IMG/VR virus record: IMGVR_UViG_3300007276_000035
Span: 1-64,000 of that record
Length of the DNA stretch: 64,000 nt
Source of the DNA: a virus
Direction: 5' to 3' (one strand)
Of the stretch, positions 1 through 64,000 are shown one piece after another. Position 1 is the stretch's first letter. Every line of letters starts with the position of its first letter. The position numbers and the translations under genes are program-made. Under the pieces are notes generated by a model, which saw nothing but the letters and a program-made list of their open reading frames with translations, did not search any database and was not told the origin of the DNA.

Positions 1-237
1 GTAGAAACCATGACGGGTGGTGTAGGGACTGGTACAACGACTGGTGTGACTGTTTCAGGTTCAACAGACGACAATACGTTCTCATACGTTTATGTTTATA
101 GTGCTGATATTTCTGTATTTGCGCAAATACATGCCAACACCTGGGTTAATTTGCGTATCGAAAACCTAACATTGAGTAGCACAAACCAATCTATCCCTGT
201 GTCGCAACAGTTTGATCGAAACTACAGCAACCCATAA
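1..237 (+). CDS. C-terminal end of a virion structural protein (partial)
   Basis: The reading frame is open from the first base and ends at TAA 235-237, so this is the last 78 codons of a gene that starts before the window. The tail is rich in Thr, Ser, Gly and Val (for example TGGVGTGTTTGVTVSGS) with alternating beta-like patterns, as in phage fibre or baseplate proteins. It is followed by a late promoter and other structural genes, which supports a virion role. No catalytic motif is visible. The specific function is unknown. Confidence 0.6.
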   Translation, partial: VETMTGGVGTGTTTGVTVSGSTDDNTFSYVYVYSADISVFAQIHANTWVNLRIENLTLSSTNQSIPVSQQFDRNYSNP

Positions 238-267
238 CCAATCTGTTTAATTGATTCTACCGTTATC

Positions 268-275
268 GATAAATA
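268..275 (+). promoter_or_regulatory. T4-type late promoter
   Basis: GATAAATA lies 36 bases before the start of the 457-residue structural gene. A GGAAAGG ribosome site lies between them. Confidence 0.7.
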
Positions 276-311
276 GTATAATATAAGTATGTACGATAAA
301 GGAAAGGTTTT

Positions 312-1685
312 ATGGTTGATAATGTAAGGATCCCGTCGGACGGCGCAGGTAAACGTGTTACCACTAATGTCTATAATGACGGCGCCACAGATTTTCATAC
401 CCAGGTTATTAATGTAGGCGACCGAACAGATCCAAATCTTGCTCAAACAGTAAGTACGGATGGTGCTGCTTGGGTTGAATTTCCTTCTGGTATGCCTGAT
501 TTCAATGCATTCGGTGCATTGATGACCGCCAATTCAGGATTATTAGGTGCTTACAAATTTTATGATGGACCAGTTTCAATTGCATCGATAGTAAACACAA
601 ATACAACTGGCACAGCAAATGTAGCATTTGACTCATCTTCGTTGAGTTACAATATGAGTACTAGTGCCGGAACTGGACATTCAGCGGAAATAGGGTCACA
701 TAAACACTTTGCTTACAAACCAGGAAGCGGTATGCTAAGTTTATTTGTTGTTTCTGCCGATGATCCAGGCAAAATAAACGTAACCAGACAAGTCGGTATT
801 TTCGACGACGACGACGGATTATTTTTTGAATCTACTGACGGACTGATGAATGTGGTAGTAAGAGACTCAACAACTGCAACTGAAACACGCATAGAACAAG
901 ATAGCTGGAACGGCGACAGATTAAACGGTTTAGGAGGCGACAATAATAGAAGTGGTGCCCTTTTAGACTTTAGTAAATTAAATATTTTCTGGGTTAGGTA
1001 TCAATATCTTAGTGCTGGAGCAATAGAATTTGGAACATACATTGATGGCAAAGCTATTGTGCTACATACGATATCTAACTACGGTACTCTTAATGCACCG
1101 TACATGGCCAAATCAAAACTACCAGTCCGTGCTCGTATCGAAAATGTAGGACCTGCAATAGGCACCAGTGATTTTAGGATACATTGTGCGGCAGTATTAA
1201 ACGAAGGATACCCCGAACAAATTTTTAAGCCGTTGTCTATTATTGGACAACGTGTAATTAATACTAGCGACGAAACATATATCTGGGCTGCTCGACCAAG
1301 CCAAACCTGGAACGGAATACCAAATAGAGATGTCTACTTACCCAAAGACCTAAGTATAGTAAGCTCAACAGATGCAATGATAATAAGGGTGTATCACAAC
1401 CCCACCTTAGTAAATGCTACTTATCCAAATTCAGCACTGGGTGTTGAATGGGACACTAACAGTAATACTACACTTAGTGGTGGTTCAGTAATTTTTAGTA
1501 CAGTGGTTGGCGTCGGTCATGCTCTAGTTCATCAATTATCATTATTACTTGACCAAGGCACACAAGGTTACACAAGACACTACAATATAGCTGAGACTGA
1601 CGTATTAGCAATAACAGCAGAACGGTTAACTACAAATGGCAATTCTACGGTATGTGTAACATCGACCATACACCAGCAAGGATAA
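312..1685 (+). CDS. Virion structural protein, probable tail fibre or baseplate component
   Basis: A 457-residue protein. It starts MVDNVRIPSDGAGKRVTT after a GGAAAGG ribosome site. Its composition is Asn, Thr, Ser and Gly rich and mostly beta. The segment around residues 150-260 (FDDDDGLFFES, WVRYQYLSAGAIEFGTYIDG) reads like a lectin-like beta sandwich, but I cannot name a domain with certainty. There is no signal peptide or membrane segment. A late promoter precedes it and a second structural gene follows after 3 bases, which points to an assembled virion part. The exact position in the particle is inferred only. Confidence 0.6.
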   Translation: MVDNVRIPSDGAGKRVTTNVYNDGATDFHTQVINVGDRTDPNLAQTVSTDGAAWVEFPSGMPDFNAFGALMTANSGLLGAYKFYDGPVSIASIVNTNTTGTANVAFDSSSLSYNMSTSAGTGHSAEIGSHKHFAYKPGSGMLSLFVVSADDPGKINVTRQVGIFDDDDGLFFESTDGLMNVVVRDSTTATETRIEQDSWNGDRLNGLGGDNNRSGALLDFSKLNIFWVRYQYLSAGAIEFGTYIDGKAIVLHTISNYGTLNAPYMAKSKLPVRARIENVGPAIGTSDFRIHCAAVLNEGYPEQIFKPLSIIGQRVINTSDETYIWAARPSQTWNGIPNRDVYLPKDLSIVSSTDAMIIRVYHNPTLVNATYPNSALGVEWDTNSNTTLSGGSVIFSTVVGVGHALVHQLSLLLDQGTQGYTRHYNIAETDVLAITAERLTTNGNSTVCVTSTIHQQG

Positions 1686-1688
1686 TGA

Positions 1689-3368
1689 ATGCTTGCATTA
1701 GGCTTCGGATTTTTTGAGCTTTGGGAACTTAACCAGAAAGTAAGTTTTGACCCCCTTCAACGACTAATTGTTGTTAACGACGGAGTAACCGACATAGATA
1801 TCAAAATAGATATCTATTCTAACTGGAAAGAATGGATACAATTATCTGACTATACTGGACAAGCGCCGCCAGCAATTAGACCAATTGGTGGTGACCCCAC
1901 AGGCCCTGGACAACGAGCTGGTGAAATTTACTTCTTAATTAATGACTGGAAATTAGTAATTGACTTTAATCAAACTAGAGTCAACGGAGTATTGTTGTCA
2001 GACGATTTTGATACTGCGTACTGGTTCGACCCAGTCGGTATATTAGAAAGGGACGACTTACTACCTTTTTACCCTGCAACAGTTAGTAACCTGGTAACAA
2101 CAATCGAGGTAACAGCAGAACTACAAAAATCACTTGACTATTCCGGCACTATAATAGTTGACACTACTCTAGAATTTTCGGGATCTGTTTTTCCATTCGG
2201 AACAAGAGCAAAACCAGTTAACAATATAAACGATGCAATTATACTAGCGGAAGAATACAACATTAGTGACATACGCTTAATTAGAGGCGATTTGACTATT
2301 GACACTGACGTAAGCTACTATCAAATTACCGCAGACAGCAGTGAACAAAAAGTAACTCTATTGGCAAATTCTACACTAACAGATGCTACGTTTATTAATA
2401 TGTCGTTAGAAGGGGAGGTAAACGGTTACAACATTCACGCAGATCAAGTAAAGTTGATTGATGTAAGTAATATAGCTGGAGACGTTAGATTCACTGGATA
2501 TGCTGGCAATATACTATTAGCTCCAAATGCATCTTTTGTATCTACAAACAGTTACTCTCTAAAGAGTGGTAACGAAACACCGTTTATTGTATTCAACGGA
2601 GACAACGATGTTTCTATACGATCATATTCTGGGGGATTACGAGTTCAAAATTTAACAGGAAATTCGTCCGCTACATTTGAATTTATTGCAGGCAAAATAT
2701 TTTTAGATAATACTGATGTTGGTGGCACAGCAAGTGTTCGAGGAACAGTGTTACTTACTGATAGCAGTGCTGGAACAGTAGTTGATACAACAGCTACCGT
2801 CACAGACCTTACTATACAAGACCTAAGCAATGTTGACTTGAGTAACGCGAACATTATAGTTAATGCGCCTACAGCCGTAGAAATTAGACAAGAGATAGAA
2901 CAAAACAGTACTCAGTTAGCAAATATTAGCACAACAACCGTAGACACTAATATTATTGTACAAGGAATAGATAGTAACTTAATTATAGTAGATAATACTG
3001 TCGATAATATCAACAATACAGTCAGCACGATTGACACCAATGTCAATGATATAGAGACTACCGTTAATAGTATTAGTTCAGAATTATCATTAGTAGCAGG
3101 TGATGTAACTAACATAGATTCGAATATTACTGTACTATCGCAAGAAATAGATAGTATTAATTCAAATATTATTAACATCGAAAATATTATTTCGTCGAGT
3201 GGAGGAGGTTTAACACCTACACAAGCTACTATGTTGTTAGAGATGTATGAGTTACTAGGTCTAGATCCAACCAAGCCACTAGTTGTAACTGAGACTGCAC
3301 GAGACGCAGGCAACATTAGCCAGACTATTGACACCAACAACACTAGAACAATAGTAACAAGAAACTAA
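1689..3368 (+). CDS. Virion structural protein with beta-helix-like region and C-terminal coiled coil
   Basis: A 559-residue protein. Residues 1-150 form a globular head (SFDPLQRLIVVNDGVTDIDIK, NWKEW). Residues 150-390 are repetitive beta strands like a right-handed beta helix (TLLANSTLTDATFINMSLEG). Residues 395-500 form a long coiled coil with repeated I-D-S/T-N (VDNINNTVSTIDTNVNDIE). The end, LLEMYELLGLDPTKPLVVT, is a C-terminal signature I recognise from many phage tail-associated proteins, although its role there is not established. It is cotranscribed with its neighbours. Probably a trimeric tail or fibre attachment protein. Confidence 0.6.
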   Translation: MLALGFGFFELWELNQKVSFDPLQRLIVVNDGVTDIDIKIDIYSNWKEWIQLSDYTGQAPPAIRPIGGDPTGPGQRAGEIYFLINDWKLVIDFNQTRVNGVLLSDDFDTAYWFDPVGILERDDLLPFYPATVSNLVTTIEVTAELQKSLDYSGTIIVDTTLEFSGSVFPFGTRAKPVNNINDAIILAEEYNISDIRLIRGDLTIDTDVSYYQITADSSEQKVTLLANSTLTDATFINMSLEGEVNGYNIHADQVKLIDVSNIAGDVRFTGYAGNILLAPNASFVSTNSYSLKSGNETPFIVFNGDNDVSIRSYSGGLRVQNLTGNSSATFEFIAGKIFLDNTDVGGTASVRGTVLLTDSSAGTVVDTTATVTDLTIQDLSNVDLSNANIIVNAPTAVEIRQEIEQNSTQLANISTTTVDTNIIVQGIDSNLIIVDNTVDNINNTVSTIDTNVNDIETTVNSISSELSLVAGDVTNIDSNITVLSQEIDSINSNIINIENIISSSGGGLTPTQATMLLEMYELLGLDPTKPLVVTETARDAGNISQTIDTNNTRTIVTRN

Positions 3369-3369
3369 C

Positions 3370-3738
3370 ATGGCGTTTGATCACAAAAATTTTGCGACAC
3401 ACGGACTCTATCCTGGATTAGTCACCACTCGTAGCGTGGCTAACCTAGGCCACTTCAAACTTGAAGTAATAATAGAGAAACTACCACGCGGAGGCCCTGG
3501 TACAGCGGGAGGCGCGGTACGGACACGCGGTCGACCTGAAAAAGATAAATATAAAGTAACAATGCGAGTTATGTATAAGACTCGTGTTTGGGAATATGAA
3601 AGAGTAGTTAGCCATATTGCAGCTAGCGTAACAGCCAAACTAATAGGCAAACCTCTTCCAGAAGACCCAAGTGTAACAGTATATAGTGTTATAGAAAAGG
3701 AAAATGAAGATCCTAACATTGAGGTTTATAAGAAATGA
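3370..3738 (+). CDS. Conserved phage protein, probably structural
   Basis: 122 residues, starting 1 base after the preceding stop. It has a basic glycine-rich loop (LPRGGPGTAGGAVRTRGRP) at residues 38-56 and an alpha/beta C-terminal half. It overlaps the next gene by 4 bases (ATGA), so the two are probably translationally coupled. I do not recognise a family with a known role. Its position among virion genes suggests assembly or virion function. Confidence 0.5.
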   Translation: MAFDHKNFATHGLYPGLVTTRSVANLGHFKLEVIIEKLPRGGPGTAGGAVRTRGRPEKDKYKVTMRVMYKTRVWEYERVVSHIAASVTAKLIGKPLPEDPSVTVYSVIEKENEDPNIEVYKK

Positions 3739-4349
3739 GTATTGCTAAGCTGAAACTAGACGAGTCAACTAAATTAGAATTTGGTGTGGCCATCACAGGT
3801 GCAGAAAGCAGACCTATTACACGGTTTGTTATCGAAGGTGAAAAGTATTCTATTACTTTCCCTTGCCGCCCAGTTGGAGACGGCATTGAAGTTGATGTCG
3901 GCGAGCTAGATAACATATTTGAAGCAGGTGAATATCCTGTACGTCTAGAAGTTATAATTGAGGATAAAGTATATATTCCTTTCGAAGACACTATTACACT
4001 GGAGCCAAACGTACACATTACTACTAAGCCAAAGGAAACTAAAGTTCGTGAAAGCGTTAAAGTAGAACAAGTTGTTGTTAAAGCAAGTAAAGCAGCACCA
4101 CGTCCAGAACCAAAGACCCAGCTTACTGAAGCAGAGGTTAAGAAGCAGCGTAAGCTAGCAACACTTATTGCTGAGACTACTAACTACAAGTTCGTTGAAG
4201 GGCAAACAAACCGTCAGATCATTGAAGAATCACTGCATTCTTGCAAAGCACTTCCACAAGAGAAGCACAAGCTATTGATTGATATGCTTAAAGCAGCAAA
4301 AAGCGCAGATATTACCTTTAGCACAAAAGTTATACCAACTTCCCTGTAA
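3735..4349 (+). CDS. Conserved T4-like marine phage protein, probably virion associated
   Basis: 204 residues. The N-terminal 100 residues form a beta-rich immunoglobulin-like domain (KLEFGVAITGAESRPITRFVIEG, YPVRLEVIIEDKVYIPFE). A charged linker of Lys, Glu and Val follows at 100-140, then a helical C-terminal domain (KLATLIAETTNYKFVEGQT). I recognise the N-terminal pattern from marine T4-like phages, where it has no assigned role. It is the last gene before a sigma70-like promoter, so it ends the structural operon. Confidence 0.5.
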   Translation: MSIAKLKLDESTKLEFGVAITGAESRPITRFVIEGEKYSITFPCRPVGDGIEVDVGELDNIFEAGEYPVRLEVIIEDKVYIPFEDTITLEPNVHITTKPKETKVRESVKVEQVVVKASKAAPRPEPKTQLTEAEVKKQRKLATLIAETTNYKFVEGQTNRQIIEESLHSCKALPQEKHKLLIDMLKAAKSADITFSTKVIPTSL

Positions 4350-4354
4350 AACAC

Positions 4355-4383
4355 TTGACTTAATACACGTACTGTTATATAAT
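4355..4383 (+). promoter_or_regulatory. Sigma70-like promoter
   Basis: TTGACT, a 17-base spacer, then TATAAT. It drives the phosphoesterase gene that starts at 4414. Confidence 0.8.
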
Positions 4384-4413
4384 AGCAGTACATGTATAGG
4401 GTAATATATCATA

Positions 4414-5022
4414 ATGAGTAATACTTACGCCATTTCAGATACCCATTGGGGGCATCAAAACATTCGTCATTATCGTACTAAATTTACGAGTATCGAAGAG
4501 CATGACGGATTTATCATGGACAACATCTTGCGCACTGTGGGCAAGCGCGACATATTATGGCTATTAGGTGACTGTTTCTTTGATGAGGCAGCACTAGTTA
4601 ATTTAATTGCAATAAACAAAAGATGCCAAGCAGTGCATTTTATTCCAGGCAACCACGACACTGATACAAAAGAACGTCAAGAAGTACTGCGTAAAATTGT
4701 CAAGGACAATATGGTTAGCAAGTTTGGTAGCATGATGACAGCATCGGGGTTTTGGTTAACCCATCCTCCTATGCACCCGCGCGAGTTATATGGCAAGGTA
4801 AACGTACATGGCCACGTGCATGTCAAAACTGTCCCTGACACCAACTATATCAATGTGTCTTGCGAAAATGTACGCTATACCCCAGTTAACTTGAACGCAC
4901 TAAAAGACCCTAACAACTGTAAGGACTTACTGGTACATTATGGCCCTTATGAACATATATGCGATGATTATAGGGACGGGACTGGTATTAGGTGCCTATT
5001 GTGCGAAAATCGCAAGGAATAA
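4414..5022 (+). CDS. Calcineurin-like metallophosphoesterase
   Basis: 202 residues. The metal-binding blocks of the superfamily are present in order: D-T-H-W-G-H near residue 9 (D-x-H), G-D-C near 52 (GD), GNHD near 76 and H-G-H-V-H near 130. The protein should hydrolyse a phosphomono- or diester, but the substrate is unknown. The last 20 residues add a Cys/His cluster (HICDD, CLLCENRKE) that could bind zinc. It has its own sigma70-like promoter, which suggests early expression. The stop is followed at once by the 52-base hairpin of promoter module A. Confidence 0.85.
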   Translation: MSNTYAISDTHWGHQNIRHYRTKFTSIEEHDGFIMDNILRTVGKRDILWLLGDCFFDEAALVNLIAINKRCQAVHFIPGNHDTDTKERQEVLRKIVKDNMVSKFGSMMTASGFWLTHPPMHPRELYGKVNVHGHVHVKTVPDTNYINVSCENVRYTPVNLNALKDPNNCKDLLVHYGPYEHICDDYRDGTGIRCLLCENRKE

Positions 5023-5023
5023 C

Positions 5024-5075
5024 GTAAGTCATTGATTTATAAGGAAAAAAATATCCAATAAAATCAATGACTTAC
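5024..5075 (+). repeat. 52-base hairpin element, orientation 1
   Basis: A 15-base perfect stem (GTAAGTCATTGATTT paired with AAATCAATGACTTAC) surrounds an A-rich loop. The full 52 bases are the exact reverse complement of 40931-40982. It starts one base after the upstream stop codon. No T-run follows, so it is not a typical terminator. Confidence 0.9.
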
Positions 5076-5119
5076 AAAATCTGGCGATTTTACCCTAAAT
5101 TATTTTAAAACTCCAATAA

Positions 5120-5133
5120 AATCAATAACTTAC
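5120..5133 (+). promoter_or_regulatory. 14-base operator-like box, module A
   Basis: AATCAATAACTTAC ends 4 bases before the -35. It is a variant of AATCAATGACTTAC at 5062-5075 and has the same placement at 37141-37154 and 41027-41040. Confidence 0.7.
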
Positions 5134-5137
5134 ATGG

Positions 5138-5165
5138 TTGACACATACCGTTATGGTGTTATTAT
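5138..5165 (+). promoter_or_regulatory. Sigma70-like promoter of module A
   Basis: TTGACA, a 16-base spacer, TATTAT. The downstream leader (ATACATGTAGGTTAAATAAC, then GGAG) is nearly identical to that after 41072. Confidence 0.85.
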
Positions 5166-5197
5166 ATACATGTAGGTTAAATAACGGAGTAAAGAAC

Positions 5198-5683
5198 ATG
5201 AAGATAGTAGTTGAGACGCAACACCGCGAGAACTATGGCGCCCATGATTGGGACGGTACTGGTGAGTGCCCACAGCACTGGAAGTGCAAGGGCGGCTCCA
5301 CCTACGTTATCAATAACGTCTCGATTGCTCAAAGCCTGGATACCCAGTTTTGGGATACCATCCGCAACACCATTCATAAAGTCGATGACTACTTCGAGGA
5401 GTACATCGTTGGTTTAGAACTAGTTGACGATGTCGACTACAAGCCCAACCACGAGCACTGGGACCAGCCTTATGTCTGCGATGACATTGCTACCGGCATC
5501 TTCCGCAAGACTGAGGTTGGCGGTTGTAATGAGCCTGTTCAAGCCTCGCGCAGGACACTGGCCATGGAAGATGGTAATTTGCAGCCCCAGGGCGTCGAGT
5601 ACATGATCGACGATGTATGGGTTAGCTACAGCGAAGGATGCGAAGCAGTAGAAGCATACCGACGCGCACAGGAGGCAGCGTAA
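5198..5683 (+). CDS. Conserved accessory phage protein
   Basis: 161 residues. The ATG at 5198 is preferred because AACGGAG lies just upstream and the longer frame would begin inside the promoter. The protein starts MKIVVETQHRENYGAHDWDG and holds Cys and Trp rich segments (GECPQHWKCKGG, residues 22-33). I recognise it only as a phage hypothetical. Its bases are more GC rich than those of the structural genes before it. It is the first gene behind module A, so it is probably early expressed and dispensable or host related. No function can be assigned. Confidence 0.65.
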   Translation: MKIVVETQHRENYGAHDWDGTGECPQHWKCKGGSTYVINNVSIAQSLDTQFWDTIRNTIHKVDDYFEEYIVGLELVDDVDYKPNHEHWDQPYVCDDIATGIFRKTEVGGCNEPVQASRRTLAMEDGNLQPQGVEYMIDDVWVSYSEGCEAVEAYRRAQEAA

Positions 5684-5684
5684 C

Positions 5685-6236
5685 ATGGCTATCGTAACTA
5701 AAGAATATATCGAGAACTATTGTACAACCAAGACTCCAGAGCAAGTTGCTCAGTTTGTTGGTCGCGCCTTGGTTGTTATCTTCAATAATCAAACAGCAGA
5801 CGAGAAGGCTGCTAGTACGACCAACGTTGATAATGGCATTGGTTTCACAGGCGCTGATGCCCATTCGGGCTGCATCACAGCCAAAACATTCCTCAAGCGC
5901 GGTGCCTTGCTGGATTGGCAAGTAGAGCGCTGGACCAAGCGCAACAAGAAGGGCACTATGCGCATCGCCAAATACCACAAACAGCTTAACGAAGCAGCTG
6001 AGCGTAAGGCTGTTAAGGCTACCCCGAGGTCATGGGAGCAGGTCAACAAAGCAATAAGCGATGTTAATTGGTCCAAATTGGATATGTCTACAGTTGAGCG
6101 TAACATGAAGAACGCCTTTGCAGAACACGAGCGTAAGCAAGAAGAACGGGCGTTTATGAACAAAGAAATAGTCCGCTCTAATGCTACAACGTACCGCCGA
6201 GCAATACGCAGCAATGCTGATCGGAGGAGCTTGTAA
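5685..6236 (+). CDS. Conserved accessory phage protein
   Basis: 183 residues, starting one base after the previous stop. The central segment (DNGIGFTGADAHSGCITAKTF, residues 49-68) followed by LKRGALLDWQVE is a conserved block. The C-terminal half is helical and strongly basic (WTKRNKKGTMRIAKYHK; RAIRSNADRRSL). No known catalytic motif is visible. Second gene of the module A cluster. It overlaps the next start by one base (TAATG). Confidence 0.6.
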   Translation: MAIVTKEYIENYCTTKTPEQVAQFVGRALVVIFNNQTADEKAASTTNVDNGIGFTGADAHSGCITAKTFLKRGALLDWQVERWTKRNKKGTMRIAKYHKQLNEAAERKAVKATPRSWEQVNKAISDVNWSKLDMSTVERNMKNAFAEHERKQEERAFMNKEIVRSNATTYRRAIRSNADRRSL

Positions 6237-6421
6237 TGTATAGGGAAGATCAGTGTGAAAATCCAAATGCTCATGCTAGGTATACGTCGGGATCATGTTT
6301 AATGTGCGCTATGGACCGACTACGAGCAGAAGTATTCCGGCTTGACGAAGTGATTCTTGAGTACAAAAAAGATATAGGAACCTTATCTAAGGCAAGCGAG
6401 ACAAGATATTGGAAGCATTAA
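6236..6421 (+). CDS. Small putative zinc-binding protein
   Basis: 61 residues. A C-x-H-x-C-x2-C pattern near the N-terminus (Cys7, His13, Cys21, Cys24 region: CENPNAHARY then SGSCLMC) suggests a small zinc-binding head. It is followed by a helical tail. The start overlaps the preceding stop by one base. Last gene of the module A cluster, before a terminator. Function unknown. Confidence 0.55.
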   Translation: MYREDQCENPNAHARYTSGSCLMCAMDRLRAEVFRLDEVILEYKKDIGTLSKASETRYWKH

Positions 6422-6439
6422 TCTTTAAAGATTATAAGG

Positions 6440-6472
6440 CAGCAACATAATGATTGTGTTGCTGTTTTTTTA
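6440..6472 (+). terminator. Rho-independent terminator
   Basis: CAGCAACA and TGTTGCTG form an 8-base stem followed by a run of eight T. It ends the module A cluster. Confidence 0.8.
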
Positions 6473-6611
6473 TATCTTATGTGCCTCGTATACGTTCTAT
6501 AACGGGCAAGATCTGTTTAATGACAAGTGGTATTATTTGTTGATGTGGGCTGGGGCATGTTGCTTCTGGCCCATTCTTCTAGGGATCAAACTGCATCGGA
6601 ACTATAAATAA
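6450..6611 (+). CDS. Possible small two-segment membrane protein
   Basis: 53 codons beginning at an ATG that sits in the loop of the terminator at 6440-6472. The translation MIVLLFFYILCASYTFYNG, then YYLLMWAGACCFWPILLGI, has two hydrophobic segments separated by a polar turn, as in small phage membrane proteins. There is no clear ribosome site, and the start lies inside a hairpin. Translation would need readthrough transcripts. It could be a chance frame. Confidence 0.35.
   Translation: MIVLLFFYILCASYTFYNGQDLFNDKWYYLLMWAGACCFWPILLGIKLHRNYK
6603..6610 (+). promoter_or_regulatory. T4-type late promoter (canonical TATAAATA)
   Basis: TATAAATA lies 19 bases before the ATG at 6630, with AAGGAG between. 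This is the exact T4 consensus, while most others in the window begin with G. Confidence 0.65.
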
Positions 6612-6629
6612 TAAAATAAGGAGACACTT

Positions 6630-6860
6630 ATGGCAAACGATTACAGCGAATGGAGTCGAGAAGCACTTTACATGGGGATAGAAACTCGTGATGCTCGTAT
6701 AAAACAACTAGAAGATAACGAAGCTATTGTTAGCGGTATAGTGCAGAACTTAGTGCAGCATAAACTTGATTGTGCAATCGAAATGACATCAACTGAAGCA
6801 ACCCGTTTATCTAGGACCATTGCGGAACTAGAAGAACACTTCGGTACACAAAAGGACTAA
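6630..6860 (+). CDS. Small helical phage protein
   Basis: 76 residues, almost all predicted helix (ALYMGIETRDARIKQLEDNE). Charged heptads fit a short coiled coil. Start chosen by AAGGAG 8 bases upstream. Probably late transcribed from 6603. No recognised family. Confidence 0.6.
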   Translation: MANDYSEWSREALYMGIETRDARIKQLEDNEAIVSGIVQNLVQHKLDCAIEMTSTEATRLSRTIAELEEHFGTQKD

Positions 6861-6864
6861 TAAC

Positions 6865-7122
6865 ATGTTTGATAATAAAAAAATTAGAATAGACAGCGTT
6901 GATATAGGAAATATCGGAGACGTAGTTGCATTCAAGATATTCACTAGTGAAGGCGACATGCATCTTAATATGTCTACAGACTCTGCTAAAAGTATGATTA
7001 GTCTACTAGAAAACACAGTAGCAAAAATAGAAACAGGCGACTATCTTAGCGAAGAAATTGTGGATACTCGCAAAGAAATTCTAGACACAGACATCCTGGA
7101 TGCTGGCGAAGCACCGGAATAA
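6865..7122 (+). CDS. Small conserved phage protein
   Basis: 85 residues. The N-terminal beta part (KIRIDSVDIGNIGDVVAFKI) is followed by an acidic helical tail. It starts 4 bases after the preceding stop and ends 4 bases before the polymerase-like gene, so the three genes appear cotranscribed. No known motif. Confidence 0.55.
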   Translation: MFDNKKIRIDSVDIGNIGDVVAFKIFTSEGDMHLNMSTDSAKSMISLLENTVAKIETGDYLSEEIVDTRKEILDTDILDAGEAPE

Positions 7123-7126
7123 TTTA

Positions 7127-7696
7127 ATGAAAATTGATTTTGACGTTGACATAGACATGAAAGATCGGGATGCTTTTTTAAAAAAACTCCCGCATGTGGT
7201 CGGCTCAGTCAAAAAAGACGGTGTCTACACCAAACACAACACTGGTGTATATTTTCAAGCATTACCTAAATTTGCCCTTGAGGATATAGCTGCGATTGAT
7301 CATAAGGAAGCTGCCGACTTGGGCTACTTTAAAGTGGACTTTCTTAATAACAGTGTATATAGTGAAGTCCGAGATATGGAACACTTAGCAAAGCTAGCTA
7401 ACACTGAACCTATGTGGGAGTTACTAGAGCACGAAGACATTGTAAAGCACTTGTATCATATTTCTAATTATGCAGACTTGGTTGCTAGCTACAAGCCTAA
7501 GTCTATACTAGAATTAGCATACTTACTTGCTATAATACGTCCAGCGAAAAGACATTTGCAAGGCAAATCCTGGCAAGAAATATCCGAAACAGTTTGGGAA
7601 AAACCCGCAGACGGTAGTTACTATTTTAAGAAAGCTCACGCTGTCGCATTCGCAACAGCAATCGTTGTTCAACTAAATTTGTTGTGCGAAGACTAA
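7127..7696 (+). CDS. Miniature C-family DNA polymerase-like protein (DnaE core)
   Basis: 189 residues. The start at ATG 7127 is preferred because residues 1-20 (MKIDFDVDIDMKDRDAFLKK) then match the DnaE block MPDFDVDFCMEKRD. Further collinear matches to E. coli DnaE recalled from memory are: KHNTGV at 36-41 (KHAGGV), FKVDFL at 68-73 (VKFDFLG), residues 95-140 ending LLAIIRP (MIALVALFRPGP) and FKKAHAVAFA at 167-176 (FNKSHSAAYA). Equivalents of all three catalytic aspartates (401, 403, 555) are kept, as Asp4, Asp6 and Asp71. The PHP, thumb, beta-binding and OB parts of the roughly 1160-residue parent are missing. Whether it polymerises, binds primer ends or acts as an inhibitor is unknown. Confidence 0.65.
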   Translation: MKIDFDVDIDMKDRDAFLKKLPHVVGSVKKDGVYTKHNTGVYFQALPKFALEDIAAIDHKEAADLGYFKVDFLNNSVYSEVRDMEHLAKLANTEPMWELLEHEDIVKHLYHISNYADLVASYKPKSILELAYLLAIIRPAKRHLQGKSWQEISETVWEKPADGSYYFKKAHAVAFATAIVVQLNLLCED

Positions 7697-8055
7697 TCAG
7701 TCCTACGAACTAACTGTATACTTCTTCTTTTTATTCTTTTCTTTAACAAGTTCTGTAAACTTGTCACTGGGCCAAATAAAATTTCAACATCCTTCATCGA
7801 GAAAGTTTTGATATAAGGTCTAAATAGTTGCATCTCATGATGGAGAAATACATCAACAGGCAACTGTCTATTACTTTCCCACCACCACAATTCACCGAGC
7901 TCCAAAAATTCCTGTTTTAGTTGTACAGTAGGTATAGCATCTACATCGTAAAATGTGAGTATATAGTTATCCTGGTTGACAACTATCCCCACGTATTCTT
8001 TTGATGCGTACTGTATTCCTGTTAGGAACTCTAGATTTAAATATTCATTATTCAT
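7693..8055 (-). CDS. Conserved phage protein on the minus strand
   Basis: 120 residues, starting MNNEYLNLEFLTGIQYASKE. It has an N-terminal beta domain, a Trp-rich patch (GELWWWESNRQ, near residue 54) and a basic tail (LLKKRIKRRSIQLVRR). It is convergent with the polymerase-like gene, overlapping by 4 bases, and divergent from the structural gene at 8091. A late box on the minus strand sits 9 bases before its ATG. I do not recognise a function. Confidence 0.6.
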   Translation of the reverse strand: MNNEYLNLEFLTGIQYASKEYVGIVVNQDNYILTFYDVDAIPTVQLKQEFLELGELWWWESNRQLPVDVFLHHEMQLFRPYIKTFSMKDVEILFGPVTSLQNLLKKRIKRRSIQLVRRTD

Positions 8056-8064
8056 TTGTAATGA

Positions 8065-8072
8065 TATTTATC
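8065..8072 (-). promoter_or_regulatory. T4-type late promoter, minus strand
   Basis: GATAAATA read on the minus strand, 9 bases before the ATG at 8055. It is paired with a divergent box at 8078-8085. Confidence 0.65.
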
Positions 8073-8077
8073 CTTTT

Positions 8078-8085
8078 GATAAATA
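8078..8085 (+). promoter_or_regulatory. T4-type late promoter placed for leaderless start
   Basis: GATAAATA is followed by exactly 5 bases and then the ATG at 8091. Confidence 0.7.
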
Positions 8086-8090
8086 CTAAT

Positions 8091-8906
8091 ATGAGCAATA
8101 ACGATAATAGACTATACTGGTATGAGGAAGAACGAGAATTAGTTATTACTAGAGATTGTATATATGTGGACAACAGACCTATGAATAATAGAAACTTAAA
8201 AGCGCACCGAGGATTAACTAACGAAATTCTGTTTACAGTTAAGGACAGAGACCGCAAGCTGCAAAACATGTTTGCTTATGAGCTGTATGCAAACCTAATA
8301 GATCCTAGCACCAAAAAGCGTATTCTTTCAAGGCAGTTGGACCACACTCTTGATCTAGGTAAAGCAAAGTTAACTTTAACTGAAGCAGACTTAGCTAATA
8401 TTACACCCGGACGTTACCACATCTATATATCACGCAAAGATGACAACGTCAACAGTTTAGCCCTATACAAAGATCAAGACAACAATGTTCGTTTTGATAT
8501 TGAGATAACAGACCAAGTTGGATTAGAACCAATTGAAACGCAAACAGTATTAGTATCAGATATAGTTATTACCTCACAAGGACTTGAACTTGTTGGAGTA
8601 ACACCAGCAATGACAGGTAACTTGTGTAGGAATTTTATAAATGCGCAGCATACTATACACATATCACTGCTAGGGTATGCCGGTATAATTAATGTGCAAG
8701 CTAGCGGATTAGAAAGTGTGCCAGACCAAGATCATAATAGTACAGATTGGTATACGGTATCAACTATCGACTTAACTGATACTGCTACCACTGGTGACGT
8801 AGTTAGAACTTTCCAAGCTAATTGCAATTGGGTTCGCGTAGTGTTTATTGTTGATCAAGACGATATATCTGGCCCAGGAATTTCGGCAGTAAAACTTCGC
8901 AATTAA
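8091..8906 (+). CDS. Virion structural protein
   Basis: 271 residues. I chose ATG 8091 (MSNNDNRLYWYEEERELVIT) because the longer frame to 8001 would run through the late promoter. The N-terminal half resembles an immunoglobulin-like adhesin fold (LTLTEADLANITPGRYHIYIS). The C-terminal half is a beta domain (TTGDVVRTFQANCNWVRVVF) like those in phage neck or fibre proteins. No catalytic motif is present. The late promoter supports a virion role. Confidence 0.6.
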   Translation: MSNNDNRLYWYEEERELVITRDCIYVDNRPMNNRNLKAHRGLTNEILFTVKDRDRKLQNMFAYELYANLIDPSTKKRILSRQLDHTLDLGKAKLTLTEADLANITPGRYHIYISRKDDNVNSLALYKDQDNNVRFDIEITDQVGLEPIETQTVLVSDIVITSQGLELVGVTPAMTGNLCRNFINAQHTIHISLLGYAGIINVQASGLESVPDQDHNSTDWYTVSTIDLTDTATTGDVVRTFQANCNWVRVVFIVDQDDISGPGISAVKLRN

Positions 8907-8907
8907 C

Positions 8908-8936
8908 TTGACTTGTAGTACCTCTCGTGCTATAAT
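8908..8936 (+). promoter_or_regulatory. Sigma70-like promoter of the primase gene
   Basis: TTGACT, a 17-base spacer, TATAAT. The -10 ends 6 bases before the primase ATG, so the mRNA should have no leader. Confidence 0.85.
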
Positions 8937-8942
8937 ATATCA

Positions 8943-9926
8943 ATGGATAAAATAATAAGTTCGGTACACGAACTAATACTAGATCACCTACCTTTACGTA
9001 CTACACGCTCTCCGAAGGGATGGATTACGTTTGACTGTCCTATATGTAGTGATAACAGGAAACGCGGTGGACTAATAACCAATGGTGCTAAAATTAGCTA
9101 TCATTGTTTTAATTGTAATTTCCGTACGGGCTGGAATGCTACTTCTTATTTAGGAAAAAAGTACTCGCAACTTGCCTTGGCCCTAGGCGCAGAGCTTCCT
9201 GAAATACATAAGGTGAAACTCGATCTACTAAAATACCAAGACCTGTTCGAAGAAGAAAACGATTTTAGTGATTTTACTTACGCCCATACTAAGTTTGAGC
9301 CACAAGATTTACCCGACAACGCTATTAAACTAGCTGACTTAGATGATGATCATGAATTAGTGCAGTACTGTAAGCAGCGAGGAGTATACGGGCTATATCC
9401 GTTTTATCATTTTCCGGATACATTCAATAAGCGCAGATTAATAATACCATTCATTGTAAACGGTGTAATAGTAGGGTGGACTGGCAGACATATAGCTCCT
9501 CCAGACAAAAGCACTCCTAAGTATTTTCATGTTAATCTACCAAACGGCTTTGTGTTTAACATGGATAAGTTTGTAGAAACAGAACGAGACATAGTGGTTG
9601 TAACTGAAGGAGTGCTTGATGCTCTGAGTATAGACGGTGTTGCAGTACTAGGAAATACAATTACACCTGAGCAAGCATTGTTGATATCTAAGTTAGGCAA
9701 AAGAATAATACTTGCACCAGATTTAGAAAAGTCTGGTGCTGAATTAATTAATCAAGCAATAGTACTAGACTGGGAAGTAAGTTTCCCACCCTGGGAAAAT
9801 AATATAAAAGATGCTAACCAAGCAGCAGCCACATATGGCCGTGTCGCTACATTAGCAAGCATAATTAGTAATGCAACAAATAATAAAACAAAAATAGAAG
9901 TAATGTCGAGGCTACTTAATGAGTGA
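8943..9926 (+). CDS. 61: DnaG-like DNA primase (T4 gp61 equivalent)
   Basis: 327 residues. A zinc-binding head holds CPIC near residue 32 and YHCFNCNF near 54-60, the CHC2-type zinc finger. A Toprim domain follows, with the conserved glutamate in VTEGVLDAL near residue 222 and the Asp motif in ILAPDLEKSG near 257. In T4 the primase works with the gp41 helicase to make RNA primers for lagging strands. Here the helicase start overlaps its end by 8 bases, the same order as 61-41 in T4. It has its own strong promoter, fitting early replication expression. Confidence 0.92.
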   Translation: MDKIISSVHELILDHLPLRTTRSPKGWITFDCPICSDNRKRGGLITNGAKISYHCFNCNFRTGWNATSYLGKKYSQLALALGAELPEIHKVKLDLLKYQDLFEEENDFSDFTYAHTKFEPQDLPDNAIKLADLDDDHELVQYCKQRGVYGLYPFYHFPDTFNKRRLIIPFIVNGVIVGWTGRHIAPPDKSTPKYFHVNLPNGFVFNMDKFVETERDIVVVTEGVLDALSIDGVAVLGNTITPEQALLISKLGKRIILAPDLEKSGAELINQAIVLDWEVSFPPWENNIKDANQAAATYGRVATLASIISNATNNKTKIEVMSRLLNE

Positions 9927-11301
9927 AATAAAAGAATACACAGACGAAATACAAACACTGTTCTTGCAATTTTTAATTAGTGATCCTGATTTGTTTAGTC
10001 GGTGTTTGAACATTGTTGACTCAGAATATTTTAATCGCAAATTCAAACCAACAGTAGATCTACTAACATCACATTGTGAAAAGCATAACTCTATTCCCAC
10101 CATAGAGCAAATAAATGCAGTGGGTAGGTTAGACTTAGAGCTTATAAAGAATGTAACACCCGAACATCAAGATTGGTTCCTAGACGAGTTTGAAACTTTT
10201 TGTAGACATAAAGCATTAGAGAAAGCAATCATTGAAAGCACAGATGACCTAGAAAAACAGAACTACGGAGCAGTAGAAGAAAAAATAAAAGCAGCAGTTC
10301 AGATAGGATTAGTTAAGGACCTAGGACTAGACTACTTTGCAAACCCAAAAGAACGGTTAGAATGGATCAAGCAGCAAGCTGGCGCAGTTAAGACTGGCTG
10401 GCGTGACCTAGATTTTAAATTGTATGGCGGTTTAAACCGAGGGGAAATAACAATCTTTGCAGCGCCCAGTGGCGGTGGTAAAAGTTTGTTTTTACAAAAC
10501 CTAGGAGTTAACTGGGCACTAGAGGGATTAAATGTTGTATACATTACATTAGAATTAAGCGAACAGCTAATTAGTATGCGACTAGATAGCATGGTATCAA
10601 AATACAGTACAAAAGATATCCTAAAAAATATCGATGATGTTGATTTAAAAGTTCGTATGAAAGGAAAAAGCAGCAAAGGATCCTACCGCATTAAGTATAT
10701 GAACAGTGGAGCAACAGCAAACGATATTAGGGTATTCTTAAGAGAATACGAAATACAAAGTGGTATTAAAGTAGATGCTTTGCTAGTAGATTACTTAGAC
10801 TTAATGATGCCTATTAGTGCTAGAATATCTGCAGAAAATCTTTTTGTTAAAGATAAGTACGTCAGTGAAGAATTACGTAACTTAGCAATGGAGCGCAATA
10901 TATTACATGCTACAGCATCGCAGTTGGGACGAAGTGCAGTAGAGGAAGTTGAATATGATCATAGTCACATTGCTGGAGGCATAAGTAAAATTAATACAGC
11001 AGACAACGTTGTTGGCATCTTTAGTAGTAATGCTATGCGTGAACGGGGACGATTCCAGGTACAGCTTATGAAGACTAGGAGTAGCGCAGGCGTAGGTAGC
11101 AAAGTTGATTTAAAGTTTGATGTTGACTCCTTGCGTATAGAAGACCTAGAAGATGGTGCTGAAGATTCACAAACAGTAACAGCAAGTTCGCTTGTAGATT
11201 CACTAAAACGCAGCAAAACTATTAGTGCAGACGAGCCTGATGCTCAAGATGCAGTGTCGAATAGCCTACAACTCCGGGACTTTCTTAAAGATAGAAAGTG
11301 A
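9919..11301 (+). CDS. 41: DnaB-like replicative helicase (T4 gp41 equivalent)
   Basis: 460 residues. The Walker A motif is APSGGGKS near residue 182, after GWRDLDFKLYGGLNRGE. The Walker B is LLVDYLDLM near 287, and the H3-type motif LHATASQLGRS lies near 334. An N-terminal helical domain precedes the RecA core, as in the DnaB/gp41 family, and the length is near that of T4 gp41. It should form a hexamer that unwinds DNA 5' to 3' ahead of the fork. It overlaps the primase gene and shares its promoter. Confident family call. Confidence 0.93.
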   Translation: MSEIKEYTDEIQTLFLQFLISDPDLFSRCLNIVDSEYFNRKFKPTVDLLTSHCEKHNSIPTIEQINAVGRLDLELIKNVTPEHQDWFLDEFETFCRHKALEKAIIESTDDLEKQNYGAVEEKIKAAVQIGLVKDLGLDYFANPKERLEWIKQQAGAVKTGWRDLDFKLYGGLNRGEITIFAAPSGGGKSLFLQNLGVNWALEGLNVVYITLELSEQLISMRLDSMVSKYSTKDILKNIDDVDLKVRMKGKSSKGSYRIKYMNSGATANDIRVFLREYEIQSGIKVDALLVDYLDLMMPISARISAENLFVKDKYVSEELRNLAMERNILHATASQLGRSAVEEVEYDHSHIAGGISKINTADNVVGIFSSNAMRERGRFQVQLMKTRSSAGVGSKVDLKFDVDSLRIEDLEDGAEDSQTVTASSLVDSLKRSKTISADEPDAQDAVSNSLQLRDFLKDRK

Positions 11302-11307
11302 TAAATA
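11300..11307 (+). promoter_or_regulatory. T4-type late promoter
   Basis: GATAAATA begins at the last base of the helicase stop codon, 35 bases before the GTG at 11343. It opens the late block 11343-14040. Confidence 0.7.
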
Positions 11308-11342
11308 GTTATATAAAATTATAGCTACTTAGGAGTTATGTT

Positions 11343-11606
11343 GTGCGCAAAAGTAAAAGCATAATGGAAGAACTTAACCAGATATCTGTGTCTAGAGATA
11401 AAAATCATCTAGTTGAGAATCGAGGCGAGCACGTTATTAATAGTGCGATCCATTTAATAGAACAAATCGAAAAAAATTACGATCCTGATACCGCAAAAGA
11501 CCTCACAAATAGGCTTATCAATAGCATACGTAGCAAGGACGGTTCTAAGTTTAATCGAGGTATCAAAAAAACAATTAAGGAGTCCCAGAAAAATGAAACT
11601 AAGTGA
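11343..11606 (+). CDS. Small conserved late protein
   Basis: 87 residues, mostly helical and basic at the end (IKKTIKESQKNETK). The GTG start at 11343 is supported by AGGAG 7 bases upstream. The nearby ATG at 11338 opens only an 8-codon frame. It overlaps the next gene by 14 bases. The conserved-looking segment SIMEELNQISVSRDKNHLVE lies near the start. Function unknown; late expression suggests head or virion assembly. Confidence 0.6.
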   Translation: MRKSKSIMEELNQISVSRDKNHLVENRGEHVINSAIHLIEQIEKNYDPDTAKDLTNRLINSIRSKDGSKFNRGIKKTIKESQKNETK

Positions 11607-12093
11607 TATAGACGACACTATTTTATCTGAGTCACCGCTTGGCATAGGCGGCCGCGCATTGGATGCGGTAGCAGCAAAGATTCCTCACCGGGGAACAAAG
11701 CAAAAAGCTAAAGGAAAACAAGAAGCTAAAGCAGCAGCAATACAGTTACTAGACTATTATTATAAGCAAGCTGGCCGCAGCGGCATAAAAAGCAACACTC
11801 CTCGAACTATTAAGAATTTTCTAGCACAGTATAACGTTAACAGTGCTCTACTTGATGCAGCACTCGAAGACTACGTGGCACAGGGCGCCAGTGATGCAGT
11901 TGATCCTGAGGATATCAAGTTAAGCAAGTCGCAAGTAGAACATATATTTCTAGACATAGCGCAACAACACAGCTTTCAGAATAAAGAAAAAGCAACTAAG
12001 ATACCGTCTAATGTTATCGATGGTATTAAGAATTTAAGCCCAGAACAAAAAGATCAGTTGGTTAAAGTGTTAACAGGAACAAAGTTAGTATGA
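11593..12093 (+). CDS. Late protein with capsid-tag-like N-terminus
   Basis: 166 residues. It begins MKLSDIDDTILSESPLGIGG, a hydrophobic-acidic start like several neighbours and like T4 internal-protein targeting sequences. The ILSE-S junction would fit a gp21-type cleavage site. The remainder is a lysine-rich linker (TKQKAKGKQEAKA) and a helical C-terminal domain ending LSPEQKDQLVKVLTGTKLV. No enzymatic motif is visible. It overlaps its neighbours by 14 and 4 bases. Confidence 0.55.
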   Translation: MKLSDIDDTILSESPLGIGGRALDAVAAKIPHRGTKQKAKGKQEAKAAAIQLLDYYYKQAGRSGIKSNTPRTIKNFLAQYNVNSALLDAALEDYVAQGASDAVDPEDIKLSKSQVEHIFLDIAQQHSFQNKEKATKIPSNVIDGIKNLSPEQKDQLVKVLTGTKLV

Positions 12094-12803
12094 AACTAAT
12101 TGAATTATTTCAGAAGCAAGGCAATGTAATTAATGAAGGTGGTAACGCTTTTCCTGATGTTACTCCCTTTGACCACAAGCACATTCCCGGTATTATGAAA
12201 ATACTTGACGGTGTATTAAAGCCAACAGGCACTCGCTCAATACAAATCGGGTCAGGCGCTACACCAACACCAGGTAAAGTAAGTGGCGACATTGATATTA
12301 TTGTTGATCAAGATACGCTAGCACAATACTTTAACATTAACGATGCTAAGTCTATTCGCAAAGCACTTCGTGCATTGTATGATCAAGCAGGGTATGACAC
12401 AAACCAAAGCGGCATAAGTGTACACGTAAGAGTGCCAATAGGCAACGAAGCACACCAAGCAGACATCATGGTAGTACCAAATGCAGAGCAAGTTGCAGGT
12501 TACCACAAGCATACTATCCCAGCAGATAGCCAATATAAAGGCAAGCACAAAATGATAGCAATGAGCAAACTTGCTAACAGCAAAGGCATGATGTGGAGCG
12601 GATTTCAAGGCTTGTTCAAGCGCGACGAAAACGGTAAGAAGGCTGAATTACTATCAACTAATTTAGACGAAATTGCATCGTACTTACTTAATCCTAATGC
12701 AACAGCAAAGGACCTAGGTAGCTTAGAAACTATACTAGCAGCATTGCCGCAAGATCAAGCAGAACATTTAAAAGCAGAACTAGAAGCAGATCCAAACACA
12801 TAA
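12090..12803 (+). CDS. Polymerase-beta-type nucleotidyltransferase with N-terminal tag
   Basis: 237 residues. After the tag-like start MKLIELFQKQGNVINEGG, residues 51-70 carry GSGATPTPGKVSGDIDIIVD, which matches the nucleotidyltransferase signature hG[GS]x(9-13)D-h-[DE]-h. A third acidic residue may lie in HQADIMVV near 126. Such folds transfer nucleotides to RNA, protein or small molecules; the substrate is unknown. Its tag and late-block position suggest a virion-packaged enzyme, an inference. It overlaps its neighbours by 4 and 1 bases. Confidence 0.65.
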   Translation: MKLIELFQKQGNVINEGGNAFPDVTPFDHKHIPGIMKILDGVLKPTGTRSIQIGSGATPTPGKVSGDIDIIVDQDTLAQYFNINDAKSIRKALRALYDQAGYDTNQSGISVHVRVPIGNEAHQADIMVVPNAEQVAGYHKHTIPADSQYKGKHKMIAMSKLANSKGMMWSGFQGLFKRDENGKKAELLSTNLDEIASYLLNPNATAKDLGSLETILAALPQDQAEHLKAELEADPNT

Positions 12804-13579
12804 TGGAATTCCAGCTAATCAATCAAGAGTTATCCGAGGCTCGTCTATTTCGCAGTAGTCGTAATTTTGGTTCTTTCGCTGGAGCAGATATTGCTAACAT
12901 GTTGTATCTTAATACTTTAAGTGTATATCTTATGTCAGAGATAGCTGCGTTACGCCCAACAGCACAAGACTATGCTAAGAAAACAGCGCAGCATGGTGGG
13001 TATGCTTTATTCAGAACACAAGCCACTGACATCTATATGTTGGCTTACCAGGTAATGCACCCCAACAACGATTACGCTAACTTGCGTGATCCAGTTAATA
13101 GCAAGCAGTTCCTAGATAAATTACAGTTCGCTGACAAGCGCCATATTATGTTTATGCGAAGTGTGTCTAACCAAGATGCAGGTCCTGGTTATGCACACAC
13201 GTTTATGCAACGATTAGAATCACAATTACGCATAACAGACTCGAGATACAAAAGCTGGCGTAGAGAAATAACTGGATGGGATCGTGCTTCTTCTGCTAAA
13301 CAAAAAGCAACGTTAAAGAAAATTGCTCAAGAAACAACACGGCTTGGAAAAGGCACTGGCCGCGGTTCGGAATTACTTGCTCCATTACAAAAGACTATAG
13401 CGCCAGCAGAGAAAGACGCAGTTAGTAAGCCAAGTGTATTAGCAAGAGCAGCAGGTGTTGCAGCAGGAGCAGCAACAGGTAGAAAAATAGCTAGCAGAAT
13501 TAAAGATACACCTACGTCTAAAAACATAGGAACAGGGATTGGTGCAATTGCAGGATATTTGGCAGGAAAAAGTAAATGA
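12803..13579 (+). CDS. Late protein with glycine-zipper membrane-active tail
   Basis: 258 residues. A possible tag (MEFQLINQELSEARLF) precedes a helical domain. Residues 210-258 hold two glycine/alanine zipper helices (AAGVAAGAATGRKIASRI and GTGIGAIAGYLAGKSK), which usually insert in or cross membranes. In an injected virion protein this could help form a DNA entry channel or disturb the host membrane; that is speculation. It overlaps the next gene by 4 bases. Confidence 0.5.
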   Translation: MEFQLINQELSEARLFRSSRNFGSFAGADIANMLYLNTLSVYLMSEIAALRPTAQDYAKKTAQHGGYALFRTQATDIYMLAYQVMHPNNDYANLRDPVNSKQFLDKLQFADKRHIMFMRSVSNQDAGPGYAHTFMQRLESQLRITDSRYKSWRREITGWDRASSAKQKATLKKIAQETTRLGKGTGRGSELLAPLQKTIAPAEKDAVSKPSVLARAAGVAAGAATGRKIASRIKDTPTSKNIGTGIGAIAGYLAGKSK

Positions 13580-14040
13580 AAATACGTGATATTATATTAG
13601 AACAGGATGAGTCTCTAGCAGCACAGGTTCGGGACGAACTAGCTAGTAAGGTTGGTAATCCACCACTACCTCAATTTATATCACTACCGCAAGATGCTGT
13701 TCTAGCACGGTCAATGAACTATGCAGTACGACCGAATTTTACTATTGACTTAGCTGTAGATCAAGCAATTAGAGAAATACAGCAAGAAAGAAAAGATAAA
13801 TTAAATCGAGATAACGCACCAAAACCAAAAGAAAAAACACCTAAGCCTGACAGACCGTTAATGGACCCCGACAAGGCAGCAGCGCGTGACAGAACTAGAG
13901 TCGATTCACGCGGTAGAAAGTTAAAGCATCAACGTTATTATAACACGAAAACAGCAAAAAGTAAGGTTAGCCAGGCAGTGCAAAAGCGAGTAACAACGCC
14001 ATATGCTCGTGGTGCCGAATGGGCCGATAAGTTCTTATAA
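13576..14040 (+). CDS. Basic late protein with capsid-tag-like N-terminus
   Basis: 154 residues. It begins MKIRDIILEQDESLAAQ, one of the clearest tags, shared with 19924 and 22927. IILE would be the cleavage-type site. The body is proline and lysine rich (PKPKEKTPKPDRPLMDPDKA) with a strongly basic end, which suits DNA binding inside a capsid. Last gene of this late operon. Function otherwise unknown. Confidence 0.55.
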   Translation: MKIRDIILEQDESLAAQVRDELASKVGNPPLPQFISLPQDAVLARSMNYAVRPNFTIDLAVDQAIREIQQERKDKLNRDNAPKPKEKTPKPDRPLMDPDKAAARDRTRVDSRGRKLKHQRYYNTKTAKSKVSQAVQKRVTTPYARGAEWADKFL

Positions 14041-14052
14041 TTTGCTCATTTC

Positions 14053-14060
14053 GATAAATA
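14053..14060 (+). promoter_or_regulatory. T4-type late promoter
   Basis: GATAAATA, 55 bases before the gene at 14116. It opens a single-gene unit closed by a terminator. Confidence 0.7.
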
Positions 14061-14115
14061 AAGTTATACGCAAATAGAAATTTGCTATAGAATTTAGTTA
14101 ATTAGGAGATTTAAC

Positions 14116-14484
14116 ATGGCACAAGATAGAGTAAGCGGTACAGCACAAGCTGGCGCATGGTACGGATACAGCCCACTAGTAGTACAAGTTGCATGTGATG
14201 CATCAGGATTCCTTGCAGATTCAGTTGACGGCGACGGCGTCATCACTGAGCAGGGCTTCAGCAAAGCAGTAGCAACTTTAGAAACTTTTGGTTCAGTTGT
14301 TTGGTTGGGCGCTCAGTCTGACACAAACCTAGCAGCGATTGTTGATGGTCCATCTTTCAACAAAGGTGCAGCAGGCGATTACGCAGAACTAGCAACAGCA
14401 CTTGGTGCAGTTGTAGACGCAGGTAACGTTACTGTTACTACTTCAGCAGAACTAAACGGCGACGGTACTTTCACCCTAGCATAA
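14116..14484 (+). CDS. Small, probably abundant, virion protein
   Basis: 122 residues, acidic and rich in Ala, Gly, Val and Thr, without Lys-rich segments (TAQAGAWYGYSPLVVQVACD; GNVTVTTSAELNGDGTFTLA). It has its own late promoter, a strong TTAGGAG site and a strong terminator, and its codons look biased. These features suit a high-copy decoration, tail or fibre protein. No family recognised. Confidence 0.55.
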   Translation: MAQDRVSGTAQAGAWYGYSPLVVQVACDASGFLADSVDGDGVITEQGFSKAVATLETFGSVVWLGAQSDTNLAAIVDGPSFNKGAAGDYAELATALGAVVDAGNVTVTTSAELNGDGTFTLA

Positions 14485-14500
14485 GTTTTATAACTTATTA

Positions 14501-14532
14501 AAAAATCCTCGCATGATGCGGGGATTTTTTTT
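14501..14532 (+). terminator. Rho-independent terminator
   Basis: AAAAATCCTCGCA, loop TGA, TGCGGGGATTTTTTTT. The stem is GC rich at the tip with A/T arms. It insulates the 14116 gene. Confidence 0.9.
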
Positions 14533-14566
14533 GGTTGCTTGATCTCGATTTAAAAAATCTAATTAT

Positions 14567-14574
14567 GATAAATA
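14567..14574 (+). promoter_or_regulatory. T4-type late promoter
   Basis: GATAAATA, 21 bases before the ATG at 14596, with AGAGG between. Confidence 0.7.
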
Positions 14575-14595
14575 CTCATATAAGAGGATTTTATT

Positions 14596-15000
14596 ATGTT
14601 ACCAAATAGAGCAGGAGCAATGCAAGCACACGAGGTTCTCACCGGAGACCTGGGATTTTACACATTATATACATCGTTCGATCTTACAGTAACGGGTGAC
14701 TACTCAGATAATACGCAAAAAGATTTTGAGAGTGTTATACAAGTAATGGCTTTACGAGCAATGCCAGTTATAATGAACAACCCAGTTGAACTAGATGGCA
14801 CAGGAAATAACACATTAGAAAATTTTGGAGCACCAACGTTAACAGGCGCAGGCTGGATTTTTAAGTTTGCATTTGAACGTGCTGATGTGCATACAATAGA
14901 AACACTAGTTGCAGAACTTGACGGTATTGTGCTTAACGCAGGTACTATAGATACGTCTAGTACAATAAATATGGAATTCACTAAACAGGATTTATTATAA
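14596..15000 (+). CDS. Late virion-type protein
   Basis: 134 residues. Beta-rich with a hydrophobic core and no charged tail (VLTGDLGFYTLYTSFDLTV; TLTGAGWIFKFAFERADVHT). Late promoter and AGAGG site immediately upstream. Resembles small phage head or tail-completion proteins in composition only. Function unknown. Confidence 0.55.
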   Translation: MLPNRAGAMQAHEVLTGDLGFYTLYTSFDLTVTGDYSDNTQKDFESVIQVMALRAMPVIMNNPVELDGTGNNTLENFGAPTLTGAGWIFKFAFERADVHTIETLVAELDGIVLNAGTIDTSSTINMEFTKQDLL

Positions 15001-15003
15001 GTT

Positions 15004-15252
15004 ATGGACGAACAACCACAACCAAGAAAGTCTGAGATATTAAGTCCTGTGTTTGATGCAAAGAGCATGGAATCACATATTATCGCAGATATGCTTCGGA
15101 TCGAAGCACTAACAAGTGAAGTAAAAGAGTTTAAGCACGATACTAAGCTACGACTCGACAAAATAGAAGGCTGGGTGATTGGTATAGTGGGAGTAACAGT
15201 TACAACGTTAATAGCCACTGTAGGATCTTTACTCTTTAAGGTCATAGGTTGA
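15004..15252 (+). CDS. Small protein with coiled coil and C-terminal membrane anchor
   Basis: 82 residues. Residues 25-58 form a charged coiled coil (MLRIEALTSEVKEFKHDTKL) followed by a single membrane helix (WVIGIVGVTVTTLIATVGSLLF) and a short tail. The layout matches XhlA-like lysis-associated proteins and other tail-anchored phage proteins. I cannot say which. Its stop overlaps the next start (TTGA). Confidence 0.55.
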   Translation: MDEQPQPRKSEILSPVFDAKSMESHIIADMLRIEALTSEVKEFKHDTKLRLDKIEGWVIGIVGVTVTTLIATVGSLLFKVIG

Positions 15253-15551
15253 AACTAGAAGATATAAACGAATCGCAAGAGATGCTATTTGAAGCTAGGA
15301 TGGTCTGGCGGAGAACAGGAAAGAAAGTTGTTCGTGGCGTCCGTTGCACAAGTGGTAGACGTAAAGGCAGGGTTGTTTCTACGGCTAGCCAATGTAGTGC
15401 TCCTATTGACATGAAAAAGAGACTAAGTTTTAAGAAAACAAAAGCTAAGTTTGGCAACAGAATGATTAGAAAAGCAAAAAAAACAAAGCGCGTTAACCCG
15501 GCTAGCAGAAGATTAAAAACATTAAACAAGAGTACGAGACGTAGACGATGA
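15249..15551 (+). CDS. Very basic tagged late protein, possible DNA-condensing protein
   Basis: 100 residues. The start is TTG at 15249, chosen because it gives the tag-like MKLEDINESQEMLFEA and overlaps the upstream stop. The rest holds a mass of Arg and Lys (VWRRTGKKVVRGVRCTSGRR; RRLKTLNKSTRRRR) with two Cys. The charge pattern fits binding packaged DNA. The tag suggests it enters the head. It overlaps the next gene by 4 bases. Confidence 0.55.
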   Translation: MKLEDINESQEMLFEARMVWRRTGKKVVRGVRCTSGRRKGRVVSTASQCSAPIDMKKRLSFKKTKAKFGNRMIRKAKKTKRVNPASRRLKTLNKSTRRRR

Positions 15552-18500
15552 GACTGAACGAGTTTAGTAAAGAACAAGTTTCCGAGTATGGGATGACAAC
15601 CGGGTCTCCTACTCCAACAAGTGCCCAAGGCATGGGTACTAAAGCTAAGTCGTCAAGCCCGAGTATTACTACAACAAATACCTCCCCTACACAACAAAAA
15701 TCTAGCCCGTCTATTAACGGTTCTGAACCACCTGCTTCACCAGTTATTGCACAAGCAAAAGAACTTGAGGTAGACTTTGAGTACCCTGATGAGAAAGGTA
15801 ATGTAATTAAAGTAGTGAGTCCAATCGGCCAGGGAACAAACAAGAATGCAGTAGTAGTACAAAATCAAAAGACTAAAGAATTTTATACATTAGACCCAAC
15901 TGACAAAATTGCATTACCGCAAGTTGACCAAGTAGACGAAGACGTAGACGAGATTATAGGCCGCAGAAAAGAACACCTTGGTAAAAAGATTGGGCGTACC
16001 AGAAGCAAACTAAAGCGCCTAATACGTGCAAGTAAGTTTGACGAGCAAGTGGCTCCTATATTTGAACTTAACTTTAACAAGGCTGCTACTATTAAGTCAG
16101 CACTAGATGCCCCGATACAATGTGGATTCGAAGCTGAAACAGTATGGCCATTTCCTGATGCTGAAGATGAAGACGGCGCCTTTCTGGACGATTTAACTTG
16201 GAACGAGATACTTGATTTAGTTTGGGAGCAAGATGGTCGCAGTAGCTCTGCCAGATTAGAAACTAGATATATGGAGTGGGCAACTGAATCTGACGAGTTT
16301 TACTCGATTATGGATGACTTAATTGCTGATGAGGTTAATTCAGAAAAAGAAACCGAATATTGGCTTAACAAATATGCGGACGAGCAAGTGAGTTTCGAGG
16401 AAGCAGACGACTACAAAAATAATGTAATGAGAAACCTGGAAGCAGATAAAGATGAAGGTGATGAAGATGCCGACGACGAGTATAAAGAACGCTTGGATTG
16501 GGACGATGAAGCGTGGGCTCGAGAGTATATAGAGAACAACCAACGTGACTACGAAGATTGGTTGAGAGATGAGATAACAAATAGCAGCGATTTTTATAGT
16601 GATGCATTCGAAAAAGTACAGGAAGTGCTTACTCCCGAAGATTGGATGCAACAAGAGCACGGTACCTGGGCTAGCCTATTAGCAGACGAAGAAATATATC
16701 TTGTTAACGAAGACGCTAGCAACGGCTTAGAAGACGTAGAAAGATTGTTTTCTCCCTGGGCGCAAGACCATAGCAGATCAGATGTAGTCCGAACAGGTTC
16801 TTATCATAGCGGCCAGTCAGTTGATAACGACTATTGGAGAATAGAGGACGATTCTAGTATAGAATCTGACAGTGATCAACTTGGCGCAGAAATTATTAGT
16901 CCTGTTTATGATAGCCCGCGAGAAATGCTTCAAGAAATGAATAGCTTGTTTAAATTTTTTATGGAGGAAGGAGTAGAGACAAACTCCTCTACTGGATTAC
17001 ACGTTACAATGAGCATGACCTCACCAGGTGGTGAAAATGTTAATAGGTTAAAATTAGCTTTACTGCTAGGCGATCAATATGTCCTAAAACAATTTAACAG
17101 AGATTCAAACACTTACACTAAAAGCCAATATGATAAATTACAAAGTCAAGCAGTGCGTATGGCACAAGCAGCACAAGACGACGGCGTAGATGATCGAGAT
17201 CTCGGCTTTGCAACATTGGAAAAAACATTAGAGCGAGGAATAGATCCTGGCAAGTTTACTAGCATTAACTTCAAAAGTTCCCTGAACCAAAGCGGCAACC
17301 AACTAATTGAATTTCGAATAGCTGGAGGTAGTAACTATCACAAAGAATTTGATAAGGTAGCTAAGAGTGTTGTACGATATGCAGCAACATTGCAATCAGC
17401 ATACAACCCAGAAGCAGATAAGAGGGATTATGTTAAAGCTGTTTCTAAAGTTCTTACTCAAGGAAAAGATCCAACTGGTACTGAACTAATGAAGCACAAG
17501 AACACTAGCTTGCCTCAAACTCCGATGACATCGGCCGCTATTGAGTTTTTGAAACAGAGTCCAAACAGGCTTGATATGGTTGAAGTTTTGTCTCAAGCAT
17601 ACCACGAAAAGAAAACTGGAAAGACTGACGCAGCACAAAAAATGTTTAGTGAATTCATGCAAGCTATAGTGCAATTTGGCAGGAAGTCTGATGTTAAGTT
17701 AAGTAGTCAGATGGTCAGAGGTTTCCGTAGCGGATTTAAAGAATTTAGCGTAACACCTGAAGATTTATTGCACACCCTGCAAAGAAAATATTACCACAAC
17801 AAGCAAAGATACTACAAGGACGATGCAGATGTAAACCCAGTTGCGCAAACACAAGAAGCAGCAGCCGTATTGGGTAAGCTACTCATGAAAAAGATAGTAG
17901 CACCAGAAGATACAATGTATACCATCAGGTACAATTTCAATCAGCAAACTCCTATGATTAGACAAGGAGCATATCATGATCGTCAAGGAAACAAGAAAGA
18001 AGTTATACGCCCAGAAGACATCAAGGTGGTAGATAGAAACGATCATGATAATTTAGTTCGTGCATACCAGAACTTAGGCAAAGAAGGAACACCAGAAGCA
18101 GAACAAGCACAACAGTACATACAAGACTTCCAGAAGAAGTATGGCTTTCAAGTACCAAAAGATTATAGAGATACTAACCCAAATAGCTTTATCTTTGCTA
18201 ACAGCACAGACGGTGAGCTATCTAGACAACTAATAGACAATGGAATTAATTTAGTGAGAGAAAGTGCATTTAATCAGTTTGACAAATTGCCACTGCAAGA
18301 GCAATTGCAATTGCTTAGTAAAATAGACAAGAATAAAATAAACGAAGCCCACAAAAAGACACAAGAAAGTGCATTACCTGATCATAACGTACCAGACGAC
18401 TTTAAAGAACTAATGTCTAAGCCATTGCTTGCTGGTGACATTAAGAGACAAATGGAAGCATACTTTATACTTCCTGATCCTGCAATGTTGTTGGCATTTA

Positions 18501-19927
18501 GACAACAACGTGCAACTGCTGGTGACGACACCGATCTTCGTTCTGTACTTAAAAACTTTGCACAGAGACAGCTAGACCCTGCGCACCAACAACAAATTAA
18601 AGAGTCGCGCGGTGTAACAGCTAGGCAGCCAGGCGAGCAGTACGTTAATAATGCTAACCAAGAGGATGTTCTAACAGTTCAAGATATTACTTCTGTACCA
18701 GACAATGCTGAGGGGTTTGAATCAAGAGAAGACTTAGACACTGCACTAGACACTATTATACCGAAAGGTGCAACTCGCGTAAACGACAACATGGGCAATT
18801 CTGGTTCTAAAGCAGCTATTATCGCTTTGATGATAGACAAAGACAATAAGCCTCAGTACTGGGTAAGATACCTGCGAGCAATACCACCACAAGGCATCAC
18901 AGGTACTTGGAAAACTCTTAACGGTTACAAGTACACAAAAGGCGCAGCTCAAGAGACATTACCATTAAAGCCTACTGACGTGTTACCGCATGATAGATAT
19001 TTAAGCACCACGCAGATTGCAAACAACGTTAAGAAAAGTGTAGCAACTCAAGATGATAGTGTGTTAGAACAAGTAATGAATGATGCAGTTAAGTATGCAA
19101 GAACAAATAGCACAGCACCAATAAAAAATGGTGCACCGTATTTTAATGTAGTGCAAAAGTATGCAGGAGAATACCTAGGTCCATTGGCTCTCATTGATGG
19201 CGGCAATACTAGTGGCGATACTACTAAGATGCTTTCAGCTTACGGACTTAAATCACTTAAAGGCAGCAAAACATTGTTTCCAGGAGATACTGCATACGAA
19301 TTAGTTGACAGTGTTATACAAACCCCTAACGGTGATGAGATTGGTGTAAGTAGTAAAGCCCATGGCGGCGGTGGCGCTGCAAGTAGCCTTAGCGGTATTT
19401 CAAAACAACTTACGCCAGAAATAGAACAAGCATATCCAGTAGGATCCGAAATTATTCACATTCTCGGGCAAGCGAGCGCGTTAGAAGGACCACTCAAGGT
19501 TGCACAAATGTTCGGAATAATTTCCGCGCGTGATGTTAACGAAGTAATGGCTTTAGGCAAACAAAGCAAAAACTTAAAAGACATTAAATCACCAAAGTTA
19601 CGTAAACTAGTAAACACACAAGGTATAGGCAGAGATAGCTTAGATAATCCAGGATATCGCATATTGTACCACGTACTTACAGCAATAGTAAATACTATTG
19701 TTCCTGTAGTAAATCAGAACGCTGAGTTTACTGGGGCAATGAAAGCTGCATTAAATAACAATAACTTTGTGCAGCTCATGACCAAAGGAAAGAAAATTGG
19801 AAACGATATCACGCTAGACTACTACACAAAGTACCCAGCAGTATTTGAAGGTTCACCAAAATTATACAACAAAAGCTACTTTGCTACAGGGCAGAAAGGG
19901 CGACTAGGATTTAAACTACTAAAATGA
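15548..19927 (+). CDS. Giant amidoligase-like late protein
   Basis: 1459 residues. It begins MRLNEFSKEQVSEYG, tag-like, then a Ser/Thr/Pro linker to about residue 75. Near residue 191 is C-G-F-E-A-E; near 444, LGAEIISPVYDS; near 478, STGLHVTMSM; near 595, IEFRIAGGSNYH. Together these match phage and bacterial putative amidoligases, relatives of glutamine synthetase fold ligases that join amino groups to carboxylates. Between 230 and 330 lies a very acidic insert. The last 800 residues show no known domain. Probably packaged in the virion, by inference from the tag. Substrate unknown. Confidence 0.6.
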   Translation: MRLNEFSKEQVSEYGMTTGSPTPTSAQGMGTKAKSSSPSITTTNTSPTQQKSSPSINGSEPPASPVIAQAKELEVDFEYPDEKGNVIKVVSPIGQGTNKNAVVVQNQKTKEFYTLDPTDKIALPQVDQVDEDVDEIIGRRKEHLGKKIGRTRSKLKRLIRASKFDEQVAPIFELNFNKAATIKSALDAPIQCGFEAETVWPFPDAEDEDGAFLDDLTWNEILDLVWEQDGRSSSARLETRYMEWATESDEFYSIMDDLIADEVNSEKETEYWLNKYADEQVSFEEADDYKNNVMRNLEADKDEGDEDADDEYKERLDWDDEAWAREYIENNQRDYEDWLRDEITNSSDFYSDAFEKVQEVLTPEDWMQQEHGTWASLLADEEIYLVNEDASNGLEDVERLFSPWAQDHSRSDVVRTGSYHSGQSVDNDYWRIEDDSSIESDSDQLGAEIISPVYDSPREMLQEMNSLFKFFMEEGVETNSSTGLHVTMSMTSPGGENVNRLKLALLLGDQYVLKQFNRDSNTYTKSQYDKLQSQAVRMAQAAQDDGVDDRDLGFATLEKTLERGIDPGKFTSINFKSSLNQSGNQLIEFRIAGGSNYHKEFDKVAKSVVRYAATLQSAYNPEADKRDYVKAVSKVLTQGKDPTGTELMKHKNTSLPQTPMTSAAIEFLKQSPNRLDMVEVLSQAYHEKKTGKTDAAQKMFSEFMQAIVQFGRKSDVKLSSQMVRGFRSGFKEFSVTPEDLLHTLQRKYYHNKQRYYKDDADVNPVAQTQEAAAVLGKLLMKKIVAPEDTMYTIRYNFNQQTPMIRQGAYHDRQGNKKEVIRPEDIKVVDRNDHDNLVRAYQNLGKEGTPEAEQAQQYIQDFQKKYGFQVPKDYRDTNPNSFIFANSTDGELSRQLIDNGINLVRESAFNQFDKLPLQEQLQLLSKIDKNKINEAHKKTQESALPDHNVPDDFKELMSKPLLAGDIKRQMEAYFILPDPAMLLAFRQQRATAGDDTDLRSVLKNFAQRQLDPAHQQQIKESRGVTARQPGEQYVNNANQEDVLTVQDITSVPDNAEGFESREDLDTALDTIIPKGATRVNDNMGNSGSKAAIIALMIDKDNKPQYWVRYLRAIPPQGITGTWKTLNGYKYTKGAAQETLPLKPTDVLPHDRYLSTTQIANNVKKSVATQDDSVLEQVMNDAVKYARTNSTAPIKNGAPYFNVVQKYAGEYLGPLALIDGGNTSGDTTKMLSAYGLKSLKGSKTLFPGDTAYELVDSVIQTPNGDEIGVSSKAHGGGGAASSLSGISKQLTPEIEQAYPVGSEIIHILGQASALEGPLKVAQMFGIISARDVNEVMALGKQSKNLKDIKSPKLRKLVNTQGIGRDSLDNPGYRILYHVLTAIVNTIVPVVNQNAEFTGAMKAALNNNNFVQLMTKGKKIGNDITLDYYTKYPAVFEGSPKLYNKSYFATGQKGRLGFKLLK

Positions 19928-21006
19928 AAATACGCGATATAATAGAATCAGCAAGTGTAGGCGGCATTAGTGCTGGAGCAGTAGCAGGCGGGCATGTTCC
20001 CTCTTTTGCGATGCAACGTAGATCTCCAACAAAGAAAAAGAAGCGCAAAAAGACTTCAGAAGCTGAAACACTTAACCCGCCCAGCATAGACGTTGGCGAT
20101 GAAGTTAAAGTGGGCAAGTTCAAGAACAGTAAAGCAGAAGTTAAAGGTTTTAAGAAAGACGAGCATGGCCAGCCTGTGCTTAAAACTACTAAAGGTGATC
20201 AGAAGCTATACAAGCCAAGAGTTAGCAAACTAGAACCTGGTGTAAAGGAATCCAATCTAAACGAAAGTTCAGCATATAATGTTGCGAAAGCCTTTGCTGA
20301 TCAATGGAATCAAGAGTCGGGAGTAGATGATGCGCAGAAGCTGCGGGTTAAAGAACCAGGGACTCGAGTATGGACCAGAGGAGACGGTACAAGACATCGT
20401 GATCCCGGAATGATTCTCGCGGAACACGACGATACTATCGCTAAATTTTGGAAATGGCTTGTCCAACAACCTGGTATTAAACCGTTTGGACAGATCAGCG
20501 GAGAGTTCGGAAGCGATCCATATAAGCCCGCTGTTCGTTTAAAGAACATGTTCTTTGTTCAAGGGAGAAGCTCGGTTGCGTACGGATCAACAAGCCGCGT
20601 AAAGAACCCTAATAGTGTTTGGCGTCACAAAGAAAGTGTTGGAGAAAACGAAGTATTTCCAGATGTAGCTACGCCATCTGCAGGCCAGATTGCCCGTAAG
20701 CATGGTGTTAACCCCAAGCAAATTTTCCAGCAACTTAAAAAAGGCATACAAGTAGAAAAAGAACACACCGGAGATGCTAAAGCAGCTAGAGAGATTGCAT
20801 TGGATCACCTTAACGAGTTCCCGGACTACTACGATAGACTCGAAGGTGTTGAAGAAGGATCAAGACAAGATAAGCTCTACCAGCGTTATAGCAAAGTAAC
20901 TAAAAAGCGCACAGGTAAGACACCAGACGAACACGCTCAAGGCTTCGAAAAAGAAAAGAAGCGTATACAAAACAAGCTAGCTAGCATGGATAAGAAGACA
21001 AAGTAA
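19924..21006 (+). CDS. Tagged late protein with KOW-like and DUF5661-like parts
   Basis: 360 residues. The N-terminus MKIRDIIESASVGGIS carries the tag with a possible IIE-S cut. A lysine block (RRSPTKKKKRKKTS) follows, then a small beta segment (DVGDEVKVGKFKNSKAEVKGF, about 55-80) like a KOW-type barrel. Near the C-terminus, HTGDAKAAREIALDHLNE and FPDYYDRL match the DUF5661 family of unknown role. Late block; overlaps the amidoligase gene by 4 bases. Confidence 0.55.
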   Translation: MKIRDIIESASVGGISAGAVAGGHVPSFAMQRRSPTKKKKRKKTSEAETLNPPSIDVGDEVKVGKFKNSKAEVKGFKKDEHGQPVLKTTKGDQKLYKPRVSKLEPGVKESNLNESSAYNVAKAFADQWNQESGVDDAQKLRVKEPGTRVWTRGDGTRHRDPGMILAEHDDTIAKFWKWLVQQPGIKPFGQISGEFGSDPYKPAVRLKNMFFVQGRSSVAYGSTSRVKNPNSVWRHKESVGENEVFPDVATPSAGQIARKHGVNPKQIFQQLKKGIQVEKEHTGDAKAAREIALDHLNEFPDYYDRLEGVEEGSRQDKLYQRYSKVTKKRTGKTPDEHAQGFEKEKKRIQNKLASMDKKTK

Positions 21007-21008
21007 CC

Positions 21009-21230
21009 ATGAAAGCAATTAAATGTAAAGACGGAAGACTAACGTTTATAAGTCGAGAATCAGCAAGCATGTTCAATAACATCGAAATGGCAAAGTTTCT
21101 TGACATAAGTACACTTACAGAAAGAGAATTGTATATCGCAGAAGAAATGTATAAGCAAGACATACTTCAAAAAATTAAAAGAGACGAAACCATTGGCTAC
21201 CGAATCTACCCGCAAAAACAAAAGATCTAA
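21009..21230 (+). CDS. Small conserved phage protein
   Basis: 73 residues, starting MKAIKCKDGRLTFISRESA 2 bases after the previous stop. Helical C-terminal half (ELYIAEEMYKQDILQKIKRD). It overlaps the next gene by 38 bases. No recognised role. Confidence 0.5.
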   Translation: MKAIKCKDGRLTFISRESASMFNNIEMAKFLDISTLTERELYIAEEMYKQDILQKIKRDETIGYRIYPQKQKI

Positions 21231-21615
21231 TACCAAACAAACAGTAAAGAAGCTTGACAGCTTAATTGAGAAAGTCAAGAGTAAGCCTGTGTTTGTAATT
21301 GGCAAAAATGATGTTTTCTACACCGTTGTTAACTATATAACCAATGAAGTAGCAGTAGACTTTATACCCACTAAATTAGCAGCAGAGCGTATAACTAATC
21401 GTTATAACAACAAAAATGCATTTAGTCCAACGCAGAAAAAGAAAGTGGCTGAATGTTTACAGGGCAACTTAAAGTTACACACTGATATTATTTTTTATGA
21501 ACACACGATAAAGAATACAACAGATCTCGACTATAAAACGGTTTTGCTCTCCAGACACAAAGAAGCAAAGATTTTTAAACAAAAATTTACACGAGACTTA
21601 CTCAAGCTAATTTAG
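21193..21615 (+). CDS. Conserved phage protein with basic ends
   Basis: 140 residues. The start is probably TTG at 21193, giving MATESTRKNKRSNTKQ; a later start is possible because no ribosome site is obvious. A central beta segment (KPVFVIGKNDVFYTVVNYI) is followed by helices with many Lys and Asn. The genes at 21009 and 21193 overlap strongly, suggesting coupling. Function unknown. Confidence 0.5.
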   Translation: MATESTRKNKRSNTKQTVKKLDSLIEKVKSKPVFVIGKNDVFYTVVNYITNEVAVDFIPTKLAAERITNRYNNKNAFSPTQKKKVAECLQGNLKLHTDIIFYEHTIKNTTDLDYKTVLLSRHKEAKIFKQKFTRDLLKLI

Positions 21616-21623
21616 CAAATATT

Positions 21624-21631
21624 GATAAATA
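21624..21631 (+). promoter_or_regulatory. T4-type late promoter
   Basis: GATAAATA, 33 bases before the ATG at 21665. Confidence 0.7.
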
Positions 21632-21664
21632 AGTGTAATACTATATACTTGACAGGATTTCGTT

Positions 21665-22927
21665 ATGTTTTTAAAAGATTTTAATCAAACTCCAGAGAAA
21701 AGAGTCTCTAAGCTCAATAAGTTACTAAAAGAGCAATTTAACATGAGTGTTGCTGCATTTCCTAGCAAACTAAACCTAGAGCGCATTCTCGAAGCTACTA
21801 ATCAACAGCTTGTTTCTATTAGAGGCACAAGCAAAAAATTCCATCTTGAGCCAGAATATGCAAAGTTTCTTGGTATCAAGGATATCACTGAGACTATGCT
21901 AAGTGAAGGCATGTATGCAGAATCGCCTAAGTACAATGAAATGAAGCAAATGATTTCTGCTAGTGTACAAGAGCTTATGGATGGTGGATACACTATGGAC
22001 GAAGCATGTTCAGAAAGCATGAACCGCTTCCGTAAAGATCCACGTTGGGCATACGACGACGAACACGTTCTACCTATGGTGCTTAAAGCAGCTAAAGAAT
22101 ACATGGAAGCATGTGGTATGGATCACGTTGCAGTTGAAGATGCAGTAATTACTATGCCAGACTCAGATTTAAACGAAAAGCTACTTATGGCTATGGCAGA
22201 AGAATGTGGTGTTAAGATTAGTGACAGTGCAAGCTATGATGCTATTGAAGAAAAGCTAGGCATGTTTGCTAGCGTAGCAGGTAAGAGCCGTGATGCAGTA
22301 GTAAGTTTCTTAAACAGCCTAGACGAAGATGCGGTACAAGGCGGCATCCAAATGTTTGGTAAGAAAGTAGCAGAAGCTAACAAGTATGTAAAAGCACGTA
22401 AAGATGCAATTAAACTAGGAAGTGACGAATTTGAAGTTGACGGTGTTGTACATTCAGTAACCGGCAACACAGACGACGAAAAATTAGAAGAAGGAATGTT
22501 TGATATGTTAATTAGAGATCTACTCAACGAAGAAGTCGATGTAGAGCAAGCTGAGGTTGTTATGGCAGTTCGTGCGCTAGCCGACGACATGCAAAGTTCA
22601 GTTGAGAGGTTGGGTCGTATGATCAATGAAGACCTTCCTGCTATCACTGACCAAATGAGGGCTGAAATGGGTGCTAGCGAAGCGCAAGCATTTTACGATC
22701 AGACTAGTCAGCTACTAAGCCAGCACTTAGAAGCTACACGCCAAGTTAAAGCACAACTTGATCAAAGTGTTACTGGCATGACAGGCGGCGAAGCTGAAAT
22801 GGGACTTGGCGGAATGGAACCTGACATGGACATGGACATGGGTATGGGTGCAGAAGAACCTGCTATCGATAATATCCCAGCTATGCAAGGACCAGAAGAC
22901 GAACCACTAGGCCGCGCAGAAATTTAA
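21665..22927 (+). CDS. Virion-associated protein with internal capsid-tag-like element
   Basis: 420 residues. Helical throughout, acidic, with a Met/Gly-rich end (MEPDMDMDMGMG near 390). The N-terminal part contains LEPEYAKFLGIKDI. Residues 280-293 read MFDMLIRDLLNEEVD, almost the same as the N-terminus of the next gene (MLIRDIILAEG), with AGAAGGA before an internal ATG at 22507. A processed or internally started C-terminal product is therefore possible. The late promoter supports head or virion function. It overlaps the next start by one base. Confidence 0.55.
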   Translation: MFLKDFNQTPEKRVSKLNKLLKEQFNMSVAAFPSKLNLERILEATNQQLVSIRGTSKKFHLEPEYAKFLGIKDITETMLSEGMYAESPKYNEMKQMISASVQELMDGGYTMDEACSESMNRFRKDPRWAYDDEHVLPMVLKAAKEYMEACGMDHVAVEDAVITMPDSDLNEKLLMAMAEECGVKISDSASYDAIEEKLGMFASVAGKSRDAVVSFLNSLDEDAVQGGIQMFGKKVAEANKYVKARKDAIKLGSDEFEVDGVVHSVTGNTDDEKLEEGMFDMLIRDLLNEEVDVEQAEVVMAVRALADDMQSSVERLGRMINEDLPAITDQMRAEMGASEAQAFYDQTSQLLSQHLEATRQVKAQLDQSVTGMTGGEAEMGLGGMEPDMDMDMGMGAEEPAIDNIPAMQGPEDEPLGRAEI

Positions 22928-23268
22928 TGTTGATACGCGATATTATTCTTGCTGAAGGATATGCAGACGACCTTTTGCACATTGTTCAGGATACTTTAGT
23001 TATGATGATGGGAGATGACATCGGTGAAATCCCCACTGACAAGTTTAAAGCAATGCTTGCTCAGCAAGGCTATATCGTGTCAACTGAAGAAATTATTGCA
23101 GCAGTGGATGCAAGCGGTTTTGCTAGTAGCGTAGATGCAAACAGCATTATACCAACTAGCGAATTGCCAAGTAACATCGGCCAGGATACTGAGGAAGAGC
23201 CAGTAGACGTTGGAGCAATGGCAGGCGACCAAGCAATGAAAGATATTAATCAAGACCTACCGCAATAA
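22927..23268 (+). CDS. Tagged small acidic late protein
   Basis: 113 residues. MLIRDIILAEGYADDL at the N-terminus is a clear copy of the tag with a likely LAE-G site. Then a helical hydrophobic stretch (LLHIVQDTLVMMMGDDI) and an acidic tail. No other motif. Coupled to the previous gene through TAATG. Confidence 0.55.
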   Translation: MLIRDIILAEGYADDLLHIVQDTLVMMMGDDIGEIPTDKFKAMLAQQGYIVSTEEIIAAVDASGFASSVDANSIIPTSELPSNIGQDTEEEPVDVGAMAGDQAMKDINQDLPQ

Positions 23269-23279
23269 GGAATACAAAG

Positions 23280-23612
23280 ATGACTACCTGCTCAACAAGT
23301 ATTTTCCCAAACGCTACAACAGCACGATCATTGACACGAACAACAGTAACCGTGATAGAAGAAGTGTGCGCTATTGAAGTTGCAGTGCTAGGTAATGTTG
23401 AGTTAGGATTGTTATCAGCTAATATAACGTCAGGCACTACAATGACTGACAGTAATGCATACTATAAAGCATACAACGATATAACTACTGATCCTTCATT
23501 AGTTGATCAGATTAATGTAGTTAAAGAACACTTTCTTAATTTAGGTTATGGTGTAAAGATATTCACAAACCCACAAACCACTGATACTATTACCTGGAAT
23601 ATTAACTGGTAA
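23280..23612 (+). CDS. Conserved T4-like phage protein
   Basis: 110 residues. The block TSGTTMTDSNAYYKAYND, then a helix with the GYGVKIFTNPQTTDTITWNI ending, belongs to a small family I recognise from T4-like phages, where it recurs as a short module of unknown role in virion and neighbouring genes. It is the last gene before a sigma70-like promoter. Confidence 0.55.
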   Translation: MTTCSTSIFPNATTARSLTRTTVTVIEEVCAIEVAVLGNVELGLLSANITSGTTMTDSNAYYKAYNDITTDPSLVDQINVVKEHFLNLGYGVKIFTNPQTTDTITWNINW

Positions 23613-23619
23613 TAATAGG

Positions 23620-23648
23620 TTGACACTTAGGATATTAGATCATATAAT
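23620..23648 (+). promoter_or_regulatory. Sigma70-like promoter of the nuclease gene
   Basis: TTGACA, a 17-base spacer, TATAAT. The -10 ends 6 bases before the ATG, as for the primase gene. Confidence 0.85.
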
Positions 23649-23654
23649 AGTTAT

Positions 23655-24335
23655 ATGCTAATAAACAAATATAAATACCCAAAACTAAAACGTATACAAC
23701 AAGCAAACGGCTCTCGTCAATATACTGATGGAGAAGCTAATCCTGTCCCTAGTGTTACAACTATCCTAGACAAAACAGCAGATAAATCTTTTCTAATTAA
23801 ATGGCGACAGCGTGTCGGAGAAGCTGAAGCTTCTCGCATTTCTAAGGAAAGTGCTGGCCTGGGTACTAAGGTACACGATGCGTTAGAGAAGTTTGTACTT
23901 AAAGAAGACTATGAAATAACCGGAAACAATCTCGTTAGTATTATGGCGCGTCGAATGGTTGACGACATGATCGACAAAGGGTTAAGTCAAGTTGACGAAG
24001 TATGGGGTGTTGAGGTAGGATTAATTGCACCTGGTTGCTATGCAGGAACAAGCGATGCCGTTGGAATGTTTAACGGGCGCGAAAGTATCATTGACTTCAA
24101 GACTGCTAAAAAGATAAAAAAGCGTGAGTGGATTGACGATTACTTTATGCAAGGATGTGCTTATGCACTAGCACACAATGAAATGTTCGGCAGCGATATA
24201 TCCCAAGTAGCTATCTTAATGGTAGACAGAGAAGGTGGCTATGCAGACTTTGTCATTAAAGACGACGAGTTTGTTGACTACTGCAACAAGTGGGCACAGA
24301 GGGTAGTAGCGTATTATGAAAAATACGGAACTTAG
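23655..24335 (+). CDS. PD-(D/E)XK (RecB/Cas4-like) exonuclease
   Basis: 226 residues. The motifs of RecB-family nucleases are in order: VPSVTTIL near 27, GLGTKVHDALE near 70 (helix with conserved His), GTSDAVGMF near 132 (first catalytic Asp), SIIDFKTAKK near 144 (D-x-K), and QGCAYALA near 164 (Q-x3-Y). The protein should be a Mg-dependent DNA exonuclease used in recombination, packaging or host DNA breakdown. Its early-type promoter separates it from the late genes around it. Confidence 0.82.
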   Translation: MLINKYKYPKLKRIQQANGSRQYTDGEANPVPSVTTILDKTADKSFLIKWRQRVGEAEASRISKESAGLGTKVHDALEKFVLKEDYEITGNNLVSIMARRMVDDMIDKGLSQVDEVWGVEVGLIAPGCYAGTSDAVGMFNGRESIIDFKTAKKIKKREWIDDYFMQGCAYALAHNEMFGSDISQVAILMVDREGGYADFVIKDDEFVDYCNKWAQRVVAYYEKYGT

Positions 24336-24379
24336 AGCCGGAGTTGTGATTACAGGACAAATCTAAATAGAACAATTAC

Positions 24380-24387
24380 GATAAATA
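24380..24387 (+). promoter_or_regulatory. T4-type late promoter
   Basis: GATAAATA, 28 bases before the GTG at 24416. Confidence 0.7.
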
Positions 24388-24415
24388 CTGTTAAGAACCC
24401 GTTAGGAGCTTAACA

Positions 24416-27400
24416 GTGGCAGATCAAAACGACAACGAAAATATTATAATTTCTCGCATTCAGCAGAGAAGAGGCCTAAAGCAAGATATTCCTCAGCCCT
24501 TGCGTCCTGCAGAAATTGGATTCACTACCGATAGTAGACAGGTATTTATTGGCGCCGACCCCGAAGACACTAGTGCTACTTTCAACAAAAGCCTAAGTTA
24601 TTTCGAAACTACGTTAAGTGCTAAAGAGCACACTCTTAGTATTGCAGAGAATCAAGTTATTGCATTCACTGTACCATTTATCAAGTATTCAAAAGGTAAG
24701 TTTGATGGCATTAGTAATTTGCGCCAGTGGGAGCCTGAAGATGCTAGAACTTCTATAACCGTTGATATAGCGTGTGAACATATTAGTTCTGATTACAGCG
24801 TATTTGGACCAGATGTATTAGGTCAATATACATTACCTGTTATATTTGATATTCCGGGAGACAGCAGTATTACAGTTTCGTATGCTGCTGCAGGCTTTAC
24901 TACTAATCCTATTCAAGAAGGTGATGCAGTTGCAGAGCTTAACGGCAATAATATTAGTCCGGCAGTTGTCGGGGTTCCTATCACAGTTTCAAGCGTTGAG
25001 CAAGACGACGGTAGTAATTGCATTGTTAAACTTAAAGGCTATGAAAGTCCTACGTTAAGTGTAGCAAACTCAAGTTTACTGTTTACTAAGTCATCTATAA
25101 CTAATTTCATAACAGGAAAAGCATTCACTAGCAGTGATGTTTTTGTTAGTCAAAATGGCATATTATGCGAGCCTGATCCTGATGCTGCGCAAACTGTACC
25201 TAGATCTGCGTACGACTATGCCCTTGATGCATCTAACATTTTCTCAACAGGAACGCATAGCTTAACGATGCGAGCTGCACCTACACCAAGTGATGATGTT
25301 ACCCTTGCATACTACTCTAACATATCTGTATTGCAAGCATTAGAAGGATCACAAGCTAGTGACGGTAAGCGTTATGTGTCAAACAATGTAGAAAATCCTG
25401 CATACCGAGTTGAGAGCTTTTACTCACAATATAACACACCGGATTATTTAAAACTATCACCTGAGCTTGTGCGTGTAAGCACAACTACCGGTCTCGGGTA
25501 TATGGGATTAGAAAGAAAGCACATTTCAAGTATTGCATTTAGTGATACTATTAGTCAAACGGTCGGGTTAACTTTAGGAAATCTTTATGTTGCTAGAGAT
25601 GATGAGCAATTTGGTATTTCTAATATCTCAGTGCTTGGAAATAATACACAGCAATTTACTTTCACAATGGATTTTGCGTCAGAGAACGTATTTTCTCCTA
25701 AGACAGAAGCAAACGCAGATACAACGTATCGCTATAATACTTTACGTTTTCCGTCAAACCCTGCAACAGCTAATGCGTTCTTGCAGCAAGTAAATATTGA
25801 TGTGCTAACAGTAGATGACGCTAACTCTATTATAACTATAGAAGTTCCGGCAGTTGGCTTCTCTACAACTAGAACAGCAGCAATTAAATTAGCAACCCAA
25901 GTAGGAAATGATTACGGTAACACTCAGTCTACTACGATTACTGTTACAACCCCAGAAACAGCAGGTGTATCGCGTAATGATTTGATTCGTTTCTTAGATG
26001 ATTCAGGTAATGTAGCTAATTGCGAAGTGCAAGATGTGCTGTTTAAAGTGATTGACGTGCCGACTACAACTTCGTTTAACGTAGCAGTATCAGCCAACAA
26101 CGTACAAAATTACGACTTTACTGTAGATAATGATCAGGTTAGATTTGTTAACCATGGTAACACAACAATATCAGCTGATATATCACCTGGCAATGATCCT
26201 GAATCATCGATAGTACAACTATACTCAGAAAGTAAGCATAGAATGATAACAGATCCACTAGCGATCGAAGTATTAACTTCAACTAACCCGGCTGTGTTTC
26301 CTGCTAATGTTTCTTCTAATTCTTATTTACGATACGATATAGATGAAAACGAACAATTGCGTGATCAGGATCAGAAGAGCATCTTTATTGAACTTAATCC
26401 GACTCCGGGCATTGCTAACATTGCTGTTACTGGCGATTATTATCCAGTGCTAGATATGGGGTTATTGGGTGACTTAACTACTGTTACTCCTGTGCTAAGC
26501 ATAGATTTAAGCGGGGCGTCAACACTCAACGAAGTACTGGCATTAGTAAACGCAGATCTAGTTACAGTAAAGATAGATTCAGTAACTGATATTCCTGTAG
26601 TCGAAGATATATTCCCTAGTATAGGTTATGTGCCCGGTACAACAAACGAACTAATATTAAAGCAAGATCCATCTTACAGTAGTGTAAGTGTTGGCGGCAT
26701 AGAGTTTACATTGTTTGAAGACCTTGAAACTTCGACGCTATCAGCTTTAGGGTTCGAAGAAAGAAATTACGGACGTCCAGAAGATACTATTAGGGGTCAG
26801 TTAGAACAATGGCTTAACGATGTAGTTGTTAACCGAAACATAAACTTGTTTAGTCGTGTAATGACAATAGGTACCCAGATTGTACCTCAAGGTAATACTA
26901 CTGTGGCAGTTCCTGCAACATACACACCTTATACGGAATTACCTAACTTAAACCCTAACTACACTGATTCTCTTGATTCTTACTTACCATACACATTGTT
27001 GGTTGATGACGTATTTAAAGAAATACAATTTTGTGATAGATTAGAAGCTAGTAACTTTAATTACATTGTGAACTATAATTACAATGAAAGTTTATTTGAC
27101 AAGCAACTTGACAGATTGAATGGTGTTCGTGGTCTACTAAATCTTAAAAATAATATCGAAATTCTTACAAGAGAATCTAGTATATTGTTTGGTGAGCGGG
27201 AAGTAACATTCCCAGCAGCATTCCAAGTGTTAGTACTTAACGAACAAGAACCTAATGTACCTCTTACTAACTTTGTATTAGAAGCAACGAGATACAATAC
27301 ATTCATTATAGACTATACTATAGTTGATAGAGAAAGCAACAGTAACAAGTATTCTCGTGTAGGGCAAATGAGAGTAGAGGCTAGAACTGATATATCCACT

Positions 27401-27694
27401 ACTGACATAACGGTGTACGACGAGTTCTCAAGTCAATATGATATACAAGATCCGCCATTAGCCCCAAATCAAGGCCCTGGCGCAACTATTGGTGGTGCAC
27501 AAGATTACTCAGGCAACCCAGACAACATCTTTGAACCAAAGTTTGGTGCAGATATTGTTGATAATGGTATTAGGTTTTTCTTAGAAGAAAATCAAGATCT
27601 TGTCGCTCTGGGAGCGGATAACACAGCGCATAGTGTTAATACCGATTTAGTTCTTCGCTATGTAATTAAACGATGGTCTAGCACAGATATCTAA
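24416..27694 (+). CDS. Large virion structural protein, probable fibre or baseplate component
   Basis: 1092 residues. A GTG start follows GTTAGGAGC. The N-terminus (IISRIQQRRGLKQDIPQPL, then RPAEIGFTTDSRQVFIGAD, residues 12-50) is the short attachment module seen at the start of many phage fibre and baseplate proteins. The rest is a long beta-rich series with Thr, Ser, Asn and Val, and no enzyme motif. The size and late promoter agree with a host-contact or fibre-anchor protein. The exact position on the virion is not known. Confidence 0.72.
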   Translation: MADQNDNENIIISRIQQRRGLKQDIPQPLRPAEIGFTTDSRQVFIGADPEDTSATFNKSLSYFETTLSAKEHTLSIAENQVIAFTVPFIKYSKGKFDGISNLRQWEPEDARTSITVDIACEHISSDYSVFGPDVLGQYTLPVIFDIPGDSSITVSYAAAGFTTNPIQEGDAVAELNGNNISPAVVGVPITVSSVEQDDGSNCIVKLKGYESPTLSVANSSLLFTKSSITNFITGKAFTSSDVFVSQNGILCEPDPDAAQTVPRSAYDYALDASNIFSTGTHSLTMRAAPTPSDDVTLAYYSNISVLQALEGSQASDGKRYVSNNVENPAYRVESFYSQYNTPDYLKLSPELVRVSTTTGLGYMGLERKHISSIAFSDTISQTVGLTLGNLYVARDDEQFGISNISVLGNNTQQFTFTMDFASENVFSPKTEANADTTYRYNTLRFPSNPATANAFLQQVNIDVLTVDDANSIITIEVPAVGFSTTRTAAIKLATQVGNDYGNTQSTTITVTTPETAGVSRNDLIRFLDDSGNVANCEVQDVLFKVIDVPTTTSFNVAVSANNVQNYDFTVDNDQVRFVNHGNTTISADISPGNDPESSIVQLYSESKHRMITDPLAIEVLTSTNPAVFPANVSSNSYLRYDIDENEQLRDQDQKSIFIELNPTPGIANIAVTGDYYPVLDMGLLGDLTTVTPVLSIDLSGASTLNEVLALVNADLVTVKIDSVTDIPVVEDIFPSIGYVPGTTNELILKQDPSYSSVSVGGIEFTLFEDLETSTLSALGFEERNYGRPEDTIRGQLEQWLNDVVVNRNINLFSRVMTIGTQIVPQGNTTVAVPATYTPYTELPNLNPNYTDSLDSYLPYTLLVDDVFKEIQFCDRLEASNFNYIVNYNYNESLFDKQLDRLNGVRGLLNLKNNIEILTRESSILFGEREVTFPAAFQVLVLNEQEPNVPLTNFVLEATRYNTFIIDYTIVDRESNSNKYSRVGQMRVEARTDISTTDITVYDEFSSQYDIQDPPLAPNQGPGATIGGAQDYSGNPDNIFEPKFGADIVDNGIRFFLEENQDLVALGADNTAHSVNTDLVLRYVIKRWSSTDI

Positions 27695-27703
27695 GGATAA
27701 ATT

Positions 27704-28144
27704 TTGTTTTCAAAAAGTAAGTCGGACCAAGAACGACTTCATGACTGGCGTGTATTTCGTCAGTTATTCGACAGAGAAATAGGGACCGAGCAAACCGTAG
27801 TTGATGCATTTAAAAGTGTACCCACTCAACGACGATTTCTTGATTACTATACTCCTGACAGCTGGCCTAGTGTATTCGAGATTGTCCAACAAGGCATGTT
27901 TTGCCAAACCGGGATAACCTTAGTTATGGCTAGCACATTAGTTTATTTAGATTTCATTAAAACCAAAGAAATTCACTTAGAAGTAATAAGTAATCATATA
28001 ACAGGAAGTGAAGGTCTTGTGTTAGCATACACCGGAATGTACTATAATTTTGTCCCCGGGACTATAGTTTCTGAAGAGTATGTGCTTGATAATTCGACGA
28101 AATTTGATAGCCACATAATAGCAGCAGATAAACTTTGCTCTTGA
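27704..28144 (+). CDS. Conserved phage protein
   Basis: 146 residues, probably starting at TTG 27704 (after AAGGA), since no ATG is in frame nearby. The segments DWRVFRQLFDREIG, TQRRFLDYYTPDSWPSVFEI and VYLDFIKTKEIHLEVI are well formed alpha/beta. I have seen this type in T4-like marine phages without a role. It follows the fibre gene and precedes the nrd promoter. Confidence 0.55.
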   Translation: MFSKSKSDQERLHDWRVFRQLFDREIGTEQTVVDAFKSVPTQRRFLDYYTPDSWPSVFEIVQQGMFCQTGITLVMASTLVYLDFIKTKEIHLEVISNHITGSEGLVLAYTGMYYNFVPGTIVSEEYVLDNSTKFDSHIIAADKLCS

Positions 28145-28169
28145 CAAGATAAGTAATAGCTACTATACT
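28141..28169 (+). promoter_or_regulatory. Sigma70-like promoter of the nrd cluster
   Basis: TTGACA, a 17-base spacer, TATACT. It overlaps the last codons of the preceding gene and lies 42 bases before nrdA. Confidence 0.8.
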
Positions 28170-28211
28170 AGTAGTGTATAATTATAAACACAATACAACA
28201 CAGGAAACACG

Positions 28212-30497
28212 ATGTCAAAACAAATTCTTATCACTAAGCGTGACGGCGCCAAAGAAGACCTAGACCTAGACAAATTACACAAAGTAGTATTCCATGCTTG
28301 CGAGGGTATCACCGGGGTGAGCCCAAGTGAAGTTGAAATCAAAAGCCATATACAGTTTTATAATGGTATCACTAGCACAGACATCCAAGAAACATTAATC
28401 AAGAGCGCAGCAGATCTAATTACTGAAGAAACTCCTAACTATCAGTATGTTGCTGGACGATTAATTAACTATCATTTGCGTAAAATGGTTTACAATAGTT
28501 TTGATCCCCCTTGTCTTTGCGACATAATTCAGAAGAACATAGACCTAGGTTTTTACGATGAAGAATTCACCGTTAAGTACTCCAAGGAAGATATCAACGA
28601 ACTTAATGAATACATTGTGCATGATCGAGACAACAATCTTACTTACGCAGCAATGGAACAGTTCCGTGGAAAATATTTAGTACAGAATAGAGCAACTAAT
28701 ATAATCTATGAAACGCCGCAGGTAGCTTACATGATGATTGCTGCTACTCTGTTTAGTGACTATGACGAAGAACTTCGGTTGCAATATGTTAAGGATTACT
28801 ACGATGCAATTAGTAACTTTGATATTAGCTTGCCTACACCAGTTATGGCAGGTGTACGCACACCACAACGTCAGTTCAGTTCTTGTGTGTTAATAGAATC
28901 TGATGATAGCCTAGACAGTATCAATGCAACCGCAAGCGCCGTAGTAAAATATGTTTCACAAAAAGCTGGAATTGGAATTGGTGCAGGAAGTATTAGAGCT
29001 ATTGGCAGTGCTATACGAAACGGTGATGCAACGCACACAGGAGTTATTCCTTTTTATAAGTTATTCCAAAGTGCAGTTAAGTCTTGCAGTCAGGGCGGAG
29101 TTCGTGGCGGTGCAGCAACATTGTATTATCCCATCTGGCATCTAGAAGTTGAAGATATGCTAGTGCTTAAGAATAATAAAGGCACTGAAGATAATCGTGT
29201 TAGGCACATGGACTACGGTGTGCAGTTTAACAAGCTAATGTACGAGCGTTTGTTGAGTGGTGGAGAAATTACATTGTTTTCCCCAAGTGATGTACCAGGA
29301 CTCTACGAAAGTTTCTTTAACGACCAAGAGAAATTTAAAGAATTATATGAAACAGCAGAAAGAAATACACGCCTAAGAAAGAAAACTATAAGTGCAGTAG
29401 AATTATTTAGTTCGTTTGTTACAGAACGCAAAGACACAGGCCGCATTTACTTAATGAATGTAGACCACGCTAACACACATAGCTCTTTTGACGAACAAGT
29501 GTGTCCAATCAGAATGAGCAACTTGTGTACAGAGATTACATTACCCACTGTCCCACTTAACGATATTAATGACCCAGAAGGTGAGATTGCACTATGTACG
29601 TTAAGCGCGATTAACTGGGGGAACATACGCACACCTGCAGATTTCGAAAAGGTTTGCGGATTAGCAGTCAGAGGGCTCGACGCACTATTAGACTACCAAA
29701 AGTATCCGGTAATAGCAGCAGAAATTGCAACAATGAAGCGCAGGCCGTTAGGTATAGGTATTATTAACTTTGCATTCTGGCTGGCTAAGCACGACACTAC
29801 ATACCAGGATCCTAACTTAGAGTTAGTTGACGAGTGGGCCGAAGCTTGGAGTTATTACTTAATTAAAGCAAGCGCAGACTTAGCTATAGAGAAAGGTGCT
29901 TGCCCTGGAACAATGGACACTAAGTACAGTAAAGGCATCACCCCTAATCAAACGTATAAGAAAGAAGTAGATGAACTAGTAAAGCACCAAGAGCGCATGG
30001 ATTGGAAAGGATTGCGCAAGCAACTCAAAGACACAGGGATACGCAACAGTACGCTAATGGCATTGATGCCAGCAGAAACATCTGCACAAATATCCAATAG
30101 TACAAACGGCATAGAGCCTCCACGTAGTTTCGTAAGTATAAAACAAAGCAAGCATGGTGTGCTCAAGCAAGTGGTGCCTCAGTATCACAGACTTAAAAAT
30201 AAGTATGACCTACTATGGGACCAGAAGAGCCCAGTAGGATATCTTAAAATTTGTGCAGTGCTGCAAAAGTATATTGATCAAGCTATTAGTGTTAACACGA
30301 GTTATAATCCAGAACACTACGAAGATGAAAAAATACCAATGAGTGAGATACTACAGCACATTGTTATGTTTTACAAGTACGGTGGCAAGCAGTTATATTA
30401 TAATAATACACACGACGGCCAAGGCGAAATGAATTTTGACAAGCCACTCGCTCAGGGTGAGGTAGATGACGAAGATTGCGAGTCTTGTAAGATATGA
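28212..30497 (+). CDS. nrdA: Class Ia ribonucleotide reductase, large subunit
   Basis: 761 residues, the same length as E. coli NrdA. An N-terminal ATP-cone (LITKRDGAKEDLDLDKLHKV) is present. The active-site set is visible: FSSCVLIES (Cys225 type), RMSNLCTEITLP (Asn437, Cys439, Glu441 type), ALCTLSAINW (Cys462 type), and the shuttle pair in DCESCKI at the end. It reduces NDPs to dNDPs for phage DNA synthesis, with NrdB supplying the radical and the glutaredoxin at 32160 giving electrons. The next gene overlaps by 4 bases. Confidence 0.96.
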   Translation: MSKQILITKRDGAKEDLDLDKLHKVVFHACEGITGVSPSEVEIKSHIQFYNGITSTDIQETLIKSAADLITEETPNYQYVAGRLINYHLRKMVYNSFDPPCLCDIIQKNIDLGFYDEEFTVKYSKEDINELNEYIVHDRDNNLTYAAMEQFRGKYLVQNRATNIIYETPQVAYMMIAATLFSDYDEELRLQYVKDYYDAISNFDISLPTPVMAGVRTPQRQFSSCVLIESDDSLDSINATASAVVKYVSQKAGIGIGAGSIRAIGSAIRNGDATHTGVIPFYKLFQSAVKSCSQGGVRGGAATLYYPIWHLEVEDMLVLKNNKGTEDNRVRHMDYGVQFNKLMYERLLSGGEITLFSPSDVPGLYESFFNDQEKFKELYETAERNTRLRKKTISAVELFSSFVTERKDTGRIYLMNVDHANTHSSFDEQVCPIRMSNLCTEITLPTVPLNDINDPEGEIALCTLSAINWGNIRTPADFEKVCGLAVRGLDALLDYQKYPVIAAEIATMKRRPLGIGIINFAFWLAKHDTTYQDPNLELVDEWAEAWSYYLIKASADLAIEKGACPGTMDTKYSKGITPNQTYKKEVDELVKHQERMDWKGLRKQLKDTGIRNSTLMALMPAETSAQISNSTNGIEPPRSFVSIKQSKHGVLKQVVPQYHRLKNKYDLLWDQKSPVGYLKICAVLQKYIDQAISVNTSYNPEHYEDEKIPMSEILQHIVMFYKYGGKQLYYNNTHDGQGEMNFDKPLAQGEVDDEDCESCKI

Positions 30498-31036
30498 TAC
30501 TGTTTGAGTCGTTAATCTTTAATAAAGACTTAAACATAGGGTTACTTCAAATTCCTAAGAATGCAAGTACATCAGCACGTATCCTTAAAGATTACAAGGG
30601 CGAATCCTGGAAGCAAACATCCGCAGCGGAAGTAGACTCTTCTGCGAAAATTGTTATAGTCTTACGAGACCCTGAGTCACGCTTTAAGTCTGCTATTAAT
30701 ATGTACTTTGCTACACAAGGAAACTTGTTTACTATGCCAACAGTATTTAATAACTACCTGGAAACTGATCAACATTTCTTACCGCAAACGAAATTTATTG
30801 GAACTATACTAGATAAATTTAGCGACATCGATTACTGGCAATACAATCATTCAGTACTCGAAGATATAAATGACCATTATAAGCTAGACATAACGGAAAT
30901 ACTCAAAGCTCGATGTAACACTAGTGAAAAAATAGTAACATCTATTAATAAAACATTTATAAAAAAACACTATGCTGACGATATTGCTATTATGAACTCA
31001 GTAAAATTTTTAAATAATGAGAAGAATAAAAAATGA
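30494..31036 (+). CDS. Sulfotransferase-like protein inserted between nrdA and nrdB
   Basis: 180 residues. QIPKNASTSARIL near residue 19-31 resembles the 5'-phosphosulfate loop of PAPS sulfotransferases (P-K-x-A-x-T/S), and IVIVLRDPESRFKSAINMY near 53 resembles the 3'-phosphate binding strand (R-D-P-x-x-R-x-x-S). Such enzymes move sulfate onto sugars or proteins. It overlaps both nrdA and nrdB by 4 bases, so it is translated with them, though no shared pathway is evident. It is shorter than many sulfotransferases, and the acceptor is unknown. Confidence 0.72.
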   Translation: MILFESLIFNKDLNIGLLQIPKNASTSARILKDYKGESWKQTSAAEVDSSAKIVIVLRDPESRFKSAINMYFATQGNLFTMPTVFNNYLETDQHFLPQTKFIGTILDKFSDIDYWQYNHSVLEDINDHYKLDITEILKARCNTSEKIVTSINKTFIKKHYADDIAIMNSVKFLNNEKNKK

Positions 31037-32160
31037 CCGTTTTTGACCCAACTATAAAAGACCATACAAAAGCAAACATGTTTTTAGATCCGAGTGGTCC
31101 TGTAAACCTACAAAGGTATGACACGGTGAAATATAGGCTATTTGATAAACTCACTGACAAACAACTAGGGTTCTTTTGGCGGCCTGAGGAAGTTGACATA
31201 GGAAAGGATAGTAAAGACTTCAAGGATCTAACTGATCACGAGCAACATATTTTTACTAGTAATCTAAAGAGGCAGATCCTATTAGACAGTGTTCAAGGTC
31301 GTTCGCCTAACTTAGCTTTACTTCCCATTGTTAGTTTACCGGAGATTGAAACCTGGATAGAAACTTGGGCGTTTAGTGAAACTATACACAGTCGTAGCTA
31401 CACGCATATAATACGCAATATATATAGTAACCCTAGTAAAATATTTGATGAAATGCTAAAAATTGATGAAATTGTAGCATGTTCTACTAGCATAAGCAAG
31501 CACTATGATAAGTTAATAGAAGCGAATGGTTATTACAACTTACTTGGTGTTGGCACACATACTGTAAACGGTAAGAAGATTACAGTAGACTTATACGAAA
31601 TCAAGAAATTGCTTTGGCTTTGTTTAATGAGTGTAAATATATTAGAAGGTGTACGTTTTTATGTTAGCTTTGCTTGCAGCTGGGCGTTTGCTGAATTAAA
31701 GAAAATGGAGGGTAACGCTAAGATTATTAAATTTATTGCGAGGGATGAAAACGTACACTTAGCTGGAACACAGCAAATGTTAAAGACATTGCCGCAAGAA
31801 GATCCAGACTTTGTTACAATTGCAGCAGAGTGCGAAGAACAATCAATAGCAATGTTTATGGAAGCAGTAGAACAAGAGACCGCCTGGGCTGAGTACTTGT
31901 TTAAAGACGGTAGCATGATCGGTCTTAATGCAGAACTTTTACAACAGTATGTTGAGTGGATTACTGCTAGAAGAATGCGGGCAGTGGGGTTAACTCCACC
32001 TTATAGTACTACAGCTAGTAATCCTTTACCGTGGACACAAAAATGGATCTCTGGTAGTGATGTACAAGTAGCACCACAAGAAACAGAAATTAGTTCCTAC
32101 GTTATAGGTGGAACCAAACAAGACGTAACTGAAGACACATTCAAGGGGATGAGTTTATAA
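31033..32160 (+). CDS. nrdB: Class Ia ribonucleotide reductase, small subunit
   Basis: 375 residues, one less than E. coli NrdB, and very close to it in sequence. The di-iron and radical site is intact: WAFSETIHSRSYTHIIRN contains the Glu115, His118 and Tyr122 equivalents, and RDENVHLAGTQ gives the later Glu and His ligands. The C-terminal tail (EDTFKGMSL) would dock on NrdA. The stop overlaps the glutaredoxin ATG by one base. Confidence 0.96.
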   Translation: MTVFDPTIKDHTKANMFLDPSGPVNLQRYDTVKYRLFDKLTDKQLGFFWRPEEVDIGKDSKDFKDLTDHEQHIFTSNLKRQILLDSVQGRSPNLALLPIVSLPEIETWIETWAFSETIHSRSYTHIIRNIYSNPSKIFDEMLKIDEIVACSTSISKHYDKLIEANGYYNLLGVGTHTVNGKKITVDLYEIKKLLWLCLMSVNILEGVRFYVSFACSWAFAELKKMEGNAKIIKFIARDENVHLAGTQQMLKTLPQEDPDFVTIAAECEEQSIAMFMEAVEQETAWAEYLFKDGSMIGLNAELLQQYVEWITARRMRAVGLTPPYSTTASNPLPWTQKWISGSDVQVAPQETEISSYVIGGTKQDVTEDTFKGMSL

Positions 32161-32417
32161 TGCTAACAGTATATACTAAAAACAATTGCGGATTTTGCGT
32201 AATGCTTAAAAATTTGCTTACAAAGAAAGGCTATGACTTCACTGAAGTTAATATAGAAGAAGACGAAGATGCGTACACATTCGTTATTGAAGAAGGCCAT
32301 AAATCTATGCCACAAATTTACGAGGACGGTTCTGTTTTTGTAGAAGGTGGCTTTGAGGGTATGCGAGCATACTTAGCTGAACAAGAAATTAACAACACAA
32401 ACTTAGGAACACTATAA
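32160..32417 (+). CDS. nrdC: Glutaredoxin
   Basis: 85 residues with a thioredoxin fold: LTVYTKNNCGFCVMLKNLL holds the C-G-F-C redox pair at residues 11-14, SMPQIYEDG provides the cis-proline, and GGFEGMRAYL binds glutathione in this family. It is the electron donor for the NrdAB made just upstream. It shares one-base stop/start overlaps with nrdB and with the next gene. The usual motif is CPYC, so CGFC is a variation. Confidence 0.9.
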   Translation: MLTVYTKNNCGFCVMLKNLLTKKGYDFTEVNIEEDEDAYTFVIEEGHKSMPQIYEDGSVFVEGGFEGMRAYLAEQEINNTNLGTL

Positions 32418-32752
32418 TGTTTTATCATTTAAATGACTTACTTGGAAAAGTAGTTACAATCAAAATAGGAAACGGACAAGAATTTATAGCAACTCTTAGA
32501 GGGATAGATGATCCTTTATCAGTGCTCACACTTAACAAACCAAAGTCAATAATACTCGGAGGCAACAGTCCGGAGACTCAGCAAGTTTTTATGCTACCTT
32601 ACATGCTTACAGCAGACCAGGATGAGATTTTTATGAGTCTAAGTCAGGTATTAAGTGTAGTAAAAACTTTAGAAGAAACTGCTGAAGAATATAAATTACT
32701 GCTACTTCAGGAAGAGTCTGAAGATGTTGACGTAGAAGTAGTCGATAAATAA
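32417..32752 (+). CDS. Sm-like small phage protein
   Basis: 111 residues. The N-terminal half (LLGKVVTIKIGNGQEFIATL, then RGIDDPLSVLTLNKPKSIIL) has the strand order and turn pattern of an LSm/Hfq-type barrel. The protein at 57698 shows the same layout, so they look like paralogues. The acidic C-terminal tail (EESEDVDVEVVDK) is extra. RNA binding is possible but not shown. It ends the nrd cluster. Confidence 0.55.
   Translation: MFYHLNDLLGKVVTIKIGNGQEFIATLRGIDDPLSVLTLNKPKSIILGGNSPETQQVFMLPYMLTADQDEIFMSLSQVLSVVKTLEETAEEYKLLLLQEESEDVDVEVVDK
32744..32751 (+). promoter_or_regulatory. T4-type late promoter placed for leaderless start
   Basis: GATAAATA lies over the end of the Sm-like gene, with 5 bases to the PAAR ATG at 32757. 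Confidence 0.7.
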
Positions 32753-32756
32753 GTAT

Positions 32757-33032
32757 ATGCCAGGAGCAGCAAGAGTAGGAGTTGATATAGTCGGGGGTGG
32801 TACCATAGTTGGGCCAGGCTCTCCAACCGTAAGGGTGGATGGTGTTCCGATGAGTTATATCGGCGATCTTGTTTCTAGTCACGGCAACTCCCCACATACT
32901 AGCCCTACCATTATAACCGGAAGTGCAACAGTTCGAGCAGACGGCCGGCCTGTGTCAGTTGAAGGCATTAGTCAAGCAACTTGTGCTCATAATGTTAACA
33001 CAGGATCAGCTACTACACGCATTGACGGATAG
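32757..33032 (+). CDS. PAAR-repeat spike tip protein
   Basis: 91 residues. Gly-rich PAAR repeats recur: GGGTIVGPGSPTVRVDGVPM, GDLVSSHG, ITGSATVRADGRPVSVEG, then CAHNVNTGSATTRIDG. The His and Cys residues (SHGNSPH, ATCAH) would bind the metal at the tip. In T4 the PAAR protein gp5.4 caps the central spike that pierces the outer membrane. Late, apparently leaderless transcription fits a virion part. Confidence 0.85.
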   Translation: MPGAARVGVDIVGGGTIVGPGSPTVRVDGVPMSYIGDLVSSHGNSPHTSPTIITGSATVRADGRPVSVEGISQATCAHNVNTGSATTRIDG

Positions 33033-33037
33033 AACTT

Positions 33038-33058
33038 GCCTTAGGACCAATATAAGGC
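33038..33058 (+). other. Small hairpin in a 160-base gap
   Basis: GCCTTA and TAAGGC form a 6-base stem. No T-run follows, so a terminator is doubtful. The rest of 33033-33193 holds only the late promoter and leader of the next gene. Confidence 0.35.
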
Positions 33059-33153
33059 GGTGGGTTTACCAGTTCCCTCGTTGATTGATTCGCTACCATG
33101 ACATGTAAATACTGGCTTATTTAAACATATAGTTAATATTCAGCTTTAGCTAG

Positions 33154-33161
33154 GATAAATA
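33154..33161 (+). promoter_or_regulatory. T4-type late promoter
   Basis: GATAAATA, 32 bases before the ATG at 33194. Confidence 0.7.
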
Positions 33162-33193
33162 CTGATAACGTAGACTTAGTTAGGGAAATAAAA

Positions 33194-33355
33194 ATGTCAA
33201 AAACACCATATGAAATTAGATTAGATCTTGTCAGAGAAGCAAAGGAAATTTTGCAAGCAAAAGCAAAAGGCGCAAGCGAGATGCCTTCGACTGAAGATGT
33301 GATTGCCGAAGCCGAAAAACTTAATAAGTTTGTAAGTAGCAAGCCTGAACGATAA
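33194..33355 (+). CDS. Small conserved late protein
   Basis: 53 residues, starting MSKTPYEIRLDLVREAKEIL, an N-terminus I recognise from short proteins of T4-like marine phages. All helix, charged. It has its own late promoter, a GGGAAAT leader and a terminator directly after it, so it is a single-gene transcription unit. Function unknown. Confidence 0.65.
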   Translation: MSKTPYEIRLDLVREAKEILQAKAKGASEMPSTEDVIAEAEKLNKFVSSKPER

Positions 33356-33370
33356 TAAGACGGTAGGAGA

Positions 33371-33400
33371 AAATAGGCACTTTTTTGTGCCTATTTTTTT
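33371..33400 (+). terminator. Rho-independent terminator
   Basis: AAATAGGCAC, loop TTTTTT, GTGCCTATTTTTTT. A 10-base stem with a T-run. Confidence 0.9.
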
Positions 33401-33420
33401 GACTTTGTTTTCAGATAGTA

Positions 33421-33428
33421 AGTAAATA
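33421..33428 (+). promoter_or_regulatory. Variant late promoter box
   Basis: AGTAAATA, two changes from GATAAATA, 37 bases before the glycosyltransferase ATG and just after a terminator. Confidence 0.4.
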
Positions 33429-33465
33429 AGTATAACACACTATTACACACTAAAGGAATTATTTA

Positions 33466-34428
33466 ATGGCGAACCGTAAAGAGCGCAGAGCAGCAAACGC
33501 GCAAAAGAAAAAATCATCATCAAGTGGCACTATTGCTGCTACAGGCACTGCACCTTCCGTCCAACCGTCTAGTAATGACGGTGATGTTATGCATCGTTTA
33601 CTTGATTCTAAAATCGAAATCCCAGTCGGGCTATTGCGAGAAAAACATATCTTCATTGCAACACCTTGTTATGGTGGACAACTTGGAGAGCCATACTTTA
33701 GAAGTATGATGCGATTAAGTATATTGTGTAATAAGTATGATATTCCTTATACTATTAGTACACTTGCAAACGAGAGTCTAATTACACGAGGAAGAAATAC
33801 GCTTGTTAGTTTCTTCATGGAAAACCCAAAAGCAACACACTTATTCTTTATTGATGCAGACATTGAGTTTAACCCCGAAGACTTGCTACGTATGGTAGCT
33901 TATGATAAACCTGTAATAGTGGGCGCATACCCCAAAAAGGCTGTGAACTGGGGCAGCATTGTTGAAGCAGTACGCCGCGACGAAAGAGAAACAGCAGATA
34001 CGGTTGAAGGTCATAGTTCTAATTATGTAGTTAACTTTGAGTTTCTAACTGACGAAGACGGAAATCGACTCCCGCAAGTACAAATTGTTGATAACCTAGT
34101 TAAACTTAAAGATGCAGGCACTGGCTTTATGTGCATTAAAAAGGATGTGATTCAGCAAATGTTTGATGCGCACCCTGAACTTAGTTACGCAAATGATATT
34201 AATGTAGACATGAAGTTTGAGCAATACATGTATGCATTGTTTGATACTATTATCGATCCTGATTCTAGGCGTTATTTGTCAGAAGACTACACGTTCTGTA
34301 GACGCTGGCAAAAACTAGGAGGGGAAGTTTACTTAGATCCTCGTACCGCACTTAACCACGTAGGTCATTATACATTCCGTGGGAACATTCGCAAGCTATT
34401 TACAGGAGAAAATCAAAGTGGAAAATAA
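33466..34428 (+). CDS. GT-A type glycosyltransferase
   Basis: 320 residues. A basic N-terminal tail (NRKERRAANAQKKK) and Ser-rich linker precede a GT-A fold: HIFIATPCYGGQLGEPYF, TRGRNTLVSFFM, and THLFFIDADIEF near residue 130, in which D-A-D is the metal and sugar-nucleotide binding motif. DAGTGFMCIKKDV and YLSEDYTFCRRW are typical later blocks. It may glycosylate phage DNA, a virion protein or host glycans. The next glycosyltransferase overlaps by 11 bases. Confidence 0.8.
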   Translation: MANRKERRAANAQKKKSSSSGTIAATGTAPSVQPSSNDGDVMHRLLDSKIEIPVGLLREKHIFIATPCYGGQLGEPYFRSMMRLSILCNKYDIPYTISTLANESLITRGRNTLVSFFMENPKATHLFFIDADIEFNPEDLLRMVAYDKPVIVGAYPKKAVNWGSIVEAVRRDERETADTVEGHSSNYVVNFEFLTDEDGNRLPQVQIVDNLVKLKDAGTGFMCIKKDVIQQMFDAHPELSYANDINVDMKFEQYMYALFDTIIDPDSRRYLSEDYTFCRRWQKLGGEVYLDPRTALNHVGHYTFRGNIRKLFTGENQSGK

Positions 34429-35281
34429 TATTATTTCAGTGATACTACCAACAAGAGGTCGACCCGAAGTACTCTTAAAGAGTCTTAAGACTGTAGTAGA
34501 CAAAGCAAGTGACCCTAGTAGGGTAGAGATATTACTAGGCATAGACGAAGATGATCCTGAAACTAAAGCTATGCTGCAAGGAGAGTTAGCCACTTATCTT
34601 AAAGAAAAGGGTGTTGAGTGTCGTGCAAGTATCTTTAAGCCATTAGGCTACACACAGCTTCATACTTACGTTAACACATTAGCTAGCGGTGCTAAGGGAC
34701 AATGGATCTTCTTTTGGAATGACGATGGCCTAATGGTAACAGAAGGATGGGACAAGATAATCGACCAGTACGATGGACAGTTTAAACTACTAGCGCCCAC
34801 AGATAACCACGACGGCCACCCGTATGCTATCTTCCCTATCGTTCCTCGCGATTGGTTTATGCTTATGGATCATCTTAGTATGAATGCACAAAACGACACA
34901 TGGTTAAGCCATATAGCATACATGCTTGATATCTTTGAGCGTATTGAACTCGAGTTCATTCACGATCGCGCAGACATCACAGGAAACAACAACGATGAGA
35001 CTTTTAAGAATCGTAAATACAAAGAAGGAAATCCAGAAGATCCAGAGGATTTCGGACACATCAATATGCAACAAGCTCGCGTTCGCAGCGCGTTTAAAAT
35101 TGCTTGGTACCTAGATAAAATTGGGCAGCATAGTGATTGGTGGGATGCAGTACAATCAGGCAAACAAGATCCATTTGAGAAAATGATAGCCAACACAAAA
35201 GAAACAATGAAAGGCGCTGGTCAGCTTGATGCATTGAATGAAAAGAAAAAGGTTGACGATTCGGAGACGCTGACACTATAA
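34418..35281 (+). CDS. Family 2-like glycosyltransferase
   Basis: 287 residues. GTG at 34418 is preferred over an upstream start because AGGAG lies 9 bases before it and the protein then opens with ENNIISVILPTRGRPEVLL, the classical GT2 first strand. The donor-binding region is WIFFWNDDGLMV near residue 103 (N-D-D in place of D-x-D). The pair with the previous gene is translationally coupled, so they may act on the same acceptor, which is unknown. Confidence 0.75.
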   Translation: MENNIISVILPTRGRPEVLLKSLKTVVDKASDPSRVEILLGIDEDDPETKAMLQGELATYLKEKGVECRASIFKPLGYTQLHTYVNTLASGAKGQWIFFWNDDGLMVTEGWDKIIDQYDGQFKLLAPTDNHDGHPYAIFPIVPRDWFMLMDHLSMNAQNDTWLSHIAYMLDIFERIELEFIHDRADITGNNNDETFKNRKYKEGNPEDPEDFGHINMQQARVRSAFKIAWYLDKIGQHSDWWDAVQSGKQDPFEKMIANTKETMKGAGQLDALNEKKKVDDSETLTL

Positions 35282-35298
35282 TAGTAGTGTAACGCAGT

Positions 35299-35306
35299 GA
35301 TAAATA
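35299..35306 (+). promoter_or_regulatory. T4-type late promoter within an inverted repeat
   Basis: GATAAATA. The flanks CAGTGATA (35295-35302) and TATCACTG (35319-35326) are perfect inverted arms around the likely start of transcription. Confidence 0.6.
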
Positions 35307-35363
35307 TTGTCATGCGCCTATCACTGTAAAATAGATTCGACTAGGTTGCATGTAGAGTGTAAG

Positions 35364-35984
35364 ATGTTTGCTAATCATATTACTTCTGGTGTCATGAACC
35401 TTTTTGGTCCTGATCCCTTAAAAGAAAAATACAAGGAAGACGTATATACCCTGTTGCAGCAAAGTTACAAATATGCCGGCGGGTTGCTCAGTTCTGGCAC
35501 AGAAAATTCTGACGTTATAACAAAACTCCCGATGTGGACAGTTGCAGTTAAGAACGGAAAAGTTATTGCTGCTATATTGTACAAAGACAGAAACGGCTGT
35601 AAAGCTATAGCAACGGGCACCGATGGATCTATAGCAGGCAAAAGAACACTTAGTAGCTTGGTATGCAGAGATGCTTCTAGAAGCTACAGCGAAAAAAGCA
35701 GATCATCATTAAATCTATTCCTAAAAGTAACACCAAATGCTAGAGACTATTTAATTGATCCGGTCCAAGCCGCAATGATCTCAGGTAAGGATATTATACC
35801 TATATCCGGATTAGACCAAAATGACTGGCCCGCTGAAGAAAGCGAGATTAAATCTGCATTGCTAACATTGGAACGTTATCCGTTCCTTAAAGACTACGGT
35901 TATTTTCGGCCCCTAAAAGGACATATGAAATTTAAGATTATGTTAGGTACACCGAACAAGGAAATACAGCAAAGCGATAAATAG
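35364..35984 (+). CDS. Late protein, first of two tandem paralogues
   Basis: 206 residues. ATG 35364 is chosen by alignment with the next gene: MFANHITSGVMNLFGPDPLK against MLIENIITERYINLIGDDPK. The body (MWTVAVKNGKVIAAILYKDR, ATGTDGSIAGKRTL) belongs to a phage family that I know only as unassigned; its strand and helix pattern is somewhat like GNAT acetyltransferases. The N-terminal tag is degenerate compared with its paralogue. An ATG at 35312 opens only MRLSL. Confidence 0.6.
   Translation: MFANHITSGVMNLFGPDPLKEKYKEDVYTLLQQSYKYAGGLLSSGTENSDVITKLPMWTVAVKNGKVIAAILYKDRNGCKAIATGTDGSIAGKRTLSSLVCRDASRSYSEKSRSSLNLFLKVTPNARDYLIDPVQAAMISGKDIIPISGLDQNDWPAEESEIKSALLTLERYPFLKDYGYFRPLKGHMKFKIMLGTPNKEIQQSDK
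35976..35983 (+). promoter_or_regulatory. T4-type late promoter placed for leaderless start
   Basis: GATAAATA overlaps the stop of the first paralogue. Exactly 5 bases separate it from ATG 35989. Confidence 0.7.
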
Positions 35985-35988
35985 TTGT

Positions 35989-36600
35989 ATGCTAATAGAA
36001 AACATTATTACCGAACGTTACATAAATTTAATAGGTGACGACCCTAAAAAAGACAAGTACAAAGATGAAGTGTTTTCTATACTACAGCGAAGCTACAAAG
36101 ACATAGGTGGTATGGCAGGGTCCGGAACAGAAAGTCCCGATGCTATTAAATCTATACCGATGTGGAAGATTGCTGTAAAAGACGGTCGAGTTGTTGCTGC
36201 TATATTGTACAAAGATAAAAATGGACGCAAAGCAGTAGCAACGGGCACAGACGGTTCTATCACAGGTAAGAAAGTAATAGCTGATATAATTAGACAAGAA
36301 CCAAAACGAAGCTACGGCGAAAAGAGCAAAGCAGCGTTAGGCTTCTTTCTCAAAGCTACTGCCAACCCTAAACAGTATCTAATTAAGCCTAGCGAAGCAG
36401 AAAAAATTGTACGTAAAGAACTTACCCCCATCAAAGGCCTAGAGCCTAATCAATGGCCAATAGACGGTAAAGAAATGCAGTCAACTTTAGCTACACTTGA
36501 GAAATATCCCTTTCTAATGGATTACGGGTATTTTAGAGAGCTAAATGGGAAAATGGCGTTCAAAGTCATGGCAGGAACACCCAATAAAACCGTAAAATAA
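35989..36600 (+). CDS. Late protein, second tandem paralogue with N-terminal tag
   Basis: 203 residues. MLIENIITERYINLIG is tag-like. The body is clearly homologous to the preceding gene over its length: MWKIAVKDGRVVAAILYKDK, ATGTDGSITGKKV, YGEKSKAALGFFLKATANPK, YPFLMDYGYFREL. Gene duplication is the simplest explanation. It has its own late promoter with leaderless spacing. Family role unknown. Confidence 0.65.
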   Translation: MLIENIITERYINLIGDDPKKDKYKDEVFSILQRSYKDIGGMAGSGTESPDAIKSIPMWKIAVKDGRVVAAILYKDKNGRKAVATGTDGSITGKKVIADIIRQEPKRSYGEKSKAALGFFLKATANPKQYLIKPSEAEKIVRKELTPIKGLEPNQWPIDGKEMQSTLATLEKYPFLMDYGYFRELNGKMAFKVMAGTPNKTVK

Positions 36601-36603
36601 CGG

Positions 36604-36632
36604 TTGACAAACTGTTATTTTTTTGCTATAAT
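36604..36632 (+). promoter_or_regulatory. Sigma70-like promoter
   Basis: TTGACA, a 17-base spacer, TATAAT. A late-like AATAAATA at 36645-36652 lies just downstream. Confidence 0.85.
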
Positions 36633-36644
36633 TACTACTGTATT

Positions 36645-36652
36645 AATAAATA
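36645..36652 (+). promoter_or_regulatory. Possible late box after an early promoter
   Basis: AATAAATA, one change from the usual box, 13 bases before ATG 36666. It could switch the small membrane genes to late expression. Confidence 0.35.
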
Positions 36653-36665
36653 GAAGGCAACAGTT

Positions 36666-36902
36666 ATGTCTAATCGTTCAAGTGATATGGAAAGTCTAGG
36701 TATAGTATTAGTTATACTATTTTCTGGTTTTATAGCGATGTGGTACTTAGGAAAGTTAGCATTTGCTTGTATAGGGTTCAATACATTCCTCTGGGTAGAG
36801 GATACGATTTGGAGTCCTGTTATTATTCTTATGGCGTTCGGTTTCTTAGCAGTCTGGGCAGCCTTGTTTATGTTAATGTTTAGTATCATCATAGTACTTT
36901 AG
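36666..36902 (+). CDS. Small multi-pass membrane protein
   Basis: 78 residues with two or three hydrophobic segments (LGIVLVILFSGFIAMWYLG; SPVIILMAFGFLAVWAALF). There is no signal for a soluble domain. An early-type promoter and a possible late box precede it. Holin or inner-membrane modifier roles are possible but cannot be separated. Confidence 0.6.
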   Translation: MSNRSSDMESLGIVLVILFSGFIAMWYLGKLAFACIGFNTFLWVEDTIWSPVIILMAFGFLAVWAALFMLMFSIIIVL

Positions 36903-36911
36903 GAGAATCGT

Positions 36912-37085
36912 ATGTTACAGGCAGCAGCATGGTTTTTTTCAATCGTTATAGGCTACTTTGGTCTTTGGTTGTTGGCAGTTATGGCGGATTCTAGTGATGC
37001 AGGACTAGTGATAGTATTTTTTATCTGCGTAGTCGCATCGTTCGCAATAACCAACGTTCTTGCCAGGGTAATAACTGATAGTTAA
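36912..37085 (+). CDS. Small two-segment membrane protein
   Basis: 57 codons, starting MLQAAAWFFSIVIGYFGLWL after AGGAG. A second membrane helix follows (GLVIVFFICVVASFAITNVL). It pairs with the membrane gene just upstream, 9 bases away, and is probably cotranscribed. Function unknown. Confidence 0.55.
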   Translation: MLQAAAWFFSIVIGYFGLWLLAVMADSSDAGLVIVFFICVVASFAITNVLARVITDS

Positions 37086-37097
37086 CTTTCCCTTATA

Positions 37098-37154
37098 AAT
37101 CAATGACTTACAAAATCAAGTTATTTTAAAAGTGCTTATAAATCAATGACTTAC
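37098..37154 (+). repeat. Promoter module B with two 14-base boxes
   Basis: AATCAATGACTTAC occurs at 37098-37111 and 37141-37154 as direct repeats around TTATTTTAAAA. The left half of the 52-base hairpin seen in modules A and C is missing. Confidence 0.8.
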
Positions 37155-37158
37155 GTGG

Positions 37159-37186
37159 TTGACATATATAGTATATATGTTATTAT
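37159..37186 (+). promoter_or_regulatory. Sigma70-like promoter of module B
   Basis: TTGACA, a 16-base spacer, TATTAT, 4 bases after the proximal box, as in modules A and C. Confidence 0.85.
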
Positions 37187-37217
37187 ATATATGTTGGTTA
37201 ATTAGTTAGGAGTTGTT

Positions 37218-37502
37218 ATGTCATTTGCCCCTTCCAGTGTTTACTTTGATTCAGGAGACGCCACAATTATTGGTTGTTTCAACGAAGTTGATGTTGACGG
37301 TTTGTTTGAGTTCTCAGAGAACACAGACGACATGACAGGAGCTTGGGACTTCCCCCACAAGATTTGGGTTGGTGACGGATACCGCTACGGTAAGGTCCTC
37401 AAGACAGTTGCCTACATCGCAGTTGACGAAGATGCTTACGGCCAACCAGTTATAGAAAAATGGGATATTAAGCGTCATCGAATTTATCCAACACCCCAAT
37501 AA
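37218..37502 (+). CDS. Small accessory protein of the module B cluster
   Basis: 94 residues: SFAPSSVYFDSGDATIIGCF, then DAYGQPVIEKWDIKRHRIYP. Acidic, beta-rich, no known motif. A TTAGGAG site precedes the ATG. First gene behind module B. Confidence 0.6.
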   Translation: MSFAPSSVYFDSGDATIIGCFNEVDVDGLFEFSENTDDMTGAWDFPHKIWVGDGYRYGKVLKTVAYIAVDEDAYGQPVIEKWDIKRHRIYPTPQ

Positions 37503-37514
37503 GGAGAATTAAAA

Positions 37515-38114
37515 ATGAAGATTTTATACATACACGGCTTCGGCAGTAAATTTGACCCCACTTCAGAAAAGATTGTGAAGCTATCTACTATCGGCACTGT
37601 GGCTGGGCCTGACCTTGATTATGCAGGCAAGACATACCAGGTACTTTTGACAGAGCTAATCAACTTCGCCCTGGAGTTTGATCCTGACATTATAATTGGT
37701 ACTAGCATGGGCGGCTACATGGCAGCAGCTCTTCAGAATGCTTTCCAAAACAGCATAATATTACAGCAATGGCGGGACGACGGAAACATACCAAAACCTG
37801 GTATGTTTATTAACCCTTGCTTAGATCCTGGTCAACAGTTGCGTAAATATTTGGGTGCTGGCGTTGACTATGATGACAACGAATATTTCCTTGAGCAGAG
37901 CACATTAGACTCTTATCCCATTGGACCAAACCCATTCCCAGTTACTGGTGTCCAGGGAGTTGTGGTATTAGACTTAGCTGATGAAGTTATTGATGCGCAA
38001 GAAACATTTGCTACTTTAAGCAGCTATTTCCCTTGTCTTACTTTTAACGGTGGAAGCCATCGGTTCGAACACATGGACGAAATTTTGCCCCTAGTAAAGT
38101 CTTTAGAGGTTTAA
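37515..38114 (+). CDS. YqiA-like alpha/beta-hydrolase esterase
   Basis: 199 residues. YIHGFGSKFDPTSEK at residues 5-19 forms the oxyanion loop. IIIGTSMGGYMAA near 60-72 holds the nucleophile serine (G-x-S-x-G-G). VLDLADEVIDA near 155 contains the acid, and NGGSHRFEHMDEIL near 180 contains the histidine. The size and motifs fit the UPF0227/YqiA carboxylesterase family. The substrate is unknown; a short-chain ester on a host metabolite or glycan is possible. An AAGGAG site precedes the ATG. Confidence 0.82.
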   Translation: MKILYIHGFGSKFDPTSEKIVKLSTIGTVAGPDLDYAGKTYQVLLTELINFALEFDPDIIIGTSMGGYMAAALQNAFQNSIILQQWRDDGNIPKPGMFINPCLDPGQQLRKYLGAGVDYDDNEYFLEQSTLDSYPIGPNPFPVTGVQGVVVLDLADEVIDAQETFATLSSYFPCLTFNGGSHRFEHMDEILPLVKSLEV

Positions 38115-38115
38115 A

Positions 38116-38655
38116 ATGACCACTCATGCTATGATCGACATTGAGACTCTGGATACAGAAGATACGGCTGTAATTTTAAGTATCGGTGTATGTAAGTTTA
38201 ATCCTTATACCTCAGAGCAACCGCACACTCGCCAACTCTGGCTACCTAGCTTAGAAGAACAGTTTAAGCTAGATCGGACTGCTAGCGAAAGCACATTAGA
38301 GTGGTGGAGCAAGCAAGATCCCGAAATCCTAGAACGGGCCTTAAGTGAAGTTGGCCGCCAGTCCTGTGTTACAGTAGCGAAAGAAATAAACAAGTATTTT
38401 GTTGGCGTTGACGAAATTTGGGCACAAGGCGTTCTCTTTGACATTAATATTATTGCTAATTTGTTTAAGATGCTTGATATCCATACTAATTGGGCATACT
38501 GGCAGATATCTGATAGTAGAACAATCTTTAAGATGATGCCTCAAGATCCACGCAAAGGTCTTCAAGAAGATCTGCATGATGCGTCTGCAGATGCATATTA
38601 TCAAGCAGTTTGTGTGCAGAAAACCTTTGCACAGTTCGGAGTAACACCCCGGTAA
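38116..38655 (+). CDS. dexA: DEDD 3'-5' exonuclease, T4 DexA-like
   Basis: 179 residues. HAMIDIETLDTEDT at 4-17 carries the first D-x-E. LWLPSLEEQFKLDRTASEST and the WW segment are typical of DexA relatives. WAQGVLFDINII near 97 gives the second Asp. DLHDASADAYYQA near 155 gives the final H-D-A-x-x-D. T4 DexA degrades DNA from 3' ends. It begins one base after the esterase stop. Confidence 0.82.
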   Translation: MTTHAMIDIETLDTEDTAVILSIGVCKFNPYTSEQPHTRQLWLPSLEEQFKLDRTASESTLEWWSKQDPEILERALSEVGRQSCVTVAKEINKYFVGVDEIWAQGVLFDINIIANLFKMLDIHTNWAYWQISDSRTIFKMMPQDPRKGLQEDLHDASADAYYQAVCVQKTFAQFGVTPR

Positions 38656-38656
38656 T

Positions 38657-38664
38657 GATAAATA
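38657..38664 (+). promoter_or_regulatory. T4-type late promoter
   Basis: GATAAATA directly before the hairpin leader of the lipoprotein gene. Confidence 0.7.
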
Positions 38665-38688
38665 GTGTTATCCAGGGGAGGATAACAC
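38665..38688 (+). promoter_or_regulatory. Hairpin leader with ribosome site in the loop
   Basis: GTGTTATCC pairs perfectly with GGATAACAC over 9 bases. The loop AGGGGA is the ribosome site, and the ATG at 38689 follows directly. Confidence 0.6.
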
Positions 38689-39084
38689 ATGAAAAAGATA
38701 TTTTTTCTAGCGGTACTAATAATAACAACCGCTTGCAGTAACGAATCCCACACAGGTCCAATGACTGGAACCCCAGTTAACGGCCAGCCACAAGCGTACA
38801 TCGACTTATGCAACAGAACTCCCGAAAGTGTTCTTTGCCCTCAAGATGTACCAGTAACACACGCTAACCTAAATGCGCATTGGTGTAATATATGCGCAGA
38901 AGATAATAATCAATATACCTGGTGTGAATCCCTAAAGTGTGAAGACACTTCAGCGGTGCGTAGCATTGAGGACACACAAACAAAAAGTAACGTTATGACT
39001 GGTCGAAAGGTTCGACTACGCGCAGATGCTTATATCAAGCTATGTCGTGATGACCCAGAGTCGTTGTTGTGCAAAAAGCAATAA
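38689..39084 (+). CDS. Late lipoprotein with duplicated Cys motif
   Basis: 131 residues. A lysine start and hydrophobic core (MKKIFFLAVLIITTAC) indicate a lipoprotein signal with Cys16 as the probable lipid site; the lipobox is T-T-A-C, not ideal. Two short copies of a Cys motif are visible: AYIDLCNRTPESVLC near 37 and AYIKLCRDDPESLLC near 112. Between them is CNICAEDNNQYTWCESLKC, so disulfides in the periplasm are likely. It could be an outer spanin or an entry-exclusion protein. Role not established. Confidence 0.6.
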   Translation: MKKIFFLAVLIITTACSNESHTGPMTGTPVNGQPQAYIDLCNRTPESVLCPQDVPVTHANLNAHWCNICAEDNNQYTWCESLKCEDTSAVRSIEDTQTKSNVMTGRKVRLRADAYIKLCRDDPESLLCKKQ

Positions 39085-39137
39085 TCGATATAGTAACGTA
39101 CTTGTTCAATATAATTAAGAACGTATGGGAGAAAATC

Positions 39138-39563
39138 ATGGATAATGATCGGGGTAGGCAGCTGCGTCCAGCTGAGCTACAAAAACTACAAAACAAGGCT
39201 TTTGCCTTGTTTGAATACAAACACGATGACAAAAACTACGGTGTAATGGAAGACTGGCGTAGTCATGCAGATTTACTTGCTGAAGGCAAGATTTTTGTTG
39301 ATGACTGTGACGGGTATGCATTTACCATATGTGAGACACTATTACACATGGACGGTATAAAACCGGAAGACGTATTGTTTATAATTTGCGAAACAGAAAC
39401 TGGCGAAGGCCATGCTGTAGCAGGTTATACCTCAGGGGGAACAACATGGATTTTGGAAAACCGTTATACGGAGATTTATGACTGGAAAAAGCGCTCGGGC
39501 TATAAATGGAACTACTATATGCAGTTTAACAATCCTGGGCAGTGGCACCAGATCGACAAATAA
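39138..39563 (+). CDS. Transglutaminase-like cysteine peptidase-type protein
   Basis: 141 residues from ATG 39138, chosen because GGGAGA lies directly upstream; a GTG at 39069 would add a hydrophobic segment. Candidate catalytic Cys: DDCDGYAF near 56. Candidate His: EGHAVAGYTSGG near 94. Candidate third residue: WILENRY near 107. The pattern resembles the bacterial transglutaminase-like cysteine proteinases (BTLCP). A role in lysis or host cell-wall processing is possible because lipoproteins flank it. Confidence 0.62.
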   Translation: MDNDRGRQLRPAELQKLQNKAFALFEYKHDDKNYGVMEDWRSHADLLAEGKIFVDDCDGYAFTICETLLHMDGIKPEDVLFIICETETGEGHAVAGYTSGGTTWILENRYTEIYDWKKRSGYKWNYYMQFNNPGQWHQIDK

Positions 39564-39582
39564 TAAAAATTAGGAGATCTAA

Positions 39583-40368
39583 ATGAATAAGATAAAACTA
39601 TTTTCGTTAGCTCTAATAGTAATGTTTACAACTGGTTGCGCAAATCAAGCAGCTCAGGATTATTATATTGCTATGCAGGCAGCAGCAACAGCTAATTCAG
39701 TGCAGCAAGAAGCACGATATCGTGCATTAGCGACAGTTGCAGCAACAGGCGACGAAAATGCAGCAGTAGCAGCAACAATGGCTATAGCAATGACGCAAGA
39801 CAAAGTGGTTGTACCACAATATGTGGAAAGCCAAAGTTTGAAATGGGCACAAGTGTTAGCAACTCCGGTAGCAGCAATAGCAGGTATTGCTATTCAAGCT
39901 GACGTAGCTAAAAATGCTAGTGACAACGCAACCAAGGTACAGTTAGGTTCACAGAATACCACTATGGGCACTATACTTGGATTGAGCCAAGATCAGCAAA
40001 ATGCATCAGTGTTAACAACGCAAAGTGTAGCTACTCTTGGGATGGCAGGCATAGAAGCTGTTAATGTAGCAGGGCAGCAATCTGCACTTGCTAATCAGCA
40101 GAATCTAGAAGTAGTACAAGCTACCTCACTAGCTGGGCTAAATGCACAAGGAACCGCTTATCAAAACGGTCTAAATGCAGTTACGGAAGTAAGCCAAGCA
40201 GGAATGCAGCAAATTACTACAGTTAGCAACAACGGTATTTCAGCAACTGAAAATACAGCAATTGCTGGATTTAACTCTACGGAAAACATAATAAAGGATT
40301 ATAATCAAGTTATACTTGACAATAATACGTTATTACAGTCGCTGATTCCAGCGCCAGTTTCACCTTAA
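39583..40368 (+). CDS. Ala/Gln-rich lipoprotein
   Basis: 261 residues. The signal MNKIKLFSLALIVMFTTGCA ends in a lipobox-like T-T-G-C. The mature part is long, helical and rich in Ala, Gln and Asn with repeating segments (QNTTMGTILGLSQDQQNASV; QAGMQQITTVSNNGISATEN), like a filamentous or coiled-coil periplasmic protein. TTAGGAG upstream. It may span the periplasm. No homologous function is known to me. Confidence 0.6.
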   Translation: MNKIKLFSLALIVMFTTGCANQAAQDYYIAMQAAATANSVQQEARYRALATVAATGDENAAVAATMAIAMTQDKVVVPQYVESQSLKWAQVLATPVAAIAGIAIQADVAKNASDNATKVQLGSQNTTMGTILGLSQDQQNASVLTTQSVATLGMAGIEAVNVAGQQSALANQQNLEVVQATSLAGLNAQGTAYQNGLNAVTEVSQAGMQQITTVSNNGISATENTAIAGFNSTENIIKDYNQVILDNNTLLQSLIPAPVSP

Positions 40369-40387
40369 TAAATACCTTTTAAACTGG

Positions 40388-40416
40388 TTGACAGTGTACT
40401 TGAAATATAGTATACT
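40388..40416 (+). promoter_or_regulatory. Sigma70-like promoter
   Basis: TTGACA, a 17-base spacer, TATACT. It precedes the two small genes at 40448 and 40618. Confidence 0.8.
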
Positions 40417-40447
40417 GTTAATCAGTGTTTAAATTTCGAGATAACTT

Positions 40448-40621
40448 ATGGAAATTCTAATAGCATACGTTGTAGGTTCTTTAATAGGAGCTATAATATC
40501 ATACCGGGCAGGTGTACGAGGTGGCGCTGATGCCACTCTTATATTGTTGGCGGAAAATAATTACATCCGGACTAAACTTGTCGACGGAGAAACACAAATT
40601 GTCCCACTAGATCAAGAATGA
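40448..40621 (+). CDS. Small single-anchor membrane protein
   Basis: 57 residues. MEILIAYVVGSLIGAIISYR is an N-terminal membrane helix, followed by a short cytoplasmic part (RGGADATLILLAENNYI). The stop overlaps the next start (ATGA). Function unknown. Confidence 0.55.
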   Translation: MEILIAYVVGSLIGAIISYRAGVRGGADATLILLAENNYIRTKLVDGETQIVPLDQE

Positions 40622-40911
40622 CAAAGTTTGCAAAGGTCAAGTGCAAGTATATTCACGTTAATCAGAATTATATTAAGCAAAACCTAAAGCATGGTACAGA
40701 CCAGCCCGTTGTTACTGTGAAGTATGGTTCCAAGAATATATACGGACACGAAGTAAAAGTACACGGAGAGAGTGAAATAGTGTATTGTGGTCCTGGCAGG
40801 GTAGACCCTCTAATCCCATGTGGAGCTAGGGTAGTGATTAAAACATTCTCAGCCGTTACTGTACACAAATATGAAGAAGGAAAAATCACAGAAACAATAG
40901 AGATAGAATGA
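40618..40911 (+). CDS. Small conserved phage protein
   Basis: 97 residues with beta-rich, basic character (KFAKVKCKYIHVNQNYIKQN; VYCGPGRVDPLIPCGARVVI). Two Cys near 61 and 73. Coupled to the membrane gene. The stop lies 19 bases before the second 52-base hairpin. No recognised role. Confidence 0.55.
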   Translation: MTKFAKVKCKYIHVNQNYIKQNLKHGTDQPVVTVKYGSKNIYGHEVKVHGESEIVYCGPGRVDPLIPCGARVVIKTFSAVTVHKYEEGKITETIEIE

Positions 40912-40930
40912 GCTCGGGAGGGCGGAAAAT

Positions 40931-40982
40931 GTAAGTCATTGATTTTATTGGATATTTTTTTCCTTATAAATCAATGACTTAC
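40931..40982 (-). repeat. 52-base hairpin element, orientation 2
   Basis: The exact reverse complement of 5024-5075, including the asymmetric A/T-rich loop. It sits at the head of promoter module C. Confidence 0.9.
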
Positions 40983-41026
40983 AAAATCCACCAAAAATAG
41001 CTCAAATTATTTTAAAACTCCAATGA

Positions 41027-41040
41027 AATCAATAACTTAC
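41027..41040 (+). promoter_or_regulatory. 14-base operator-like box, module C
   Basis: AATCAATAACTTAC, identical to the module A proximal box, 4 bases before the -35. Confidence 0.7.
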
Positions 41041-41044
41041 GTGG

Positions 41045-41072
41045 TTGACACGTACTGTAATGGTGCTATTAT
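41045..41072 (+). promoter_or_regulatory. Sigma70-like promoter of module C
   Basis: TTGACA, a 16-base spacer, TATTAT. The leader to the ATG is almost the same as in module A. Confidence 0.85.
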
Positions 41073-41105
41073 ATACATGTAGGTTAAATAACGGAGTAGA
41101 GTTAG

Positions 41106-41444
41106 ATGGGTTTGATAGTTGATGTTTTGCGTTCAAGCGGTATGGATTGTACTGCTAACGGTGTTTCAAGTCAAAGCGATTGTCTCCTTGTTGCTAATGT
41201 TGATGGTCCTTTTGATCCAGGCGAGTATGCGCACAGGATGCCGATCGTTAACGTAGTAGAGGGTAACCTCCCCGGAACGGTTAAAGTAGTTCCAGCTAAC
41301 ATTTACAACCAAGCGCCAGAGCGCGTAATGATGGGCGGTAACTACGCTGCATCAAGTGACGCTCGCTGGAATCGCAAGTTAGAGCAGATAGCTGGTTCAC
41401 GCCAGTCTGGTGCAGTTCCCATCCACGATCGTGTTGAGGCATAA
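41106..41444 (+). CDS. Accessory protein of the module C cluster
   Basis: 112 residues. MGLIVDVLRSSGMDCTANGV, then CLLVANVDGPFDPGEYAHRM and NLPGTVKVVPANIYNQAPER. I recognise the pattern as a phage hypothetical only. Codons are more GC rich than in nearby late genes. First gene behind module C; ACGGAG upstream. Confidence 0.6.
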   Translation: MGLIVDVLRSSGMDCTANGVSSQSDCLLVANVDGPFDPGEYAHRMPIVNVVEGNLPGTVKVVPANIYNQAPERVMMGGNYAASSDARWNRKLEQIAGSRQSGAVPIHDRVEA

Positions 41445-41447
41445 GAC

Positions 41448-41666
41448 ATGGACAAGAAAGCATACGAGTATTACCCTACGCGGGTTGAGTTTACCAAGTA
41501 CTTCTTGTCTGGTACACTTGAAGGCATGACAGTTACGGAGCGCATGGGTTTCATAACCTGGGATGACGCTTGCAAGTGGGCTGGTGGTGTAACAATGAGT
41601 GTCAAGTGCGACTACGTGGTACTTGAGATGCGCGACTTGCAGACTGGTGTTACGGAGAAGTTTTAA
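41448..41666 (+). CDS. Small accessory protein
   Basis: 72 residues: DKKAYEYYPTRVEFTKYFLS, TERMGFITWDDACKWAGGVT. Looks like a compact alpha/beta domain. It overlaps the next start by one base (TAATG). Function unknown. Confidence 0.55.
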   Translation: MDKKAYEYYPTRVEFTKYFLSGTLEGMTVTERMGFITWDDACKWAGGVTMSVKCDYVVLEMRDLQTGVTEKF

Positions 41667-41875
41667 TGGACTTGAACCCAGTTCAAACTGTTAGTAGTAA
41701 ACTGGCCCAGGCTGGTATTAGGTTTACAACAGAAGCATTTTTGAGTAACTTTTATGGTACACGGTTTATATTCGAATCACGCCGTGATGCTATAAAGGCA
41801 GAGAAGAAACTGGGCCGAGACTTCATTGTGCGAAAAAGCGGTATTACAAAAGAATGGTACCTGGAGATATTTTAA
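41666..41875 (+). CDS. Small accessory protein
   Basis: 69 residues: LNPVQTVSSKLAQAGIRFTT, FYGTRFIFESRRDAIKAEKK. Basic, alpha/beta. One-base overlaps on both sides place it in a tightly coupled run of genes. Function unknown. Confidence 0.55.
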   Translation: MDLNPVQTVSSKLAQAGIRFTTEAFLSNFYGTRFIFESRRDAIKAEKKLGRDFIVRKSGITKEWYLEIF

Positions 41876-42111
41876 TGCTAGTTGAATTTACTAAACCACT
41901 TGGCCCTTGGAAGACTATTTTCTGCAAGCTAGACGGTAAAGACTTAGCTCGAATACGTGACGCAGGGACTAACGGATATCAGGTAACTGTTACCCGCATG
42001 ATGTTCGAAGGACGGTTTGGTGCAACTAACACTAAGTATTTCAAAACACTAAAAACAGCAAAGAATTTTGTAGAAGATAATGCTGTAGCAATTACAACAG
42101 GAGTTAAGTAA
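41875..42111 (+). CDS. Small accessory protein
   Basis: 78 residues from the ATG at 41875, which overlaps the previous stop by one base and is favoured over the longer GTG frame. MLVEFTKPLGPWKTIFCKLD, then TKYFKTLKTAKNFVEDNAVA. It resembles its neighbour in size and layout. Function unknown. Confidence 0.55.
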   Translation: MLVEFTKPLGPWKTIFCKLDGKDLARIRDAGTNGYQVTVTRMMFEGRFGATNTKYFKTLKTAKNFVEDNAVAITTGVK

Positions 42112-42617
42112 TGTCCGAAGTTATTGACAGAGCTATAGAGTTTGCTACGAGGGCACACGGAACCCAGAAGAGAAAGTATACTGGCGAAGCGTATGTTACG
42201 CACCCTATTGCAGTCTCGAAAATTGTTGCTACGGTCCCTCACACTACAGCGATGCTGGTTGCTGCTATCCTTCACGACACAGTGGAAGATACGAATGTAA
42301 CACTCAGCGAAATTGAAGCAGAGTTTGGGTCGGAAGTAGCAATGCTGGTTAACTGGTTAACTGATGTTAGTCAACTAGAAGATGGTAACAGAGAGTTAAG
42401 AAAGGCTATAGATAGGGCTCATTCAGCAGAGGCACCGCCTGATGCACAAACAATCAAGGTGGCTGACCTTATACATAATACTATAAGTATTAGTCAACAC
42501 GATCCAGATTTTTGGAAAGTGTATCGACATGAAAAGCGAATGCTGCTCGATGCTCTTACACTTGCAGATGAAGCATTGCGGGACCAAGCAATTGCACAAT
42601 TAGAGAGGGTTTGGTAA
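42111..42617 (+). CDS. SpoT/MESH1-type HD hydrolase (putative alarmone hydrolase)
   Basis: 168 residues. The motifs of the RelA/SpoT hydrolase domain appear in order: FATRAHGTQKRKYTGEAYVT (His in RAH), YVTHPIAV (THP), AAILHDTVEDT (H-D, with the catalytic E-D), and IKVADLIHNT near 120 (A-D-x-x-H-N). The length fits a free-standing MESH1-like enzyme that removes the 3'-pyrophosphate of (p)ppGpp. It lies within the early module C gene run, so it may reduce the stringent response during infection. That role is inferred. Confidence 0.8.
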   Translation: MSEVIDRAIEFATRAHGTQKRKYTGEAYVTHPIAVSKIVATVPHTTAMLVAAILHDTVEDTNVTLSEIEAEFGSEVAMLVNWLTDVSQLEDGNRELRKAIDRAHSAEAPPDAQTIKVADLIHNTISISQHDPDFWKVYRHEKRMLLDALTLADEALRDQAIAQLERVW

Positions 42618-42829
42618 TGAAGCAGTATGCACGAATAAAAGACTACGGAGATGTCCTGATTCCTGTTGCACTACTTGAAAAGGTTGTTGCCCAAGGTTAC
42701 TTAGTTAGGACGGACTATGTAGATAGCAAAGAAATTCTGTCTGAGGTTTACCCGATACTAAACGTAGCAATGCACGATGAGAAGGAAGTTAAGGCTGTGT
42801 TAGCTCAGCAGATGTTAGAGGGAAAGTAG
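42617..42829 (+). CDS. Small accessory protein
   Basis: 70 residues from ATG 42617 (TAATG overlap with the hydrolase). KQYARIKDYGDVLIPVALLE, EVYPILNVAMHDEKEVKAVL. Alpha/beta, acidic. No recognised family. Confidence 0.55.
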   Translation: MKQYARIKDYGDVLIPVALLEKVVAQGYLVRTDYVDSKEILSEVYPILNVAMHDEKEVKAVLAQQMLEGK

Positions 42830-42830
42830 A

Positions 42831-43262
42831 ATGACTGATTACGTTGGTATAGAAACACTGAAAGGATTAACAATTGCTAGTGTCATAGACAGCGACGATG
42901 CCTGTATTGTATTCAAAACGGTATGTGGCAGAACATTCACGATGCAGCATTTTCAGGATTGCTGTGAAGCTGTTTATGTTGAAGACATCTGCGGAGATTG
43001 GGATGACATTATAGGTTCTCCTATAGTTGTAGCTGAAGAAGTGATCTCGACTGATGCTAAACCTTATGGCGATCCATTAATCGCCGCAGAACACATTTTA
43101 CGTAACGGAGACAATGAACCCGTGGATGCCGATGACTCTCATACTTGGACGTTTTACAAGTTAGACACAGTTAAAGGTGGTGTTACTATACGTTGGTTCG
43201 GCACTTCAAACGGCTACTACTCAGAATCGGTTTCTTTTTATGAAGGTGAGAATCCTCGGTAA
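42831..43262 (+). CDS. DUF7448-like phage protein
   Basis: 143 residues. The segment FTMQHFQDCCEAVYVEDICG, then DWDDIIGSPIVVAEEV, is the signature I recall for a widespread phage domain of unknown function (DUF7448). The Cys pair and acidic residues might bind metal. It is part of the early-type cluster and overlaps the next gene by one base. Confidence 0.65.
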   Translation: MTDYVGIETLKGLTIASVIDSDDACIVFKTVCGRTFTMQHFQDCCEAVYVEDICGDWDDIIGSPIVVAEEVISTDAKPYGDPLIAAEHILRNGDNEPVDADDSHTWTFYKLDTVKGGVTIRWFGTSNGYYSESVSFYEGENPR

Positions 43263-43564
43263 TGCAAGTATTACAGGAAATAACTAAGTGGGAGGAAAGC
43301 ACTCCTAACCACAAGTACTGGGTTAACAATGCAGGAAAGTTAGTTGCATTCGAAAACAGCTTTGGTTACACTAAATTTAATCGACCTTTGCGTTTTGATA
43401 AAGCAAGACGCAAGTTTACGATCCTGGAAACTATCGAGGAAGCACTTCCGAAAAACGCTCGTAAAGTGGAAGGCAGCAACGGAAAAATATACACAGTAAC
43501 TGAAGACAAGTGTTCTTGCCCTGGTTTTCGCTTTCGTGGAACTTGTAAACATATGAAAGATTAA
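43262..43564 (+). CDS. Small SWIM-like zinc finger protein
   Basis: 100 residues. The C-terminus reads CSCPGFRFRGTCKHMKD, the C-x-C-x(n)-C-x-H pattern of SWIM zinc fingers, which bind nucleic acid or proteins. The first 70 residues (LQEITKWEESTPNHKYWVNN) form a small alpha/beta domain. Last gene of the module C run. Regulatory role possible, not shown. Confidence 0.62.
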   Translation: MQVLQEITKWEESTPNHKYWVNNAGKLVAFENSFGYTKFNRPLRFDKARRKFTILETIEEALPKNARKVEGSNGKIYTVTEDKCSCPGFRFRGTCKHMKD

Positions 43565-43625
43565 ACAATTACCCACTTGATGTCTTAAGTGTAGCCTAAA
43601 GAACACGAGCATAACTCCTAGGTAT

Positions 43626-43633
43626 ACTAAATA
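43626..43633 (+). promoter_or_regulatory. Variant late box with leaderless spacing
   Basis: ACTAAATA, then 5 bases, then ATG 43639. The spacing equals that of three clear cases, but two bases differ from GATAAATA. Confidence 0.4.
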
Positions 43634-43638
43634 TAGTT

Positions 43639-44736
43639 ATGAATAATATCTATAACATATACCCAAATTTAAAAAAGCACGGACACAAAATAGCTTTATA
43701 CGATGACTTCTTGAACCGACTAAATCCTCAACTCACCGAGGATTTAAACACTTTACTAGAGGATCATCAGTATGTGTTTCTGTTACGTGATGAGATCTTG
43801 TCTGTAGACTACATACAAATACTACATAACCTAACAAAAGATATACCACCGGGACGATTGTTTCTGTTTGCAGCAAGTTTAAATCCTAAAGTGGCAGACT
43901 ATTACTACGAATATTGTGAGGAGTTGGGTGTTAGAGCAATACCATTAATACTTTCTTCATTGATTGATATGCCAGTCGGGCAGCATACACAGCCAAAGAT
44001 AAGTACTGGTGTTAGAAAAAAGAAGTTCTTGTGTTTTAATCGTGTACCTAGGGTACATAGAATAATGTTATTAAAAGGACTCCACGAAAGAAATTTGGTT
44101 GATCAAGGCTTTGTTTCATTCGGTTTTGATCCACTAACGCCTGACATCGTAATAGATAGTTTCCCTCCATCAATTAAAGATTTTCTTAATGAGCACAAAG
44201 ACAAATGGCCTCTACTGCTCGATTACGACGATATAGTTTCTGTTAGCCACACGTCAATGATTGATTCCAGCTTATACCCTCTATTCGAGAATTCTTATTT
44301 TAGTGTAGTAAGTGAAACATACTTCTTTAACGGAACAGAACAGGATCCTCCGCACCACTGGGAAAACAATTGGCAATATGTCTCTGTCCTAGCACCGTTT
44401 ATATTTAAAGATGATATATCTATAACCGAAAAGACGTTTAGAGCCATATTTCACAAACATCCATTTATAATAGCCGGTGCTCCACACTCGTTAGCTAAGA
44501 TAAGAGAATGGGGCTATCAGACTTTTTCGCCGTGGATAGACGAAAGCTACGATGCTTGTGAGGATCACGAAGCCAGACTAGAAATAATTCTAGAAGAAAT
44601 AAATAGACTGTGTAGTCTGTCAGATCAAGAATTAAATAAAATGATAAACGAAATGGCAGATGTGCTAGAACATAACTACAGACTATATATAAACAAACCA
44701 TACAACAGACAAATTACACAGGAACCGGTATTATGA
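43639..44736 (+). CDS. Glycosyltransferase-like protein
   Basis: 365 residues. KKKFLCFNRVPRVHRIMLLK near 127 and YFSVVSETYFF near 223, followed by ITEKTFRAIFHKHPFIIAGA near 262 and LAKIREWGYQTFSPWIDESY near 285, match a family of marine phage proteins resembling fucosyltransferase-type GT-B enzymes (T/S-E-K, then x-P-F/I-I). The acceptor is unknown. Its stop overlaps the deformylase start by 4 bases. Confidence 0.6.
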   Translation: MNNIYNIYPNLKKHGHKIALYDDFLNRLNPQLTEDLNTLLEDHQYVFLLRDEILSVDYIQILHNLTKDIPPGRLFLFAASLNPKVADYYYEYCEELGVRAIPLILSSLIDMPVGQHTQPKISTGVRKKKFLCFNRVPRVHRIMLLKGLHERNLVDQGFVSFGFDPLTPDIVIDSFPPSIKDFLNEHKDKWPLLLDYDDIVSVSHTSMIDSSLYPLFENSYFSVVSETYFFNGTEQDPPHHWENNWQYVSVLAPFIFKDDISITEKTFRAIFHKHPFIIAGAPHSLAKIREWGYQTFSPWIDESYDACEDHEARLEIILEEINRLCSLSDQELNKMINEMADVLEHNYRLYINKPYNRQITQEPVL

Positions 44737-45329
44737 AGCAGTATAATCCCTATGACAAATATTCATCATCTGACGGCTTGGTATTAGACACCCTAGTTGT
44801 AGATGATGGGAAATGCGAATTAGTAGAACCAAGCCACCCAGCCCTGCATAAACGCGCATCTTTGGACCCATTCGATGGCACTGATTGGGTAGAACGTGAA
44901 AAAGAAATGCTTGACCTTATGCACGGTAAGTTAGGTGTAGGGTTAGCGTCCCCTCAAATCGGCTCAAGCTATAATATGTTTGTGATGCATCATAGCATCC
45001 TAGGTGATATAGGTGTGTACAATCCAACAGTTTTAGAAACAGAAGGTAAAGACCTGATAGAAGAAGGTTGCTTGTCCTGGCCGTTGCTGTACATACCAAT
45101 ATCTAGACCCGAAAGAATTAAAGTTAGTTATACAAAAAATGATGGCGAGACTATAGTAGAGACATGGATGGACGGGATGGATGCTCGGTGTTTCTTACAC
45201 GAAGTAGATCATTTAAACGGTGTTAACTTTATAGACATCGTAAGTGAATTTAAACTAAAACGTGCAAAAGAAAAGAGAGACAAGTTTTTTAAAAAGATGT
45301 CCAGGTCAGCCAAGAGGGTCAAATCTTAA
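44733..45329 (+). CDS. def: Peptide deformylase
   Basis: 198 residues. The three family motifs are complete: GVGLASPQIG near 68 (G-x-G-L-A-x-P-Q-x-G), EGCLSWP near 111 (with the metal Cys), and HEVDHLNG near 152 (H-E-x-D-H). It removes formyl groups from new protein N-termini. Marine phages often carry one, supposedly to keep host or phage protein turnover active. Acts in the cytoplasm. It lies 3 bases before the GH6 gene. Confidence 0.93.
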   Translation: MKQYNPYDKYSSSDGLVLDTLVVDDGKCELVEPSHPALHKRASLDPFDGTDWVEREKEMLDLMHGKLGVGLASPQIGSSYNMFVMHHSILGDIGVYNPTVLETEGKDLIEEGCLSWPLLYIPISRPERIKVSYTKNDGETIVETWMDGMDARCFLHEVDHLNGVNFIDIVSEFKLKRAKEKRDKFFKKMSRSAKRVKS

Positions 45330-45332
45330 TAT

Positions 45333-46196
45333 ATGCTGAACCGATTTAATTTTTATATTAATGATTTTGACCGTGTAAAAGACTATAGGGCTGAATACCC
45401 TGAAGCAGGAAAGATATTTAACTATCCTACTAGTTTTTGGTTAGGAACCCGCAAGAATAAAAAACGTCGACAGGCAGCGAATGTGCATAAGAGAGTAGTG
45501 CGACTGATGAAGCGTGTTGCTCCTGCTGAGCCTGTTCTAGTGATATACAATTTGCCTGATCGTGACATGGGTAATCACAGTAAAGGTGGCGCTGCTGACG
45601 ACAAAGAATATCTAGAATTTATTCATGCTGTAGCTAGCGGTATAGGAAGTAGGAAACCCATTCTAATATTCGAACCAGACGCAATACCGCATAGTACAAT
45701 GATGACACAAGCACAACGAAAAAAACGATTATCATTAATGAAGAAAGCAATCAAGATATTAACTGAGGAGAGTTCTGCTTTAATTTATATAGATATAGGA
45801 CACAGCAATTGGTTGAGTGCTGAAGAAGCAGGAACATTATTCAACCAGGTATATGTAGAGGGGGTTTCTGGGTACAGTATTAATGTTAGTAACTTTCGCA
45901 CTAATAAAGAAAGTATGCGGTGGGGAGGTCAAGTTGGAGATTATGCGCTAGTAAGTAACTTTGTGGTAGATACTAGTCGCAATGGTAATGGGCCTTACGG
46001 CAATAATTGGTGTAACCCTCCGGGTAGATGTTTAGGAACAGCACCTACCTTAAATACACACAATGAGAACTGCGATGCTTTTTTATGGATTAAGGTGCCT
46101 GGCGAAAGTGATGGTACATGTAACAATGGACCACGAGCAGGCCGCTTTTGGCCAGAGTACGCTAGAGAGTTAGTTCGTAATACGTCTTGGCTTTAA
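45333..46196 (+). CDS. GH6-family glycoside hydrolase (cellulase-like)
   Basis: 287 residues. Blocks match GH6 endoglucanases and cellobiohydrolases throughout: VIYNLPDRDMGNHSKGG near 71 (D-R-D with the catalytic acid), FEPDAIPHS near 112, IDIGHSNWLS near 152, INVSNFRTN near 185, VVDTSRNGNG near 213, NWCNPPGRCLG near 227, and FLWIKVPGESDGTCNNGPRAG near 250. GH6 enzymes cut beta-1,4-glucan by inversion. No signal peptide is present, so release would need lysis, or it may be part of a virion. Very unusual for a phage. The stop overlaps that of the convergent minus-strand gene. Confidence 0.88.
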   Translation: MLNRFNFYINDFDRVKDYRAEYPEAGKIFNYPTSFWLGTRKNKKRRQAANVHKRVVRLMKRVAPAEPVLVIYNLPDRDMGNHSKGGAADDKEYLEFIHAVASGIGSRKPILIFEPDAIPHSTMMTQAQRKKRLSLMKKAIKILTEESSALIYIDIGHSNWLSAEEAGTLFNQVYVEGVSGYSINVSNFRTNKESMRWGGQVGDYALVSNFVVDTSRNGNGPYGNNWCNPPGRCLGTAPTLNTHNENCDAFLWIKVPGESDGTCNNGPRAGRFWPEYARELVRNTSWL

Positions 46197-46549
46197 GATA
46201 CGCCGCTTGGATCTGAAAAATCCTCAGCGTCTGGTGTAACAACTACGTTGTCTTTTTGATGGTCAGCATCAGGAACATTAATATCATTCTCTAAGTAATG
46301 CTTAACGCTACCAATATAATCATTAGCTTTGATAATCTTTGCTTGCCACCAATGCGGAAAGTCTGCATTATCTGGCGCACTGTCGAGCATCTTGTATAGC
46401 TCAACACAGTACTTGCCCATTTGAAACAGTTGCTTTTTAATAGCTGTGCGCTCATCGTCGGTATGACCTATCGATGTTTTTGCTGTTTCTTCTTCGCCGT
46501 CCTCGTTAATGATTCCAGCTAGCAATTGCATACGTTCTATTTCATTCAT
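46193..46549 (-). CDS. Conserved marine phage protein with LAG-type start
   Basis: 118 residues. It starts MNEIERMQLLAGIINEDGEE, an N-terminal element of the type E-x-x-x-L-A-G-I/L also seen at 48768. FPHWWQAKIIKANDYIGSVK near residue 64 is a conserved segment that I recognise from marine phages. Helical; acidic tail. It overlaps the upstream small gene by 4 bases. Role unknown, possibly head associated. Confidence 0.58.
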   Translation of the reverse strand: MNEIERMQLLAGIINEDGEEETAKTSIGHTDDERTAIKKQLFQMGKYCVELYKMLDSAPDNADFPHWWQAKIIKANDYIGSVKHYLENDINVPDADHQKDNVVVTPDAEDFSDPSGVS

Positions 46550-46740
46550 TTGTTCAATCTCTTCTTGAATGCTTCAAATAATGGTAACAAGTCTTGTCTA
46601 TGTGTACTAACTTCCTTACCGTCGAAGTAACTTGTAGTTACTAGTGTTAATTCTTTTTTGTTATCTATAATTTCCGTTTCTACTAACAAACGACTTTTAA
46701 TTCCGTCTATTATTTTTTCTTCTAGGTTTAAATTAAACAC
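46546..46740 (-). CDS. Small conserved phage protein
   Basis: 64 residues: FNLNLEEKIIDGIKSRLLVE, TLVTTSYFDGKEVSTHRQDL. Beta then helix. Coupled on both sides by short overlaps (4 bases and 1 base) in the minus-strand late block. Function unknown. Confidence 0.5.
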   Translation of the reverse strand: MFNLNLEEKIIDGIKSRLLVETEIIDNKKELTLVTTSYFDGKEVSTHRQDLLPLFEAFKKRLNK

Positions 46741-47570
46741 TAGTACTCGTCCCCATCATCACCCATTTCTCGCAGCTCTGTAACAGTATCCATCATAGTA
46801 GCCATGCTCTGTCCGGCGTAGCTATCATCACCAGCAGCACTCATGATGTGTCCGTACCAGTATGCTTCTGCACGATTTCTAACTTGCCCACTTGGTAGTA
46901 AGCCCATAGCTTGATCAGTTAGTTCCATAATTGTCTGTGCAATTTCTTCTAGTTCATCAGCAAGCATTGAGATATCACTATCTTCGCGTATAACAGATTC
47001 TTCTGTGTTGCCTTGTACTTCAGCTACAGCACCTTTTGCTTCTTCTTGTGTAAGCCAAGTAGCTACTGTTTTATTATTATCGCTGTAAATACTCCATGGC
47101 TCCATTGGTCGCCCAACTGCTCTCCATGGTGCAGGATAATCGTCGTTTGGTGCAAATGCATTTACCTGCGGCGCATCGCCAATCCTAAACCCTTTCTCTT
47201 TGTATGCGGCCACTTTTTTGTCGCTTTTAACTTTAACATCTTTAAGTATGCTAGAACCAGTATTAGTTTCGCCTTCGTCTGCTCTGTCCCGCCATGCGTC
47301 TAAGTCTTCGCCTAGGTCACTAAATACCGAAGAAAGATATGCGTGAACATCACTGCTACCAATTTCGTCTAGCTCTCTATCACCATAAAACTCAGCTGCT
47401 GATTCAACAGCTTGTAATACCTTTTCTGGACCATGCTTTTGAACTAGGTCCATGTACTGCATTTTAATACGATGCATAATAGAATCATATACTGCTCGCA
47501 TACTGTCAGTAGCCCATCTATCAAATGTGCTAGATTCAAATAAGTTTATTAGGTCACGCATGTTCTTCAT
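46740..47570 (-). CDS. Tagged late protein of unknown function
   Basis: 276 residues. The start MKNMRDLINLFESSTFDRWA is tag-like (LFES-S junction). A helical domain (residues 15-95) is followed by a small alpha/beta part (APWRAVGRPMEPWSIYSDNN, ATWLTQEEAKGAVAEVQ) and an acidic helical tail. AGGAATATAAC precedes the ATG. No enzyme motif is seen. Confidence 0.55.
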   Translation of the reverse strand: MKNMRDLINLFESSTFDRWATDSMRAVYDSIMHRIKMQYMDLVQKHGPEKVLQAVESAAEFYGDRELDEIGSSDVHAYLSSVFSDLGEDLDAWRDRADEGETNTGSSILKDVKVKSDKKVAAYKEKGFRIGDAPQVNAFAPNDDYPAPWRAVGRPMEPWSIYSDNNKTVATWLTQEEAKGAVAEVQGNTEESVIREDSDISMLADELEEIAQTIMELTDQAMGLLPSGQVRNRAEAYWYGHIMSAAGDDSYAGQSMATMMDTVTELREMGDDGDEY

Positions 47571-47609
47571 TGTTATATTCCTGTTGGTAATTTTCTAAAT
47601 TCGTTTATG

Positions 47610-47978
47610 TTATTGGCTTTTGAGCCACTTACATAACTCTTCAACGCTACCGTCGAAGAACTTAATAGCTGGCTTGCCCTTCTTACCATCGTGCCAATAA
47701 ACTGGACCTCCAGGTCTAGTGGTGCTGTACACATGCACTACTGCTAGACCATCTGGGCGGGTAATTATTGTGTGGGTGTTGCCTGGTGGTTCTTTAACAA
47801 CACAACCGGCTACTTTTTTACCTGCAGAAGATTGTATGGCACGAAGTAAATCCTTTTCCTTGCTCAATGCTTTCTCCAGGTCCCTAACACGTTTTTTGGC
47901 TGCCACAAGATCGTCCTGCGTGTACTTCTTTTTGTTCGCTTCCTCAATTTTCTCTAATAGGATTCTAAATTCGTTCAT
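47610..47978 (-). CDS. Tagged small basic late protein
   Basis: 122 residues. MNEFRILLEKIEEANKKKYT is a tag-like helix, continued by a coiled coil (DLVAAKKRVRDLEKALSKEK). The C-terminal half is a compact alpha/beta domain (THTIITRPDGLAVVHVYS; KGKPAIKFFDGSVEELCKWL). Unknown role; part of the minus-strand late operon. Confidence 0.55.
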   Translation of the reverse strand: MNEFRILLEKIEEANKKKYTQDDLVAAKKRVRDLEKALSKEKDLLRAIQSSAGKKVAGCVVKEPPGNTHTIITRPDGLAVVHVYSTTRPGGPVYWHDGKKGKPAIKFFDGSVEELCKWLKSQ

Positions 47979-47979
47979 G

Positions 47980-49401
47980 TTATAGTCCTGCTAGTTGCCT
48001 AAGTTCAGCCATTGCGCTATCAATAGCATTCTGAGAAGTTTCTTCGACTGCTTCTTCTTCAACTGATTCTTCAGTTTCGTCTATTTCTGAATAGTCGTTA
48101 GCGTAATCATCTTCGCTAGGCTCACCTGAGCTGCCGCCTACTTTGCCAGTACCGTCACACTTGGTGCATTCGTAACTACGTGGTGCACCGTCCATGTCTA
48201 CGCTGAAGTAATGCTCGCCTGTTCCGTCACAGTGTGGGCAATCGTCGCCGTCTGCTTCAGGCTCGTCTTCGCTTACATATTCAGCAGCGATGTCACTAAA
48301 GTCAACGCTATCCATCATGTCGTCTTCTGTATCTTGTACAGGAATTTCTTGATCGTCAGCTACGTCAAACTCATCGCTGGTATCTTCAGGCTCGCCTTCA
48401 GATTCTTCGCCACCAGCAGCGCGATCGCCATCATTATATGCACGGATTGCTAAAGTAGCTTGGTTGCTCAATCCAGCTTGCACTGAACTATCAACACTAC
48501 TAATAAAATCAACTAGAGACTGTTGATCGCTAACAGAACCATCTGCTAAGCCTCCGCCTAGTTGCGCCATTGCATTGGAAAGCTCTGGTTCTTTTTCGCT
48601 TTCTGCATTACGCATAAGCAAACGCCCAATGTCAGCTAGCTTCTTCTCAGCATCACTCATACCATAGTATGAACTTCTTCCTACCTGGAAAGGTACTGCC
48701 GCTGCTTCGTCAACACTTTCACTTAGTGGTAAGCCTGCAAGCTGGCGTAGTTCGTTTAAATTTTTCATATCAATACTCTCGTTAACTGTTATATTATATT
48801 TATCGTTTTCTGATTCATTAACACCCAATAGATAGTGTGCAACTAAATCAAAATAAGGTTTACCGTCTATGATTGTGTCAGCATCTATACCAGCCGCTTT
48901 TGTAAATGCGTCTCGATCGTTAGCAGCAACAGCATTTCTAACATCGGTTGCTGAACTCAAGCGAGGTGTAGGCTTTTGATGTATACTAGCAAATTCGTAA
49001 TAGCCATGCTTACCTTCTTTACCGTTATATTTTACTAAGGAATCAGTTAGCCAAGATTCATCAGTATAAACGGTTAACGGTACTTTACCGTGTTCAGCAT
49101 ATACTTTGCTAGCAAGTGTAAACAGGTTTGATTCTGCAACAATGTGATTAGCTACGCCTGGCCATAGTGCTTCCATTGCTTTAATCTTAACGTCGAATGG
49201 TAGAGGATCTTTCTTGCCTTGAGTAGATTTATTAGTGCCAACATACCAATGGTCGTTTTCGCTTGCCATTTGCCAGGCAGCAGCATGTCCCCTGTGGGGA
49301 GGATTGAACCGCCCGAACATTATACCCACAGTCTCGTATGAATCGTTGCTAGGCAAGGCACTGTTCTTTTCAAAGTCTTCTGTTATATCTTTAAATCTCA
49401 T
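47980..49401 (-). CDS. HxGH-type nucleotidyltransferase fused to a zinc-finger C-terminal half
   Basis: 473 residues from ATG 49401 (MRFKDITEDF, tag-like); the longer frame would overlap the ligase-like gene. Residues 28-42 hold GIMFGRFNPPHRGHA with H-x-G-H (H-R-G-H), and PRLSSATDVRNAV near 144 is the second nucleotide motif, as in NMN adenylyltransferases and cytidylyltransferases. From residue 212 a second unit starts (MKNLNELRQLAGLPLSES) with its own late box and start at 48768. Two DnaJ-like C-x-x-C-x-G-x-G motifs (CPHCDGTG and CTKCDGTG) lie near 398 and 421. It ends in MAELRQLAGL, echoing the internal start. Substrate unknown. Confidence 0.65.
   Translation of the reverse strand: MRFKDITEDFEKNSALPSNDSYETVGIMFGRFNPPHRGHAAAWQMASENDHWYVGTNKSTQGKKDPLPFDVKIKAMEALWPGVANHIVAESNLFTLASKVYAEHGKVPLTVYTDESWLTDSLVKYNGKEGKHGYYEFASIHQKPTPRLSSATDVRNAVAANDRDAFTKAAGIDADTIIDGKPYFDLVAHYLLGVNESENDKYNITVNESIDMKNLNELRQLAGLPLSESVDEAAAVPFQVGRSSYYGMSDAEKKLADIGRLLMRNAESEKEPELSNAMAQLGGGLADGSVSDQQSLVDFISSVDSSVQAGLSNQATLAIRAYNDGDRAAGGEESEGEPEDTSDEFDVADDQEIPVQDTEDDMMDSVDFSDIAAEYVSEDEPEADGDDCPHCDGTGEHYFSVDMDGAPRSYECTKCDGTGKVGGSSGEPSEDDYANDYSEIDETEESVEEEAVEETSQNAIDSAMAELRQLAGL
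48797..48804 (-). promoter_or_regulatory. Internal T4-type late promoter, minus strand
   Basis: GATAAATA inside the nucleotidyltransferase gene, 28 bases before the in-frame ATG at 48768 with GAGAG between. It could give a 262-residue C-terminal product. Confidence 0.55.
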
Positions 49402-49402
49402 A

Positions 49403-50542
49403 TTAAATACCAGGCTGCCATTTGTGTCTAGGAACAAATTTCACATTACCAAACTGCTTTTTGTCGTCACCGTATCTAACATGACCTTCACCTTTTGTAT
49501 CCCAAATTTCGCCTTCTTGATCTTCTAGTTGATCAATTACACTGTTCTTAGCCACTTGTATAATCTTAACTAACGTGAATATTTCTTCAGTGACGTTATT
49601 ATACGCCTGGTCAAGCTCTTGTATTTTTGCTTGCTTGGGTTGACTTACAGTACTGTTAGCGAGCCATTGATAAAAGTGCTTACTACTTAATTTGTCTAGT
49701 TGCCTTGCTTTAGCAGTCTGGTTCACGTACTTGTAAATAATCTCTTTAACATCAGACAAGCCTTTGACACCAGCAATGAATGTATCAATGTTCTTGCCAT
49801 GCTGTGACACATACTTGTCAGCTTGATCTATTGCTGAAGTATCCACTTTAATTGGCTTCTTGTTGTATACTGGACCTAATACGATAATTGGGGCAGTGTT
49901 ATTAAACTGACTAAAATCATCTATTGGTTGTTGATCGTTTTGGTTCATGCCGTATTCTGGATAGTAAGCGTGTCCTACAATCATTGCGTCTGCTTGACTA
50001 ATACGCTTGCCTAAGTCGCTGTCTTGACTTACGTGGTAACATGTACCTGAGTTTTCATTTGGACAAAAGTTATATATGCCGTTGTTGTCTAGTTCTGGGC
50101 GCGTAGAAAACATTAAGTCTCCGTATACAAACCCAACAAAATCCTTTGGTGTAGCTGCATCAAGTGGTGCGTATAAACTAGCAAACAATTTTGCAAACTG
50201 CTCTCTAGCAGGACCAGCAGCTTTAGTGCCTGTAGCAATAAAATTATAAAGTTCTTCTGCACTGTCTAGCTTAACATTGCGTCCCCAACCAGCAGTACCT
50301 GTAACTAGCAAAGGTCCGCCTGCAACTTCACGACCCCAATACACAGTAGGCTTACCATCCCACTTCATGCGTATTGATGTTGATCCTTTATCTTGTGTAA
50401 TTTCACGCAAGTGATCTAGTGCTTCTTTAACTCCAGCTGCACCGTAAAAGAATACAAGATCTTCTAAATGATTAAAGGTTCTTCCTAGCTGTTTAAGCTC
50501 AAAAAGATTACGGGCTTCATAGATAAATTCAATCGCTTTCAT
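49403..50542 (-). CDS. KxDG ligase-like nucleotidyltransferase (DUF6267-like) with tag
   Basis: 379 residues. The start MKAIEFIYEARNLFELKQLG is tag-like. IRMKWDGKPTVYWGRE places Lys60 in K-W-D-G, the lysine motif of covalent nucleotidyltransferases such as DNA and RNA ligases. FVGFVYGDLMF near 135-145 resembles motif III, and APIIVLGPVYNKKP near 212 resembles a later strand. I recall this family as DUF6267 in cyanophages. Ligase activity is untested. A late box lies 6 bases before the ATG. Confidence 0.62.
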   Translation of the reverse strand: MKAIEFIYEARNLFELKQLGRTFNHLEDLVFFYGAAGVKEALDHLREITQDKGSTSIRMKWDGKPTVYWGREVAGGPLLVTGTAGWGRNVKLDSAEELYNFIATGTKAAGPAREQFAKLFASLYAPLDAATPKDFVGFVYGDLMFSTRPELDNNGIYNFCPNENSGTCYHVSQDSDLGKRISQADAMIVGHAYYPEYGMNQNDQQPIDDFSQFNNTAPIIVLGPVYNKKPIKVDTSAIDQADKYVSQHGKNIDTFIAGVKGLSDVKEIIYKYVNQTAKARQLDKLSSKHFYQWLANSTVSQPKQAKIQELDQAYNNVTEEIFTLVKIIQVAKNSVIDQLEDQEGEIWDTKGEGHVRYGDDKKQFGNVKFVPRHKWQPGI

Positions 50543-50548
50543 ATTACT

Positions 50549-50556
50549 TATTTATC
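50549..50556 (-). promoter_or_regulatory. T4-type late promoter, minus strand
   Basis: GATAAATA with 6 bases to the ATG at 50542, again nearly leaderless. Confidence 0.65.
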
Positions 50557-50572
50557 TACTTTACACGTATTT

Positions 50573-51397
50573 CTATCTGTAATATTTAATGTATTGCCTT
50601 GCGATATATTCCCCGATCAAGATATGTTCGGTGTCACTGAAGTGTCCCTGGGTTAATGTACCATTACTGTTAACATGGTCGTAGCGGTTCTCTACTAGAT
50701 TTGGCTTCGGCAATCTTTTTTGTATCTCAGCCCATTCGGTTAGTATATTACTATCAGACCATAGTTTTGAAGTATACGGTGATAGACCCAGCCAGGTTTC
50801 AGTCACATGAAACTCAAGACCATAGCTTTTACACAACAAAAATAAATGATTTATAACTTCGGTATTAACATATTGTGAACAGCTTTCTGGATAGTACTTT
50901 ATGGCTAATGCAACATCCGGGTCGTATCCTTCACTAGGATCCACGTCTTGGTATTCAATTCCGTGCCCTCGCTCAGTTCGATGTACATGAGTAGGAACTC
51001 CGGCATCGCTAACACCAAACAGCCTAGCTTCTTGTGTGGGGGTAAAAAATACGTTTATCTTGTCGTATTTTTTCTGTGCCTCATTGAGGTCATGAATTAC
51101 AAACTGTGTGAGAGAATAAAGACCCCAGCCGTTTGACGATGAACTAAGGCAAAAACTAATCATGTCATGCTCTAGTATATTACTAGCTATAGTAGGATAC
51201 GCTAGATCAGGCCTTGAAAAACTTTTATCTGTCTTGATATATCGATAGGTATACTCTAATCCTGCATTTTCACCAGGATTAGTATAAACGTAGTCGCTGT
51301 TTTGCAGACTAACTTGTTGTATATGATCTGATGGGAAAAAATGTAATAGCTCTGCTCCCATGGGAATACTGCATCCTAACCAAATATCTAAGTTCAT
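50573..51397 (-). CDS. SGNH-hydrolase-like protein
   Basis: 274 residues. DIWLGCSIPMGAEL at residues 4-17 is the block I nucleophile region (G-C-S). SFCLSSSSNGWGLYS lies near 85, and SDTEHILIGEYIARQY near 255 fits block V (D-x-x-H). SGNH enzymes hydrolyse esters, often O-acetyl groups of glycans. Two further SGNH-like genes are in the window (55712, 61858). Overlaps the gene upstream by 4 bases. Confidence 0.6.
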   Translation of the reverse strand: MNLDIWLGCSIPMGAELLHFFPSDHIQQVSLQNSDYVYTNPGENAGLEYTYRYIKTDKSFSRPDLAYPTIASNILEHDMISFCLSSSSNGWGLYSLTQFVIHDLNEAQKKYDKINVFFTPTQEARLFGVSDAGVPTHVHRTERGHGIEYQDVDPSEGYDPDVALAIKYYPESCSQYVNTEVINHLFLLCKSYGLEFHVTETWLGLSPYTSKLWSDSNILTEWAEIQKRLPKPNLVENRYDHVNSNGTLTQGHFSDTEHILIGEYIARQYIKYYR

Positions 51398-51924
51398 GCG
51401 TGTTTAACTCCTACTATATGCACTCGGTCTTTTTCACCGTGGTTTATTGCACAGTGTAAACGTGTTGTGTTTGTTTCGTAAGTGTTACCGGCATCGAGAT
51501 GAAAAATTTTCGCAGTCCAGTCATCTTCGTTGTAAAAGTACATTAGGCTAGTTGGGTTGGTTATAACAGGTATGTGTAATCGTATACTTTCCTTGTCTGG
51601 ATACAGCTTATCGTCGTGTATAGAATATGCAGTCTTGGGAAGCATTTTTAAAATACGCCAACGGTAATACTCAGGGTAGCGTAAAATACATTCTTCAATG
51701 TAAGTGCCTTTTAAATAATTATTTATTTGGTTGTATTCTGATTCTGGCATTGTTATACTAGATGTTCTTCCAATACTGACAAGCCAATCGTTAGAGCCGG
51801 TCTTACTAGTAAGACTTATTTGTAATTCGTTTAATAAATTTTGTGAAGTAACTAGATCTCTGATTTCAGTAGCTAGTAAATCTACATTGATATCAGAGTC
51901 TAGTTGTTTGACGTAGTTATGCAT
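51394..51924 (-). CDS. Aspartyl/asparaginyl hydroxylase-like (2OG-Fe) protein
   Basis: 176 residues. YSIHDDKLYPDKESIRLHIP near 100-120 gives an H-x-D-like pair and the R-L-H-I-P-V strand. IFHLDAGNTYETNTTRLHCA then INHGEKDRVHIVG matches the second half of the cupin fold with the distal His and the 2-oxoglutarate-binding Arg. These enzymes hydroxylate protein side chains or small molecules. Coupled with the SGNH-like gene by a 4-base overlap. Confidence 0.62.
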   Translation of the reverse strand: MHNYVKQLDSDINVDLLATEIRDLVTSQNLLNELQISLTSKTGSNDWLVSIGRTSSITMPESEYNQINNYLKGTYIEECILRYPEYYRWRILKMLPKTAYSIHDDKLYPDKESIRLHIPVITNPTSLMYFYNEDDWTAKIFHLDAGNTYETNTTRLHCAINHGEKDRVHIVGVKHA

Positions 51925-51950
51925 TATAACTACTTATAGTGTCTGTTAAA

Positions 51951-52136
51951 TTAAGCTACTTCTTTCTGAAGCATTCTGAATGCGCCGTAAGCTACACCAG
52001 CCATTGCGATATACTTAAGAAACGGGCTTGCTAGTAGTACTGCTAAGCTAACGCCTGCAATAACACCGCCGTCCCAAGTTGAACGCTCTGCTAATCTTGC
52101 TTTAACCCAATCTGTAATTTTAGTAATGAAATCCAT
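51951..52136 (-). CDS. Small conserved membrane protein
   Basis: 61 residues. WVKARLAERSTWDGGVIAGV leads into two hydrophobic segments (VSLAVLLASPFLKYIAMAGV, YGAFRML). The layout is one I recognise from marine phages, where it is sometimes called a holin-like or virion membrane protein without proof. AAGGAGAG upstream of the ATG. Confidence 0.6.
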   Translation of the reverse strand: MDFITKITDWVKARLAERSTWDGGVIAGVSLAVLLASPFLKYIAMAGVAYGAFRMLQKEVA

Positions 52137-52148
52137 TGATCTCTCCTT

Positions 52149-53315
52149 TTAATCGTTATTATAAAGATACATTGATCGTGTAACCCAATTGCTGTTAAAC
52201 CAATCAACTTTCTTGTCTATCTCATCGTCAACCCCGTTCGGAAAAGTTACTGTAGCAGTTTGCCTTTTTGGGTTGTGTGAGATTTTTGCTTGCGGGAATG
52301 TTCCCTGTAGTGATTTGTGTACTTTTTTATCTACGTGGAAGAACTTAACACCTGTAGCTCCATCTCCGTAGAACATTTCGTTAACATCACCAGGTGATTC
52401 TTTCTGATAAGGCTTGTTACATTTTATACAACGCTTAGGATCATGTGGGTCGTATTCGTGTTCACATTTGTCCTCTGACATAGCGCCTTTGAGTTGATCT
52501 ATTACGCTACGTTGACCTTTAACGTCTAAGCTCTTGCCCATAACCTTTAGTATTTGTGCAAGTTGTTCTTTGCTTGGATCTGACTCAATGAAGTCACTAA
52601 ACAGTGTAGCTACCATTTTGTGTAGTGCTGCATTTCCAGCTAGTACCATTGGGCTTTCGTCTACAGCTTTAGGATTGCGCCAGTCTTTTTTCATTTTAGA
52701 TTTTAGCCTATCGTAATCATCACTGCTACCTATACCTGCATTCTTTGGTACTGGTTTCTCACCTGGACCTGGACCTTTCTTTGCAGGTCTAGCTTTTTTC
52801 TTTTCTTCTACTGGTCTTGGTTCTAGGTCTTTGGTAGTAACCTTGTTCTTTTTCATACGACTAGTTTCCTTGTTAACGTGGGCAAGTGCAGCTTCTTCAG
52901 AATCAAAGCCACCTTTAAAACGGTTAGCCCACTTACCTGCTCTAGTCTTCCAAGCACGGTTAGCAGCTTCACCTACCATCTTGTTGCGCATTGGGTGTGG
53001 ACTGGTGTTGCCCTTCTTGGGTGGCTTGTTGGTCTTGGGCTTAGGGTCACTAGCACGAGCATGTGGAGTTCTTGCTTCATCAACGTTACCAGGAGTATGA
53101 GCCTCTTGGATGCCTTCATCCATTTCACGAGCTTCTTCATCACTCAGGTACATGTCAGTGTCACGGTCGTAATACTTGCCTTCTTGTGGATCGTAATAAT
53201 ATACTCTACCGTTCTTAGCGATAAACGGGCCTTCTAACCCGGGTATATCTGTATAGCGTTCACGGTCTATCTTAGGCAATGTAGACCAGCCTTCTAGTAT
53301 CTCTTTAAATTTCAT
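52149..53315 (-). CDS. Tagged late protein with WW-like and zinc motifs
   Basis: 388 residues. MKFKEILEGWSTLPKI opens with the tag (ILE-G site). PFIAKNGRVYYYDPQEGKYY near 30-50 looks like a WW-type or short beta module. A long basic, Pro/Lys-rich region follows (KPKTNKPPKKGNTSPH; KKARPAKKGPGPGEKPVP). CEHEYDPHDPKRCIKCNKPY near 285 is a C-x-H, C-x-x-C zinc site. Charge suggests binding to packaged DNA. The late promoter at 53344-53351 and GGGGAG fix the start. Confidence 0.58.
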   Translation of the reverse strand: MKFKEILEGWSTLPKIDRERYTDIPGLEGPFIAKNGRVYYYDPQEGKYYDRDTDMYLSDEEAREMDEGIQEAHTPGNVDEARTPHARASDPKPKTNKPPKKGNTSPHPMRNKMVGEAANRAWKTRAGKWANRFKGGFDSEEAALAHVNKETSRMKKNKVTTKDLEPRPVEEKKKARPAKKGPGPGEKPVPKNAGIGSSDDYDRLKSKMKKDWRNPKAVDESPMVLAGNAALHKMVATLFSDFIESDPSKEQLAQILKVMGKSLDVKGQRSVIDQLKGAMSEDKCEHEYDPHDPKRCIKCNKPYQKESPGDVNEMFYGDGATGVKFFHVDKKVHKSLQGTFPQAKISHNPKRQTATVTFPNGVDDEIDKKVDWFNSNWVTRSMYLYNND

Positions 53316-53343
53316 AAACTCCCCGAGCTAAAGCATTTAAACA

Positions 53344-53351
53344 TATTTATC
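53344..53351 (-). promoter_or_regulatory. T4-type late promoter, minus strand
   Basis: GATAAATA, 28 bases before ATG 53315. It starts the minus-strand late block and is divergent from the promoter at 53361. Confidence 0.7.
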
Positions 53352-53360
53352 TGATCTTGG

Positions 53361-53389
53361 TTGACTTGATCCACTTTATACTGTATACT
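53361..53389 (+). promoter_or_regulatory. Sigma70-like promoter of the uvsE operon
   Basis: TTGACT, a 17-base spacer, TATACT, followed by AAGGTAG before ATG 53421. Confidence 0.8.
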
Positions 53390-53420
53390 ATATACTAATC
53401 TAACAGTTTAAGGTAGTATT

Positions 53421-53696
53421 ATGTCTTGGAACATACGAATAATCAAACAAACCCACCCCTGTGGTACTGCAACATACGGCCTACACGAAGTGCATTACGA
53501 CGATGATATGCAACCTGTTAGTTGCACTGAAAACACTATAGCAATGTCTGCAGAATCATGGGACGACCTATATGATTACTGTGTTATGGTATTACGCGCA
53601 TTCATTAAGCCTGCATTAGACATGAGCATTTTCGAACAAGATGATGTACAAGAATCAACAGACCGAGCACTGGGACTACTTAACAATGAGCTTTAA
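53421..53696 (+). CDS. Small conserved protein upstream of uvsE
   Basis: 91 residues: SWNIRIIKQTHPCGTATYGL, HEVHYDDDMQPVSCTENTIA, ending in a helical acidic tail. Compact alpha/beta fold. It overlaps uvsE by 11 bases, so it is probably cotranslated. No known role. Confidence 0.6.
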   Translation: MSWNIRIIKQTHPCGTATYGLHEVHYDDDMQPVSCTENTIAMSAESWDDLYDYCVMVLRAFIKPALDMSIFEQDDVQESTDRALGLLNNEL

Positions 53697-54726
53697 TCAA
53701 TCTATTAAGAGAATGGGGTTTTGTTGCAAGTACATGGACCCTGATCAAACACAGCCTAAAAAATTATTAGAGGAACTACAACGACCACTAAATACTCGTA
53801 GTACTACAATGACTTGGCTTAACAATCAAACCAAGGATGTTGCGTACCAGCGACTATGGGAGTTAATGGAACATAACATTGCTTCGTACCAAAGGTTAGT
53901 AGAATATGCAGGCAGTTTACCAGAAAATATGCGCATGGTTAGGTTGGGTAGCGATTGCTTGCCTGGCTTCACTCAGTCGGTGTGGGGACAACATTGGCGT
54001 CGAGGAGAAGTTCGACGATATGTGGAGACAAATCTTGCCAGAGTGGGCGAAACCGCTCGTAGGCTTGATGTTCGTCTTAGTTTTCATCCTGGTCAGTTTA
54101 CTGTTTTGGCAAGTGATCGACCTGACGTAGTAGAAAAAAGCATCGAAGAATTAGAGTACCACGCATACATGGCAGAGCTAATGGGCTATGGTCAAGAGTT
54201 TATGGACTTTAAGATTAACGTACATATCTCCGGTAAGCAAGGTGCAGAAGGTATCGTTAAGGTACTACCTAGACTAAGCCCAGTTGCCCGTAATACTATG
54301 ACAATAGAAAACGACGAAATGAAATGGGGTCTAGACGAAAGTCTTAAATTAAAAGATCATTTAGCTTTAGTTCTAGACGTACACCATCACTGGATACGCG
54401 ATGAAGAATATATTGAGGCAAACGATGACCGAGTTAAAGCAGTGGTCGACAGCTGGCGCGGTGTTCGCCCTGTCATTCATTATAGTTACAGCCGTTGTGA
54501 GCAGTTACCTGATGATGCTAGTAAGCATACTAATATGCATGATATCAAAAGTTTGTTGGAGCAAGGTTTTAAAAAGCAAAAACTCCGCGCACACAGTGAA
54601 TACTATCCTAACAAGAAAGTAAACGAGTGGGCACTTAGCTTTTGGGACCAATTTGATATTCAATGCGAAGCTAAAGCAAAAAATTTAGCAAGCAAACAAC
54701 TATATGATCAATCGCTTAACCAATAG
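53686..54726 (+). CDS. uvsE: UV damage endonuclease UvsE/UvdE
   Basis: 346 residues from ATG 53686, the start that gives the family opening (IKRMGFCCKYMDPDQ). Conserved blocks: TTMTWLNNQT near 38, RLSFHPGQFTVLAS near 125 (His metal ligand), ENDEMKWGLDES near 207, LVLDVHHHWI near 227 (Asp, His ligands), RPVIHYSYSR near 260, and HSEYYPNKKVNEWALSF near 306. The TIM-barrel enzyme nicks DNA 5' to UV photoproducts. Common in sunlit-ocean phages. Overlaps both neighbours. Confidence 0.92.
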   Translation: MSFNQSIKRMGFCCKYMDPDQTQPKKLLEELQRPLNTRSTTMTWLNNQTKDVAYQRLWELMEHNIASYQRLVEYAGSLPENMRMVRLGSDCLPGFTQSVWGQHWRRGEVRRYVETNLARVGETARRLDVRLSFHPGQFTVLASDRPDVVEKSIEELEYHAYMAELMGYGQEFMDFKINVHISGKQGAEGIVKVLPRLSPVARNTMTIENDEMKWGLDESLKLKDHLALVLDVHHHWIRDEEYIEANDDRVKAVVDSWRGVRPVIHYSYSRCEQLPDDASKHTNMHDIKSLLEQGFKKQKLRAHSEYYPNKKVNEWALSFWDQFDIQCEAKAKNLASKQLYDQSLNQ

Positions 54727-55711
54727 ATTTTTACCGCCAAGGCTTCCTTTCATACCATTGTATGATGGCCAAGATACTATCTTATACTGTTACGGTGAGG
54801 TCGACACAGTCCTAGCACAAAAAGTATCGCCCAAAGCATCAATAATAACTATCGACAATGCTGACGGTTTGCTTAACCGTGATGAAGAAACATTGTGTGT
54901 GTTGTTGTATACTTTAAAAGATGCACTCAACGAAGATCAACTCAAGCAGTTAACACAAAGAAACATTCTAGTGGTTGCTCCAGTAGGGCACGAAGTAGTT
55001 GATGTTGAATTCCCGGCTAGCCATCCTGACGTGCTTAGTGTCGGAATACATAACAAAGACAATCTAGTTGAACTTAATTCAAATATCGGCGATATTGATA
55101 TTTACGCTCATGCTAAAGATTTAAACCAAGCAGCTACTTTGGTCGCCAGCGGATGCCTACATTATATTCAAACAAAAATGGTACGCTATGCACACGAACT
55201 TAAAGATTATGTTTTACTTAGTGCGACCAGGAATGCATTAACTGGTCCGTGGCCACCTTTTCATGACAAACATAAAGCAATTCACGGCAAGCATTTAAAC
55301 AATAGAACAATGTTTGTTCCTACAAAGCAAGAACCTATGTTGTGGAACATGCCTAAGGACTTTAATCAATACTTTTTCATTAATAAGTATAAAACAAAAT
55401 ATATTCCACTAAATATATCGAACACAGTAAAAGAAGTTGACCTAGGCGATGTAAATGAATTACCTGACTTTGTAGAACTTAAGAACAATGTTCTACGTAT
55501 TGATCCGAATCGTGACGATATTAAACCAGGAATATATCAATTTGAGTTAACAGCATATACGGCTGATACACACCAAATACAAACTTTTTATATACGGTTA
55601 AAAAGTAACACAGGAGAAGACATAGATTATACTTACGCATTAGTTAGGATAGACGGCGAGTACTTTGAGCTTGGTGTCGACGATGTGTTAGAATTTTCAG
55701 GCTATCATTAA
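54704..55711 (+). CDS. Degenerate subtilase-like protein with cadherin-like end
   Basis: 335 residues. NILVVAPVGHEVVDVEFPAS then HPDVLSVGIHN near 85-120 is very similar in pattern to the subtilisin segment containing the oxyanion Asn, but G-H-E stands where G-N-E is expected. IDIYAHAKDLNQAATLVASG near 130 fits the region of the catalytic Ser, without G-T-S. The last 90 residues (VLRIDPNRDDIKPGIYQFEL) resemble a cadherin-like beta domain. I infer an inactive subtilase fold used for structure or binding. It overlaps uvsE by 23 bases. Confidence 0.5.
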   Translation: MINRLTNRFLPPRLPFIPLYDGQDTILYCYGEVDTVLAQKVSPKASIITIDNADGLLNRDEETLCVLLYTLKDALNEDQLKQLTQRNILVVAPVGHEVVDVEFPASHPDVLSVGIHNKDNLVELNSNIGDIDIYAHAKDLNQAATLVASGCLHYIQTKMVRYAHELKDYVLLSATRNALTGPWPPFHDKHKAIHGKHLNNRTMFVPTKQEPMLWNMPKDFNQYFFINKYKTKYIPLNISNTVKEVDLGDVNELPDFVELKNNVLRIDPNRDDIKPGIYQFELTAYTADTHQIQTFYIRLKSNTGEDIDYTYALVRIDGEYFELGVDDVLEFSGYH

Positions 55712-56632
55712 ATGATTAGAGACTTAGTTGTAATAGGAACAAGTATGGCCAGCGGCGTTGGCCAGGGCCTTGAGTCTCGCACAGCAGAAGATGGTGCCGT
55801 TGTTAGTTGGGTTACTGCCTTAGCTAATTTATTAGAGGTTGACAACGTTTGGAATCATAGCTTACCTGGAAAGCCGATTGGGTTAGTTCACGCAGATTTT
55901 GTTGAATTCCATAGGCAATATATTAAAAGATACGGAACTAGCGAAAATCTCACAATAATACTTGAATACAGTATGCCTAGCTATAGACATTGGGATCCTG
56001 TTGCTGCATCTAGATCCGACTGTATGGGTATGAATATAATCCCACTTGCGCAGTTTAGTCCCATCATGGATTGGGAAAAAGCAAGATCATCAGCATATTA
56101 TCGAGATGCTAAATTTCTACAGACTGAATTTTACGAAAGGCGCGAGATAGACATGTTAGCAGTATCACGTAACGCTGGCGCTGACATGTATCAAAAAGTA
56201 ACAGACGATGTTATTTTGCCTGACGAGGTTTTAGATTTTGAAGCTCGTGCATTAGAATGGTTTAGACCTACAGAAGAAAATAAATTACGTTACATGAAAT
56301 ATGCCTTCGACGAACTAGGTTCTGCCCAGCGACTGTGTAACCATTGGAATACAGCTTACTTGCAAACTTGGGCAGGAGGATTTAATGACGATTACAAACG
56401 CGGAGTTGATCGATTTCTAAAGCCGTTGTCACAAGGCAACCCACGACTAATACCAATGCAAGAGTTTACGTCTATTACTGCTACTAACGACTGGAGTGAT
56501 AAAGTGTGGCGTAATCATCCAGACGAAGTCGGACACAAACGAATCGCTGAATATTTTTACAATTACATTAAAGAACATAAGATATACGAAAGACCTAACA
56601 ATAATTTATATAGAGGATATACTAGTGAGTAA
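55712..56632 (+). CDS. SGNH-hydrolase-like protein
   Basis: 306 residues. VVIGTSMASGVGQGLESR near 6 is a block I-like G-x-S. VWNHSLPGKPIGLV is near 49, LTIILEYSMPSYRHWDP near 80, and NHPDEVGHKRIAEYFYNY near 270 is block V (D-x-x-x-H). It begins immediately after the previous stop. A deacetylase or esterase for phage or host glycans is possible. Confidence 0.6.
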   Translation: MIRDLVVIGTSMASGVGQGLESRTAEDGAVVSWVTALANLLEVDNVWNHSLPGKPIGLVHADFVEFHRQYIKRYGTSENLTIILEYSMPSYRHWDPVAASRSDCMGMNIIPLAQFSPIMDWEKARSSAYYRDAKFLQTEFYERREIDMLAVSRNAGADMYQKVTDDVILPDEVLDFEARALEWFRPTEENKLRYMKYAFDELGSAQRLCNHWNTAYLQTWAGGFNDDYKRGVDRFLKPLSQGNPRLIPMQEFTSITATNDWSDKVWRNHPDEVGHKRIAEYFYNYIKEHKIYERPNNNLYRGYTSE

Positions 56633-57455
56633 TTTGCTTTGCATGGCAGTGTCAAAAATTATTGGCGATTCAGCTGAATATAATAAAAATTTAGACAATC
56701 AAACATTATTTAATGCATACCAGGACATGTGTAATATTGTTTTACATAGCGCAGAAACATTCATCCAGGAAGACTTTGACATTGTGGTTTTTGGAGATGA
56801 TGTTGAAAGTTATCAAGAAATATTTCATAAAAACTTTGCTAGCGTTTATGAAGCATGGGATATTGATAGCCCTAATAACGTGTTGTTTTTGGACTGCGAC
56901 ACATTAATAATTAGCCCCACAGAAGTATTCGGTAAGTATGATCGCTTTCAATTATTTAATTATACCGACCCTAAATCGCTGCAAGGACCAGACGCTAAAA
57001 ACAAATACAACTTAGCGTTTGATCATTACTTTAATGCAGGGGTTAGGTATTATCCTGACACCATGACTAAAGAAGTATGGGACCTAGGTTGGAGCTATGC
57101 ATCGGATTGGGATTACGATATTTGGGGTACAGAACAAATTATATTTAATGAAATGATGTTCTCACAAGACCGCGATCATACTACCTGGTTAAAGCCAGAA
57201 ATGAATTACCAAATTCCAGGCGTTGCATTTAATAGCTTGGGTGCTTATGGTAAAGTACATCAACTTGATAGACTGAACGGGTGTAATGTCCAGGATGCTA
57301 ACATTTTACATTTACATGGAACACGCGGTGCCTTGAACACATTGTTACAACAATGGGTTATTTGGAAACAAATAACTAACGAGGAGTTTGAGTTTGATAA
57401 TTTTGTCGTGGTTAAAGATAGCGATGGTAATGCTACAAACTTGCAACAAAAATAA
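56625..57455 (+). CDS. GT-A glycosyltransferase-like protein
   Basis: 276 residues. GTG 56625 is chosen because AGAGGA lies just upstream and the start overlaps the preceding stop by 8 bases. FDIVVFGDDVESYQEIF near 47 and NNVLFLDCDTLIISPTEVFG near 82 (D-C-D is the D-x-D motif) are typical of nucleotide-sugar transferases. HYFNAGVRYYPDTM near 125 and WGTEQIIFNEMMF near 155 are later blocks. Acceptor unknown. Last gene before a 242-base gap. Confidence 0.7.
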   Translation: MSNLLCMAVSKIIGDSAEYNKNLDNQTLFNAYQDMCNIVLHSAETFIQEDFDIVVFGDDVESYQEIFHKNFASVYEAWDIDSPNNVLFLDCDTLIISPTEVFGKYDRFQLFNYTDPKSLQGPDAKNKYNLAFDHYFNAGVRYYPDTMTKEVWDLGWSYASDWDYDIWGTEQIIFNEMMFSQDRDHTTWLKPEMNYQIPGVAFNSLGAYGKVHQLDRLNGCNVQDANILHLHGTRGALNTLLQQWVIWKQITNEEFEFDNFVVVKDSDGNATNLQQK

Positions 57456-57489
57456 TTTTTTAAATAATGGCGCCACTAAGTAAAAAACT

Positions 57490-57580
57490 GGACAGTCTAG
57501 TTGCAGTACTCTGCGTCTAAATAGCCTATACTAAGAGGGAGGCACACAATATTACTTGTTAGACTGAACATCAACTGTCC
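57490..57580 (+). ncRNA. Candidate structured RNA in the 57456-57697 gap
   Basis: A closing stem of 7 bases (GGACAGT 57490-57496 with ACTGTCC 57574-57580) encloses GCAG/CTGC (57503-57514), GTCTAA/TTAGAC (57515-57520 with 57559-57564) and an inner GCCT/AGGC hairpin. The segment has no reading frame of note. It lacks the T-loop and CCA of a tRNA. The rest of the gap holds the promoter of the next operon. Confidence 0.35.
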
Positions 57581-57644
57581 GTACTAATATTTACTAAAAA
57601 ATACAAAAATCTATTCTAAACGGTGGATTTTAAGTCAAAACAGC

Positions 57645-57673
57645 TTGACCGACCAATTAAAGTGTAGTATAAT
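57645..57673 (+). promoter_or_regulatory. Sigma70-like promoter of the clpX-iscU operon
   Basis: TTGACC, a 17-base spacer, TATAAT, then AAGGA before ATG 57698. Confidence 0.85.
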
Positions 57674-57697
57674 GTATATAACATAAAGGAATTAATC

Positions 57698-58003
57698 ATG
57701 CTAATCGATAAACCAATTGCAAAGAACGATGTAGTAACAATCAAACTATTAAGTGGCGAAGAACTTATTGCGACTTATGTTAACGAAGAAAATGGTAAGT
57801 ATAATGTAGACAAGCCAGTGCAACTAGTTAGTGTCCCAGGAGACAATGGCCAAATGGGAGTGCAGTTCCATCCTTACTTGGTTACTAGTGCAAGCACTTC
57901 GTTTGGCATAAACACTGCATTAGTTGTTACACTATGTCCTAGCTCTGATCAAGTAGCTAAAATGTATTTAGAACAAACTACTAGTATACAACTCGCAACA
58001 TAA
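57698..58003 (+). CDS. Sm-like small phage protein
   Basis: 101 residues. DVVTIKLLSGEELIATYVNE then KYNVDKPVQLVSV looks like an LSm-type beta barrel (Sm1-like strand order with G-E-E-L-I-A). The protein at 32417 shares this plan. It is the first gene of a long operon. RNA binding is a guess from the fold. Confidence 0.58.
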   Translation: MLIDKPIAKNDVVTIKLLSGEELIATYVNEENGKYNVDKPVQLVSVPGDNGQMGVQFHPYLVTSASTSFGINTALVVTLCPSSDQVAKMYLEQTTSIQLAT

Positions 58004-58013
58004 GGAAGAAAAA

Positions 58014-58487
58014 ATGATCTATGAATATAATTGTATAATTGATCACGTAGTCGACGGTGACACCATAGACGTACACATTGACTTAGGGTTTGATAACTGG
58101 GTCAAGCACCAGCGTATTAGACTACATGACATAGACACTCCAGAAACACGCACTAGTGATAAAATAGAAGAACACTTCGGTGAGCTTGCTGAACAGTTTG
58201 TTAAGAAAATGCTGCCAGAAGGTAGCATACAAAGATTAAAAAGCAAAGCATATAACCCAAAAGGATCATACGGACGTATACTTGCAGATTTTGAATTTTA
58301 TGACGCCCCTAACGATCGCTGGACTAGTCTTTGCCAAACACTAGTGGACGTAGGATATGCTGCTAAGTATAGAACTGGCCAGGATCAAATATTAATGGAA
58401 CAAGAACATCTAAATAATAGAAGAAAGTTGATAGACGCAGGCATTTCGACAATGACCTACGAAGAAGCAGGAGTCGAGGAGGCTTAA
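58014..58487 (+). CDS. Staphylococcal-nuclease-like (thermonuclease) protein
   Basis: 157 residues. IIDHVVDGDTIDVHIDL at 8-24 gives the first catalytic Asp region. QRIRLHDIDTPETRT near 36 contains the Arg35 and Asp40 type residues. SYGRILADFEF near 86 gives the Arg87 type. SNase domains cut DNA and RNA with calcium. No signal peptide is visible, so it would act in the host cytoplasm, for example on host nucleic acid. Its stop overlaps the next ATG by one base. Confidence 0.85.
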   Translation: MIYEYNCIIDHVVDGDTIDVHIDLGFDNWVKHQRIRLHDIDTPETRTSDKIEEHFGELAEQFVKKMLPEGSIQRLKSKAYNPKGSYGRILADFEFYDAPNDRWTSLCQTLVDVGYAAKYRTGQDQILMEQEHLNNRRKLIDAGISTMTYEEAGVEEA

Positions 58488-58984
58488 TGTATATTTCAAC
58501 AAAATCATATGGACCCAGTGAAGGCTTTGCTGTATGCTACAGACAGTGGCGAGCAGATCGCAAAAGTGGGAAAGGCAAGGATGAGCTATATAGTATCAAT
58601 GAAGTGCCAGGATGTAGTGCATTGCATGGTTACGCATTAGGGTTTCACTTCGAGTTCTCTTGTGAAACACTTGATGCTCGTAATTGGGTTGTGGACTTTG
58701 GTAGTCTACGATCGTTTAAAGAGTTCCTTAAAGAAAACTTCGATCATACTATGCTAGTAGCACAAGACGACCCCGAGTTTGAAACATTTGAAATGTTGCA
58801 CAATAAAGCATTAGCTAAGATGGTTGTGGTGGAAGCCACTGGGTGTGAAGCATTAGCTAAGTTCTTGTGTGATTATCTAAACAATATTTGGTTACCAGAT
58901 AACTATCCAAATGGCGGAATAGTTTGCACTAAGTTTGAGGTTAGAGAAACACCAAGCAATAGTGCTATGTATGTACCCTCATAA
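58487..58984 (+). CDS. queD: QueD/PTPS-like protein with altered zinc ligands
   Basis: 165 residues. GCSALHGYALGFHFEFSCET near 43 corresponds to the C-x3-H-G-H region of 6-carboxy-tetrahydropterin synthase, but H-G-Y replaces H-G-H. NWVVDFGSLRSFKEFLKENF near 67 and DHTMLVAQDDPEFETFE near 87 are characteristic. EATGCEALAKFLCDYLN near 118 gives the P-T-x-E-N like helix, and CTKFEVRETPSNSAMY is the C-terminal glutamate strand. QueD acts in deazaguanine synthesis. The early His of the family appears as Tyr (VCYRQWR). Confidence 0.7.
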   Translation: MYISTKSYGPSEGFAVCYRQWRADRKSGKGKDELYSINEVPGCSALHGYALGFHFEFSCETLDARNWVVDFGSLRSFKEFLKENFDHTMLVAQDDPEFETFEMLHNKALAKMVVVEATGCEALAKFLCDYLNNIWLPDNYPNGGIVCTKFEVRETPSNSAMYVPS

Positions 58985-59027
58985 TCAGTAGAGTTTACAT
59001 AAATGTTGTTATATCAGAGCGATATTT

Positions 59028-59435
59028 ATGGTAAATACATACATGTTCTTTGGTATACTCACATTAATAACCGCGTTAAGCATAGCAGGCGTTGCTGCCT
59101 GGTTTAGTATTGCAGGCCTTATGGCTATTTTCAGTGCAAGTGCAATTGCCATAGCCATCATGGCAGGAGTACTTGAAGTAGGCAAACTAGTTACAGCTAG
59201 TTGGCTTTATAGGCACTGGCAAGAAACTAGATTCATGATGAAGGTGTACATGACTAGTGCAGTTGTGGTTTTAATGCTTATTACTAGCATGGGTATATTT
59301 GGATTCTTATCAAAAGCGCACCTAGACCAAGCAGCAGAAGGCGGCAACAATAATTTACTAATTAAACGAATAGAACAGCAAATGGTGCGAGAACAACGTG
59401 CAATTACTGATGCAGATATTGTAATCGGCAGTTAG
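59028..59435 (+). pseudogene. 5' part of a frame-disrupted membrane protein gene
   Basis: 135 residues with three membrane helices (FFGILTLITALSIAGVAAWF; LMAIFSASAIAIAIMAGVLE; VVVLMLITSMGIFGFLSKAH). Reading stops at TAG 59433-59435 directly after ADIVIGS. In the -1 frame the text continues QLDQAVQTLMDYDRIRG, which joins smoothly to the next segment. In related marine phages, as I recall, this is one protein of about 400 residues. A lost G in a glycine codon near 59427-59429, a programmed -1 shift or a sequence error could explain it. Confidence 0.65.
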
Positions 59436-59455
59436 ATCAAGCAGTACAAACATTA

Positions 59456-60244
59456 ATGGATTATGATCGGATTCGAGGTAAAGATGGGGCAATTGCTGTT
59501 AGGAAAAGCCAAGCAGAAGAAAGAGCAGATCTAAAAGAAATTATAACAAGAGCATCAGGTAATATCGCTACACTCCAAGATGATTTGCTTCCATTAAAAG
59601 AAAAAGAATTACAAGTAGAATTAAAAGTTGGGCCACTAAAATATGTCGCTGAACTTGTTTACGGGGAAAGTTCAGAGGAATTATTAGATAAAGCAGTTCG
59701 ATTGTTTATACTATTATTAATATTTGTTTTTGATCCATTGGCTATAATGATGATTATAGCAGCTAACCAAACACTACTTCATCACGGGGTATCATTAGAA
59801 AAAAGATATACGTCATCCGATGAAGAAGATGAACCTCCAAAAAAAAAGAGTAGCGAGCCAGTAAATGAGAAACAGAATGAGAAACGCGCAGACAAACCGT
59901 CAGCGACAACAACGGTCCTGGATGAATCTTCAAAGCGAGAGCGAGAAAGACTTGAGCAATACATCAATAGACTCGAGTCTGATAAAGCCGATTTGGAGTC
60001 CGAAAAAGAATACCTCAAAAACAGACCAAAAGAAATAGAATACATAGTTAAAGAAAAGCCCATTTCGCGTGTTGTTACAATCGAAGACACCGAAAGGGTA
60101 GATGCTCTAACTAAACAAGTAGAGGAACTAACCAAACAGCTTGCTCAGCAGCCTAAGCCTACACAAAAACAAAAGGAAGCTGATCTAAAAAACAAAATGG
60201 GCTTTTGGGCTGTGCCATTACCGGGCAAGGATAAAGATATATAA
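59456..60244 (+). pseudogene. 3' part of the same disrupted membrane protein gene
   Basis: 262 residues if started at ATG 59456; the frame is open from 59411. A helical segment (AVRKSQAEERADLKEIITRA) is followed by GPLKYVAELVYG, a strong membrane helix (FILLLIFVFDPLAIMMIIAA) and a long charged coiled coil (SKRERERLEQYINRLESDKA). An internal start could still make a separate membrane-anchored coiled-coil protein. The stop overlaps the clpX start by one base. Confidence 0.6.
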
Positions 60245-61515
60245 TGTCTACTGAAGAATTAACATGCAGTTTTTGTAGTAAGCCTCGCTCAGACGTAGAC
60301 AAGCTAATTGCTGGTCCTGCTGTCTATATTTGCAATGAATGTATTACAATTAGTTACAATATTGTTCAAGAAACCGAGATAGAAGAAGAGGTTGAACAGG
60401 AACCGCAAGAAGAAGCCATCTTAACGCCTTTAGAAATTAAGAAGTACTTAGACGAATACATAGTCGGGCACAATGATGCAAAACAGATGCTAGCAGTTAG
60501 TGCGTATAATCATTACAAGCGCGTAGATAACGACAATGACATATTTCTAGAAAAGAGTAATATTATGCTACTTGGTCCTACTGGGTCTGGTAAGACTCTA
60601 TTCGCAAAAACACTAGCAAATAAGCTAAGTGTGCCGTTTGCTATAGCGGACGCAACTACATTAACTGAATCAGGGTACATCGGAGAAGACGTAGAAAGTA
60701 TTATCGAGCGACTACTTTCGGTTGCTAACTACGATGTAGAAAAAGCTCAGCGCGGAATAATATATATAGACGAAATTGATAAAAAAGCTAGGTCAGAATC
60801 AAGCTCAAATGCTCGCGATGTGTCAGGCGAAGGTGTGCAACAGGCATTGCTACGCATGATAGAAGGTACTACATTAAAAGTAAAAGTAGACACATTTAAG
60901 ATTGAAAACCAATACATAGACTTTGATACGTCGAATGTTTTGTTTATATTGGGTGGCGCATTTGTGGGAATAGAAAAATTAATAAACAAACGGCATAAGT
61001 CAAAAACAAATATTGGATTTAATGCTAACATAAAAAATAAAGCAGAACGTGAAAACACACTTAGCGATGTTACAACTGATGATTTAATCAAGTTTGGAAT
61101 AATTCCTGAATTAATGGGCAGAGTACCTATCATTGGTGTACTTGATCGCTTAACTGAAAAAGAATTACGATTGATTTTAACGCATGTTAAAAATAACCTA
61201 ATAGACCAAGAAAAGCATCTATTACAATTAGACGGAATAATACTTGAGTTTAGCGAAAGCTATTATAATACAGTTGCACGCCTAAGTGCTAAAGCAGGCA
61301 TGGGAGCAAGGACGTTAAAGACTATCGTAGATAACAGTCTTATTAGTATTATGTATAGAGCCCCAGAACTTCAAGAAGCCGGGGTAGTAAAAATATCCTT
61401 CGATAAATATCCAGTAAGCAAAGACATAAAGCCTACGCTGCATTACGATAAAGGTAGACCAGTAGTAGACAAACAGTACACAATATACAGAGGAAAGTAT
61501 GAAGAACAATTATAA
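60244..61515 (+). CDS. clpX: ClpX-type AAA+ unfoldase with replaced RKH loop
   Basis: 423 residues, the usual ClpX length. Zinc head: C-S-F-C near 8 and C-N-E-C near 30. Walker A GPTGSGKT near 112, pore loop SGYIGED near 140, Walker B IIYIDEIDK near 172, sensor and arginine-finger blocks later (FGIIPELMGR near 284; GARTLKTIVD near 355). The IGF loop that docks on ClpP is present (NIGFNANIK, near 259). The usual G-G-R-K-H-P loop after IEGT is replaced by KVKVDTFKIENQYIDF. It may therefore drive host ClpP with new substrate choice, an inference. Confidence 0.9.
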   Translation: MSTEELTCSFCSKPRSDVDKLIAGPAVYICNECITISYNIVQETEIEEEVEQEPQEEAILTPLEIKKYLDEYIVGHNDAKQMLAVSAYNHYKRVDNDNDIFLEKSNIMLLGPTGSGKTLFAKTLANKLSVPFAIADATTLTESGYIGEDVESIIERLLSVANYDVEKAQRGIIYIDEIDKKARSESSSNARDVSGEGVQQALLRMIEGTTLKVKVDTFKIENQYIDFDTSNVLFILGGAFVGIEKLINKRHKSKTNIGFNANIKNKAERENTLSDVTTDDLIKFGIIPELMGRVPIIGVLDRLTEKELRLILTHVKNNLIDQEKHLLQLDGIILEFSESYYNTVARLSAKAGMGARTLKTIVDNSLISIMYRAPELQEAGVVKISFDKYPVSKDIKPTLHYDKGRPVVDKQYTIYRGKYEEQL

Positions 61516-61855
61516 GTCAAATAACAATCAACCTATCATAACAGGCGCAAGTGTGTTTGTTAGGAACGATGATGTTAATGGGGCACTGCGTAGACTCAAG
61601 AAGATCTTAGAAGCTGATAACAGACAAAAAGATTTAGCAAGACACGAGTTTTTCGAAAAAGACAGCTCAAGAAAGAAACGGGCACGTGACCAAGCCAAGA
61701 AAAGAACTAAGCGTGATAATCAAGCGGGCATAGAAGCAGGCACAGCTAATCGTCCTACTGGTCTAAAATGGATGAAGTCAAAGCGTAAGCGTAGAAAAAT
61801 AATCGATGCCGATTATGCGTTTAATGTAGCAAGGCGCCGAAGCCAAACACGCTAA
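61499..61855 (+). CDS. rpsU: bS21-like ribosomal protein
   Basis: 118 residues. VFVRNDDVNGALRRLKKILE near 19-38, then HEFFEKDSSRKKRARDQAKK near 48-67, matches the bS21 pattern (V-R-x-N-E, R-R-F-K-R, R-R-x-E-F-Y-E-K-P, K-R-x-x). The C-terminus is a longer basic tail (KSKRKRRKII). bS21 sits near the anti-Shine-Dalgarno site of the 30S subunit. A phage copy could bias initiation to phage mRNA. It overlaps clpX by 17 bases. Confidence 0.8.
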   Translation: MKNNYKSNNNQPIITGASVFVRNDDVNGALRRLKKILEADNRQKDLARHEFFEKDSSRKKRARDQAKKRTKRDNQAGIEAGTANRPTGLKWMKSKRKRRKIIDADYAFNVARRRSQTR

Positions 61856-61857
61856 CT

Positions 61858-62589
61858 GTGAAAAAACTATTCGTTGCTGGTTGCAGTTTTAGTAATTACA
61901 CCGAAGTAGATAAAGTATACGGTGAGTTTGCTAGCGAAAAGATGGGTATAGAATATAGACATCTAGCTGGTGGCTGTGGCAGCAACGATCGTTCCATTCG
62001 ACTTATAATGAGTGCTATCTTAAACGGCAGCATGGACCCAGGCGATATTATAGTTTATCAACCAACAGAGTCAACCCGCACTGAATTTGCAAGCTGGTCC
62101 TTAACTGATACTCCAGATGGAAAACTGTACATGGACTCCATCTGGCCCTGGGTAAAACACGAGAAGAATGCATTATTAGAATACACGGAAACCAATACAG
62201 TGATAACTCGATGGAAAACAGACAGTCACAAGTGGCAACCAGGCAAAGACGCTGAGCTCCACAGAGCATACGAAATGTATGGCACTGTCTATAACCATGC
62301 ACTAGAAATAGAGCGTAACAAATTACTTATGCTTCGGGAATTTGTAAACTCACGTAATATAAATTTTACAGTATTATGGACTGGGTATGCGTTAGATTTG
62401 CTAGAAACATACAGCATATTACTCGATGATCAAGATATACAATTAACAGAAATTTGTCCAGAATTAGCACCGGAGCCACTGGAAGAATATCAATTACACG
62501 GGACAGACCTGGCTCATTTGTCTCTAGAAGGACATAAACTATTAGGCGATAGATTAGCTAGCGCCTTAAACACTACATTCGGAGAGTAA
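61858..62589 (+). CDS. SGNH-hydrolase-like protein
   Basis: 243 residues from GTG 61858. LFVAGCSFSNYTEV at 4-17 is block I (G-C-S-F-S). LAGGCGSNDRSIRLIM near 37 is a block II-like region (G-x-S/N). LAHLSLEGHKLLGDRLASAL near 218 matches block V (His in E-G-H). A related type is common in marine phages beside glycan genes. Substrate unknown. Confidence 0.65.
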   Translation: MKKLFVAGCSFSNYTEVDKVYGEFASEKMGIEYRHLAGGCGSNDRSIRLIMSAILNGSMDPGDIIVYQPTESTRTEFASWSLTDTPDGKLYMDSIWPWVKHEKNALLEYTETNTVITRWKTDSHKWQPGKDAELHRAYEMYGTVYNHALEIERNKLLMLREFVNSRNINFTVLWTGYALDLLETYSILLDDQDIQLTEICPELAPEPLEEYQLHGTDLAHLSLEGHKLLGDRLASALNTTFGE

Positions 62590-62590
62590 A

Positions 62591-62974
62591 ATGGCATACA
62601 GTGATAAAGTTTTAGATCATTACGAAAACCCGCGCAACGTTGGTAAGTTTGATCCAAAAGAAGATAGCATAGGCACCGGAATGGTGGGCGCGCCAGCATG
62701 TGGTGACGTAATGAGACTACAAATTAAAGTTGGTAAAGATGGTTTAATCGAAGACGCTAAGTTTAAAACATACGGTTGCGGCAGTGCTATTGCATCAAGT
62801 TCGCTACTAACTGAATGGGTAAAAGGAATGACACTAGAACAAGCAAGTGAAGTGCGAAACACAGAAATTGCTCAAGAACTAGCATTACCGCCAGTTAAAA
62901 TACATTGCAGTGTATTAGCTGAGGATGCTATCAAAGCCGCCGTTCGCGACTATCGAGAAAAGCATGGATCTTAA
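62591..62974 (+). CDS. iscU: IscU-type Fe-S cluster scaffold
   Basis: 127 residues, close to E. coli IscU (128). All cluster residues are present: GAPACGDVM near 34 (Cys, Asp), TYGCGSAIASSS near 60 (second Cys) and LPPVKIHCSVLAEDA near 98 (LPPVK, the HscA chaperone site, with the third Cys next to His). The start YSDKVLDHYENPRNVGKFD is the normal N-terminus. It should assemble 2Fe-2S clusters in the host cytoplasm. No IscS or HscA gene is in the window, so host partners would be needed. Confidence 0.93.
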   Translation: MAYSDKVLDHYENPRNVGKFDPKEDSIGTGMVGAPACGDVMRLQIKVGKDGLIEDAKFKTYGCGSAIASSSLLTEWVKGMTLEQASEVRNTEIAQELALPPVKIHCSVLAEDAIKAAVRDYREKHGS

Positions 62975-63368
62975 AAAAGCATTATGGTACACAGCAGGAA
63001 TGCTGTGTCTAGTGTTAGCTTATATTGGATTTATACTACCAGGTATTCCTTTTAGCATTCCATTGGTAGGTGCAGCGTATTGCTTTGCTAAATCAAGTGA
63101 AAAAATGCACGACTGGTTATATAACCATCCTTGGTTTGGTGAGTTCTTAACAAACTTTACTGAAAAGAAAATATTTCCTACCAAAGCAAAGTACATGATG
63201 GTAGCAATGATGTCTACAACTGTAGTCATTATGTGGTTTACTACACATAACCTTGTTGCTGTATTTTGGGCAGCACTGTTTATGGCAAGTGGTGCATGGT
63301 GGACTTGGCGCTTGCCAGGTAGTGAGGAAGAATGGGAAAAGAGACAGAACAAATCTACTACGAAGTAG
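62964..63368 (+). CDS. DUF454 (YbaN-like) inner-membrane protein
   Basis: 134 residues from ATG 62964, which removes the overlap with the iscU helix and gives MDLKKALWYTAGM. LVLAYIGFILPGIPFSIPLV near 15 is the DUF454 signature (G-x-x-L-P-G-x-P), followed by AAYCFAKSSEKMHDWLYNHP, then two more hydrophobic segments (MVAMMSTTVVIMWF; LVAVFWAALFMASGAWW). The biochemical role of the family is unknown. It overlaps the next gene by 37 bases. Confidence 0.75.
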   Translation: MDLKKALWYTAGMLCLVLAYIGFILPGIPFSIPLVGAAYCFAKSSEKMHDWLYNHPWFGEFLTNFTEKKIFPTKAKYMMVAMMSTTVVIMWFTTHNLVAVFWAALFMASGAWWTWRLPGSEEEWEKRQNKSTTK

Positions 63369-63772
63369 ACCTTCCACAATTACCGGATGATATATTAGAC
63401 TCTGATCCGGAATCAATCCTTAAACGTACCTGTACCTTCGACCGTATCGAATACGGGTACGGTAGCTTTGAAGCAAACCCAGAGCTATACGAGTTCTTAC
63501 AGCCCTACTACAAAACGCCAATTATTGTACGCTATCAATTAGTGCTTAACGACTTACCTAAGCACACTGACTTTTGTGATCAAGACTACAAATGCAATTA
63601 CATTATTACACCAGGTGGTGACAATGTAATAACCACCTGGTACAAACAGGATCGCGTATTAGCTTATACTCAATTCGAATCACAGTTATGGTACAAGTTT
63701 AACGTGACACTTGAACACGATGTAATAAATGTAAAATCACCTCGCGTAAGTGTAACGGTGAAAGAAACATGA
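63332..63772 (+). CDS. 2OG-Fe(II) oxygenase-like protein
   Basis: 146 residues. LNDLPKHTDFCDQDYKCNYI near 69-88 contains H-T-D, the iron-binding H-x-D, followed by IITPGGDNVITTWYKQDRV, the second strand of the jelly-roll. The distal His and Arg may lie in FNVTLEHDVINV. The short length is typical of phage members of the family. The ATG follows GAGGAAGA. Substrate unknown. Confidence 0.58.
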   Translation: MGKETEQIYYEVDLPQLPDDILDSDPESILKRTCTFDRIEYGYGSFEANPELYEFLQPYYKTPIIVRYQLVLNDLPKHTDFCDQDYKCNYIITPGGDNVITTWYKQDRVLAYTQFESQLWYKFNVTLEHDVINVKSPRVSVTVKET

Positions 63773-64000
63773 AGCGGTACTTAATAACAGCTTGGATGAT
63801 CTTGATTTGGTGTTTGTTGTTACCTATAACACCATTTATTAAACAAAGTAACTGTTGGTATTATAGTGTAAAGAAACGTATATCGCAGGGCGGATCTATT
63901 GAGGCAATAGCAAGTAAGTATTGGTCAGGATATCACTTTGCTTGGATAGATCAAGACGGGGTTTTCCATGATTATAATGTAAGATACCGCTTACCTGATC
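63769..64000 (+). CDS. Membrane-anchored small protein (partial, runs off the window)
   Basis: 77 codons to the end of the window, no stop reached. MKRYLITAWMILIWCLLLPI is a membrane or signal-anchor helix. The rest (SNCWYYSVKKRISQGGSIEA, SGYHFAWIDQDGVFHDYNV) looks soluble. The start overlaps the preceding stop (ATGA). Function unknown. Confidence 0.6.
   Translation, partial: MKRYLITAWMILIWCLLLPITPFIKQSNCWYYSVKKRISQGGSIEAIASKYWSGYHFAWIDQDGVFHDYNVRYRLPD

Follow-up and report, generated by a model that had tools for sequence, protein, structure and literature searches.

This phage has five copies of a promoter cassette, three of which hold, in their distal part, a 52-base hairpin whose loop stands in two opposite orientations. 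We consider it fairly probable that the hairpin consists of two sites for the integration host factor (IHF), that the cassettes activate their promoters, and that the loop of the first copy (P1) was inverted once.

The hairpin and its promoter cassettes

The window, that is the whole stretch of DNA analysed, comprises the first 64 kb of a phage record of 101,655 bp. Positions 5024-5075 are the reverse complement of 40931-40982 in 52 of 52 bases, as the earlier note had described, and the match can be extended to 53. Beyond the window, positions 69868-69919 of the record form a third identical hairpin, oriented as the copy at 40931. Each arm comprises 15 bases (GTAAGTCATTGATTT and AAATCAATGACTTAC), and the 22-base loop between these inverted repeats is indeed non-palindromic, so that its inversion cannot be attributed to chance. 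Because the arms read alike in both orientations, inversion can strictly be claimed for the 22-base loop only. The unchanged direction of the surrounding modules was likewise confirmed: the approximately 125 bp downstream of the 5024 and 40931 hairpins, which bear a promoter, are 82% identical and run in a common direction. Elsewhere in the window, an imperfect inverted repeat of 36 bases (75%) is found at 13794-13829 and 14525-14560, with about 700 bp between its halves.

Rather than standing alone, the hairpin is part of a larger promoter cassette. The two arms represent inverted copies of a site (consensus RAATCAANNASTTA, with an A-tract about 10 bp upstream) that is present 13 times in the record, always inside one of five promoter cassettes, which start at 5024 (P1), 37097 (P2), 40931 (P3), 69868 (P4) and 73680 (P5). 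The hairpin occurs in P1, P3 and P4; P2 (37097-37186) and P5 (73680-73769) contain only direct copies of the site, at 37097/37140 and 73680/73723, without an inverted partner. A stand-alone or mobile hairpin element was rejected, since the arms also recur as direct repeats. When the record was scanned with a matrix derived from the sites of other phages, exactly 13 sites reached at least 17.8 bits, all of them in the five cassettes, and the next best scored at the level of shuffled sequence.

The order of elements is common to the cassettes: a distal site or inverted pair, the A/T block ATTATTTTAAAA or a near version of it, a proximal site and the promoter. A further copy of the arm sequence, either exact or altered at one or two positions, precedes each hairpin promoter. 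In all five cassettes the proximal site ends 4 bp before TTGACA, after which come a spacer of 16 bp and a -10 hexamer similar to TATTAT. Among the remaining good sigma-70-like promoters of the record, most have a spacer of 17 bp and no such site. The genes driven by the cassettes are small, with no function assigned. The hairpin is identical in 52 of 52 positions across P1, P3 and P4, and the rest of the cassettes only at 70-82%, which points to exchange between cassettes or to a stronger constraint. The features within the window are as follows:

5024-5038, minus strand: P1 left arm, inverted copy of the site (AAATCAATGACTTAC), matrix score about 30
5039-5060, no strand: P1 loop, 22 bp, ATAAGGAAAAAAATATCCAATA, inverted relative to P3 and P4
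5061-5075, plus strand: P1 right arm, forward site, the better-scoring P1 arm, matrix score about 34
5119-5133, plus strand: P1 proximal site, AAATCAATAACTTAC, with ATTATTTTAAAA before it
5138-5165, plus strand: P1 promoter, TTGACA, 16-bp spacer, TATTAT, with TG ahead of the -10 hexamer
5198-5683, plus strand: first gene after P1, widespread phage protein family, function not assigned
37097-37111, plus strand: P2 distal site, forward, without inverted partner
37140-37154, plus strand: P2 proximal site
37159-37186, plus strand: P2 promoter, TTGACA, 16-bp spacer, TATTAT
40931-40945, minus strand: P3 left arm, inverted site, the better-scoring P3 arm
40946-40967, no strand: P3 loop, 22 bp, TATTGGATATTTTTTTCCTTAT, orientation identical in P4
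40968-40982, plus strand: P3 right arm, forward site
41026-41040, plus strand: P3 proximal site, AAATCAATAACTTAC
41045-41072, plus strand: P3 promoter, TTGACA, 16-bp spacer, TATTAT
41106-41444, plus strand: first gene after P3, phrog_6045, function not assigned

The family of the first gene after P1, also represented at loci L236-L315, is very common, with relatives in at least 599 IMG/VR stretches and no Pfam match.

Promoter early stem-loop (PeSL) elements are repeated intergenic cassettes which combine a stem-loop with a strong sigma-70-like promoter. Such cassettes exist in T4-like phages (PMC4503421), and three of the five cassettes described here resemble them in having a stem-loop beside a strong sigma-70-like promoter, in several copies. 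The hairpin could then act as RNA, as a 3′ stem-loop of the upstream gene which stabilises or ends the transcript and for which the orientation of the loop is neutral. Its position directly 3′ of the upstream gene and ahead of the promoter, as well as its strong predicted folding (-22.5 to -29.6 kcal/mol, z -6.8 to -8.2), are consistent with such a role. We regard it as quite unlikely, because the stem is A/T-rich and has no T run after it, the hairpin is missing from two of the five cassettes, and the site forms direct pairs more often than hairpin-type pairs (158 against 21). In contrast to PeSL, the stem-loop includes no recognisable terminator, and its arms are putative protein-binding sites. 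An intrinsic terminator was rejected, as a consensus scan made no terminator call at the hairpins.

Inversion of the P1 loop

The loop is oriented identically in P3 and P4 and oppositely in P1. Of the three hairpin cassettes, P4 has diverged furthest, and CCTTAT adjoins the site ahead of ACAAAATC in P2, P3, P4 and P5. Given the common orientation of P3 and P4, the divergence of P4 and the distribution of CCTTAT, P1 is most simply the flipped copy. Its loop would, on this comparison, most simply have been inverted once in the past, the P1 state being derived with respect to P3 and P4. Nothing in the data shows ongoing flipping. Searches with loop and promoter patterns for further strains recovered only one (L021, 99.9% identical over 8.8 kb), in which the P1 loop has the same orientation, and no relatives of the P3 gene were found for a comparison of orientation. 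In the comparison with relatives that the earlier note had proposed, the two strains agree in orientation; switching at low frequency is conceivable.

The earlier note considered the two orientations the expected outcome of site-specific inversion of the loop or of recombination between the arms. The inversion of the loop against unchanged flanks is confirmed, and an involvement of the arms is plausible. An active site-specific switch, turning the loop between the 15-base arms, would produce such opposite loops within unchanged flanks, but we hold it to be highly improbable: the loop is 22 bp long, the record has no integrase or resolvase match, and L021 shows the same orientation. To our knowledge, a 22-bp loop is too short for the known invertase complexes. 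Tyrosine and serine recombinases (PF00589, PF00239) gave no match in the record, which may be incomplete, and recombinase-driven inversion was rejected on this ground. The presence of the arms can, moreover, be accounted for independently: they are copies of a putative binding site which, far more commonly, stands in direct repeat with no hairpin.

A better fit than a recombinase flip, as the process that may have turned the 22-bp loop of P1, is a template switch inside the hairpin or gene conversion by way of its identical arms. Both arms read identically whichever way the hairpin is turned, and either exchange or template switching can therefore place the loop in one direction or the other. 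For rRNA genes, loops turned round by template switching have been documented (PMC8794818), and hairpin loop inversions were described by Kelchner and Wendel 1996, as cited in PMC9653739. In these cases, as here, the loop is turned between inverted-repeat arms and the flanks remain unchanged. The rRNA inversions typically concern 4 and up to 7-8 bases, whereas the present case concerns a 22-base loop in a phage regulatory element. The flip moves the better-scoring arm, which is the left one in P3 and P4 and the right one in P1 (about 34 against 30 bits).

The site in other phages

The site recurs, as direct or inverted pairs with preferred spacings of about 36, 44-45 and 56 bp, in about 100 diverse IMG/VR phage contigs. 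The direct arrangement is present in 95 IMG/VR stretches, and the inverted arrangement with exact arms in 16, one of which is another strain of this phage. In 257 billion bases of genome sequence from bacteria and archaea the latter was found in only one stretch, and the paired-site pattern occurred in none of 185 bacterial genomes of one class. The sole hairpin-type match in bacterial genomes (L027, 4671-4728) is situated on a 9.5-kb contig of a Leucothrix MAG and is perhaps phage-derived.

With the four central bases left free, many loci with the same flanks and different centres were present among the matches listed, and neighbouring sites not used as bait vary mainly at two central bases (NN). 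The first two of the four central bases are free, and the last two are mostly A followed by C or G. The flank profile of 207 non-redundant sites includes an A-tract at -13 to -9 (A 47-63%), then Y/C and then W. Homologues of the P1 gene product, fetched by protein and not by motif, have the site upstream of the gene in good part, often as 36-bp pairs and with either TTA or TTG at the end. The spacing of pairs shows maxima at 34-37, 43-45 and 56 bp. In a phasing test in which loci were clustered with the motif masked, hairpin-type inverted pairs showed a phase of about 10.5 bp (p 0.0002); phasing also held for direct pairs as a whole (p 0.0002), but was weak once the 34-37 bp peak had been removed (p 0.12).

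Among isolate phages, 88 records match a 31-base consensus along 80% or more of its length, and none matches the reversed control. The matches listed belong mostly to one group of near-identical Vibrio phages, with the site upstream of the terminase gene. In a group of Vibrio phages represented by Vibrio phage 1271 (L125 2507, record position 46545), a single copy with one mismatch is situated about 200 bp upstream of the terminase small-subunit gene, near the end of the record, and is possibly a cos-region IHF site. No nucleotide relatives of the P1 module were found among isolate phages, and short-query BLAST against plasmids and E. coli genomes was uninformative, the matches being mostly at chance level. 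Tandem copies also occur in very large phage contigs of 344 kb (which holds both L083 and L099), 337 kb (L072) and 293 kb (L075). In several phages the site is placed within the loop of an apparent G+C-rich intrinsic terminator, for example CCCTCG-site-CGAGGG-TTTTTT (L012 13167-13228, L020, L014, L024, L025; also L036, L038 and L096), and the terminator and the putative binding site are thus merged.

The candidate protein and the proposed action of the cassette

Judged by their sequence, the arms are most likely inverted sites for a DNA-bending protein, the host IHF. Published IHF sites follow WATCARNNNNTTR or WATCAANNNNTTR, with a 35-bp footprint and, in most of the strongest, a left A-tract (PMC8421141; PMC7581858). 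This core is fitted by 12 of the 13 sites of the record, and the P4 proximal site ATTTCAATGACTTAC has one mismatch to it. An IHF-type A-tract or A/T-rich stretch left of the core is present in the profile of the 207 sites. In lambda H', whose sequence was verified against lambdoid phage records, the A-tract precedes ATCAA by 9 bp, compared with about 10 here. No phage-encoded IHF or HU was found. The motif is more narrowly defined than binding by IHF would demand (AA ahead of ATCAA, A and next C/G ahead of TTA, pyrimidines from -8 to -5), and on the phage-site matrix lambda H' reaches a score of -8.3; IHF is therefore the leading identity and not a proven one.

Such strictness and the score of lambda H' would also suit a dedicated sequence-specific regulator, encoded by the phage or the host, for which the near-dyad TAARTCAWTGAYTTA would be a dimer operator and the five cassettes a regulon. 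The rarity of the paired and the exact inverted forms in the bacterial and archaeal genomes described above points the same way. We consider this regulator possible, though rather doubtful: phages in which the central bases differ do not retain the dyad, the A-tract and the asymmetry of the flank agree better with IHF, and no candidate protein was found among the part of the record's proteins scanned.

In E. coli, IHF and A-tracts activate a promoter from upstream, as in PglpFK with an upstream IS5, where the effect is phase-dependent (PMC2753651); lambda PL is cited there as a case. The core consensus, the left A-tract and the position upstream of a sigma-70 promoter are common to these systems and the phage sites (PMC8421141; PMC2753651). 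The phage differs in its stricter and longer consensus, its five copies, its tandem and inverted arrays with preferred spacings, and a proximal site directly against the -35 hexamer.

If IHF is the protein, the two inverted putative sites of the hairpin would share one A/T tract. They are 23 bp apart from centre to centre, less than the 35-bp footprint, so that the footprints would overlap and the arms are probably alternative, not simultaneous, IHF sites. IHF would occupy both the proximal site (centre at about -53) and one distal site, these positions being estimates from the published IHF layout. The resulting bends would wrap the upstream DNA towards RNA polymerase and strengthen the sigma-70 promoters. 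As the proximal site abuts the -35 hexamer, repression could be an alternative to activation.

The component parts are of known kinds, namely IHF-type sites, PeSL-like cassettes and hairpin loop inversions. No published mention of the motif in a phage context was found, nor a description of a strict shared motif in spaced arrays across tailed phages, in a search mainly of openly accessible literature. A more far-reaching reading, which we think unlikely, is that the strict extended 28-bp site (A-tract, YCC, WWWA, AAATCAANNASTTAS) arrayed upstream of promoters is an undescribed regulatory code of many tailed phages. The orientation of the A/T loop in the inverted form would then select which of two mutually exclusive sites is bound, and a flip would be a heritable promoter setting. 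If the main reading, with IHF as the protein, is right, many environmental phages drive chosen promoters with spaced arrays of sites for a DNA-bending protein of the host, and such genes could be located in uncultivable phages by a simple sequence rule. The inverted loop provides a clean, natural case of hairpin-mediated micro-inversion in phage regulatory DNA, and the effect of the inversion on the strength of the sites is directly testable.
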